Of a DNA stretch of 32,787 bases, positions 1 to 32,787 are shown in pieces (position 1 is the stretch's first letter; each line of letters begins with the position of its first letter). The notes beneath the pieces were generated by a model. It was not told the origin of the DNA, searched no databases, and saw only the letters and a list, made by a program, of their open reading frames with translations. Source of the stretch: a virus; the IMG/VR virus record IMGVR_UViG_3300035698_001483, positions 1-32,787 of that record; one strand, 5' to 3'. The translations under genes and the position numbers were made by a program.

Positions 1-993
1 ATCTGGAGTATTACAATAGTAGAAGTTCTTCAACCCGTACTTGTAGCCGTAAATCTGGTCTTTAATCAATGTACTAAGTGGAATGTTGCCGTCCTCGTGG
101 TGGGCATAGTTGTAGTAGAGGTTAGTACTCATGCTCATATCTATGAACTTTTGCATAACTGCCGCAATGTTCATCATCGCATAGTTGTCTCGCATTTCCC
201 AAGCCAACGTGTAGTAGTTCTTTCGGGTGTGATAGTTGGGGACCAACTGCTTGAGAACGCCGTTCTTAGCCTTCTTGTGGATCAGTAGGCTCCTGACAGG
301 CTCTCCGCCGTTTGTGCTGTTCTGGATGACGCTGGACGACTCACAGGGCATCTGAGCGGACAGGGTGGAATGCCGCAGGCCAAACTCCTTGACTCTCCCT
401 CTCAATTCCTCCCAATCCATGTTGTAGTTGGGCTTAACTAAATCATCCACTGACTTCTTATACCAATCCACTGGCAGTAGACCGTCCGCGTATTTAGTCT
501 CATTGAACTTGTCGCAGGGTCCAATCTCTTTAGCTAAGTCGCAAGAGGCACTAATTAGATGCCACTGAATCTGTTCCATTGTCTCGTGGATTAGCTCTAG
601 AGCCTCTTTGTCCTCGTACTTCAATTTGTTCTTAGCCAAGAATCCGGCTAGGTTAGTGATACCTATGCCAAGCGATCTGCGGTTCTTCGTAAAGGTTTGA
701 CCAGCTAAGACAGGATAGTCTTGGTAGTCAATGATCGCCTCAAGGGTTTTTACAGCGATTTTGCAGGCTGCTTCTATTTCCTCCTCGTTGTGTAGCTCCA
801 GAAGGTTGAGGGCAGATAGTAGGCAGATGCCGATCTCACCTTCTTCGTCGTCTATTGATTTGATGGGGTTGGTAGGGTGGATTATTTCCTGACAATTTGT
901 CACTAAGATGCCGTTGGCATAAAAGTTGTGATTATTTTCTACCGTAATATCAAAGACTGGTTCGGGCTTTGTTATTTTTTGTATTGTTAGCAT
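1..993 (-). CDS. nrdA: Ribonucleotide reductase class Ia large subunit, C-terminal half with split-intein C-fragment (partial)
   Basis: The frame opens at ATG 991-993 behind AAAGGATAACC and stays open to the window edge. Its first 33 residues are an intein C-fragment ending VENNHNFYANG...VTN. The extein that follows starts CQEIIHPTNP. In NrdA the motif SNLCxE carries the thiyl-radical Cys (E. coli C439) and Glu441, so CQE here is the catalytic Cys with its Glu. Further on are GEIGICLLSALNL (the second redox Cys, equivalent to C462), PCESSS and the near-terminal tyrosine pair FYYCNTPD. Only the extreme C-terminus should lie beyond the window. The protein must be joined in trans to the N-half (1709-3301) to give active NrdA, which reduces NDPs to dNDPs for phage DNA synthesis. 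The start overlaps the end of the endonuclease gene by 44 bases. Identity is very sure; splicing activity is inferred. The penultimate intein residue is Thr rather than the usual His. Confidence 0.95.
   Translation of the reverse strand, partial: MLTIQKITKPEPVFDITVENNHNFYANGILVTNCQEIIHPTNPIKSIDDEEGEIGICLLSALNLLELHNEEEIEAACKIAVKTLEAIIDYQDYPVLAGQTFTKNRRSLGIGITNLAGFLAKNKLKYEDKEALELIHETMEQIQWHLISASCDLAKEIGPCDKFNETKYADGLLPVDWYKKSVDDLVKPNYNMDWEELRGRVKEFGLRHSTLSAQMPCESSSVIQNSTNGGEPVRSLLIHKKAKNGVLKQLVPNYHTRKNYYTLAWEMRDNYAMMNIAAVMQKFIDMSMSTNLYYNYAHHEDGNIPLSTLIKDQIYGYKYGLKNFYYCNTPD
895..993 (-). other. Split intein C-fragment (IntC, 33 aa)
   Basis: The 33 codons contain block F (PVFDITVENNHNFYANG) and block G (ILVTN followed by Cys). 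The terminal Asn is present. The residue before it is Thr, whereas most inteins have His. The +1 residue is a Cys that is also the NrdA catalytic cysteine. With the 106-residue N-fragment the sizes match naturally split inteins of the 'fractured gene' type. Confidence 0.93.
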
Positions 994-1654
994 GGTTATC
1001 CTTTAATGTTTGACTAATTCGCGCGTTGGTTTCCGAGTTATTATATCTCTCCTCATACGTCTGATTGAATGAGAATTCGTCATAATAGATATCTAAACTA
1101 TCCAGTCGCAGTTTCAGTGCCTGCACAAAATTTTGATGACCACCTCCGAATCTGTACTTTGCGTAGCTCAGTGGCAACCCTATAGCTTTGGAATGCTCAC
1201 TCCACCTTGCCCTGATCAATCTATTTTTATTGGCTTTGAAATACCGGATTGCTTCTTCTAGAAGTTCGTCATTACTAATTCCAGAAAAGTTTGGGTTTTT
1301 CTCCCCACCTGTACGTTTGGCGATTTGTGCGGCCCACTTTTCGTACTTTGTTGGTGGAACAACCCATCCTCCGTCTCCTCCTGCCGCCATATTGTATCCG
1401 TCTGCTACCGTGTTTAATTCTTTGATGTATCTTTTTTCTGCTTCGGCAGCCTCCTCTCTGTCGCTAAACGTTCCTAAAGTTTCTATGGAACAATCTTTAA
1501 TGCCATACAGTCTTATCGCCCTACTTAGGTGATAATCTCCTCCACTGAACGCCACTTTGTAGTGGGCGGCGATTCTCTCTTGTACGGATTTTGATGTCAT
1601 TCCGACATAAGACTTGTTCGTAGTGTAAAAGGTAATTTTGTACACATAGTGCAT
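950..1654 (-). CDS. GIY-YIG homing endonuclease inserted between nrdA halves
   Basis: A 234-residue free-standing endonuclease. The N-terminus has the GIY-YIG signature in the form YVYKITF...SYVGMT, followed by the expected Arg (QERIAAH) and a Glu-rich helix, then DGYNMAAGGDGG, as in phage Seg/I-TevI-type enzymes. GEKNPNFSG near residue 120 resembles a NUMOD3 DNA-binding repeat. The rest is probably DNA-recognition sequence. The start is set by CGGAG 7-8 bases before ATG 1654. The gene lies between the two intein-nrdA halves, and its last codons contain the ribosome binding site and start of the C-half. Known fractured-gene loci carry such an endonuclease to drive homing into intein-free alleles. 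The target is presumably the uninterrupted nrdA active-site sequence, which is inference. Confidence 0.93.
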   Translation of the reverse strand: MHYVYKITFYTTNKSYVGMTSKSVQERIAAHYKVAFSGGDYHLSRAIRLYGIKDCSIETLGTFSDREEAAEAEKRYIKELNTVADGYNMAAGGDGGWVVPPTKYEKWAAQIAKRTGGEKNPNFSGISNDELLEEAIRYFKANKNRLIRARWSEHSKAIGLPLSYAKYRFGGGHQNFVQALKLRLDSLDIYYDEFSFNQTYEERYNNSETNARISQTLKDNHANNTKNNKARTSL

Positions 1655-1708
1655 GGGTAATCTCCGTATATTAGGTAGAGGTTATGGATCTACCTTTGTA
1701 TACTAGAA

Positions 1709-3301
1709 TTACGCATTAATTTGCAATTCGTCCGTCTCTAACAGGTCTTGCGCCATAATGTACCCCCTGTTAGTAGTGTATATTTTATGTTCTGGAGTAC
1801 AAGTAACACTCAATCCAGTGTCTTGATCTGTTATTTTCATAACGTATGCCTCTTGACTGACAAGGGCGGCTGCCGTGACCTTCTCGAACGAGTCTACCCC
1901 ATTGTCTACATTTTGGGACAAAATACTAACGTCTTTCCCTGCGGAGACTAAAGAAACCGCTTCTTCTAGGGGAATTGTCGCTAACATGTCGTTGACACTC
2001 ACCATAACAGACGAGTCGCCCGTTAAGCACAAATTGCTCATATAGACTGGGACGTTCCATGACCCATGCTCGTTGGCTGTGTCAATATTCATTGAGTAGA
2101 TTCGCCCCGTCTCTAGACGTTCTCTCGCAAAGATTTCAGCGAGCTTACGTGCGGGCATTTTCCGTTTGAACTTTAGTTCGGATTTCTCATACTTGAGGTA
2201 CAGCTTCTCGAACTTCTCGTTGTCCCCAAAGGCTTCGTACAGGCCCGGAGTTTCCGCTGGACTGAACAGGGTGATATCTTCGTTGGCAATTAGACGATCA
2301 TAGAACAGCTTACAAAACTGCACAGAGTAGTCCAACTTACGTACACGGTTGTCATCTGTACCGGCGTTGTTCTTCAATACAATAACATCATCAATTTCAA
2401 AATGCCAGAAGGGGATATGAACGGTTGCAGAACCACCACGCAGACCGTTCTGACTGGTTGACTTGACTGTGGACTCAAAGGTCTTGAGGTAGGGAATCAA
2501 TCCTGTATGAATTACTTCTCCACCACGGATGGATGAGTTGATGGGACGAATACGACCCATGTTCAGGCCGATGCCTGCTCTCCTTGCTGTGTAACGCCCG
2601 ACAGCGTGGACACTAGCAAAGATGGAATCCAAATTGTCGTCAACGTCAACGAGTACGCAACTGGAAAACTGCCTGATGTTTGTTCTGACACCAGCCATAA
2701 TGGGAGTGGGCAGATTGAGCTTGAAGGTAGAGTAGCAGTCGTATGCCGCTTTCACGTCGCTTGGTGTGTCAAACAGACACATGGCGATGCACATATAGGC
2801 AAACTGTGGAGTCTCGTAGATTTGCCCTGTGCTTCTGTTCTTGACTAGGTATTTGTCTACCATCTGCTGCAAGCCAGCATAGGTGAATATGTCGTCACGA
2901 TTGTGGTTGATGTATCCCTCAAACTTGAGGATATCTTCTTTGGTCCACTTATTGAGTAGGATGGGATCGTAGATGCCGTTGTCTACGTTCAACTCTAGGA
3001 ACATATCGAAGGCTCTTGGCTGTTCGGAACCCCACACTTCTTTCCGTAGTTGCATGTTAAGCAGGCGGGCGGCGACGTACTGATAGTTGGGGGCGGAGGT
3101 AGAGATCAAATCGTTGGCAGACTTGATAATGATCTTGTGGATCTCAGTACTTTTTACCCCGTCGTAGATTGACAGGTTTGCATTCATTTCAATGTCAGAA
3201 AATGAGACACCATTGATACCCTTCACGGCTTGTTCAACCACCTTATGAATCTTCTCTACTAGGTAATCCTCTTTGGTTCCATCTCTTTTCGTGACTTGCA
3301 T
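1709..3301 (-). CDS. nrdA: Ribonucleotide reductase class Ia large subunit, N-terminal half fused to split-intein N-fragment
   Basis: Of 530 residues, the first 424 are NrdA and the last 106 are intein. The N-terminus (VTKRDGTKEDYLVEKIHK) is an ATP-cone allosteric domain. The barrel domain follows, with RQFSSCVLVD (redox Cys equivalent to E. coli C225), GIGLNMGRIRP, and NGLRGGSATVHIPFWHFEID. NrdA sequence stops at YMSNL, and the next residue is intein Cys1 (CLTGDSSVMV). Intein block B is seen as TCTPEHKIYTT. The stop follows DELQINA with no C-terminal intein motifs, so the protein needs the 33-residue IntC at 895-993. The start has GGGGACAAAAAT upstream and lies about 30 bases from promoter 3332-3360. 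After splicing the extein reads YMSNL-CQEII. Confidence 0.96.
   Translation of the reverse strand: MQVTKRDGTKEDYLVEKIHKVVEQAVKGINGVSFSDIEMNANLSIYDGVKSTEIHKIIIKSANDLISTSAPNYQYVAARLLNMQLRKEVWGSEQPRAFDMFLELNVDNGIYDPILLNKWTKEDILKFEGYINHNRDDIFTYAGLQQMVDKYLVKNRSTGQIYETPQFAYMCIAMCLFDTPSDVKAAYDCYSTFKLNLPTPIMAGVRTNIRQFSSCVLVDVDDNLDSIFASVHAVGRYTARRAGIGLNMGRIRPINSSIRGGEVIHTGLIPYLKTFESTVKSTSQNGLRGGSATVHIPFWHFEIDDVIVLKNNAGTDDNRVRKLDYSVQFCKLFYDRLIANEDITLFSPAETPGLYEAFGDNEKFEKLYLKYEKSELKFKRKMPARKLAEIFARERLETGRIYSMNIDTANEHGSWNVPVYMSNLCLTGDSSVMVSVNDMLATIPLEEAVSLVSAGKDVSILSQNVDNGVDSFEKVTAAALVSQEAYVMKITDQDTGLSVTCTPEHKIYTTNRGYIMAQDLLETDELQINA
1712..2029 (-). other. Split intein N-fragment (IntN, 106 aa)
   Basis: Begins at Cys1 (codon 2027-2029) and runs to the stop. 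Block A is CLTGDSSVMV. Block B is VTCTPEHKIYTT with the TxxH residues that assist the N-S acyl shift. No endonuclease domain lies within the intein; the GIY-YIG gene follows separately. Confidence 0.93.
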
Positions 3302-3331
3302 ATTTTTGTCCCCTTTGTTTGGTTTTCTCTT

Positions 3332-3360
3332 ATTATACGGTATGAATCAACGATTGTCAA
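3332..3360 (-). promoter_or_regulatory. Sigma-70-type promoter of nrdA
   Basis: Read on the minus strand: TTGACA, 17-base spacer, TATAAT. The start of transcription should fall near 3325, leaving a leader of about 25 bases that holds the nrdA Shine-Dalgarno site. Confidence 0.85.
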
Positions 3361-3371
3361 CCCACAAAATC

Positions 3372-3405
3372 AAAAAATCCCCACGCCAGTGACGGCGTAA
3401 GGATT
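3372..3405 (-). terminator. Intrinsic terminator after the exported thioredoxin gene
   Basis: On the minus strand AATCC-TTACGCC and GGCGTGG-GGATT pair around a short loop (GTCACT) and are followed by six T. It closes the 6.9-3.5 kb unit just before the nrdA promoter. Confidence 0.85.
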
Positions 3406-3475
3406 GATGCTGTCCTGTTATGTGCGGTCTATACATACTAGTCTAGCTATGGGGATTGTGCAATCAATTTATCGT

Positions 3476-4084
3476 TTATTTCTTTAAATTTTCTTGCAGG
3501 ATTCGCAATAGTTGTGGAGCCGTTCTGGCTCCAGAGAAGCGAAAGATTGGAACACCGTCTTTTAGGATAAGTACGGTGGGATAGCTCGTCACTTTGTAGT
3601 AACGGAAGAAGTTTTTGTGGTTCGGGTTGTCTGCATCTAAGTAAACGACGGGCGAGTTAAACTCGACCAGTTTAGCTGCTACAGACTTGTCTAACCAAGC
3701 CTTCTTTAGTCTGCGGCATGGTTCGCACCATTCCGCCCCAAGGTGGTAAACTTGATACTTTGTTATTAGAGGTTTGTCAGCAGTTGCTTTTCTATAACCA
3801 TGAACATAATCATGCAACCAGAACATTTGATTACTCGTTAAAGTATTCAACAGGGAAGATGATATTGGGGAGTGTTCTCCCCTAGCTCCATTCTCCAAAT
3901 GCCATTTGATAGTCATGCCTCTGACACCGACTACTGGTTTGTAGTTTTGGATGTTAGGGACGTAGCTTAGTCCCAAACTATCCATTGCCGACGTTACTCT
4001 AGTATCTTGTCCGAGGGCCGCATCTTGTGCGGGGGCCATCACTATCATTGCTGCTAATACGAGTGCTATAAGTGCTTGTTTCAT
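3476..4084 (-). CDS. Exported thioredoxin-fold protein
   Basis: 202 residues. The N-terminus is a signal peptide (MKQALIALVLAAMIVMAPA, cleavage probably near AALG). The thioredoxin domain occupies the C-terminal half: GAEWCEPCRR gives the active-site Cys120-Cys123, VVYLDAD a core strand, and TSYPTVLIL the cis-Pro loop. The stretch between signal and domain (residues 27-110) is unrecognised. It should act outside the cytoplasm as a disulfide reductase or isomerase. The start is supported by GGGAGATCCCT. It is the last gene of a run holin-like, small, subtilase, exported protein, this gene, then a terminator. Phages usually carry cytoplasmic thioredoxins for ribonucleotide reductase; the signal peptide argues against that role despite nrdA next door. 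Confidence 0.88.
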   Translation of the reverse strand: MKQALIALVLAAMIVMAPAQDAALGQDTRVTSAMDSLGLSYVPNIQNYKPVVGVRGMTIKWHLENGARGEHSPISSSLLNTLTSNQMFWLHDYVHGYRKATADKPLITKYQVYHLGAEWCEPCRRLKKAWLDKSVAAKLVEFNSPVVYLDADNPNHKNFFRYYKVTSYPTVLILKDGVPIFRFSGARTAPQLLRILQENLKK

Positions 4085-4104
4085 AGGGATCTCCCTGAAA
4101 ATTG

Positions 4105-4857
4105 TTACTCTTGTCTCAAGCCTCTAATCAAAGCCTCTAACCCCTTTTTGTAGTCGGCTGTATTTTTGGCTCGATCAAGATATTGTTCGGTATCTTTGAA
4201 TACTGAATTCCAATCGTGTTGTATCCTTCCCACGAAAGCGAAATTCCTAGCCGTCTTTGCCCGAGCAATGGCTGACTCTAACGTCAAGGATTCCATACCT
4301 TCCAGTTGAATCGTCAGATTGTCTGCCCACCGTTTAGAGTATGGACGATCTGATGCCACGATGCCGTTCCCTTTAACCCATTGATAGAAGTCGTCGAAAG
4401 TTTCCGCAGGAGGGTCGACAGGAGGATCTATAGGAGGGTCAACTGGTTCTCCGGGGAATTTAACCTCGATGAACTCCTGCTGCCAAAAGGGAGCTTCCTC
4501 AACTTGAGAAAGAACTTCGACAGTCCATTCTGTTCCGGGCTCCTCTAGCAACAGATACTTTCCCTCAGACATATATGTAAGGAACTGTGGAAACTGTGTA
4601 AATTTCCCCTTCTGGTATGCTCTGACGATGGGCTTCACATGAGTAGTTGAGACGACCGCAACGATCTTCTCGCCAACCTCTGACGACACATCTTCGATAA
4701 CGAAGTCACCAACGGTGATTTGCGTCCGCTGTTGTATCTTCGCCTTCTCAAAAGTAACTTCTGATTGGGCTTTTTGCCCCATCGCTGTTGAGATAGAGGC
4801 AAACATCAAACACATCGCCAATAGGGCAACTGTCATTTTGTTGTGTTGAGTTTTCAT
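4105..4857 (-). CDS. Exported protein with proline-rich linker, unknown function
   Basis: 250 residues beginning with a signal peptide (MTVALLAMCLMFASISTAMG after a short basic lead). The mature part has a beta-rich N-terminal region (residues 35-145), a linker of repeated PVDPPIDPP (about 147-158), and a helical C-terminal region ending LEALIRGLRQE. No family is recognised. The Pro-rich spacer resembles those joining domains in envelope-spanning or cell-surface proteins. The start overlaps the subtilase stop by one base (TAATG), so the two are translationally coupled. It lies between protease and exported thioredoxin, so all three probably act on the host envelope or the virion surface (inference). 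Confidence 0.8.
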   Translation of the reverse strand: MKTQHNKMTVALLAMCLMFASISTAMGQKAQSEVTFEKAKIQQRTQITVGDFVIEDVSSEVGEKIVAVVSTTHVKPIVRAYQKGKFTQFPQFLTYMSEGKYLLLEEPGTEWTVEVLSQVEEAPFWQQEFIEVKFPGEPVDPPIDPPVDPPAETFDDFYQWVKGNGIVASDRPYSKRWADNLTIQLEGMESLTLESAIARAKTARNFAFVGRIQHDWNSVFKDTEQYLDRAKNTADYKKGLEALIRGLRQE

Positions 4858-5795
4858 TACACGTACTCCGGTTCTTTAAGTAGAAGCCAATTTATAATCC
4901 TATCGTAGGCCAGTCTACCAAGACCAAACCTAGGGTCGCGACCAACCGCTCCTCCATCAATGAAGAAGTTTCCGCCAGCGTACCAATCTCTCCAGTTCTC
5001 AGACCCAACGATTTCGACGAGGCCGAGGCTTCTACGTTTCTGAATGACCAAACATTGAAAACCAGCCCTATGTGGGCAGGCCATCGAGGTTCCAGTCATC
5101 ACTCCGTAGCGATTTCGGGGTAGCGTAGACAGGATGTTCGATCCGGGCGATGCCGAATCAATCTCTCGTCCACCACTAGATGATGTTGCAATCTTCAAGT
5201 CTTGACGATAGTTCCCTTCACACCAGTGTAGAGGGTCTTTCGCTGGCCAGCCAATAGTATTTCTACCACTGCTGTAGCCTGAGTTGCCAGCCGCAGCGAC
5301 TAACAACGAAGTTCCCTTCGAATAGGCATATCTAGAAGCTACCGAATCTTGTTCTTGATGATCTCCACCACCCAGCGATTCAGAAATGACATCTGCTCCC
5401 GCATCAGCCGCCTCCATACGTCCATTGTTAATCCACGTCGTTGAGCCAGAGCCGTTGTCTCCCAAAACCTTGATGCAGATTAAGTCTGCGCCGGGAGCTA
5501 CTCCACCACCACCTCTACCAAGGGCGATTCCCGCACAGTGGTGTCCATGATCGTTTCTGTCGGCTTTGCCGTCTCTAGTTTGGTTTCCCTCATAGATGGC
5601 CTTAGGTAAGTCAGGGTGATCCGTCATCCCCATCGTGTCACAGATTGCCAATTTCACACCACGTCCGTCAATCCCCATTGCATGGAGAGCTTTTAGACGA
5701 GGACCAATATGCCAAAATTCCCTAAGGGCTAGAGACGAATAAACTTCTCCAACCATAAGGTCGTCCGGCAAATGAATGATTCTTTCTTTTGTCAT
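4857..5795 (-). CDS. Subtilisin-family serine protease (S8)
   Basis: 312 residues with a complete S8 catalytic set: Asp53 in KLAICDTM, His83 in NDHGHHCAG (the usual HGTH motif modified), oxyanion Asn171 in AAAGNSG, and Ser237 in GTSMACPH. The domain fills nearly the whole protein. There is no prodomain of usual length and no signal peptide, so the enzyme is made in the cytoplasm in what looks like active form. It stands six bases after a small gene and two genes after a holin-like protein, where an endolysin would normally be. It may replace or assist an endolysin, or process virion proteins. No peptidoglycan hydrolase is seen in this cluster. Confidence 0.93.
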   Translation of the reverse strand: MTKERIIHLPDDLMVGEVYSSLALREFWHIGPRLKALHAMGIDGRGVKLAICDTMGMTDHPDLPKAIYEGNQTRDGKADRNDHGHHCAGIALGRGGGGVAPGADLICIKVLGDNGSGSTTWINNGRMEAADAGADVISESLGGGDHQEQDSVASRYAYSKGTSLLVAAAGNSGYSSGRNTIGWPAKDPLHWCEGNYRQDLKIATSSSGGREIDSASPGSNILSTLPRNRYGVMTGTSMACPHRAGFQCLVIQKRRSLGLVEIVGSENWRDWYAGGNFFIDGGAVGRDPRFGLGRLAYDRIINWLLLKEPEYV

Positions 5796-5801
5796 GTCGA
5801 A

Positions 5802-6089
5802 TTATCCGTTCAAAAAGTACTTTGAGATCATGGTAAAAATACGCTCAAGAACAGTTAGGAACTGCTCCCAGTCAATATTATCCCAGTCAATAGCTTCTGA
5901 CTCGAACTCGTCTCTGAGAGTTTCCATCGCCTCAAGCTGAACTTCTCTCAGCCAGTCTGGACGGAAAAACGAACGCATACGAAGGCGGCGAAATTGCGAA
6001 GATGTGATTTGACCATTTCTGACGGCTTTATGTCCAGCGCTGATAAATGCTTCGCGGAACTTTGAATCTTTAACTTCTTGGGTTTCCAT
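5802..6089 (-). CDS. Small helical phage protein, unknown
   Basis: 95 residues starting METQEVKDSK at ATG 6089, chosen because AAAAGGGAGAATAAC precedes it and it follows the holin-like stop directly. A longer upstream reading would run through the holin-like gene in another frame. Central part is basic (RRLRMRSFFRPDW), the end acidic then hydrophobic (DWDNIDWEQFLTVLERIFTMISKYF). No family recognised. Position between holin-like gene and protease suggests a lysis or envelope role. Confidence 0.75.
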   Translation of the reverse strand: METQEVKDSKFREAFISAGHKAVRNGQITSSQFRRLRMRSFFRPDWLREVQLEAMETLRDEFESEAIDWDNIDWEQFLTVLERIFTMISKYFLNG

Positions 6090-6090
6090 G

Positions 6091-6321
6091 TTATTCTCCC
6101 TTTTCAGGTGTTTGTTTGGAAGGTGGTTTGATCCACTTAATGAGTGCGTCAACAACAACGGCGATAATAGGAACGACAGCGGGACCATATTCCCCCAAGT
6201 CGACCAGACCGATGTTTTGCGCGAAATAAGCCAATGCCGCAGCGGCACCGACGAGTAAAGATGTTTTGCCAAGTCCGACAAGATCACCTTTGTTTAGTTT
6301 AAACTTTGGGGAATCATTCAT
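6091..6321 (-). CDS. Holin-like two-TM membrane protein
   Basis: 76 residues starting at ATG 6321 (MNDSPKFKLNK), which has AAGAGGT eight to nine bases upstream; a TTG 33 bases earlier is less likely. Two hydrophobic segments, roughly residues 19-37 (LLVGAAAALAYFAQNIGLV) and 44-62 (YGPAVVPIIAVVVDALIKW), are followed by a charged tail (PPSKQTPEKGE). Size, two membrane spans and position fit a class II-type holin, which would permeabilise the inner membrane and release a cytoplasmic lytic enzyme. The sequence does not prove holin activity; it could be another small virion membrane protein. Confidence 0.68.
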   Translation of the reverse strand: MNDSPKFKLNKGDLVGLGKTSLLVGAAAALAYFAQNIGLVDLGEYGPAVVPIIAVVVDALIKWIKPPSKQTPEKGE

Positions 6322-6334
6322 TGTTTTGTACCTC

Positions 6335-6934
6335 TTAGTTTTGTTGTTCGTCAAAAAAGACGTTGATTAGGAATCCTTTGTGGTGAGTTGAGTCCAGCCT
6401 ATATGGCATTCCGATGAATCTAATACCATGATCTCTTACAGAAATAGTATTGATATCAATCTTCCTGACCATTTCTAAGCATGAATATAACTCTTTGATG
6501 AAGTCTTCTCTACCATCTTCATCAACAATAGTTATCCAGTCTAATCCTTCATCAGAATCCACGACTCCGACCGTGAGGTCTTTGAATCGCTCATTACTCC
6601 AAGTCATCCTGCCGATTTCGTCGATTTCGAACAGGGCGTGTCTGTGGTATTGTAGTGCAGCTTTAGTTCTTTGTTCAGCAACCCGTTGGCTTTCTTCTAT
6701 GCTTTCGCATGTTACTTTCAGGCCATTGATTATATCTTTCAGAGATCCGCCACCGTTTGGTGTAACCTCACCCTTAATAGTTTTGAGGGATGCTTTAAAA
6801 TCCTCATTGTCTTTTACAAACTTCCCACACGCTCTAAAAATTCTCCACAAGAACAATAGGGCAGTGATTACCGCTCCCGCTATAGATGCTAGAGCAGCAG
6901 CCTCCTCTGGTGTCACGCTTAGTTGGGCTAACAT
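6335..6934 (-). CDS. Membrane-anchored PAS-domain protein
   Basis: 199 residues. A single hydrophobic segment near the N-terminus (AAALASIAGAVITALLFLW) is followed by a probably helical linker (to about residue 95) and a PAS-like domain: HALFEIDEIGRMTWSNERF, then GLDWITIVDEDGREDFIKEL, then strands ending GFLINVFFDE. PAS domains bind small ligands, flavin or haem, or mediate dimerisation; no output domain such as a kinase or cyclase is present. The start has TAGGAG six bases away. It immediately precedes the holin-like gene, suggesting a sensor or antiholin-type partner (inference). Confidence 0.75.
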   Translation of the reverse strand: MLAQLSVTPEEAAALASIAGAVITALLFLWRIFRACGKFVKDNEDFKASLKTIKGEVTPNGGGSLKDIINGLKVTCESIEESQRVAEQRTKAALQYHRHALFEIDEIGRMTWSNERFKDLTVGVVDSDEGLDWITIVDEDGREDFIKELYSCLEMVRKIDINTISVRDHGIRFIGMPYRLDSTHHKGFLINVFFDEQQN

Positions 6935-6960
6935 TATTACTCCTACAAGTAAATGGCGCT

Positions 6961-6992
6961 AAAAAACCCCTAGAAGTAGATACTGCTAAGGG
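6961..6992 (-). terminator. Intrinsic terminator after the 7.0-7.7 kb gene
   Basis: On the minus strand CCCTTAG pairs with CTAGGGG (one G-T pair) over a 12-base loop and is followed by six T. No promoter is visible between it and the PAS gene, so the lysis-like cluster is probably transcribed by read-through. Confidence 0.75.
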
Positions 6993-7012
6993 CTCTTTCG
7001 GCGTCGTATTGT

Positions 7013-7681
7013 TTACTCGGCAGAGTCTTTTGCTTTGTAGTTGCTAGAAACGGGCTTGACTCCGAACATGTAAGTCAGTTGACCGGGAACCGCTCGCGAA
7101 GTGTTCGCAGCTTTGTCGACGGATTGCTCGTCACCAACACCAGAAGGTTTGATCATAGGCTGTAATGTTCCACCAACGCCTCCGGGTCCAGCAGACTTGG
7201 TTACCCAAGAATTGTATCCAGAAGTTGCGACAGCTTGAATGTCAACGTTAATGACGCCATACACACGCTCTGCTTCAACTTGGTAAGTGGAATCTCGATG
7301 AGGGTTCGCACCATTAATATCAGCAGCTCCACCGATCAAGTCAGTATAAGCATTACCGGCTAGAGTACGAGTAACGTTGCCGCCTTGTACAACCCATTCA
7401 GTGGCGTCCGGTGTGTATCCAAGTACAGTGACCCCATCAGTGACAGCACCGCCGACAGCGTCTTTAATGCCGTGCTTGTCAGTGTATTGGGAACCTGCGC
7501 CATCGCTAGCGATGACTTTGGACCCGAACGAAGTTCCCTGATTGTCTGCTAGAGCGGCTACAGAGATAGAATTTTGAAGTGGTGAGTCGGCGGCAACATT
7601 CCCGCCCTTGATGATTGTTCCAGCATCACGGTTTTCGACAGCAGGCTGATCGCCTGCGCCGCTTGGTGCTACAGTAGGCAT
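7013..7681 (-). CDS. Probable virion protein, Gly/Ala-rich
   Basis: 222 residues, rich in Gly, Ala, Thr and Val with few Cys or long charged runs, as expected for a beta-rich structural protein. The N-terminal APSGAGDQPAVENRDAGT is echoed near the C-terminus by KPSGVGDEQSVDKAANT, suggesting an internal duplication or capping motif. It has its own near-consensus promoter (7755-7783), a strong AAGGAG site and its own terminator, so it is probably abundant. Candidates are a head decoration, head fibre or tail protein; no family can be named from sequence alone. Confidence 0.72.
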   Translation of the reverse strand: MPTVAPSGAGDQPAVENRDAGTIIKGGNVAADSPLQNSISVAALADNQGTSFGSKVIASDGAGSQYTDKHGIKDAVGGAVTDGVTVLGYTPDATEWVVQGGNVTRTLAGNAYTDLIGGAADINGANPHRDSTYQVEAERVYGVINVDIQAVATSGYNSWVTKSAGPGGVGGTLQPMIKPSGVGDEQSVDKAANTSRAVPGQLTYMFGVKPVSSNYKAKDSAE

Positions 7682-7754
7682 AGAATTTCTCCTTGAAAAA
7701 ATAAATCAAACATATTGTGAAGTTCCTATTCCGCCTGTAGTCCAAGTCCACTGT

Positions 7755-7783
7755 ATTATACACATTCTAGAGTGCAGATTCAA
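7755..7783 (-). promoter_or_regulatory. Sigma-70-type promoter inside the end of the sigma-factor gene
   Basis: Minus strand: TTGAAT, 17 bases, TATAAT. It overlaps the last codons of the gene ending at 7767 and would start transcription about 65 bases before the virion-type gene at 7681. Confidence 0.75.
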
Positions 7784-8237
7784 GCTTTTTGAGATTTTTT
7801 TGAAGTCTGATGCGAATAGTTTCCCCGCAAACCTTACGCACTTTCGCTAACTCCCGTATGGTCATACCGTTGTAGAACCTGTCAATGACCAACTCTGGAT
7901 CATCACACCTGACATTGATGGCATCCATCATATCAATCTTGGCTACGGGGTTGTATGAATCCACTAAGGTGACACTAAGGGCCGTTGCTGGTTTTGCGTT
8001 GTTCAGCTTCCTTTGGGTAAGACACTCAAAAACCACGCCTGTATATACGAATGACGTGAATTTTGACCCTCTGTCCTCCTCAAACCGCTGTGCCGACTTC
8101 CAGATGGCAGTAGTCACGCAGTTTTGAATCTCATCTTTGGATAATGATCCTATGAAGCGAGAAGCCGCTTTGTAGGCAACGTTTACAACGTCTGAATCAT
8201 TCAGTAGTGTCTCGATCTTCTTGTTGGATACGTTCAT
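7767..8237 (-). CDS. Phage sigma-like factor (late-type, gp55-like)
   Basis: 156 residues from ATG 8237 (MNVSNKKIETLL), chosen because AGAGGACCAAA precedes it. DEIQNCVTTAIWKSAQRFEE followed by GSKFTSFVYTGVVFECL matches the sigma-70 region 2 pattern (core-binding helix and the -10 recognising helix). The C-terminus, DDPELVIDRFYNGMTIREL and RKVCGETIRIRLQKNLKKL, looks like region 4 with a helix-turn-helix. Size is close to T4 gp55 and to small ECF factors. It would direct host RNA polymerase to phage late promoters. The gene overlaps its upstream neighbour by 41 bases and carries the next gene's promoter in its 3' end. Whether it is gp55-like or ECF-like needs profile comparison. Confidence 0.78.
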   Translation of the reverse strand: MNVSNKKIETLLNDSDVVNVAYKAASRFIGSLSKDEIQNCVTTAIWKSAQRFEEDRGSKFTSFVYTGVVFECLTQRKLNNAKPATALSVTLVDSYNPVAKIDMMDAINVRCDDPELVIDRFYNGMTIRELAKVRKVCGETIRIRLQKNLKKLESAL

Positions 8238-8670
8238 TTTGGTCCTCTTTAACTGTTTGGAATAAACTTTCAATATTTTGGCGTACATTTTTGAATTCGA
8301 ACATTCTGCCCACGCCAATGAAGAATCTGTATCTGCTGCAAATCTTGAGTATCTCAACCCCTTCCATCTCACATAGCTGATCTTTTACCGCTGCGGAGAT
8401 ATTAAAGTTTGTGTGTCCCACCCAACAATCAAAACTGTTTGCCAGATAGATATTCTCCATCGTCTTTTCGTCAATTGGAACCATCTGAGGGGTGCTTTCC
8501 ATTATGATCCCCTCTAGTTCCATCATTTCATCCATTTCTTCGTCAGTGACGATCTGATCGCCCGCACCAGCTATCTGCTTCAATAGCTGGTCTAAGAGGG
8601 GCGATTCTAGCTGCTTCTGCAACACGTCTTCATACTTTTGCCATCCTAGCCGTTTTGGTTTGGTTGTCAT
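8197..8670 (-). CDS. Conserved phage protein upstream of the sigma factor
   Basis: 157 residues. The N-terminal third is acidic (VTDEEMDEMMELEGIIME). The C-terminal region FDCWVGHTNFNI...VEILKICSRYRFFIGVGRMFEFKNVRQNIES looks like a compact alpha/beta domain of a type I associate with tailed-phage genomes, without a firm name. TAGGAG precedes the start and the end overlaps the sigma gene, so the two are probably co-translated. A co-factor role for the sigma protein is possible from position only. Confidence 0.7.
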   Translation of the reverse strand: MTTKPKRLGWQKYEDVLQKQLESPLLDQLLKQIAGAGDQIVTDEEMDEMMELEGIIMESTPQMVPIDEKTMENIYLANSFDCWVGHTNFNISAAVKDQLCEMEGVEILKICSRYRFFIGVGRMFEFKNVRQNIESLFQTVKEDQNERIQQEDRDTTE

Positions 8671-8682
8671 AGTGATCGACTC

Positions 8683-9033
8683 CTACATAAGGTCAGTGGG
8701 TAAAATCAATGGGTCGTCCGGTCCCTTAGTTCCCTCCGCTTCCTTGTGTTCATCAAGCATCGCCTGCATAATCTTGTTGCTTTGGGCAAGAGTCCTTGCT
8801 AAAAATGTTTCAAACTCAGTACCTTTACCGTCCCTAGCAAAGGCGTCTTTGGTTGTTTCAAGTCCTTGATATTGAATTTTAGCGTCTGAGAGAGAAGCAA
8901 AGAGAAGTGCGAACTTGGTGAGTGTTTCATCGCTGTAGTCTTCTAGGTCTATGTCCATAGTTAGTAGACCACTAGAGAGGATGCCAACAGTGATAGACGC
9001 TACTGGATCGTCTGCTGTGTCTGTTTCTTCCAT
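8683..9033 (-). CDS. Small acidic phage protein, unknown
   Basis: 116 residues, acidic (MEETDTADDP...DIDLEDYSDE), probably mainly helical in the middle (LTKFALLFASLSDAKIQY). It lies 12 bases from the next gene and 3 from the glycosyltransferase. No family recognised. It shows no signal peptide or membrane segment. Confidence 0.7.
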   Translation of the reverse strand: MEETDTADDPVASITVGILSSGLLTMDIDLEDYSDETLTKFALLFASLSDAKIQYQGLETTKDAFARDGKGTEFETFLARTLAQSNKIMQAMLDEHKEAEGTKGPDDPLILPTDLM

Positions 9034-9036
9034 GTT

Positions 9037-10116
9037 TCATTCCTTTAGGTGTTCGAGAATAGAGTTTGCGGCATGATCCCAAGAGAACTTATTGGCTGTC
9101 TCCAGACCACGGTGGTTAAATTGTTCTGACTTGAGATTGGAGTGTATGAACGTCTGCATCGCAATACTAATGTCGAAGATTGCTTGGTACTCCAGTTTGG
9201 CCCAGTTTCCCTGACCAAAGAACCATTTGTTGTCTATCGCTGGCTCAATACCCTCTGGAGTAATCAAGCTACAGTTTTCCTCGTTGCAGAACTCTGTATG
9301 GGCTGAATAATTCGTTGCTATTACGGGCCTGCCTACAGCCATCATTTCTAGAAGCTCTAGGTTCCAGCCCTCTCCACGCGACGGAAACACCCCACAATCA
9401 ACTTGAGACATGATACTATACACTTGTTGTTGTGTCTCAGCCCTTGGAATTAACCGCACTTTAGGGTGCGAGTACAACGCTTCCCACTGTGCCTTTTCAG
9501 CCGGGGAGTTGAAGGGGTTGTCGCACATCATCCACAACTCAATGTCCTCAAAATGCAACAGCGTCCTCTTGAATGCCTCTATCAGAATGTCGTGACCCTT
9601 ACGAACCTCCCACTTGCCACAGTTGAAGAAAACGGTCTTGCCGTTCTTAGGTACTGCGGGAGTTGGCTTGAATATGCTGGTATCTACACCAAGAGGGACT
9701 ATACTAACCACCCTACCCTCTGGCCAGCAGCGGAACGCATCTATCTGACTATAGATCACATCCTTTGCCCACTGTGAGCATACCATAAGTTCGTCACAAG
9801 ACTCCAAGTGATGCTTCTCAAGGTCAGAGAAGGTGTCCAACTCAAAGATAGGAAACCCTATCATCTTTCCATTCCCAATACGCTCTGCCATTTGGTTCTG
9901 ATGCCAAATCTTAATGCAGGGAGCGTGCCTGTTGAACGTCTGACCCTTTACGATTCCAGCTTGCACCAGTGTCGCATCCTCTTGACTGGTCAGGTTTGGT
10001 TGCCCTATAGGGTGGAGGGCTACATTGGCCACTTTGGATAACGCCTTGAAGATGTTAAGTCCAGCGACTCCATACCCCAGAGGGTTAATTGGAGCCATTA
10101 GGTTAATGTCAATCAT
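9037..10116 (-). CDS. Glycosyltransferase, GT-B fold (GT4-like)
   Basis: 359 residues. N-terminal Rossmann half begins DINLMAPINPLGYGVAGLNIF with a glycine-rich loop. The C-terminal half has GKWEVRKGHDILIEAFKR and the donor-binding signature SRGEGWNLELLEMMAVGRPVIAT with the conserved E-x7-E Glu pair. It should transfer a sugar from a nucleotide donor; the acceptor is unknown. Phage enzymes of this type modify virion proteins, DNA bases or host surface glycans. The start overlaps the upstream stop by four bases (ATGA). Its place among presumed virion genes favours glycosylation of a structural protein (inference). Confidence 0.9.
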   Translation of the reverse strand: MIDINLMAPINPLGYGVAGLNIFKALSKVANVALHPIGQPNLTSQEDATLVQAGIVKGQTFNRHAPCIKIWHQNQMAERIGNGKMIGFPIFELDTFSDLEKHHLESCDELMVCSQWAKDVIYSQIDAFRCWPEGRVVSIVPLGVDTSIFKPTPAVPKNGKTVFFNCGKWEVRKGHDILIEAFKRTLLHFEDIELWMMCDNPFNSPAEKAQWEALYSHPKVRLIPRAETQQQVYSIMSQVDCGVFPSRGEGWNLELLEMMAVGRPVIATNYSAHTEFCNEENCSLITPEGIEPAIDNKWFFGQGNWAKLEYQAIFDISIAMQTFIHSNLKSEQFNHRGLETANKFSWDHAANSILEHLKE

Positions 10117-10565
10117 TTAGCTAGAGCCTTTCGAAGGAAAGCGGAAATGTCAGTGATCTCAGGATGGTTGTCTAGAATCTCTGTCGCCCTTTTGTAAGAG
10201 CCTGTCTGAGACTCTCCAAGGCCCATTAGGGCTAGGCGGCACTGTTCCTTTAGATTGTCACGCTCATGGTTTTTAACTGGCGCAGGCTTGACAGGAGCAG
10301 CAGGAACGGGATCGAACACTCCACTACAGGCGGGTAGCTTATAGGGAGCCAACTCAGAAGAAGGGTTGAGGAAATGATTCACAACCATTGGTGGGACGAT
10401 AGGATCGTCGATGTATCCAAGATCGAAGCGATCTGGAATCTTAAGGGCAGGAGTAGTATCTGCGTTCATAAATCCCTTCATAAAACTATAAGCAGCCCAC
10501 AACATAGTTGCGATTGCGAGTAGTGTACCAAGTCCAGACATGAGATGCGGATTATCAACACCCAT
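10113..10565 (-). CDS. Phage protein with one N-terminal membrane segment
   Basis: 150 residues from an ATG preceded by AAAAGGAAAAC. One hydrophobic segment (LGTLLAIATMLWAAYSFMKGF, residues about 12-32), a proline-rich middle (PVPAAPVKPAPVK) and a helical C-terminus ending ISAFLRKALAK. No family recognised. It is the first larger gene of the transcript from promoter 10723-10750, following a 25-codon ORF and two palindromes. Confidence 0.72.
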   Translation of the reverse strand: MGVDNPHLMSGLGTLLAIATMLWAAYSFMKGFMNADTTPALKIPDRFDLGYIDDPIVPPMVVNHFLNPSSELAPYKLPACSGVFDPVPAAPVKPAPVKNHERDNLKEQCRLALMGLGESQTGSYKRATEILDNHPEITDISAFLRKALAK

Positions 10566-10580
10566 TGAGTTTTCCTTTTC

Positions 10581-10643
10581 TTCCCGTTCGGGAATAATTT
10601 GCTTGTTTTGACGTAAAATGCTCTAAATGTTCCCGTTCGGGAA
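10581..10643 (-). repeat. Pair of identical 14-base palindromes in the leader
   Basis: The palindrome TTCCCGAACGGGAA occurs at 10581-10594 and 10630-10643, 49 bases apart, both between promoter and the 10565 start. The first copy in transcription order overlaps the end of the 25-codon ORF; the second lies just before the Shine-Dalgarno of the next gene. They could be operators or RNA hairpins. Confidence 0.8.
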
Positions 10644-10700
10644 TAGTGCCTCTGGTTTGATTCTGTCGTCAAACAGTTTGTGTGTGATTTTGAATTTCAT
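10623..10700 (-). CDS. Leader small ORF, 25 aa
   Basis: MKFKITHKLF...ALFPNGNI with GAGGGAAACT before the ATG at 10700. It is the first ORF after the promoter at 10723-10750. The ending ALFPNG is encoded by the palindrome. It may be a small protein or a leader controlling the genes behind it. No family recognised. Confidence 0.5.
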   Translation of the reverse strand: MKFKITHKLFDDRIKPEALFPNGNI

Positions 10701-10722
10701 AGTTTCCCTCTCTCGTCTCCCC

Positions 10723-10750
10723 ATTATACCATACATCGACCGATTGTCAA
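10723..10750 (-). promoter_or_regulatory. Sigma-70-type promoter with extended -10
   Basis: Minus strand: TTGACA, 16 bases ending TGG, TATAAT. It starts the unit 25-aa ORF, membrane protein, glycosyltransferase, acidic protein, conserved protein, sigma factor. Confidence 0.88.
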
Positions 10751-10771
10751 TAGGTCTTTAGGATATTTCAC

Positions 10772-10810
10772 AAAAAAAGCCCCACAAAACATCTAATGCT
10801 TTGCGAGGCT
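10772..10810 (-). terminator. Intrinsic terminator of the ssb operon
   Basis: Minus strand: AGCCTCGCAAA pairs with TTTTGTGGGGCT (11 bp with wobble pairs) over a short loop, followed by seven T. It lies about 50 bases after ssb and just before promoter 10723-10750. Confidence 0.88.
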
Positions 10811-10860
10811 ACTTAACAACGATTAAATTCGCTTCATCGTCCTAGCGGGGTTGTTAAGTG

Positions 10861-11250
10861 TTAGTACGTATCGACTGGCGATGCCTCTCCGACGCCAACT
10901 GGTGCCTTATTCGCGGGTTGACGTTCTCTCGGTGTGATCGTAGAAGGATCAGGGCCAAGGGAAATGTCGTCTGCCATGATACAAGGGGAACACTTCTTGT
11001 TGCCCTCCTCGTCCTCATAGTCGTCGATCTTGAGCTTACCAGCAATAGAAACCAGTCGCCCTTTCATCAACATGGGGTTAAGATTCTCTGCCATCTTCCC
11101 GAAACAAAGGACGTTGATGAACAGGGTATCGTCGTAGCGACGATCATTAACGGCGAGCCGAAACTTTGCCATTGATGTTCCCTTTTGAGTATTTGACAAC
11201 TCTGCATCTTTTGTCAGTCGGCCTATGCCGATCCATTGATTCAAATTCAT
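10861..11250 (-). CDS. ssb: Single-stranded DNA-binding protein
   Basis: 129 residues with a bacterial-type SSB OB fold: MNLNQWIGIGRLTKDAEL, MAKFRLAVND, DDTLFINVLCFGKMAENL, and KGRLVSIAGKLKIDDYED. It coats single-stranded DNA during replication and recombination. After the OB fold (about residue 100) comes a short Pro-rich tail ending SPVDTY instead of the acidic hydrophobic tip (DIPF) that host SSBs use to recruit partners, so host protein recruitment is probably different. The start has TTGGAG upstream and follows the previous gene directly. The gene is last in a three-gene operon ending in a terminator. Confidence 0.92.
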   Translation of the reverse strand: MNLNQWIGIGRLTKDAELSNTQKGTSMAKFRLAVNDRRYDDTLFINVLCFGKMAENLNPMLMKGRLVSIAGKLKIDDYEDEEGNKKCSPCIMADDISLGPDPSTITPRERQPANKAPVGVGEASPVDTY

Positions 11251-11252
11251 GC

Positions 11253-11570
11253 TTAAATCTCCAATGCTGAACGGATTTTTCCTCGAACCACTTGAGTGTT
11301 GCCACGATTAGAACCGCTCGTGACGGCGTTGTAGATTGTGTTGGTCGCGGAACTTGGGAGTCCAAGAGCCTTGCCTGCACGTTGAGTTTCACGTTTGTTC
11401 GTCCCGAACACAGCCCCTGTCTCTCGATGAGCGACCGCTGTTACTGGGTTGAATTCTTTTCCTTTGATCTGTCGCTGTCCGACGCCTGTGATGCTGTTGT
11501 TCTTCGCAATATCGAAATTGTAAGTTCTTGGCAGTTTGTTCAGGGCGTCATAAAATTCATTGATCTGCAT
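11253..11570 (-). CDS. Small basic phage protein, unknown
   Basis: 105 residues from ATG 11570 (MQINEFYDALNK), preceded by TAGGAGAAAACG; a longer upstream reading lacks a ribosome site. Basic, with KGKEFNPVTAVAHRETG and a Gly/Ser/Thr-rich end. The composition suggests nucleic-acid contact; the operon partner is ssb. No family recognised. Confidence 0.7.
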   Translation of the reverse strand: MQINEFYDALNKLPRTYNFDIAKNNSITGVGQRQIKGKEFNPVTAVAHRETGAVFGTNKRETQRAGKALGLPSSATNTIYNAVTSGSNRGNTQVVRGKIRSALEI

Positions 11571-11580
11571 TCGTTTTCTC

Positions 11581-11817
11581 CTAAGGGCGTTTCCCATTAA
11601 TGGCGGGTTCCAAAATAGTACTTTGTGATAGAGCCTGAGCTTCAACCTGATGCTCGGCTGTAGCCTTTGCTCTGTCCAACTCACCGCTACCCTCTGACAT
11701 ATATGTCTGTAGCTTGGCGATCTCTTGGTCAATTGCTGTCTTGCGTTCGCTAAGGTTATGGATTTCCCTCTTGACGTTCACAAGGTGTGCTTCGACCATT
11801 TCAGTCAGTGATGGCAT
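11581..11817 (-). CDS. Small coiled-coil protein
   Basis: 78 residues from ATG 11817 (MPSLTEMVEAHL), preceded by CGGAGAAACAACA. Residues about 8-60 are a likely coiled coil (VKREIHNLSERKTAIDQEIA). First gene after promoter 11855-11883 and co-transcribed with ssb. Function unknown. Confidence 0.7.
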   Translation of the reverse strand: MPSLTEMVEAHLVNVKREIHNLSERKTAIDQEIAKLQTYMSEGSGELDRAKATAEHQVEAQALSQSTILEPAINGKRP

Positions 11818-11854
11818 TGTTGTTTCTCCGTTCTGGGTTTGTTTCGTATATCCT

Positions 11855-11883
11855 ATTATAGTCTGTGGCGACGAGATTGTCAA
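11855..11883 (-). promoter_or_regulatory. Sigma-70-type promoter of the ssb operon
   Basis: Minus strand: TTGACA, 17 bases, TATAAT. It sits between the end of the exported Cys/Arg-rich gene (11908) and the coiled-coil gene. Confidence 0.87.
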
Positions 11884-11907
11884 CCACATTCTATAAATTT
11901 GTCAAAA

Positions 11908-12267
11908 CTATCGACAGGATGGACAGGCTTGATGTGACTGCATTCGCTGCCTCACGCAACCAGCTTTTGCTCTTACTGTTCGTAGTCGATTAACGGTGCG
12001 TGTACGCAGACCGCAAGCAGAAGCTCGGAACCGTTGGGCAGAAGCGCGGACCTTTTGTGTGCGGCAGGCGGATCGTGCTTGGACTGTTTGCACTCGTTGA
12101 CGAGTAGCAGAACGGACACGTTGAGCGGCGCATGAAGAATTGAAAAAGACTTGTTTGACTGCTGATCTAATTGGGGCGCACTTGGGGCATTGTGCCTGTA
12201 CGTTGCTTGCAAGTAACATGCCAAAGGTTAGAGCTACAGCCATAAGTAAAGCTCGTGTTCGAATCAT
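11908..12267 (-). CDS. Exported Cys/Arg-rich small protein
   Basis: 119 residues from ATG 12267, with GAGAGGAATCTT upstream; an apparent longer frame runs back through tRNA-Trp and is rejected. Residues 1-25 are a signal peptide (ALLMAVALTFGMLLASNVQA). The mature part starts QCPKC and ends CPSCR, with further single cysteines between, and is otherwise dominated by Arg, Ala, Thr and Gln (RVRSATRQRVQ, RASAQRFRASACG). It is strongly basic. The cysteines should form disulfides outside the cytoplasm. No family recognised. It ends the transcript that carries the tRNAs and tmRNA. Confidence 0.72.
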   Translation of the reverse strand: MIRTRALLMAVALTFGMLLASNVQAQCPKCAPIRSAVKQVFFNSSCAAQRVRSATRQRVQTVQARSACRTQKVRASAQRFRASACGLRTRTVNRLRTVRAKAGCVRQRMQSHQACPSCR

Positions 12268-12304
12268 AAGATTCCTCTCTAGGTTAGCGGTGAAAAAAAA
12301 ACAG

Positions 12305-12377
12305 CAGATGGTGAAGGAATCGGACCCTCCCGCTGGGATTTGGAATCCCTGCCGCCAGCCTTGGGACATGACCACCT
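12305..12377 (-). tRNA. tRNA-Trp (CCA)
   Basis: Acceptor AGGTGGT pairs with ACCATCT (one G-T). Anticodon arm AGGGA-TTCCAAA-TCCCA reads anticodon CCA, with the first pair mismatched. T-arm GAGGG-TCCGATT-CCTTC has C instead of the usual T at position 55. The CCA end is not encoded. A run of nine T follows. The tRNA lies eight bases after the tmRNA coding piece. The D-stem is weak (TGTC with GGCG). Confidence 0.85.
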
Positions 12378-12384
12378 GTGAAAA

Positions 12385-12586
12385 TAGCGAATTGGATTAT
12401 AAGGCTCGCTACACCTCATGCAGCTTACGCTGCAAGTGCGAAACTTTCGTTTGCAATTACGTTTTAACAGATTTTTACTCTGCATGGAATCCACTTAAAT
12501 AGTGGATTCCATACAACTCGTAGCCCTTCTGTCAACTACGTGTCGCAGTTGTTGCTTCTTTTTACGTGTCGAAACCTTTCATCCCC
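12385..12586 (-). ncRNA. ssrA: Permuted tmRNA, coding piece
   Basis: The 5' end (12586) reads GGGGATG and then AAAGGTTTCGAC, the conserved tmRNA D-like loop. GGGGATG pairs over seven bases with CATCTCC of the acceptor piece at 12697-12703, with a G3-U70 pair, the alanine identity element. Helix P2 forms between 12561-12568 and 12725-12733 (one bulge) and continues as CAACAAC (12548-12554) with GTTGTTG (12740-12746). CGTAG...CTACG may form the first pseudoknot stem. A perfect hairpin of at least 12 bp follows at 12484-12512. The resume sequence CGTAATT-GCA opens the tag frame, whose stop lies in hairpin TGCAGC-GTAA-GCTGCA. The 3' end is approximate, placed after hairpin 12385-12411. tmRNA frees stalled ribosomes and tags the nascent protein. 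Confidence 0.92.
12425..12454 (-). other. tmRNA proteolysis-tag reading frame (ANESFALAA)
   Basis: Codons GCA AAC GAA AGT TTC GCA CTT GCA GCG TAA encode A-N-E-S-F-A-L-A-A. The ending ALAA is the degradation signal recognised by ClpXP-type proteases in many bacteria (E. coli tag ANDENYALAA). The stop codon lies in the loop of a 6-bp hairpin, as in other tmRNAs. Confidence 0.93.
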
Positions 12587-12692
12587 ATCATGGAGACACT
12601 CGTTCTTGCCTTATGGGTAGACCGCTAAGTCTGTTATTGGATAGCTCCTGCGTCCAGTTGGCGAGTATCCACAATTACCTTGAGTGCCTCCG

Positions 12693-12757
12693 TGGTGGAG
12701 ATGGCGGCATTCGAAAGCCGCTTCCACGATAAACTTCTACAACAACGTCTACAACAA
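12693..12757 (-). ncRNA. ssrA: Permuted tmRNA, acceptor piece
   Basis: Reads, in transcription order, the 3' strand of P2 (12740-12746 and 12725-12733), a T-arm with stem GCGGC/GCCGC, acceptor strand CATCTCC, discriminator A and an encoded CCA ending at 12693. The T-loop TTTCGAAT has eight bases, one more than usual. This piece precedes the coding piece by 106 bases, the order found in circularly permuted tmRNA genes, where the intervening segment is removed to leave two RNAs. The upstream limit is approximate; a small hairpin (TCCGC-TT-GCGGA) lies at about 12761-12772. Confidence 0.9.
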
Positions 12758-12775
12758 TAGTCCGCAAGCGGACAG

Positions 12776-12842
12776 TCTAGATAGAAGGATTCGAACCCTC
12801 GACATCTGCTTCATAGGTTTATTTCGCCCTGTTTAGCCCGAC
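12776..12842 (-). pseudogene. tRNA-like 3' half (tRNA relic)
   Basis: A canonical T-arm GAGGG-TTCGAAT-CCTTC is followed by TATCTAG and A, as in the 3' end of a tRNA. No matching acceptor 5' strand or convincing D-arm is found in the 100 bases before it, and the protein gene upstream ends at 12843. A poor anticodon-like arm (loop ATGAAGC, possible GAA) precedes it. Best read as a decayed or truncated tRNA, less likely a tRNA-like element. Confidence 0.5.
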
Positions 12843-13388
12843 TCATATATGTACTCTTGAAAGGATATAATCCGTTCCAATGTCTTTGTCACTCCACCAT
12901 ACAACTCGACTCTCAACAACAAAACTATGCTTGCTTCGTCGAACGATTGGTGTCTCAAGTGGAACGTCTTTGTATTCCCAGCGATACCCGATTTGGTGTC
13001 TCTTAGAGACCCAAGCAAAGGTATAAACAGGAATCTGACGGAACTTCACACGCTCTGTGCGAATTGTCCACTCTCGATAGTAAATCTCTCTGATTTCCTC
13101 AACGTTGTAAGGAATGTTGTGTTCCTTGAAGTATTCCTCCAAAGCCCACTGTTCTCTCCAAGTTGGGCTGTCAAAGACCAACTCGTTACGCTTACCACGT
13201 TTCCCAGTACGGTACTGAGTCTTGCGGTGATCTTTCCAGTTGCGGGAACTTCTTATTCGTATGTAGTCGTAGCAACTCGTTAGTTGGCTTGGGCGGCGTT
13301 TTCCACGAACGTATTCGCAGTCTTGGTTTGCCCGCATTTCAGAAGTGGTTCGCGGGTGGCGATACCAATGTCTGTATTGTCTTCGCAT
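12843..13388 (-). CDS. Conserved phage protein, basic and aromatic-rich
   Basis: 181 residues with TAAGGAGAAACCC before the ATG. The N-terminal part (YRHPRTTSEMRANQDCEYVRGKR then SCYDYIRIRSSRNWKDHRKTQY) looks like a common phage hypothetical family with the pattern RxPRTTxExRAN. The C-terminal half alternates aromatic and basic residues (REWTIRTERVKFRQIPVYTFAWV). No catalytic motif. It lies between tRNA-Thr and the tRNA relic/tmRNA in one transcript. Confidence 0.8.
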   Translation of the reverse strand: MRRQYRHWYRHPRTTSEMRANQDCEYVRGKRRPSQLTSCYDYIRIRSSRNWKDHRKTQYRTGKRGKRNELVFDSPTWREQWALEEYFKEHNIPYNVEEIREIYYREWTIRTERVKFRQIPVYTFAWVSKRHQIGYRWEYKDVPLETPIVRRSKHSFVVESRVVWWSDKDIGTDYILSRVHI

Positions 13389-13476
13389 GGGTTTCTCCTT
13401 ATATTATTAACTAATACATGAGAACCCGTCGCTTTCGTAATAATTCATATTGTTCCTTGTTGGTTGAGTTACGCAG

Positions 13477-13547
13477 AGGCTTTTATCAGAATCGAACTGA
13501 TGTTCCTAGTTTACAAAACTAGCACTTTGCCACTAAGTTAAAAAGCC
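13477..13547 (-). tRNA. tRNA-Thr (TGT)
   Basis: Acceptor GGCTTTT with AAAAGCC is perfect. Anticodon arm CTAGT-TTTGTAA-ACTAG gives anticodon TGT. T-arm ATCAG-TTCGATT-CTGAT. D-loop has the GG pair. CCA is not encoded. Its first bases overlap the end of a degenerate HNH reading frame. Confidence 0.93.
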
Positions 13548-13744
13548 ATGTCAGACTGTTGATTGGGGCCAGTCTGAACCCTCGCATTGTTGGGAAAATT
13601 ATTGTCTGAGTTCCCATCAATATGGTCTACCTGTAGAGTTAATAGTTTACCATTCCACAACTCACCCCTCATTTCACCATTAATACTGATGACGCTTAAA
13701 AATCGTGACTCTGTTTGTGTTTTCGTTCTTGGCGGGTGTCGCCC
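13538..13744 (-). pseudogene. HNH endonuclease relic
   Basis: An open frame without a good start reads ...TESRFLSVISINGE, LWNGKLLTLQVDHIDGNSDN and NFPNNARVQTGPNQQSDMAF. This matches the phage HNH pattern WNGKxLTLQxDHIdGnxxdNxxxNLRxLCPNCHSQT. The DHID core survives, but the zinc ligands CPNC are replaced (GPNQ), and the frame ends inside tRNA-Thr. Read as the remains of a homing endonuclease that landed beside the tRNA. Confidence 0.7.
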
Positions 13745-13818
13745 TCAATTATATACACAATCATTGCGAAATATTGGCTTTCTCGGCGTATATCGACGCC
13801 TATGTCTACTATTTCCAT
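13696..13818 (-). CDS. Possible small ORF, 40 aa
   Basis: ATG 13818 opens MEIVDIGVDIRRESQYFAM and ends KHKQSHDF. It overlaps the HNH relic in another frame by about 50 bases. The upstream GGGA is only a moderate ribosome site. No family; may be spurious. Confidence 0.3.
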   Translation of the reverse strand: MEIVDIGVDIRRESQYFAMIVYIIEGDTRQERKHKQSHDF

Positions 13819-13832
13819 CACATCCCGAAAAG

Positions 13833-13879
13833 TGGAAACGAAAGGATTCGAACCTCCGACGCACGGCCCTTCAAGCCCT
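13833..13879 (-). pseudogene. tRNA-like 3' half (possible tRNA-Phe relic)
   Basis: T-arm GGAGG-TTCGAAT-CCTTT is followed by CGTTTCC and A. Before it, AGGGC-TTGAAGG-GCCGT makes an anticodon-type arm with four of five pairs and anticodon GAA (Phe). No acceptor complement (GGAAACG-like) or D-arm occurs before the neighbouring gene end at 13934; instead the region holds a hairpin TCTAG...CTAGA. Appears to have lost its 5' half. Confidence 0.5.
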
Positions 13880-13933
13880 TTCTTCATCTAGCGTAGGCAC
13901 TAGACTATCTGCTGATAAACAGAGCGGCTGCTT

Positions 13934-14056
13934 CTAATCCTTCTTTTTGGGTTTTTTCTTAGAACGTTCTGCCTCACGCCTTTTCATCACATCGACATGA
14001 CACCATTGTTCTAGCTTTATGTCCCAAACATATTCTTTTCTTGGTTCATCAGACAC
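13934..14056 (-). CDS. Small very basic protein, 40 aa
   Basis: Starts with GTG 14056 overlapping the previous stop (GTGTCTGA), then SDEPRKEYVWDIKLEQWCHV and a Lys-rich end (SKKKPKKKD). The frame is open further upstream, but that part reads through the preceding gene out of frame. It could also be the C-terminal part of that gene joined by a frameshift. No family. Confidence 0.55.
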   Translation of the reverse strand: MSDEPRKEYVWDIKLEQWCHVDVMKRREAERSKKKPKKKD

Positions 14057-14201
14057 CTTGACTGAATCCCACCTTGAGGTCGCTATCCTTAGCTTCGCCA
14101 ATCGCAATCTCACGACCTTCCACTTCGATAACTGCCGACTTAACTTCATCGGCACTAAAAGTGATTCCCGCCACCTCTATAGTGTCTGGATTTTCTGTCA
14201 T
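14049..14201 (-). CDS. Small acidic protein, 50 aa
   Basis: MTENPDTIEVAGITFSADEV continuing to LKVGFSQGV, from ATG 14201, which shares its A with the preceding stop (TAATG). AAGGAGG lies 13 bases upstream, inside the preceding gene. No family recognised. Confidence 0.65.
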   Translation of the reverse strand: MTENPDTIEVAGITFSADEVKSAVIEVEGREIAIGEAKDSDLKVGFSQGV

Positions 14202-14327
14202 TAGCTAGTTACTGCCTCCTTGACGTTGTTAAACATAGTGATGAAACTATCCTTAGTGAGGTTGTCGAGGGGATAGGAACTGTCGTTGCCGCTTGTTTTC
14301 AAATAAAAGGCGAAGGGTAATTTTCAT
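14201..14327 (-). pseudogene. Small ORF with single-base frameshift near its start
   Basis: The long open frame reads LPFAFYLKTSGNDSSYPLDN and on to VKEAVTS, but begins straight after a TGA. The only good ATG (14327) is one base out of frame; removing one A from the run AAAA after ATG gives MKLPFAFYLK and a continuous 41-residue protein. It is the first gene after promoter 14366-14394. A sequencing error, real decay or slippage could explain this. Confidence 0.55.
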
Positions 14328-14365
14328 TGCATTGAGTATAGGAACCCCGTTTGCCTTTGTACTCT

Positions 14366-14394
14366 ATTATAGTCTATCCTCGCTTGTTTGTCAA
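14366..14394 (-). promoter_or_regulatory. Sigma-70-type promoter of the tRNA/tmRNA transcript
   Basis: Minus strand: TTGACA, 17 bases, TATAAT. It precedes three small ORFs, tRNA-Thr, tmRNA, tRNA-Trp and the exported Cys/Arg-rich gene, with no clear promoter between. Confidence 0.87.
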
Positions 14395-14418
14395 TAGGAA
14401 ACCGAAAAGTTTCTCAAA

Positions 14419-14799
14419 TTATTTCTTGTTGAAGAACTTCTTGATTTGCTTGGGAATCTTCGACGTTTCCGACTCGCCCTTGGGGGTCATCGTGTAGTAA
14501 AACTCTCCATCTTCACCGATCAGTTGGTCGATCACCCCGTTGTTTATTAGGGATATGAGATTGTCTTCCATATCCTGTATAATCTTCGCGTTGTTCTTCT
14601 TCATCGCTTCGAGCATCGGAGGAGTTCCTCCCATTTCGAATTCGAGAACATCGAAGATACGCCCCGATTCTCTCAATGAGTTTCGGGTTAGTTCTTCAGC
14701 AATGTCGTTGGCTTCAAACGGGCAGTCATACGTCCCAACAGGCTCTAATTGGTCGCTGTCGCAGATCATAATAACTACATAGATCATTTTTTTACTCAT
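14419..14799 (-). CDS. Phage protein, unknown
   Basis: 126 residues with AAGGAGAACCCG upstream. N-terminus MIYVVIMICDSDQLEPVGTY is a strand-turn-strand pattern; the rest is mixed, with a C-terminal part (VIDQLIGEDGEFYYTMTPKG) resembling a winged-helix hairpin and a Lys-rich end. Function unknown. Last gene of the transcript from promoter 18365-18392. Confidence 0.75.
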   Translation of the reverse strand: MSKKMIYVVIMICDSDQLEPVGTYDCPFEANDIAEELTRNSLRESGRIFDVLEFEMGGTPPMLEAMKKNNAKIIQDMEDNLISLINNGVIDQLIGEDGEFYYTMTPKGESETSKIPKQIKKFFNKK

Positions 14800-14989
14800 C
14801 GGGTTCTCCTTCGTAAGGATAGTGTGAAGCTAATTCAGTTAAACATGTATCGCAAATGTCTACCCAACCGCTGGTTGGATTTATCTTGACTGTCCTGATC
14901 GTCTGGAACGAGTCACAATAGATACACTCTCCGATTGTGGGAGGGTATGGATCGCAATATTCGTCCTCATTCTTTGTTCTTTGTGGCAT
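14792..14989 (-). CDS. Small zinc-ribbon protein
   Basis: 65 residues from ATG 14989 (MPQRTKNEDEYCDPYPPT), chosen for GGAGGCCGGTC upstream. CIYC and CDTC, about 26 residues apart, form a probable zinc site. Overlaps the next gene by eight bases. Function unknown. Confidence 0.72.
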   Translation of the reverse strand: MPQRTKNEDEYCDPYPPTIGECIYCDSFQTIRTVKINPTSGWVDICDTCLTELASHYPYEGEPDE

Positions 14990-15473
14990 GACCGGCCTCC
15001 ACCATTTTCTCGGAAGTGTTGTCTGGAATACCATCGTCGTCCGTGTCTTTATAAATATACGCCAAAACTCTCCCAAAAGTGAGGGAATCCTGTAATTTGT
15101 TCGACATTGGTATGTCTACGAGTACAATATCTCCCTCTTTAAGCATTGATTGTAGGTAAGCCTTAGCTTCCAACCCTCGTTTTTTCTCCTCTTTGTCCCT
15201 TGTTCTCACCTCTGCCGCCCAACAATCCAGCATACGAACGCGGATCTCTTTGGTTAGTTCGAGTACGACAGTATCACCATCGTAGACGCTTTTTACCCTA
15301 GCGGACGTTACCATTCGCTCTTGCGGAATCTCCATTGGTTCTGTGACCATATTAGTCTCAACCTGACGTTCCACCAACGATGGGTCGAGGTTGTGAATTA
15401 TCGTGGAGACAATCATACCAAGAATGAGGGTAATTATCATACAGCCAATCGGCGGGTGGTATGAATCATTCAT
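14967..15473 (-). CDS. Membrane-anchored staphylococcal-nuclease-like protein
   Basis: 168 residues from ATG 15473. Residues about 9-28 are a membrane segment (IGCMIITLILGMIVSTIIH). The SNase fold follows: ARVKSVYDGDTVVLEL, IRVRMLDCWAAEVR (Arg80, Asp83 and Glu88 in the places of nuclease R35, D40 and E43), and LTFGRVLAYIY (Arg in the place of R87). It ends with a Ca-loop-like DTDDDGIPD. With one N-terminal membrane span the domain probably faces the periplasm or the inner face of the membrane, where it could degrade host or competing phage DNA. A long-start reading from 15626 overlaps the upstream gene and is rejected. Confidence 0.83.
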   Translation of the reverse strand: MNDSYHPPIGCMIITLILGMIVSTIIHNLDPSLVERQVETNMVTEPMEIPQERMVTSARVKSVYDGDTVVLELTKEIRVRMLDCWAAEVRTRDKEEKKRGLEAKAYLQSMLKEGDIVLVDIPMSNKLQDSLTFGRVLAYIYKDTDDDGIPDNTSEKMVEAGHATKNKE

Positions 15474-15777
15474 ATTTATTTCCCACCACTTCTGAGTCTC
15501 TCTGCTCACTAAATGTCCTATAACCGGACCACTCTCCCCGATCATCGTCCCACTCGACCTCAAACGTATCAGGTGCTTCAAAGGTGAAATGTTGGATAAT
15601 GTCGCCCTCATAAATGTCTCGACCATTCTTATCGGTGATCCCTACGAATTGCTGGATGACATAATCATAATCGCCGTTGTTGTGGCACATATTTTCTTCG
15701 AACCAATATAGGTCGTCAAAGATTTCCATTTCTTTTGTACGTGTATTCCATGCTCGAAACTTAATTTTCCTACTCAT
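15466..15777 (-). CDS. YopX-family protein A
   Basis: 103 residues with the YopX pattern: IKFRAWNTRTKEM at the start, QFVGITDKNGRDIYEGDII in the middle, VEWDDDRGEW and VVGNKYE at the end. YopX proteins are common in phages; their molecular role is not established. It follows a second YopX gene with a four-base overlap. Confidence 0.88.
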   Translation of the reverse strand: MSRKIKFRAWNTRTKEMEIFDDLYWFEENMCHNNGDYDYVIQQFVGITDKNGRDIYEGDIIQHFTFEAPDTFEVEWDDDRGEWSGYRTFSEQRDSEVVGNKYE

Positions 15778-16232
15778 TTCTTAAACCCCTTGAAGATGTT
15801 GTCGATCTCAAAAATGTTACCGATGATTTCAAACCGTTTGGCAGTTGATGTGTTAAGGCCAAAACCGCTGGCTGGGTAGTCATCCTCACCTATGGAAAAC
15901 AGGGCCAATTGGTTAGTTTTCCCATAGACACCGACGACCCTATGGTTGTGGTATGATGTGTCGTAACAAGACTGCCCAGTGTGCTTAGTGTACAAAATGT
16001 CACCCTCGTAAATCTCTCTGCCGTTCTTATCTTTGATCCCCGTGTACTGCTGTGCCACAATACAGGTCTTCTCGAAGTTAACTGGGTTATCGTAGTAGCT
16101 AACTGGGCTATTGTAGTAGTGACTCTCGTAGTCGTATACTACCAAATCTCCCTCACCATCAATGGCATACATTGCGGCAGGTTCGAATCGACGAGCGACC
16201 TTGTTCCAGAATCTGAATTTGATTTTCCTCAT
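15774..16232 (-). CDS. YopX-family protein B
   Basis: 152 residues: IKFRFWNKVARRFEP, QYTGIKDKNGREIYEGDILY and FEIIGNIFEID match the same family as its neighbour, with longer insertions (a Tyr-rich stretch near residues 32-46). The start overlaps the previous stop by one base (TAATG). Confidence 0.87.
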   Translation of the reverse strand: MRKIKFRFWNKVARRFEPAAMYAIDGEGDLVVYDYESHYYNSPVSYYDNPVNFEKTCIVAQQYTGIKDKNGREIYEGDILYTKHTGQSCYDTSYHNHRVVGVYGKTNQLALFSIGEDDYPASGFGLNTSTAKRFEIIGNIFEIDNIFKGFKK

Positions 16233-16498
16233 TACTTGTCCCCACTGAATTCATCGAAATGATCCCATTCGTCCCAATCAATATGACCACGAACGAAAAG
16301 CTCGTCACCATTTTCTAAGAAGTCAACATAACGTTGGGCCGCCTTATCAGCCTTCCATTCCCAATATGCTTTCCTGTTAATGATGTGATACCAAGTAAGC
16401 AGGAACTTCTTTAACTGCCAACTCTTTAACCGTTGCCATTGCCAGTAGAGCAACCATCTTGTTGAACCAATTTTATGTTTGGGGAGTTTCATTCTCAT
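16232..16498 (-). CDS. Small Trp-rich basic protein
   Basis: 88 residues from ATG 16498 (MRMKLPKHKIG), with AAGGAGAAACCCA upstream. N-terminal half is basic and Trp-rich (RWLLYWQWQRLKSWQLKK), the end acidic (DWDEWDHFDEFSGD). The start lies inside the end of the endonuclease VII gene. No family. Confidence 0.72.
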   Translation of the reverse strand: MRMKLPKHKIGSTRWLLYWQWQRLKSWQLKKFLLTWYHIINRKAYWEWKADKAAQRYVDFLENGDELFVRGHIDWDEWDHFDEFSGDK

Positions 16499-17045
16499 TG
16501 GGTTTCTCCTTAAATGTTCGTCGTGGTAGGAATTGTAAGTGGAATTCTGCCTCACGCATCAGGTCGTGCAGCACCACAGCCATATCTGAACGATCTACTT
16601 CCTTCGCTTCCATAGACTCTATCATAAGCCCAATCTGCTTGAGTGCCTCATGGTAGTGTTCTGGAGCGTTGATGGTACGCCCATCTATGTCTGCTAACCT
16701 CATAACTTCTCCCTTCAAATAGTTCATGGCTCTTTGTAAGCCTTCAACGTCGTCACCCAACTTCCCTATGCCCTGATTGCAATTCCTGCAAATCCAACCA
16801 CGGAAGTCTCCAGTGCCGTGACAGTGATCTAGGACTAAGTTAGGTGTCTTTTTGTCGCAACACTCACAAGTGGGCGGTTTTGGCGGAGCGTTCTTCTTCG
16901 CCTCCGACAACTGCCTACTGGCTTTCTTCTCACACCCCTTACATTCAGACCTAGTGTACTGACCATCACTAGACCCTTTGTATAGCCTGCAAACGCGGAA
17001 GTCTTTAATAGGTTGCTCAACTCCACACTTCTTGCAGGTTTTCAT
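16473..17045 (-). CDS. Recombination endonuclease VII-family nuclease
   Basis: 190 residues. An N-terminal zinc site (CKKCG...CKGC) precedes the endonuclease VII domain: CECC, LVLDHCHGTGDFRGWICRNCN, GIGKLGDDVEGLQRAMNYL. The DHCH...N pattern is the His-Me finger of T4 gp49-type resolvases, which cleave branched DNA, or of related HNH homing enzymes. The C-terminal 75 residues are helical and unrecognised. With RuvB in the neighbouring operon it may serve Holliday-junction processing. Free-standing homing activity cannot be excluded. Confidence 0.85.
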   Translation of the reverse strand: MKTCKKCGVEQPIKDFRVCRLYKGSSDGQYTRSECKGCEKKASRQLSEAKKNAPPKPPTCECCDKKTPNLVLDHCHGTGDFRGWICRNCNQGIGKLGDDVEGLQRAMNYLKGEVMRLADIDGRTINAPEHYHEALKQIGLMIESMEAKEVDRSDMAVVLHDLMREAEFHLQFLPRRTFKEKPNENETPQT

Positions 17046-17047
17046 AA

Positions 17048-17116
17048 TTACCGCCCGTCAATTCGTCGTTGGATTGCTGCTGCTAGTCCAAGACCAAATG
17101 TTACTGATTTGTTCAT
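17048..17116 (-). CDS. Very small ORF, 22 aa
   Basis: MNKSVTFGLGLAAAIQRRID plus GR, from ATG 17116 with AGAGGAACAAGT upstream. The stop precedes the endonuclease VII start by two bases. It may couple translation of the nuclease, which otherwise has a weak site. Confidence 0.5.
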   Translation of the reverse strand: MNKSVTFGLGLAAAIQRRIDGR

Positions 17117-17167
17117 ACTTGTTCCTCTGTTGTTAAAAAATGTGAATCAACTACATCGCTGATTCGT

Positions 17168-17566
17168 TTATTGAGCAAACTCCAAAACCTTATCACCTTT
17201 ACTCAGCGGCAACGTGGCTCGATATGAATTGCGGTTGTCCACAACTCGATCTATGTTGTTGTTCTCCATGTTGGAAATGAGAATCTCGTCCTTGGGGTCG
17301 TTGCGATCCTTCACGTCCTGCAACGTCAGCACTGTCCCGCCAAGGAAGTAGTTGCAACTCTTGGCCGACTCCTTGCTGTTGAGTTCAGTACCGTCGTTCT
17401 GCCTCGTAGTGAAGAAGAAACTGTACGGACTCGCATTATGTCGCTCTTTGGTTCCCCTAGCCATTTCCATAGCCTTCTCTATGTCCCAAGCATAGATTTC
17501 TTTGGTTGATACTTCCGGCACGAATGTTCCCGGCGATACGAATGTCACAAAGTGTTTCTCAATCAT
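17168..17566 (-). CDS. Phage protein, unknown
   Basis: 132 residues from ATG 17566 (MIEKHFVTFVSPG), with ATAGGAGAAAAG upstream. Mixed alpha/beta; DIEKAMEMARGTKERHNASPYSF resembles a helix-strand unit. No family or catalytic motif. Part of the small-gene operon from promoter 18365-18392. Confidence 0.72.
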   Translation of the reverse strand: MIEKHFVTFVSPGTFVPEVSTKEIYAWDIEKAMEMARGTKERHNASPYSFFFTTRQNDGTELNSKESAKSCNYFLGGTVLTLQDVKDRNDPKDEILISNMENNNIDRVVDNRNSYRATLPLSKGDKVLEFAQ

Positions 17567-17577
17567 CTTTTCTCCTA

Positions 17578-17856
17578 TCAAGGCCATTGGCCGTTAGATT
17601 GACACCACGCATTGTATGACGCTTTCATTTGATTCAGTTTCCCATCTTCTCCAATCCCTCCGAAGTCCTTACTAATGTCAGTAACCTTATCGTAGCCACT
17701 GACCCTCCAGACCGTCATGTCTCCGCTTTCCAATAGCTTTTTGTTTGGTTCTTCTTGATCCGAACGAACAAGCCAATGCTGTACGTGGTACTTTTTAGTC
17801 CCACCAGCAACAATTCTTCCCCTGTGGAGAACAATGTATGAGTAGTTATTGGTCAT
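17578..17856 (-). CDS. Phage protein, unknown
   Basis: 92 residues from ATG 17856 (MTNNYSYIVLHRGRIV), preceded by AAAGGCAAAGAT; longer readings overlap the upstream zinc protein. Has KYHVQHWLVRSDQEEPNKKL and ends CQSNGQWP. Function unknown. Confidence 0.7.
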   Translation of the reverse strand: MTNNYSYIVLHRGRIVAGGTKKYHVQHWLVRSDQEEPNKKLLESGDMTVWRVSGYDKVTDISKDFGGIGEDGKLNQMKASYNAWCQSNGQWP

Positions 17857-18040
17857 ATCTTTGCCTTTTCTTTTTTCGGTACTTGGGGTCGCAGTCTTTA
17901 CAGCACCACTGATCCCAGAACTCTGGTTCTTCCTCAAAGTCCTCATAGGAAATGTCCCAACAGAGGGCGACTCCGCACCTCTCACAAATGGGCGTTAACC
18001 CACCAGTCCTTGAGTCTGTTACTCCTATGATTACATCCAC
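17846..18040 (-). CDS. Small zinc-binding protein
   Basis: 64 residues, probable GTG start at 18040 inside the end of the upstream membrane protein gene. CERC and CKDC about 26 residues apart, with another Cys beside each, suggest a zinc ribbon; the end is basic (YRKKKRQRYDQ). The start is uncertain because its ribosome site is weak. Confidence 0.6.
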   Translation of the reverse strand: MDVIIGVTDSRTGGLTPICERCGVALCWDISYEDFEEEPEFWDQWCCKDCDPKYRKKKRQRYDQ

Positions 18041-18327
18041 ATGGCAACTATGGAACCTGCACCCAAGAGGACTCCGCCCTTGAGAAGCGATCCGAACAAC
18101 GCTGTTGCCAATATCTCTCCCATCTTCTTGTCTCCGTTTGACGAGTTGTCATGCCTTACCGCACCAATTAGCATACCAACACCCATAGCCATCGGCAGGG
18201 TTAGCTCTACGTCGGTGAAGATAGGATAGGCGAACCAACTCCAGAGGGTCATCAGTGTGAATCCGTCAATAAACAGCACCGCAATGATGACCAAGAAAAA
18301 ACTAACTGTGTAACCTAAGAACTTCAT
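18031..18327 (-). CDS. Small integral membrane protein (3 TM)
   Basis: 98 residues with three hydrophobic segments: VSFFLVIIAVLFIDGFTLM, ELTLPMAMGVGMLIGAV and GSLLKGGVLLGAGSIVAMW. First gene after promoter 18365-18392. No family. Could alter the host membrane early in infection, from position only. Confidence 0.72.
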   Translation of the reverse strand: MKFLGYTVSFFLVIIAVLFIDGFTLMTLWSWFAYPIFTDVELTLPMAMGVGMLIGAVRHDNSSNGDKKMGEILATALFGSLLKGGVLLGAGSIVAMWM

Positions 18328-18364
18328 CGTGTATCCAATTTTGAATAGTGATTTGTACTACCCT

Positions 18365-18392
18365 AGTATAGCACACCGATTGTTAATGTCAA
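18365..18392 (-). promoter_or_regulatory. Sigma-70-type promoter of the small-gene operon
   Basis: Minus strand: TTGACA, 16 bases, TATACT. Transcription would start about 30 bases before ATG 18327 and run through the YopX, SNase and endonuclease VII genes to about 14.4 kb. Confidence 0.8.
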
Positions 18393-18431
18393 GTAGAATT
18401 CTCGTTAATTTTGAAAGTTCCGCCAATAAAA

Positions 18432-18557
18432 TTATTTGAGTTCACTCATAAGTGAAACGTCCATCTGGAATTCATCACCAACCTCACCGATCTTTGCCGT
18501 GTGAGAATAGCGGCGACCTCGATCATCTTCAACGATAGAGCAAACTAACCACTTCAT
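18432..18557 (-). CDS. Small protein, 41 aa
   Basis: MKWLVCSI then EDDRGRRYSHTAKIGEVGDE and ending SLMSELK, from ATG 18557 with AAAGGAGATACT upstream and a four-base overlap (ATGA) with the previous gene. No family. Confidence 0.72.
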   Translation of the reverse strand: MKWLVCSIVEDDRGRRYSHTAKIGEVGDEFQMDVSLMSELK

Positions 18558-19045
18558 AGTATCTCCTTTAACTGTTTGATTTGAATGTTGTGACAGTCGG
18601 CTTTCACTACGAAGTTGTTATTTCCGTCTGTCGAGCCTTTCTTTAAGACCCTAGCATCCTTGAAGTACTCTTTCTTGTCATACCAACCAAGCACCCAAGC
18701 CCTACCCCAACGTCTGTTCTTGTATTCAATCCGCACAAAAACATATCGGTCGCACCTCTGCTTGATGTTGAAAGTAGCAACCGAGCAATCGTAGTAGCCC
18801 TTTGGTGGACTGGTACAACGCTTTGTCTTAACGTCCCAAGTGATCGTCGGCTGATCTGCACTAACAATATCATAGTCGTAAGTGTTAGAGATAGTCCCTC
18901 CGATAATCTCGTTGGCAATTTCCTCTCCCAAGAAACCAGCGATGTTTCCCTCTCCACGCTCGATGGAGTTCTTTAGCTCTCCCATTTCACGAGCCTTACG
19001 CCACGCTCGTTGTTTCATTTCCTCTGTTATTTCGACTTCAATCAT
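18554..19045 (-). CDS. PD-(D/E)XK-like phage nuclease
   Basis: 163 residues. GNIAGFLGEEIANEIIGG contributes the helix with a conserved Glu, YDYDIVSAD the acidic strand, and TWDVKTKR the D-V-K pair of a PD-(D/E)XK active site; a strand-rich end follows (RYVFVRIEYKNR, AWVLGWYDKK). It may act on branched or modified DNA; substrate unknown. Its neighbours are RuvB and small genes. The fold assignment is from motif spacing only. Confidence 0.7.
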   Translation of the reverse strand: MIEVEITEEMKQRAWRKAREMGELKNSIERGEGNIAGFLGEEIANEIIGGTISNTYDYDIVSADQPTITWDVKTKRCTSPPKGYYDCSVATFNIKQRCDRYVFVRIEYKNRRWGRAWVLGWYDKKEYFKDARVLKKGSTDGNNNFVVKADCHNIQIKQLKEIL

Positions 19046-19049
19046 AGTC

Positions 19050-19298
19050 CTAACACATCCCTTTCGGTCCTTTAAGTTTTAGTCCTTTGATCTTAGCCCA
19101 CGCTATGACCTCACCGAAGTTACACACACCGTCAGCGTCATCCATCGGTCCAGAGATAACGGTATTGGCCTGAGTTTCGTTTTCTATCCTCGCATGACCA
19201 TGCCTGAGTCGGAAGTAAAAGTGTTCACCCTTACTGTTGTCCCACTCAAACACAGTTGGACAGGCGGGACACGTCTGTTCTAAGTTGTTGACTCTCAT
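19050..19298 (-). CDS. Small phage protein, unknown
   Basis: 82 residues, four-base overlap with ruvB. CPAC near the N-terminus and two later cysteines may bind zinc. HFYFRLRHGHARIENE and GEVIAWAKIKGLKLKG are mixed strand/helix. No family. Confidence 0.7.
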   Translation of the reverse strand: MRVNNLEQTCPACPTVFEWDNSKGEHFYFRLRHGHARIENETQANTVISGPMDDADGVCNFGEVIAWAKIKGLKLKGPKGMC

Positions 19299-20194
19299 AC
19301 CGCTACTCTCCCCTTGTTCGTTCTCTGAACTAAGCCCATCCTCATTAGGAATGGCTCAATGACATTCTCAATTGTCTCTACTTCAATGTTAAGAAGTGCA
19401 GACAAAGTTTTAAGTCCCACAGGCTTTACCTGTTTCTTCAACGCTTCCAGATATTTCCTGTCATCCTCTGTCATCCCATTGGGGTCAATCCTTCTGAGCG
19501 ACAACGCTGCTGTAACGTCAGCGATATTCATTGTGTCAGTCTTGGTAGCCACAGAAAAGTCCCTTACCCACTCTAGTAGTGAGTTAGCGATTCGCGGCGT
19601 TCCTCGGCTTGCTGTCGCTAGGGTCATCATTGACTCAGGCGAGAGTTTGACCTGTAGCTTCGCGCAATTCAGGTGGATAAGCTGATACAGGGTTTCAGGG
19701 TCGTAAAGTTCTAGGGTGAATTTTAGTTTGAAGCGATCCCGCAAAGGTGCTGCCAACGAACCCACTTCTGTAGTCGCACCAATCATAGTGAACTTAGGAA
19801 TGGGAACATCCACTACCTTGTCATCATTATTTTTCCCTGCCGTAATGCTAAGGGTAAAATCCTCCATCACAGGATAGAGAAATTCCTCAGCAACAGTTGT
19901 CATTCGGTGAATCTCGTCAACGAACAGGATTGAGTTTGGCTCTAACGCTACGAGGTACGGCACTATGTTCTTGGGTGATCTAAACGTTGCTCCGTTAGCT
20001 ACCTTGATGGATACACCTAGCTCGTTGGCAATAATCATAGCAAGGGTTGTCTTGCCTAATCCAGCAGGACCAGACGCCAACATATGAGGTAAAGCAGCGT
20101 TTCGAGCCTTTGCTGACACTATTGAGATACGTAGTGTTTCCTTGATATGATCCTGCCCTATCATTTCATCGAAGGTTTTTGGTCTGAACGTCAT
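19295..20194 (-). CDS. ruvB: RuvB-like Holliday junction branch-migration ATPase
   Basis: 299 residues aligned along most of bacterial RuvB: RPKTFDEMIGQDHIKE, Walker A GPAGLGKTT (42-50), Walker B DEIH (93-96), sensor I GATT (139-142), arginine-finger region PLRDRF (150-155), sensor II region SRGTPRIANSLL, and a C-terminal winged helix (PVGLKTLSALL...IEPFLMRMGLVQRT). RuvB hexamers pull DNA through a junction held by RuvA; no RuvA or RuvC is in the window, so it may use host RuvA or act alone with a phage resolvase such as the endonuclease VII protein at 16.5-17.0 kb. The Shine-Dalgarno is weak. Confidence 0.94.
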   Translation of the reverse strand: MTFRPKTFDEMIGQDHIKETLRISIVSAKARNAALPHMLASGPAGLGKTTLAMIIANELGVSIKVANGATFRSPKNIVPYLVALEPNSILFVDEIHRMTTVAEEFLYPVMEDFTLSITAGKNNDDKVVDVPIPKFTMIGATTEVGSLAAPLRDRFKLKFTLELYDPETLYQLIHLNCAKLQVKLSPESMMTLATASRGTPRIANSLLEWVRDFSVATKTDTMNIADVTAALSLRRIDPNGMTEDDRKYLEALKKQVKPVGLKTLSALLNIEVETIENVIEPFLMRMGLVQRTNKGRVAV

Positions 20195-20260
20195 GTTTTA
20201 TCCAGTTTTTAGTATTATCTAATATGACTTGTTGCTTATTTAATGGAAAACAAAATGAAA

Positions 20261-20440
20261 TTAAAAGTGGGAAACGTAATCGGGCATCTTGCTGTCGTCG
20301 AACTTTTTTACGGCGAAGGTAAAGAAAGAAAGACCCGAATCCACGGCCTCAATGGTGTCACGAATTTCCCGACCTAGTGGGTCTATAGCGTGGAAGATAT
20401 ATGTACGTAGTTCTCCTGTTCCCGGTATAATTCCTGACAT
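20261..20440 (-). CDS. Small protein, 59 aa
   Basis: MSGIIPGTGELRTYIFHAID and on to PDYVSHF, from ATG 20440 with TTAGGGAAAAG upstream. An earlier GTG at 20482 would fall at the expected transcription start of promoter 20488-20516 and is rejected. First gene of the ruvB unit. No family. Confidence 0.68.
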   Translation of the reverse strand: MSGIIPGTGELRTYIFHAIDPLGREIRDTIEAVDSGLSFFTFAVKKFDDSKMPDYVSHF

Positions 20441-20487
20441 CTTTTCCCTAACGGTTCTAAAATTTGTTCGGTTAATATCCACACTGT

Positions 20488-20516
20488 ATTATAGTCTACC
20501 AAAGCTGAATATCCAA
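20488..20516 (-). promoter_or_regulatory. Sigma-70-type promoter of the ruvB unit
   Basis: Minus strand: TTGGAT, 17 bases, TATAAT. The -35 is weaker than in the other promoters. Confidence 0.7.
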
Positions 20517-20541
20517 GGTAAAACTGGACCGACGGCGTTTA

Positions 20542-20662
20542 TACCTGTAAAGAGTATGGTGGTTCTTTAAGGTATTGTAGTAGTGTTTGTAGACAGTGTG
20601 GTCTTTAGTACTTAATTTTCTTCAATGCTAACATCAATCTTTGCAATCTCACTTTACAGGTA
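20542..20662. repeat. 11-bp perfect inverted repeat around 99 bases
   Basis: TACCTGTAAAG at 20542-20552 and its exact complement CTTTACAGGTA at 20652-20662. The stretch between has no ORF that I recognise. Could be a long RNA stem, a protein-binding pair, or ends of a tiny insertion. I see no gene from 20494 to 20662. Confidence 0.7.
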
Positions 20663-20839
20663 CTAGGTTACTCGCTCAGTATTGCCTAGTTTGTTGGATT
20701 GCCACACCTTGGGGTGGTCGTACACCCGCCATTCATCTACATTCCACAATGGGTAAGGACGCTCGGAAAATCAATTCCTACTTCACCCAATAACGTCTTT
20801 GGTACAAATTCTTGTGAACCGACAGACCTGAACTACCAT
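20663..20839 (-). pseudogene. Frameshifted small gene remnant
   Basis: Two overlapping frames look coding. The first reads GSQEFVPKTLLGEVGIDFPS then VLT; the second PLWNVDEWRVYDHPKVWQ then SNKLGNTERVT and a stop. One extra C in the CCC run at the junction would join them. The start is unclear: ATG 20839 is in a third frame. No family recognised. Confidence 0.45.
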
Positions 20840-20862
20840 GCCTGTCTTAAACTCTTTTCTAG

Positions 20863-20936
<74 letters not shown>

Positions 20937-20949
20937 CCGTCGTCAGTCG

Positions 20950-21195
20950 TTAACAAAGGATTCCGAGAACAGTTTCCGTTCCAGCATCCACTTCGGTGAG
21001 TCCAAGATCAACCTGAACATGCACCGCAACTTCCTTTAATTCGTTGAACTTCTTATCGCTCGCCTTGAGAACAGCAATTCTCTCTGGAACCTCGCTATAC
21101 TTGATAGCCATGCGGGATACGCAATGAGCTACCTGAGCCGCGAGTTTCCCCTCGGACATTTTAAGGTTTCTGCGATAATAGACTTTGACGTTCAT
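20950..21195 (-). CDS. pth2: Pth2-like peptidyl-tRNA hydrolase
   Basis: 81 residues matching the Pth2 fold in shortened form: VYYRRNLKMSEGKLAAQVAH (family pattern RxDLKMxxGKxAAQxxHA), a central stretch with ASDKKFNELKEVAVHVQVD, and LTEVDAGTETVLGI (family TxIxxGTxTVLxIGP). Pth2 usually has about 115-120 residues; the loss is mainly between the first two blocks and at the end. Pth2 cleaves the ester of peptidyl-tRNAs dropped by ribosomes, recycling the tRNA. It sits between two tRNA-Arg genes and one transcription block away from the tmRNA. Common in archaea and eukaryotes, less so in bacteria and phages. Confidence 0.82.
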   Translation of the reverse strand: MNVKVYYRRNLKMSEGKLAAQVAHCVSRMAIKYSEVPERIAVLKASDKKFNELKEVAVHVQVDLGLTEVDAGTETVLGILC

Positions 21196-21358
21196 CGGTT
21201 TTCTTTCTTCAATCTAATCAGCAACTCTGGTACAATCCGGTGAATCATAGTTTCGTCGTAAGTAGTTGCCACCATACGATGAAGGGGAGCTACGTTAGCT
21301 GGCGTAAGTCGCCAACAAAAGAATGTCTGCTCAAAAACTGCTCCGAAAAAGTACTCAT
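21192..21358 (-). pseudogene. Small gene with single-base frameshift
   Basis: ATG 21358 has GTAGGGGAACAAT upstream, but its frame stops after 22 codons. A neighbouring frame, open from before the ATG, reads FGAVFEQTFFCWRLTPANVA and ends ELLIRLKKENR, with its stop overlapping the pth2 start (ATGA). One extra T in the run TTTTT after codon 3 would join them into a 55-residue protein starting MSTFFGAVFEQ. Sequencing error or real shift. Confidence 0.6.
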
Positions 21359-21367
21359 ATTGTTCCC

Positions 21368-22045
21368 CTACAAAGTGATGATGTTACCGTTACTAATTAA
21401 CTTCCCAAACTTCTCATCTTCAACCACGCTGCCGTTACTGTAGATGCGACCATTGGGGTCGGTGTACGTACCGGAGTTTCTGATCCACTTAGTATTGTGG
21501 ACGTGACCGAACAGGTGAGCCTTTGGGTTGACTCTATCAATCGCTTTCGCTAGGCTAGTGCAGCCCACTGACTCTAACTTGTTAGTCTCTTCGCTTAGAG
21601 TGTAATCCAATGTCCCATTAGGTGGACCGTGAGTAACAACAATATCAGCTTCGTCTGGAATAGTATCCCAAACTCTGGCGATCTTGTTCCTATTCATCTG
21701 CCATGCCCATCCCTTACCATACGTTGGTGTGTAGGGACTTCCCCAAATCCATAGACCATCAATACCAACCGACCCATTCTCAAGGTAGGTGATACCCATG
21801 TCTATAATGTCTTGAGGCCAATGTCTCAATCTCTGAGTAACCACGTCGTGATTGCCAGCGACGTAGATTTTGTGCTTCATAGGTAAAGCCCTGAACCACT
21901 CAAGGAACTGGAACATTTCAACAGTGTTAGGGATTGTGTCCCTAGAATTCGCACCGTCGCCGGAGTGAATTACCATATCAATATCCGCAGGGATGCTGAG
22001 TAGACCATGATACGAGTGCGTATCGCCTATGTGCCAAATTCTCAT
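21368..22045 (-). CDS. Calcineurin-like metallophosphoesterase
   Basis: 225 residues with all metal-binding motifs: GDTH (7-10), SGDGAN (28-33), GNHD (64-67), VTHGPPN and LFGHVHN. It should use two metal ions to hydrolyse a phosphomono- or diester; the exact substrate (2',3'-cyclic phosphate, nucleotide or nucleic-acid end) is not shown. The start overlaps the upstream stop by four bases. In phages such enzymes sit beside RNA-repair or nucleotide genes; here the neighbours are tRNAs and Pth2. Confidence 0.9.
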   Translation of the reverse strand: MRIWHIGDTHSYHGLLSIPADIDMVIHSGDGANSRDTIPNTVEMFQFLEWFRALPMKHKIYVAGNHDVVTQRLRHWPQDIIDMGITYLENGSVGIDGLWIWGSPYTPTYGKGWAWQMNRNKIARVWDTIPDEADIVVTHGPPNGTLDYTLSEETNKLESVGCTSLAKAIDRVNPKAHLFGHVHNTKWIRNSGTYTDPNGRIYSNGSVVEDEKFGKLISNGNIITL

Positions 22046-22338
22046 TTGATTTCCGACGACCTTACAATATGACCACCGATTTGTTTGCCGATTTGTTTGC
22101 CGATGAAGAACGAAACAATGTACGAAACATTTTCCGCGACTCCGTTACAGTAGACTTCACGTTGAGAGGAAGGGACGTACATACGATTGCCCTCCAACCT
22201 TTGTGCTGCCATGCTCCGTCCAACTCTCTTACAGAATTGGTCGTTGCCGCTACAAATTGCTGCGGCAAAGTTGCCGTCTTTCTCTGCGATGGTGGCAAAA
22301 GGAATACTGTTGTCATCGCGCAAGTGTGTGAATCTCAT
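22042..22338 (-). CDS. Small Cys-containing protein, unknown
   Basis: 98 residues, MRFTHLRDDNSIPFATIAEK and ending with a duplicated IGKQIGKQIGGH encoded by a repeated 14-base unit (22079-22104). No clear Shine-Dalgarno before ATG 22338. It lies between tRNA-Arg and the phosphoesterase with a four-base overlap. Function unknown. Confidence 0.62.
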   Translation of the reverse strand: MRFTHLRDDNSIPFATIAEKDGNFAAAICSGNDQFCKRVGRSMAAQRLEGNRMYVPSSQREVYCNGVAENVSYIVSFFIGKQIGKQIGGHIVRSSEIK

Positions 22339-22375
22339 AAAAACACCATGTTAAGTTAAGTTAAAAAATAGTCAG

Positions 22376-22449
22376 TACTCGCGGTAGGGTACGATCCTAC
22401 AACCTGAAAATTAGAAGTTTTCTGCTCTATCCAATTGAGCTACGCGAGC
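22376..22449 (-). tRNA. tRNA-Arg (TCT)
   Basis: Acceptor GCTCGCG with CGCGAGT (one G-T). D-arm GCTC-AATTGGAT-AGAGC. Anticodon arm GAAAA-CTTCTAA-TTTTC gives TCT, reading AGA/AGG. T-arm GTAGG-ATCGTAC-CCTAC has an unusual loop (A at 54). CCA not encoded. Confidence 0.92.
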
Positions 22450-22534
22450 GAAAGGTGTGGTTTTAATTTTTCCCACGTCCTACGAGGACGGCACAACGGC
22501 TAAATGGTACAGGCCCACTCATACTTACACACCT

Positions 22535-22562
22535 ATTATAGTCTACAAAAGCCGAATGTCAA
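22535..22562 (-). promoter_or_regulatory. Sigma-70-type promoter before tRNA-Arg (TCT)
   Basis: Minus strand: TTGACA, 16 bases, TATAAT. The leader to the tRNA is about 80 bases and holds a small hairpin GTCC-TCGT-AGGAC. Confidence 0.85.
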
Positions 22563-22581
22563 GGGTAATTATCAAAAACTT

Positions 22582-22860
22582 TTACCAAACGTACAAACAA
22601 TCTTCATCACGGTCAACAGTATATGACAGATCATACGTATTCGCAATCTCTTGTCCTAAGTCCCACAGGTTGTCAGACTCGCAGTTGCCCCACCTGTATG
22701 CTTCCTCACCCCGTTTAACAAGCGCCTGTTCAACACTCACTTGCTGCCCTGTTTTGGTGTCGTATCGCGGCTGATCTTCATGGATCGGCTTGGACACTTC
22801 GACAAGGTAATCGCTTTTATGCAAACAAAAACCCACCAGACAACTTTGTTCAAAGTTCAC
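22582..22860 (-). CDS. Small phage protein, unknown
   Basis: 92 residues, probable GTG start at 22860; GGAGG lies 14 bases upstream, longer than ideal. Contains SDNLWDLGQEIANTYDLSYT and ends DRDEDCLYVW. No family. Confidence 0.65.
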   Translation of the reverse strand: MNFEQSCLVGFCLHKSDYLVEVSKPIHEDQPRYDTKTGQQVSVEQALVKRGEEAYRWGNCESDNLWDLGQEIANTYDLSYTVDRDEDCLYVW

Positions 22861-22908
22861 GCCTATTTAATTATCCTCCGTTAGTTGTTGAATTGCTTTC
22901 TTGATCGT

Positions 22909-23316
22909 TTAGCCCGGATCGATCTTGTCCCCGATAGGCAATAACTTTTCCTTCTCCATTTCTTCGAAGGCGAACCGAAGGATGCAGGTAGCCAAATCCG
23001 CTGCCGACCAGTTGAGCATGGTTAGTTCTTGCTTGATGAATCCTCCCTGATTCTCCTTTGCCTCTGCCAACTCAGGACTCTTGGGGTCTGTCAACGCCAT
23101 GATGTACTTAGCTAACTTGTCATCGTTCTTCATTACGCTGACCAACTTCTCAACGTCCAACGGCTGAGGGGGATTTTTCCCTGCCCAGTAGTTAATAGAA
23201 GTCTTACGGCTCCCGTAGTCAGTTTTCTGGCTGAAATAAAATCCTTGTGGCATGTCGATGCCTGTGTAGCCCGCAGGGACATACTTTCTTCCGACTTTTA
23301 GGTAGTACTGTTCCAT
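22909..23316 (-). CDS. Phage protein, unknown
   Basis: 135 residues: MEQYYLKVGRKYVPAGYTG, a segment RKTSINYWAGKNPPQPLDV, and a helical C-terminal half (SAADLATCILRFAFEEMEKE). Ribosome site AGGAGAAGTT. No family or catalytic motif. Confidence 0.75.
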   Translation of the reverse strand: MEQYYLKVGRKYVPAGYTGIDMPQGFYFSQKTDYGSRKTSINYWAGKNPPQPLDVEKLVSVMKNDDKLAKYIMALTDPKSPELAEAKENQGGFIKQELTMLNWSAADLATCILRFAFEEMEKEKLLPIGDKIDPG

Positions 23317-23325
23317 AACTTCTCC

Positions 23326-23571
23326 TTAGGGGATTTTAACTGATTCAACCGACTTCCAATTTCTCATGTCTCTTGAGTGGATCACTTTGTAACCGTTGTC
23401 GTCGCCAAGGTCAACAACACATTGACCGTCTGAGAACTGACACAGAACACTCACGTACTCACCCTCATGCTCTCCGCTTGTTACTGTTGCGAGTCGCCAC
23501 TTAGCACCCTCACCACTTAGTGGGGTGTCAACCATAGCTACGTCTGAATCGTGTGTATCTGCCAGTATCAT
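23326..23571 (-). CDS. Small phage protein, unknown
   Basis: 81 residues from ATG 23571 (MILADTHDSDVAMVDTP), with GGAAAGACTAAGT upstream. Mostly beta: WRLATVTSGEHEGEYVSVL. It follows the Cys-rich small gene after about 40 bases. No family. Confidence 0.7.
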   Translation of the reverse strand: MILADTHDSDVAMVDTPLSGEGAKWRLATVTSGEHEGEYVSVLCQFSDGQCVVDLGDDNGYKVIHSRDMRNWKSVESVKIP

Positions 23572-23614
23572 ACTTAGTCTTTCCAAAAATTTACCGTGTG
23601 AATGTCAAGCGGAA

Positions 23615-23740
23615 TTATTCAAGTTTCCCACTACCCTTACAGAAGCAGCAAACAAATTCCTCCAATTTACCTTTACCTCGACACATGTTTGCCGTCTTGT
23701 AGCGGTCCACGCAGGACATTCTATGCTTCTTAGTATTCAT
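23615..23740 (-). CDS. Small Cys-rich protein, 41 aa
   Basis: MNTKKHRMSCVDRYKTAN then MCRGKGKLEEFVCCFCKGSG KLE. The pairs MCRGKG and CFCKGSG are a DnaJ-type CxGxG-like zinc motif. The start overlaps the HNH stop by four bases (ATGA). Function unknown. Confidence 0.65.
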   Translation of the reverse strand: MNTKKHRMSCVDRYKTANMCRGKGKLEEFVCCFCKGSGKLE

Positions 23741-24441
23741 TTACCGTCACTAAGTTTTAGGTGGTTGGCTATTAACTTTACGTAATGAAGAAATTCGCCC
23801 TCGCTATACTCTCGCTTCATCTTGTTGACCGTTTTATGTACCCACTGTACATTACCTTTGACGTATCCTTTGTCATTATCTATCCTGTCGAGCGATGCTG
23901 TTTGTTCTGTTTTGTATTTTGTTTTCGTTGTTTGGTAACTTCTTGCGAAGAAAAGTTCTTCACCAGAAAGGGAGCAACATCTATTTTGTTTAAGGAACAA
24001 GCCCCATAGATATTCTTTGGTTATGTCAAATTTGTATCCTCGAACTTTAGCTCCGGTTCTGATAGAGGAAAAATACGATCCACTCATTTCACCAACACCG
24101 TTCCAAGAATAATGTTCAAGACAGTTTCCGCAAGACTTTATCTCACCTCGCCTCAAACATGGGCTTTTTACATTATGTAAGTTTCCACAAGAGCATTTAC
24201 ACTCCCACATAGCACAATCACCATCGCCCTTCAATTGGCTCATAACTTCCAAGTCGCCAAAAACCTTTCCCGTTAGATCAATAGTGTTGTGGCGACCACC
24301 TCGCGGCTTAACTGGTAGGTCGTGCTTTCTCAACCAATACCAAACCTGACTGTCGCTTTTACCCACTTCTTGAGCAATATCTTTCGCTGTTCGATTTTTA
24401 ACTACGTACTCTCTATACAAAAACTGTCTGTCTGTGAGCAT
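23737..24441 (-). CDS. HNH homing endonuclease with N-terminal helix-turn-helix
   Basis: 234 residues from ATG 24441 (MLTDRQFLYREYV), set by AGGAGGCACTTCA. Residues about 12-40 form a helix-turn-helix (RTAKDIAQEVGKSDSQVWYW). A zinc module follows (WECKCSCGN...KSCGNC). The HNH-type catalytic end is SLDRIDNDKGYVKGNVQWV. This matches free-standing phage homing endonucleases, which cut a DNA lacking the insertion and copy themselves in. It is inserted between DNA ligase and a run of small genes. Complete and probably functional. Confidence 0.9.
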   Translation of the reverse strand: MLTDRQFLYREYVVKNRTAKDIAQEVGKSDSQVWYWLRKHDLPVKPRGGRHNTIDLTGKVFGDLEVMSQLKGDGDCAMWECKCSCGNLHNVKSPCLRRGEIKSCGNCLEHYSWNGVGEMSGSYFSSIRTGAKVRGYKFDITKEYLWGLFLKQNRCCSLSGEELFFARSYQTTKTKYKTEQTASLDRIDNDKGYVKGNVQWVHKTVNKMKREYSEGEFLHYVKLIANHLKLSDGK

Positions 24442-24511
24442 TGAAGTGCCTCCTGTGTGTAAAACCATGATTACCTATAGTCTTATACACAATTTACACT
24501 CACACCCACCG

Positions 24512-25708
24512 TTAATCCTCATAATCGCGGATTATTACTCCGACTGGAAATCTTGGAACAGGGTTCTCACTGGTCGTCCACTCGAAAAATCTAACGGTCA
24601 ACATCTTACCCGTAAGTTTTCCCGCCTTAAAGTCTACCCAATACTTCTCGCGTTGAGCAGCGTCACCCTTTGGTTTAACGCCAAACTTCGCACCATCCTT
24701 AGTTACACACTCCAACGTACACTGTTCTGCGTGTTTGCCCTTGTTCTCGTAAGCGCCCACGATCTCGAATTCATCGTCCATAAAACTCTTGTACTTCTGT
24801 AGGTCAGGAGAGCGACGGTTAAATTGATATGACCCTTTTTTATTTCGGATCATAGCACCCTCGTATCCATTCCCCATAAATGTCTCGTACTGCTCTTTGA
24901 AGTGTTGGTCAGTCTCTACCTGTACGGTAGGCACAACCTGAACCGTGTCATTATTGAACCTCATGGCGAGTATGTTCAACAGACACATACGATCCTCAAA
25001 GTCCTCGTCACAAGCAATGTCGTAACAGTGGAATTGAGCGACAAGGGACTTCTCACTTGGCTTGTCACGCTTGATAGCACTCACCAAATTCTGGAAGTCA
25101 TCCTTGAACTCATGGTTGTATAACTCTCCGTCAAGAATTATTGTTTTGATAGCACTATACGTGTCGTCTGCCAGCATCCGAATCGAGTCTACGTCGAAGA
25201 ATATGCTCTCAATCTCCTTATTTATGTGGGGTAAAGAGTTAATGACCTTTCCTGTTCTGGTTTTGAGAACAGCACGCTTGCCACTAATCTCAACGAAACA
25301 CCTGATACCATCCAACTTAGGCTGTGAGTAAGCAGGATACTTGATCTTGCCACCATCAACGACCACTCCATCCTTCTCGTAGGTCTTAGCCAGCATGGGT
25401 AGCTTAGGCTTGTCTGTGGGCATCTTAACTGAATACCCCTCACGATCCCGCTTCTTCGTCCAGATGCTCTCAGCCTCCATCTGACACTGTTCAACGGCAC
25501 TTGTGGCATTCGACCGGCCAAGGTTCTTTCCTGCCCTTACATGCGTTCTGGTGGCCTGCTGCTTGCCATCCTGTAGTCCATGTATCTGCTCGTAGAATGG
25601 TGTGGGACTTCCATCAGCGAGGATGGCGATAGGATTCTCTCCAACGGTAATTCTCCACTGGCGAATCTTACCCTTACTGTCCATCTTGTAGAGTGTTTGG
25701 TCGATCAT
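24512..25708 (-). CDS. ATP-dependent DNA ligase
   Basis: 398 residues. Nucleotidyl-transfer motifs: I KLDGIR with catalytic Lys131, III ILDGELYN, IV GYEGAMIR, V LQKYKSF. An OB fold follows, ending SENPVPRFPVGVIIRD. The first 70 residues (LYKMDSKGKIRQWRI...) resemble a WGR-like module often found before ligases of this kind. It seals nicks during phage replication and repair. The start has AAGGGAACCAACCA and overlaps the previous stop (ATGA). Confidence 0.93.
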   Translation of the reverse strand: MIDQTLYKMDSKGKIRQWRITVGENPIAILADGSPTPFYEQIHGLQDGKQQATRTHVRAGKNLGRSNATSAVEQCQMEAESIWTKKRDREGYSVKMPTDKPKLPMLAKTYEKDGVVVDGGKIKYPAYSQPKLDGIRCFVEISGKRAVLKTRTGKVINSLPHINKEIESIFFDVDSIRMLADDTYSAIKTIILDGELYNHEFKDDFQNLVSAIKRDKPSEKSLVAQFHCYDIACDEDFEDRMCLLNILAMRFNNDTVQVVPTVQVETDQHFKEQYETFMGNGYEGAMIRNKKGSYQFNRRSPDLQKYKSFMDDEFEIVGAYENKGKHAEQCTLECVTKDGAKFGVKPKGDAAQREKYWVDFKAGKLTGKMLTVRFFEWTTSENPVPRFPVGVIIRDYED

Positions 25709-25881
25709 TGGTTGGTTCCCTTTTCTAGGTCGCGTATTCGTATCGTCATGCCTTCGATTTGTGCCATTAATAGGCCTAGTTCCATCTCTAAGTCCATAAC
25801 TTGCTGGATTAGATCAACGGTGTAGCGTGCCATCCTATCGTTCTCAGCCATTACCTCGGCTATTCTCTGGTCAGGTGTCAT
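25705..25881 (-). CDS. Small coiled-coil protein, 58 aa
   Basis: MTPDQRIAEVMAENDRMARY, then a heptad-rich stretch (LIQQVMDLEMELGLLMAQI) to IRDLEKGTNQ. ATG 25881 is chosen for AGAGGATCGACCC. Located between a tRNA and the ligase. Function unknown. Confidence 0.7.
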   Translation of the reverse strand: MTPDQRIAEVMAENDRMARYTVDLIQQVMDLEMELGLLMAQIEGMTIRIRDLEKGTNQ

Positions 25882-25930
25882 GGGTCGATCCTCTTTGTTT
25901 GAGTAATACACTGGCAGTAAAATAAAAAAG

Positions 25931-26011
25931 TAGGCTAGGTTGGATTTGAACCAACGTTGGATTTCTCCGCAGATTATGAGTCTGGTGCTTAAACCATTCA
26001 GCCACTAGCCC
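25931..26011 (-). tRNA. tRNA with anticodon CAT and a long variable arm
   Basis: Acceptor GGGCTAG with CTAGCCT. D-arm GCTG-AATGGTTT-AAGC, as in class II tRNAs. Anticodon arm CCAGA-CTCATAA-TCTGC gives CAT. The variable region is about 13 bases and can form GGA-GAAA-TCC. T-arm GTTGG-TTCAAAT-CCAAC. CAT normally marks Met or lysidine-modified Ile tRNA, which have short variable loops; long arms mark Leu, Ser and Tyr. CCA not encoded. Confidence 0.88.
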
Positions 26012-26078
26012 TTATTTTAACATAGTTTTAGGCAATGTCAACCCTAAATATGTCGAACCTCTTGCGTCTTACCCCTTC

Positions 26079-26106
26079 ATTATACCATACACATCGTCGT
26101 TGTCAA
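26079..26106 (-). promoter_or_regulatory. Sigma-70-type promoter with extended -10
   Basis: Minus strand: TTGACA, 16 bases ending TGG, TATAAT. It begins the unit tRNA(CAT), coiled-coil protein, ligase, HNH gene and small genes. Confidence 0.88.
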
Positions 26107-26129
26107 AGGCAAACTTAAATCTTTTTCAG

Positions 26130-26164
26130 AAAAAAAAACGGGACAAGAGAATTCTCCTGTCCCG
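26130..26164 (-). terminator. Intrinsic terminator of the rIIB-like gene
   Basis: Minus strand: CGGGACAGGAGAATT pairs with its near-complement to form a stem of about 12 bp, followed by nine or more T. It lies about 50 bases after the stop. Confidence 0.92.
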
Positions 26165-26216
26165 TCGCACCACCTAACCAACCACAGTCAGATATTTCCT
26201 AGAACTAGACTTCATA

Positions 26217-27110
26217 TCATTCGTCACAGTCATTTTCGCAGTCTCCGAACTCGTTGACTTCGCCACCGCACTCGTCGCACTCGTCGCAGCACTCGTCGTC
26301 CTCGTCGTAGTCGTCGTAGCAGTCGTCATCTTCACACTCGTAGACTGCTTCTTTGATCTGCTCACGGGCAATGCCGATCACTTCGTAGTCGCTGACTCGC
26401 ATCTTCTGGAATTCGGAACACTCAGGAACGGAAACAATATCCTTTGGGTTAAACTTAACCAAGATAACCCGTCCGTTGCGTCCAGCCCAATCGACAGCGT
26501 AATCGTAGGTTCCAATGTGAAGTCCTTCGCTACAACCTTGCTGCATGTCGTCGCACACTTGTCGTCGATTCATCGAAGGCTTATCACCCACGTTGTTGCG
26601 GAAAGACCGTCCAGTGTACTTGTCCACTCCATCACCATTTCGCAAGGCAAGACCGTTCTTGTCCGGCATGTCCTCACCGCTGTAAACAGCGATACCTTTG
26701 TAGCCGATCAACATGCCATCCTCAGAGATAGGCAATCCCTTATGAGAACACCACTTGTAAGACTCACGAACTGCCCGACGACTCACGTTGTCATACAAGT
26801 TGGCAAGGTAGGCAAGCATTGGCCCAACTGACCATCCGTTACGGACAAGGTCGATGATTCGATCAGTAGGCTGATCTGCGATCTGTTCGCCCTCGAAGTA
26901 CAGTAACCCGTCCTTGAACTCGAAGTTCCCCTCAGACCAGTTCTCGATGGCAGTACCAACGGCAATCACTTGCAAGAACGCTTCTGAATCACCAACCTTG
27001 ACACACTCTGTCAGGTTGATGTACTCTGGATGTGTAGCATCAAATAGGTACGGCTTAGATTCAATAACTACTGTCCACTGGTTGTCGTTAGATTTTATAT
27101 GACTGAGCAT
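26217..27110 (-). CDS. rIIB: rIIB-like protein with acidic Cys-rich tail
   Basis: 297 residues. The core shows the rIIB pattern: ISEDGMLIGYKGIAVYSG, then NRRQVCDDMQQGCSEGLHIG, then VILVKFNPKDIVSVPE and YEVIGIARE. T4 rIIB (312 aa) works with rIIA at the membrane and is needed to overcome the lambda Rex exclusion system. The last 40 residues are an unusual Asp/Glu-rich tail with paired cysteines (CEDDDCYDDYDEDDECC, CDECGG), possibly metal-binding, not part of the T4 core as I recall it. AAGGAAAAG precedes the start; own promoter and terminator. Confidence 0.85.
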   Translation of the reverse strand: MLSHIKSNDNQWTVVIESKPYLFDATHPEYINLTECVKVGDSEAFLQVIAVGTAIENWSEGNFEFKDGLLYFEGEQIADQPTDRIIDLVRNGWSVGPMLAYLANLYDNVSRRAVRESYKWCSHKGLPISEDGMLIGYKGIAVYSGEDMPDKNGLALRNGDGVDKYTGRSFRNNVGDKPSMNRRQVCDDMQQGCSEGLHIGTYDYAVDWAGRNGRVILVKFNPKDIVSVPECSEFQKMRVSDYEVIGIAREQIKEAVYECEDDDCYDDYDEDDECCDECDECGGEVNEFGDCENDCDE

Positions 27111-27171
27111 AGTTTCACTTTTCCTTCTAAATGTGTATAGTAACGTGACTGATTGTCGTCTGACTTGATTT

Positions 27172-27199
27172 ATTTTACCATAGGATTTCCCGATGTCAA
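27172..27199 (-). promoter_or_regulatory. Sigma-70-type promoter of rIIB
   Basis: Minus strand: TTGACA, 16 bases ending TGG, TAAAAT. Confidence 0.85.
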
Positions 27200-27420
27200 C
27201 CCCAAAAAGTAAAAAATATACAAAATGTTCTACCGAAAAACCTCTACTCGTGTAGTTTTGGAATCGTGCACCTCACTTTGCTGACGGCTTTCATTCTCAA
27301 TGTAAGGTTTGTAGGAAGGGACAAGCTGCATTGTACCGCACTAATAATAGCCTCAAGATTAAGAAAGCACAAGCGAAAAACTACGAAAATAACAAAGAAG
27401 CAATAACTACAATATCCTTG
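27193..27420 (+). pseudogene. Plus-strand zinc-finger endonuclease relic
   Basis: From ATG 27193 the plus strand reads MSTPKSKKYTKCSTEKPL, then an in-frame TAG, then FWNRAPHFADGFHSQCKVC and RKGQAALYRTNNSLKIKKA to KNYENNKEA. This matches the N-terminal module of HNH/endonuclease VII-type phage proteins (CxxC...EKPLxxF...DGLxxQCKxC). The first Cys pair is incomplete, the stop interrupts it, and no nuclease domain follows. It fills most of the 27111-27448 gap and its start lies in the rIIB promoter. Confidence 0.65.
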
Positions 27421-27448
27421 ACTCTCGACTTTGTTAGCTTGCTTTTCA

Positions 27449-27808
27449 TCAGAACGCCTTCGATCCTACTAGGTTAGGTTGGACAGTCATATCGGTGATG
27501 GTTTTCGTTTTCTTGTTGTAATGCAAAAAGAAACTAAACTCAATGTTGTAGGTGGCTGAGTATTGGTCAGCTTCTTGTTTGCTGATCCACACGTCCAGTC
27601 GATACCGTTGAATCTTATCTGACTCCCACAGGAATCCATCGACCACTGACTTGACGTTCTTAACGTCTTGCAGTTTAATTTTGGCCTCCAAAAACTCCAT
27701 CAAAATCTTACGAGGAATAGTTGGCACGACCTTCTTCTCTGTCGGCTCATCTTGTTCTTCCGGCTTGCTGTTGCCCTTGCGTGGAGCAGATGATTTTCTT
27801 TTCGCCAC
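27449..27808 (-). CDS. Phage protein with basic N-terminus, unknown
   Basis: 119 residues, GTG start at 27808 with AAGGAGATAAGAAACA. Residues 1-28 are basic then acidic and probably disordered (MAKRKSSAPRKGNSKPEEQ). The rest is a compact alpha/beta region (QRYRLDVWISKQEADQYSAT, IEFSFFLHYNKKTKTITDM). Transcribed from its own promoter behind a structured leader. No family. Confidence 0.75.
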   Translation of the reverse strand: MAKRKSSAPRKGNSKPEEQDEPTEKKVVPTIPRKILMEFLEAKIKLQDVKNVKSVVDGFLWESDKIQRYRLDVWISKQEADQYSATYNIEFSFFLHYNKKTKTITDMTVQPNLVGSKAF

Positions 27809-27875
27809 TGTTTCTTATCTCCTTGTTGTGGTTGGTTGTAATAAAAGAGGGTGTGGGTAGCTTTATCCCCAATTC

Positions 27876-27920
27876 ACGGACGGTTGTTTATCTTTTCCGC
27901 ATCCAAAGATGCTCGTCCGT
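27876..27920 (-). promoter_or_regulatory. Structured 5' leader RNA
   Basis: ACGGACG (27914-27920) pairs with CGTCCGT (27876-27882), enclosing hairpin GCATC-TTTG-GATGC. It lies a few bases after the expected start of transcription and about 68 bases before the GTG start of the 119-residue gene. No known riboswitch is recognised. Confidence 0.5.
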
Positions 27921-27932
27921 AGCACAGCCCCT

Positions 27933-27960
27933 ATTTTACCATACGAATCCTACTTGTCAA
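27933..27960 (-). promoter_or_regulatory. Sigma-70-type promoter with extended -10
   Basis: Minus strand: TTGACA, 16 bases ending TGG, TAAAAT. The -35 overlaps the last codons of the rIIA-like gene. Confidence 0.85.
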
Positions 27961-29896
27961 TACCCAAATCGAGATATTTTTTGATTATTTCAAAGTTTTC
28001 TGTTCGCTGGTCCCAATGGGATACGAACTCTAACATAGTGTACTTCTCGAAGAATTCATCGATCGCAAACTGTAGCTCACGATTGATCTTTGATTCCCAC
28101 TCCAATCCGATTTGCTTACAAATCTTGGCTAGCTCGGCATTGTCAAACTTCATCGACAATTCAAGCATGTGGTCAGTCGCTTCCGACCCCAACTTGCACA
28201 GTTCTTGAACCACCGTCCACTGATTGAAGTCAAACTCAGCGAATTCCTTTGGAGCAATCTTCAAGAATTCACGCTTGACGTAATCACTTAGGCTGATAAA
28301 ATTCCCCGACTTAAACATCTTCGTTTTAAGGAAGGCAGTTTTCAGTCCATGAATTTCCGTTGGAATCTCAACATCGTGGACACCCATTCTTTCCAGCGTT
28401 GTTTCGATCTGCTTGTTGCTGTTGCAAATGTATCGCTCCTTACTCTGAGGCATCCAACGGTTAATCTCGATGTAGACAATCTCTTGAGTGTCAATTGTCA
28501 GGTCATTCTCCACCCAGTAATCTCTAGCATTGTTCGAGTAGTTTCTGCCATCATTTGCTTTGAACGTAAACGTCTTGACCTCGCTGCCTGCACCAGAACC
28601 GGAACTCTGGCGAGTCACCTTAGGTAGGTCGCTTAGTTTCTTCAACAGACCAGCAGGAATGTGAACTGCCTTGGCTTGTTCCTCAGTCAGAATCACCAAA
28701 ATGAACCCGTTCCACTTCGCTTTCATGTATTCCTTGACCCTTGCCTCCATACGTTCTTCCCACAGGTAGTATTCGTACACCTTCGATTCTGACCCTGAAA
28801 CAGGAACATTCTTTGTGGTATTCTTCTCGCTACCTCGCCCATTATTACGCCAACTCTTACGCCAGTAGATGCAGTTTTCTTTCAACTCGTCGAGGTCAAA
28901 CGTGTACGTGTCGAGGTCAGTCTTAATCAGTCGTCCGATTCGTTCACTTCGGAACGCTTCTGCCATTACCGCTTGTTCCCACTTGCAGGTCAAAGCGTTA
29001 AGTTTGTCTACTAACTCTTTAGCGACCAGACACTTAATCTCAGCGGACTTCCGCTCGATTGCTGCTTTGGTCTTGTCGTCAAGGGACAGGTTCTCACGGG
29101 CAGTATCGAAGTTAAGTTCTCCCAACTCAAACTTAATGTATCCTTGCATTCCGAATTCGTCGATTTCACTCGGTATTTTGTAGGCAATGTTGCCCATCAC
29201 AGCGTACATCGGACCGTACTCACCAAAACCGTAGTTGTCACCCTTGGACTTGTAGCAAGAACGTCGCTCTTGAATTTTCTCGGCGACCTCTTTGATGTTA
29301 ATCTCTGGCAGAGTACCTTCCCAAAACTCGAACACGAACGACGCTTCAAGTCGAAACGCCGCAGCACGATCTTGTACGGCAAGGTTAACTTCCAGACCAT
29401 TAGCCTCGTCTGTGTCTGTCGTAGTCAGGAGAGCAACCACTGGCTTGCGGTCTTTGTCACGATAGCATGTGTAAACACGCTTCTGACCCTCGTTATAACT
29501 TGTCACGGTGAATTGATCGCTCAATGAGTAGGGAGATAGACTCCCAATTCCAAAGCACCCAATCATTTCGTTGCTATCTCTCTTGGTAGAGATACCGATA
29601 CCAGCGAAAATAGTCCTGACCTGCTTATCTGTCAGTCCAGTGCCGTAATCTCGGATGGAGAAATACGGTTCCAGAGTCGTAGGCAGGTGAACCTTGAAGG
29701 GAACGTCCTGTGTGCCTGCCATGATCTGAGCATCATGGGCGTTGCAGGACAGTTCTCGGATGACAGCACGCTCTTTGTACGTGTATACCTTGTCTGCGAA
29801 CATATCCACGATGAACGCAATGTCACCGATGGCGAAGTCTGTAGTCTCAAAGTCTTGAGAGACTTGAACGTCTTGGTCTGGAGTTTCGAGTTTCAT
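27950..29896 (-). CDS. rIIA: rIIA-like GHKL ATPase
   Basis: 648 residues. The N-terminal GHKL (Bergerat) ATPase fold has the N box RELSCNAHDA (Glu48, Asn52), G1 box DYGTGL (83-88) and G2 box GCFGIGSLSPY (113-123). This order and the total length (T4 rIIA 725 aa) match rIIA. The C-terminal 350 residues are less conserved. T4 rIIA and rIIB are membrane-associated and protect infection against lambda-lysogen exclusion; the biochemical role remains unclear. AAGGAAAACC precedes the start; own promoter at 29943-29970. The rIIB-like gene lies downstream, separated by one gene. Confidence 0.92.
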   Translation of the reverse strand: MKLETPDQDVQVSQDFETTDFAIGDIAFIVDMFADKVYTYKERAVIRELSCNAHDAQIMAGTQDVPFKVHLPTTLEPYFSIRDYGTGLTDKQVRTIFAGIGISTKRDSNEMIGCFGIGSLSPYSLSDQFTVTSYNEGQKRVYTCYRDKDRKPVVALLTTTDTDEANGLEVNLAVQDRAAAFRLEASFVFEFWEGTLPEINIKEVAEKIQERRSCYKSKGDNYGFGEYGPMYAVMGNIAYKIPSEIDEFGMQGYIKFELGELNFDTARENLSLDDKTKAAIERKSAEIKCLVAKELVDKLNALTCKWEQAVMAEAFRSERIGRLIKTDLDTYTFDLDELKENCIYWRKSWRNNGRGSEKNTTKNVPVSGSESKVYEYYLWEERMEARVKEYMKAKWNGFILVILTEEQAKAVHIPAGLLKKLSDLPKVTRQSSGSGAGSEVKTFTFKANDGRNYSNNARDYWVENDLTIDTQEIVYIEINRWMPQSKERYICNSNKQIETTLERMGVHDVEIPTEIHGLKTAFLKTKMFKSGNFISLSDYVKREFLKIAPKEFAEFDFNQWTVVQELCKLGSEATDHMLELSMKFDNAELAKICKQIGLEWESKINRELQFAIDEFFEKYTMLEFVSHWDQRTENFEIIKKYLDLGIDK

Positions 29897-29942
29897 TGGT
29901 TTTCCTTAGCTTGGTTGGTTAATGCCGTTTGGCGATACTTTA

Positions 29943-29970
29943 ATTATACCATACAAATCGTCGTTGTCAA
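29943..29970 (-). promoter_or_regulatory. Sigma-70-type promoter of rIIA
   Basis: Minus strand: TTGACA, 16 bases ending TGG, TATAAT. Confidence 0.88.
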
Positions 29971-30021
29971 GTGCAATCTTTAATTATTTTGCAAAGTTTT
30001 CTCCATACTCGATACCCAACG

Positions 30022-30147
30022 TTAATAGTGACAGAAGTTTGGATCGTTGAGCGTTTGCTCTATTTCCATTTCGAGCAGTAGGCGAGCATCGCCCGTTTCC
30101 TCTCCGTATAGCTCGTATTCCAAGCTAAAATCAGGGTTGTAGCCCAT
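30022..30147 (-). CDS. Small acidic protein, 41 aa
   Basis: MGYNPDFSLEYELYGEETGD then ARLLLEMEIEQTLNDPNFCHY. ATG 30147 follows the previous TAA directly (TAAATG), and the ribosome site AGAGGTTAA lies in that gene. No family. Confidence 0.7.
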   Translation of the reverse strand: MGYNPDFSLEYELYGEETGDARLLLEMEIEQTLNDPNFCHY

Positions 30148-30243
30148 TTAATTAACCTCTATAAAAAGAAGTAGAAGTAGTAACCACCAAGGCGAAACGT
30201 TAATCGCCAAGACGAAAATAAAGATCAAGACCAAGTATCTCAT
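30148..30243 (-). CDS. Tiny membrane protein, 31 aa
   Basis: MRYLVLIFIFVLAINVSPWW then LLLLLLFIEVN: almost entirely hydrophobic, one or two membrane passes. ATG 30243 is one base after the preceding stop, with GAGAAGGTGTAGC upstream. No family. Confidence 0.7.
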   Translation of the reverse strand: MRYLVLIFIFVLAINVSPWWLLLLLLFIEVN

Positions 30244-30244
30244 G

Positions 30245-30553
30245 CTACACCTTCTCACAACAGGATACTGGAACCCTTGAAGTTCCTGAGTAACGACCTG
30301 CCGACATTGGCAATGTTACAGATATTGTGGTGCGGTTGACCTTCTTAACAACACCAATCAAGCCGCAGACTGCCTTTGGCCGAATGTTGTCGATCCTCAC
30401 CTTGTCTCCCACCTTGAGAGTACGCATCATCTCACCCTTCTGGTATTCCTTGCGACCTTTGATCGCCTGCACAATCTCTTCCATATCCTCGTCCATCCCG
30501 CCGCTGAGGATGGCTTTGGTGATACTCGCAAGTGTTACTGCTGTGGTGTCCAT
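30245..30553 (-). CDS. KOW-like SH3 domain protein
   Basis: 102 residues from ATG 30553 (MDTTAVTLASITKAIL), with CAAAGGAAACACA upstream. Helical N-terminal half. The C-terminal half is LKVGDKVRIDNIRPKAVCGL then IGVVKKVNRTTISVTL and SRVPVSCCEKV, the strand pattern of KOW/SH3-type nucleic-acid-binding modules. May bind RNA or RNA polymerase; role unknown. Confidence 0.72.
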   Translation of the reverse strand: MDTTAVTLASITKAILSGGMDEDMEEIVQAIKGRKEYQKGEMMRTLKVGDKVRIDNIRPKAVCGLIGVVKKVNRTTISVTLPMSAGRYSGTSRVPVSCCEKV

Positions 30554-30592
30554 TGTGTTTCCTTTGGTTGGTTGATCGTTTGTCACACCCCT

Positions 30593-30621
30593 ATTTTACC
30601 ATAGGAATTTCCTGTTCTGTA
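30593..30621 (-). promoter_or_regulatory. Probable promoter with strong extended -10, weak -35
   Basis: Minus strand: TATGG-TAAAAT matches the other promoters here, but the -35 region (ACAGAA or TACAGA) is poor. It precedes the KOW-like gene and two small genes. Confidence 0.5.
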
Positions 30622-30654
30622 GGATAATTAGTTCCCGTCCTGTGAAATTGTTTC

Positions 30655-31074
30655 TTAATACCAAGCAGAATAGACGATAGTGTAACCGTAAGCAATTGAT
30701 TCTTGGGCGTCTTTGACGAATCCAAGATCGTATTCTATTTGGTCTGGATCGCTGTTGCTTGCACCAAAGAAGAACCCTACTGTCTCAGGGAGTCTCGCTT
30801 TCTGAATGTCTTTACCTAGTTGGTCCAAGTCCTCAAAGGTCAACTCAAGTTCTTGGCAGTTAAAGTCGCCCTCACCACCCTTCTCTAACCAAAGGTTCTC
30901 CATCCAACCATGCAGATTCGGATGCTTACGCCAGTACGCAAGGTTGATTTCATCCTCATACTCGATGGAAGTTTCTTCCTGACTGTGCTTGACCCCATCT
31001 TCTACCCACTCGTCTATGTCGGTTACTGTGATAGGTTCGCCCTTGCGGGCAACAGCGTTCATATCTAATCCCAT
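30655..31074 (-). CDS. Conserved phage protein (YWRKHPNLH type)
   Basis: 139 residues from ATG 31074 (MGLDMNAVARKGEP), with AAAGGAAAGTACA upstream. NLAYWRKHPNLHGWMENLW, then FNCQELELTFEDLDQLGKDI, then ETVGFFFGASNSD and a final YTIVYSAWY form a pattern I associate with a widespread phage hypothetical family of unknown function. Own promoter at 31129-31156. Confidence 0.78.
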   Translation of the reverse strand: MGLDMNAVARKGEPITVTDIDEWVEDGVKHSQEETSIEYEDEINLAYWRKHPNLHGWMENLWLEKGGEGDFNCQELELTFEDLDQLGKDIQKARLPETVGFFFGASNSDPDQIEYDLGFVKDAQESIAYGYTIVYSAWY

Positions 31075-31128
31075 TGTACTTTCCTTTAGTTGGTTAAAAA
31101 AGGGGCATGACTCGTTTGCCACACCTCT

Positions 31129-31156
31129 ATTATACCACTCATATCGTCAATGTCAA
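31129..31156 (-). promoter_or_regulatory. Sigma-70-type promoter
   Basis: Minus strand: TTGACA, 16 bases ending TGG, TATAAT; precedes the YWRKHPNLH-type gene. Confidence 0.87.
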
Positions 31157-31165
31157 GTCAAAACT

Positions 31166-31573
31166 TTACCATCTTTTCAAAGTTTTATAATGTTCCAACA
31201 AAACTTTATCCGTCAAGAGCATCTGCAACGCATCTTGGTGTGTGATTTCCAGCTTTTTAGACTTCCGCAAATGCCTTGCCATCTTCTGCATTGTCTGCCC
31301 ATCAGGATAGACCATATCCATATCCTTATCGTCCACGTCAATGTCAAGAGCAATGCTAGACGGTGGATCACCGTCAGGCTCAGAATCGCCCTCACAAGTC
31401 TCAGTAAATGGTACTGTGTGAATACAGGCAGGAGGCTTAATATCCTCCACCGTTTTCAGGTCAGGGATAGTTGGAGCATCTTCCTCTACGGGAAAGTTAT
31501 GCCCTTCGATATGCTTGTCGCCCTGTTCATCGCCAGTAGGCCAATCAGGTCGCGGTTCGTTCCAGTCACCCAT
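31166..31573 (-). CDS. Acidic phage protein, unknown
   Basis: 135 residues with AAGGAGAAATAAAC upstream. N-terminal 90 residues are acidic and Pro-rich, likely disordered (ALDIDVDDKDMDMVYPDG). C-terminal 45 are helical (MQKMARHLRKSKKLEITHQD). No family. Confidence 0.72.
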   Translation of the reverse strand: MGDWNEPRPDWPTGDEQGDKHIEGHNFPVEEDAPTIPDLKTVEDIKPPACIHTVPFTETCEGDSEPDGDPPSSIALDIDVDDKDMDMVYPDGQTMQKMARHLRKSKKLEITHQDALQMLLTDKVLLEHYKTLKRW

Positions 31574-31694
31574 GTTTATTTCTCCTTCAAGTAAGTTGAC
31601 CCCTTTGAGAGATTATCTTTCGCCCAAAGCGGTTGTAAGTTAGTGTAGTGCCAAGCAGTATACCAAAACTCTCAATAAAGTTGTTTAACCGCTT

Positions 31695-31949
31695 TTATTT
31701 CTTCTGCCATGTCAACAGGTTGTTAAGCCATAATTTACGTTTATCACACCTACATGCCCGAAGGCCGAACCACTCTTTGAAGCGATCCTGCGTGATGCCA
31801 ATTTTTTGTAGGGACTTCTCGACTACATCGCCAAGACCTATCATATCACTCTGCTTTGTGTCAATGTAAATTCCCTGTTGTTCCAATTCCCTCGTCAGTT
31901 CATCCATTTCCTGCTTGATCTTCTGGTTCTCTATTGGATTGGGACGCAT
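31695..31949 (-). CDS. Small conserved phage protein
   Basis: 84 residues with ATGGAGAACCA upstream. Helical N-terminus (KIKQEMDELTRELEQQGIYI), then GLGDVVEKSLQKIGITQDRF and a C-terminal ACRCDKRKLWLNNL, a pattern seen in small phage proteins with a CxC(x)nRKxxLN ending. Function unknown. Confidence 0.72.
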   Translation of the reverse strand: MRPNPIENQKIKQEMDELTRELEQQGIYIDTKQSDMIGLGDVVEKSLQKIGITQDRFKEWFGLRACRCDKRKLWLNNLLTWQKK

Positions 31950-32326
31950 TGGTTCTCCATATTGTTGTGTTTCTTTTTTATTCGCCCTTTTTCTCTCCGC
32001 TTGAAAGATTAAAAGAAAACGACGAATAGCTGATTACGCCTAATAATACACAATTACAGGGAGTACGTAAAACACTTTCACCCCGTAAATATAGGTAAAT
32101 ATATACAACACTACATAGAGGTAGGAGGTGAACGCTTACGTTTTCAATATTTTGTTTTGTACCAAGTCAACTATTAACAAGTAAAAGTTAATTAAAACCC
32201 GTAAAAACCCGTGTAATAGTAACATTTTGGGCATATCTCGCCTCCAATTTCCCCCTTATCTGTGTGTACCTATAATTGGACAATTAGGCATATTTGTCTA
32301 CATATCAATAAACAAAAGTACCCTTT
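31950..32326. other. A/T-rich intergenic region, 377 bases
   Basis: No ORF with a ribosome site, tRNA or terminator was found on either strand. It has short repeats (AAACCCGTAAAAACCCGTG) and several TATA-like stretches, but no promoter as good as the others. It is one of the longest unexplained spaces in the window. Confidence 0.6.
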
Positions 32327-32572
32327 TTACCATAGTACATCATCAACGAATTTGTTGTGGTTTATCGTGTTTTTTCGGGTAAGACAATAAAGACCTCCAT
32401 CACGTCCAGTGAAATAGTCACCTGTCCTACCTACGACCTCGATGATGTCGCCCTTCCTCAATGTCTTAAAATCCTCTACCAACTTCTTATGGGGGTGGTC
32501 GCACTTCTTGCACTCGTAGGCACGCACCCCATGTTCCTCGTTGCACTCGCTGCAATACTTCACGCCAGTCAT
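32327..32572 (-). CDS. Small zinc-ribbon protein
   Basis: 81 residues from ATG 32572 (MTGVKYCSECNEEHGVR), with AAGGACGATTAAG upstream; an apparent longer reading runs through the repeat region in the wrong frame. CSEC and CKKC 13 residues apart form a zinc ribbon. The C-terminal half (RKGDIIEVVGRTGDYFTGRD) is an SH3-like strand set. Function unknown. Confidence 0.75.
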   Translation of the reverse strand: MTGVKYCSECNEEHGVRAYECKKCDHPHKKLVEDFKTLRKGDIIEVVGRTGDYFTGRDGGLYCLTRKNTINHNKFVDDVLW

Positions 32573-32612
32573 CTTAATCGTCCTTGTTGTGAGTTGAAAT
32601 GAATACCGCTGC

Positions 32613-32787
32613 TTACTCGCCTCGCAGCATCGCCGCGAGCGTTTTCCATTGAATTGCCCACTCGGCATCAGCAGCATCAGCAGCATCAGCAGCATCAGCA
32701 GCTTCGGCAGCAGCGCCAGCAGCATCAGCAGCATCGCCAGCAGCTTCGGCAGCAGCGCCAGCAGCTTCGGCAGCATCAGCAGCTTCG
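32613..32787 (-). CDS. Alanine-rich repeat protein, C-terminal end (partial)
   Basis: The frame enters from the window edge and ends at TAA 32613-32615. It reads repeated AAD, AAE and AAG triplets (for example EAADAADAADAADAE) and ends WAIQWKTLAAMLRGE. Ala-rich helical repeats before a short C-terminal block are common in phage proteins of unknown function. The DNA is a GCT-rich 9-base repeat, open to copy-number change. Confidence 0.72.
   Translation of the reverse strand, partial: EAADAAEAAGAAAEAAGDAADAAGAAAEAADAADAADAADAEWAIQWKTLAAMLRGE

Follow-up and report, generated by a model that had tools for sequence, protein, structure and literature searches.

A permuted tmRNA gene from a T4-like phage and its phage relatives in both gene orders

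Anatomy of the permuted gene

The DNA analysed here, referred to as the window, is an IMG/VR virus record of 32,787 bases (IMGVR_UViG_3300035698_001483), a fragment of a T4-like phage, which carries T4-like genes for RIIA, ribonucleotide reductase, a clamp-loader-like ATPase, DNA ligase, SSB and a sigma-like factor. ARAGORN calls a permuted tmRNA with the tag ANESFALAA, and the gene occupies 12385–12757 on the minus strand, the strand being a point on which the first-pass annotation was silent; tmRNA is the RNA that frees stuck ribosomes. The Rfam permuted models, which that annotation had proposed running, gave a match to RF04321 (tmRNA_permuted) over 12756–12425 with 78.6 bits and an E value of 1.1e-13 against a cut-off of 47 bits, while the second match, to the betaproteobacterial permuted tmRNA RF01850, reached 60.5 bits and stayed under its cut-off of 84; a genuine RF01850 member, L348, scores 251.5 bits. 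Together with the T4-like gene content, the ARAGORN call and the RF04321 score confirm, at the level of sequence, the earlier claim of a phage-encoded, circularly permuted tmRNA gene, from which two mature pieces are predicted.

Read along the minus strand, the gene is preceded by a small hairpin, GTCCGCTTGCGGAC, at 12760–12773, just upstream of P2, which has a counterpart at the equal position in L210, L214 and L216. The acceptor piece, the upstream one, starts with the 3′-side strand of an extended P2 helix (12737–12757), followed by the T-arm (12704–12721), whose 5-bp stem GCGGC/GCCGC encloses the 8-nt loop UUUCGAAU, and by the acceptor 3′ strand CATCTCC (12703–12697), the discriminator A (A73, 12696) and an encoded CCA (12695–12693). 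An intervening segment of 106 nt (12587–12692) comes next and is presumably cut out; beyond it the tag-coding piece begins with the acceptor 5′ strand GGGGATG (12580–12586) and continues with the conserved D-loop-like tmRNA motif GGTTTCGAC (12568–12576), the 5′-side strand of P2 (12539–12566), the pseudoknot PK1 (12464–12540), the tag frame ANESFALAA with its stop codon TAA (12425–12454) and, at the 3′ end, a PK2-like stem (12385–12412) with the motif CCTTATAATCCAA, to be compared with CCTTGTTACCCAA in the relatives, this terminal stem motif being common to the family described below. The acceptor half lies upstream of the 5′ half, GGGGATG and CATCTCC form seven of seven pairs, among them the alanine identity pair G3–U70, and the tag ends in the protease-recognised LAA. 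The 106 nt between CCA and GGGGATG, the seven acceptor pairs, G3–U70 and P2 had all been described in the first-pass annotation, and this anatomy holds to the base.

The P2 helix that joins the two pieces has a duplex energy of −31.6 kcal/mol against a shuffle mean of −20.6 kcal/mol, and 2 of 300 shuffles were as good, so the shuffle comparison that had been suggested for P2 also came out in its favour. The fold of the acceptor-plus-intervening stretch (12580–12732) beats all 200 shuffles (z −3.75), and that of the whole 373-nt stretch all 100 (z −5.7). Within the intervening segment, a 10-bp stem, GGAGGCACTC/GAGTGTCTCC, is found near the ends, and the segment alone gives z −2.27. This stem, the PK2-like end and PK1 with its inserted hairpin are features beyond the earlier description. 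A promoter scan found no sigma-70-like promoter near the gene on the tmRNA strand.

PK1 consists of stem 1, CGTAG/CTACG, and stem 2, TTGACAG/CTGTTAA, and a hairpin with a 16-bp stem (12481–12515) is inserted in its loop 3, so that the connector measures 47 nt in the window against 6–7 nt in the relatives. The window PK1 is not significant when taken alone: since a long insert was permitted in the search, 4 of 60 shuffles did equally well. It was found, however, that PK1 occurs in 25 of 26 family members, 24 besides the window, at nearly the same position and with the same topology, and that base pairs differ in both stems, which is strong comparative support for regarding the window PK1 as real. 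The inserted hairpin has no other exact copy in viral contigs and, elsewhere in the window, only chance matches.

The 8-nt T-loop, earlier pointed out as an oddity, is confirmed as GCGGC-UUUCGAAU-GCCGC; it is not canonical, and relatives show 7-nt, 6-nt or non-TTC loops, so that 8 nt is seen only in the window among the sequences compared. Loop length and PK1 hairpin are both private to the window in this comparison and may be read as damage that is no longer selected against in a decaying copy, functional in an ancestor. This reading appears improbable, since no break is seen in the acceptor helix, CCA, G3–U70, P2, the resume frame, the LAA-ending tag or the PK2-like end, and PK1 can still form both of its stems around the insert. 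Moreover, family members with odd T-loops, of 6 nt in G029, L040 and L409, GGCAGTA in G006 and GGCAGTA-like in G007, keep intact tags.

The phage family and its two gene orders

Phages related to that of the window by RIIA share 44–77% identity over the matched stretches, and whole-record searches of these relatives found permuted tmRNAs over the cut-off in 9 of 21 records, a count that takes in G021, added for its identical tag. A pattern of P2 strand and T-arm led to 34 contigs, all but one of which (L211) look like tmRNA genes on inspection, and 18 further records score over the permuted cut-off; more than 20 related phage contigs carry permuted genes. P2, PK1 and the tag type are conserved in the related phages, and the window bears the family signature, namely a PK1 of the family type 46–48 nt from the 5′ end and a related P2 strand, TGTAGACGTTGTT. 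In many family copies, CCA is not encoded. The length found most often for the intervening segment is 13 nt. Among isolate phages searched by DNA for direct relatives, only tRNA-like stretches matched.

Several loci show further peculiarities. In L214, a 49-nt repeat in two copies (1754–1865) lies inside the intervening segment of the permuted tmRNA; in L129 (15518–15942), the intervening segment holds a T-arm-like GAGGTTCAAATCCTC, then CTAGATG and, further on, CATCTAG, possibly a nested tRNA-like fragment; and in L232 (1171–1620), five structured-looking repeats with an alternating spacing of about 76 and 95 nt, for which no Rfam match was found, directly follow a standard phage tmRNA.

Standard-order homologues over the RF00023 cut-off were found in G002, G003, G008, G024, G033, G041, G042 and L410, that is, in 8 contigs from several metagenomes with 5 distinct sequences. 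Standard and permuted phage genes match over both pieces, at up to 75% over 154–157 nt and 90% over 63 nt, and G042 and G009 give two blastn matches in swapped order (E 5e-23 and 3e-12). A dCMP deaminase gene directly follows the tmRNA in G003, which has the standard order, and in G007, G009 and G038, which have the permuted one. The RIIA of G003 is 94% identical to that of G036, a phage with the permuted form, and lies inside the permuted clade of the RIIA tree, and yet the tmRNA of G003 is standard. An in-place reversal in G003 was considered and judged less likely than a swap, because its tmRNA groups with that of G024 (95/94 in one tree, 98/95 in another) though the RIIA of G024 is very distant, and because the tRNA-Glu/tRNA-Ile site, where G001 has its permuted gene, is without that gene in G003. 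Alleles of either order thus seem to have been exchanged among phages. Since both orders occur in the family, gene order would have changed at least once within it, provided that the family is one group.

The evidence on this proviso comes from short RNA alignments, and several of the records are fragments. The best tree sets the phage family, as a single group, apart from the permuted genes of alphaproteobacteria, betaproteobacteria and the cyanobacterial type and from standard genes of the gammaproteobacterial type, with weak support (73/26), and 3 of the 4 phage standard genes fall inside the phage permuted group. The window groups with G030 at 92/84 in one tree and lies on the family's side, unresolved, in another. 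None of three hypotheses is rejected: that every permuted form goes back to one origin (AU p 0.39), that the phage family and the bacterial standard genes form a group (p 0.48), and that the permuted forms of the phages arose once (p 0.25). The p value of 0.39 and the weak grouping of the family, as well as the rank of RF01850 as the window's second match, would agree with a simple capture of the permuted gene from a betaproteobacterial-type host lineage, in which case the standard genes of related phages would be unrelated captures from other hosts. We consider such a capture rather unlikely: standard and permuted phage genes match over both pieces at the identities given above and share the PK1 type, the tag type and in places a neighbouring gene; most of the standard ones lie within the permuted group of the tree; and a bacterial tmRNA with the tag ANESFALAA was not found in 84,980 species genomes.

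Phage-borne tmRNAs of two pieces were already known. A 2022 survey covered 402 phages with tmRNA and 133 distinct structures, 53 of them predicted to be two-piece, and a two-piece tmRNA was described in the isolated phage Melnitz (PMC9004378); another source lists 79 phage tmRNAs and, for bacteria, describes permuted genes from three main clades (PMC11915505), and tmRNA and SmpB have been reported in huge phages (PMC7162821). The earlier remark that a phage copy is unusual was therefore too strong, given the 53 of 133 structures in that survey and the 39 of 99 ARAGORN tmRNA calls that were permuted in a set of loci examined here, with the window counted twice. A mixed-order family and an HNH-bearing intervening segment, the latter treated below, were not found described. 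According to reviews and a database paper, permuted tmRNA occurs in three main bacterial lineages plus mitochondria (including PMC11915505). Elsewhere, gene order is known to differ only when distant groups are compared; among the relatives of the window, by contrast, some have the permuted and some the standard order, in part at a shared locus, which makes the switch directly testable.

Like Melnitz and the phages of the survey, the window has a phage-borne, circularly permuted, tag-coding tmRNA, predicted to be two-piece, with T4-like gene content around it. The ssrA of Melnitz, however, has its relatives among the permuted tmRNAs of alphaproteobacteria, with which it groups, and shows linkage to a glutamine riboswitch (PMC9004378), whereas the window family has its own P2/PK1 signature, stands apart from the alphaproteobacterial samples in the tree and includes standard-order members. 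With betaproteobacterial permuted tmRNA (RF01850) the window shares the gene order, the type of acceptor helix and a CCTT-A-T-CC-AA motif near the 3′ end, but it differs in its score (60.5 bits, under 84), in PK1 and P2 and in the inserted hairpin. The phage family resembles the gammaproteobacterial standard tmRNA (RF00023, the E. coli ssrA type) in the motif AAGCATGTAG...GGACGCGGGTTC and in the PK1 layout; gene order differs, and the permuted phage genes end after the PK2-like stem.

HNH genes within and beside tmRNA genes

In three permuted genes, an HNH open reading frame fills the intervening segment: L215 (G029) at 4133–4813, L217 (G031, reverse complement) at 9371–10063 and L409 at 2879–3543. 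In L215 and L217, the HNH frame terminates within the 5′ acceptor strand or immediately beyond it. The HNH label rests on relatives annotated as endonuclease and on the sequence; the proteins had no match in Pfam. The other three full-length HNH relatives in IMG/VR (61, 40 and 39% identity) are all at tmRNA genes, in L409, L410 and L411, and in L410 and L411 the HNH gene directly follows the 3′ end of standard tmRNA genes that score 89.3 and 151.9 bits. HNH proteins of the permuted genes group together (91/95). On a plain reading of these arrangements, an endonuclease gene has settled at the tmRNA 3′ end whatever the gene order; no earlier report of an HNH gene at a tmRNA was found in the open-licence literature. 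The intervening segment of the window is 106 nt long and carries no HNH gene.

These positions suggest, tentatively, how the order may have changed. T4-like phages may have permuted their tmRNA independently of alphaproteobacteria, betaproteobacteria and cyanobacteria, with the involvement of an HNH gene lodged behind the tmRNA at its 3′ end: a tandem duplication of the tmRNA-HNH unit followed by loss of the outer halves would give 3′ piece, HNH and 5′ piece, the exact order found in L215, L217 and L409. Under this duplication, L410 and L411 would have kept the unpermuted tmRNA-HNH order, and the window would be a descendant without the HNH gene. We regard this scenario as a doubtful but specific possibility; the position of the HNH gene suggests a concrete agent for the order switch. 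The three permuted genes also show that, like an intron, an intervening segment can harbour a protein-coding gene.

The situation resembles that of free-standing HNH homing endonucleases beside their targets (intronless homing), in that several phages have a putative endonuclease gene of the HNH type at a single site in a conserved RNA gene. It differs in that the spot is the tmRNA 3′ end and in that, in the permuted genes, the endonuclease gene itself is the intervening segment.

Past the 3′ end, L215 and L409 have second acceptor-like motifs (CATCTCCA), perhaps displaced gene ends. An HNH-like open reading frame at 23737–24468 (minus strand) of the window shares 34% identity over 105 residues with one of the HNH proteins linked to tmRNA. 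The crAss-like phages L485, L486 and L487 also encode relatives of these tmRNA-linked proteins, and no tmRNA was found beside them; in L486 and L487, two of these three loci, group I introns lie near the HNH relatives on the opposite strand.

Proposed function, tag and other elements of the window

The reading that we favour, with a probability of about 85%, is that the window encodes a two-piece tmRNA that acts in the ordinary way with host SmpB, in a phage lineage in which gene order has switched at least once. Host enzymes of tRNA processing would cut a single transcript on both sides of the 106-nt intervening segment. The two products, an acceptor piece with P2 strand, T-arm and CCA and a tag-coding piece, would stay joined through the acceptor helix and P2. 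The RNA would be charged with alanine through the G3–U70 pair, bound by host SmpB and admitted to stalled ribosomes, where ANESFALAA would be added and the ribosomes released; translation would thereby be sustained during infection, and the tagged product would pass to host proteases. Processing, charging, SmpB use and tagging are inferred from the tmRNA family, and the benefit to the phage is a presumed one. If so, a widespread, host-SmpB-dependent rescue RNA, with tags differing from phage to phage, would be added to phage biology.

No SmpB gene was found in 36 phage records, several of which are fragments. The lack of an own SmpB in the phages examined would also suit a decoy, a phage RNA that competes for SmpB or ribosomes and so weakens host trans-translation; the precedent is the tag-less tRNA-like RNA of mycobacteriophage DS6A, a type of RNA reported to inhibit tmRNA (PMC4131195; PMC11915505). 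A decoy needs no tag, however, and all through the family a tag frame has been retained whose end is of the protease type (AKPSFALAA, GVENYAMAA, AEPCLALAA, VEENFALAA, ANESLALAA and others, ending in LAA, MAA, IAA or VAA). Because the tag is kept, the decoy role fits less well, and we hold it to be highly improbable.

The suggestion in the first-pass annotation that the tag may reveal the host lineage was not borne out. The coding pattern of ANESFALAA has six matches in the 84,980 species genomes, none of which is a tmRNA by ARAGORN, and the assignment of a host from the tag was dropped. Beyond these genomes, the pattern occurs in one other phage contig, there inside a permuted tmRNA. This contig, L141, has the identical tag in a permuted tmRNA at 5561–5804 (102.2 bits), followed by an apparent nuclease-like open reading frame; the window has an SNase-like open reading frame at 14967–15626, just under the Pfam cut-off.

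Elsewhere in the window, the NrdA gene (1–3301, minus strand) is split. The open reading frame at 1709–3301 ends in the N-terminal part of an intein and is followed by a GIY-YIG endonuclease frame at 950–1654 (PF01541, E 1.6e-8), after which a further frame, opening with an intein C-terminus (VFDITVENNHNFYANGILVTN, ahead of CQEIIHP), continues past the edge of the contig. The arrangement suggests an intein that is naturally split, the break being occupied by a homing endonuclease. On either side of the tmRNA gene, tRNA-like stretches are found on the minus strand. Directly downstream, 12305–12377 is cloverleaf-like with a CCA anticodon loop (tRNA-Trp-like), gives no ARAGORN call and folds no better than shuffles; upstream, 12778–12850 contains a T-arm-like GAGGGTTCGAATCCTTC without a cloverleaf and is possibly a tRNA remnant.
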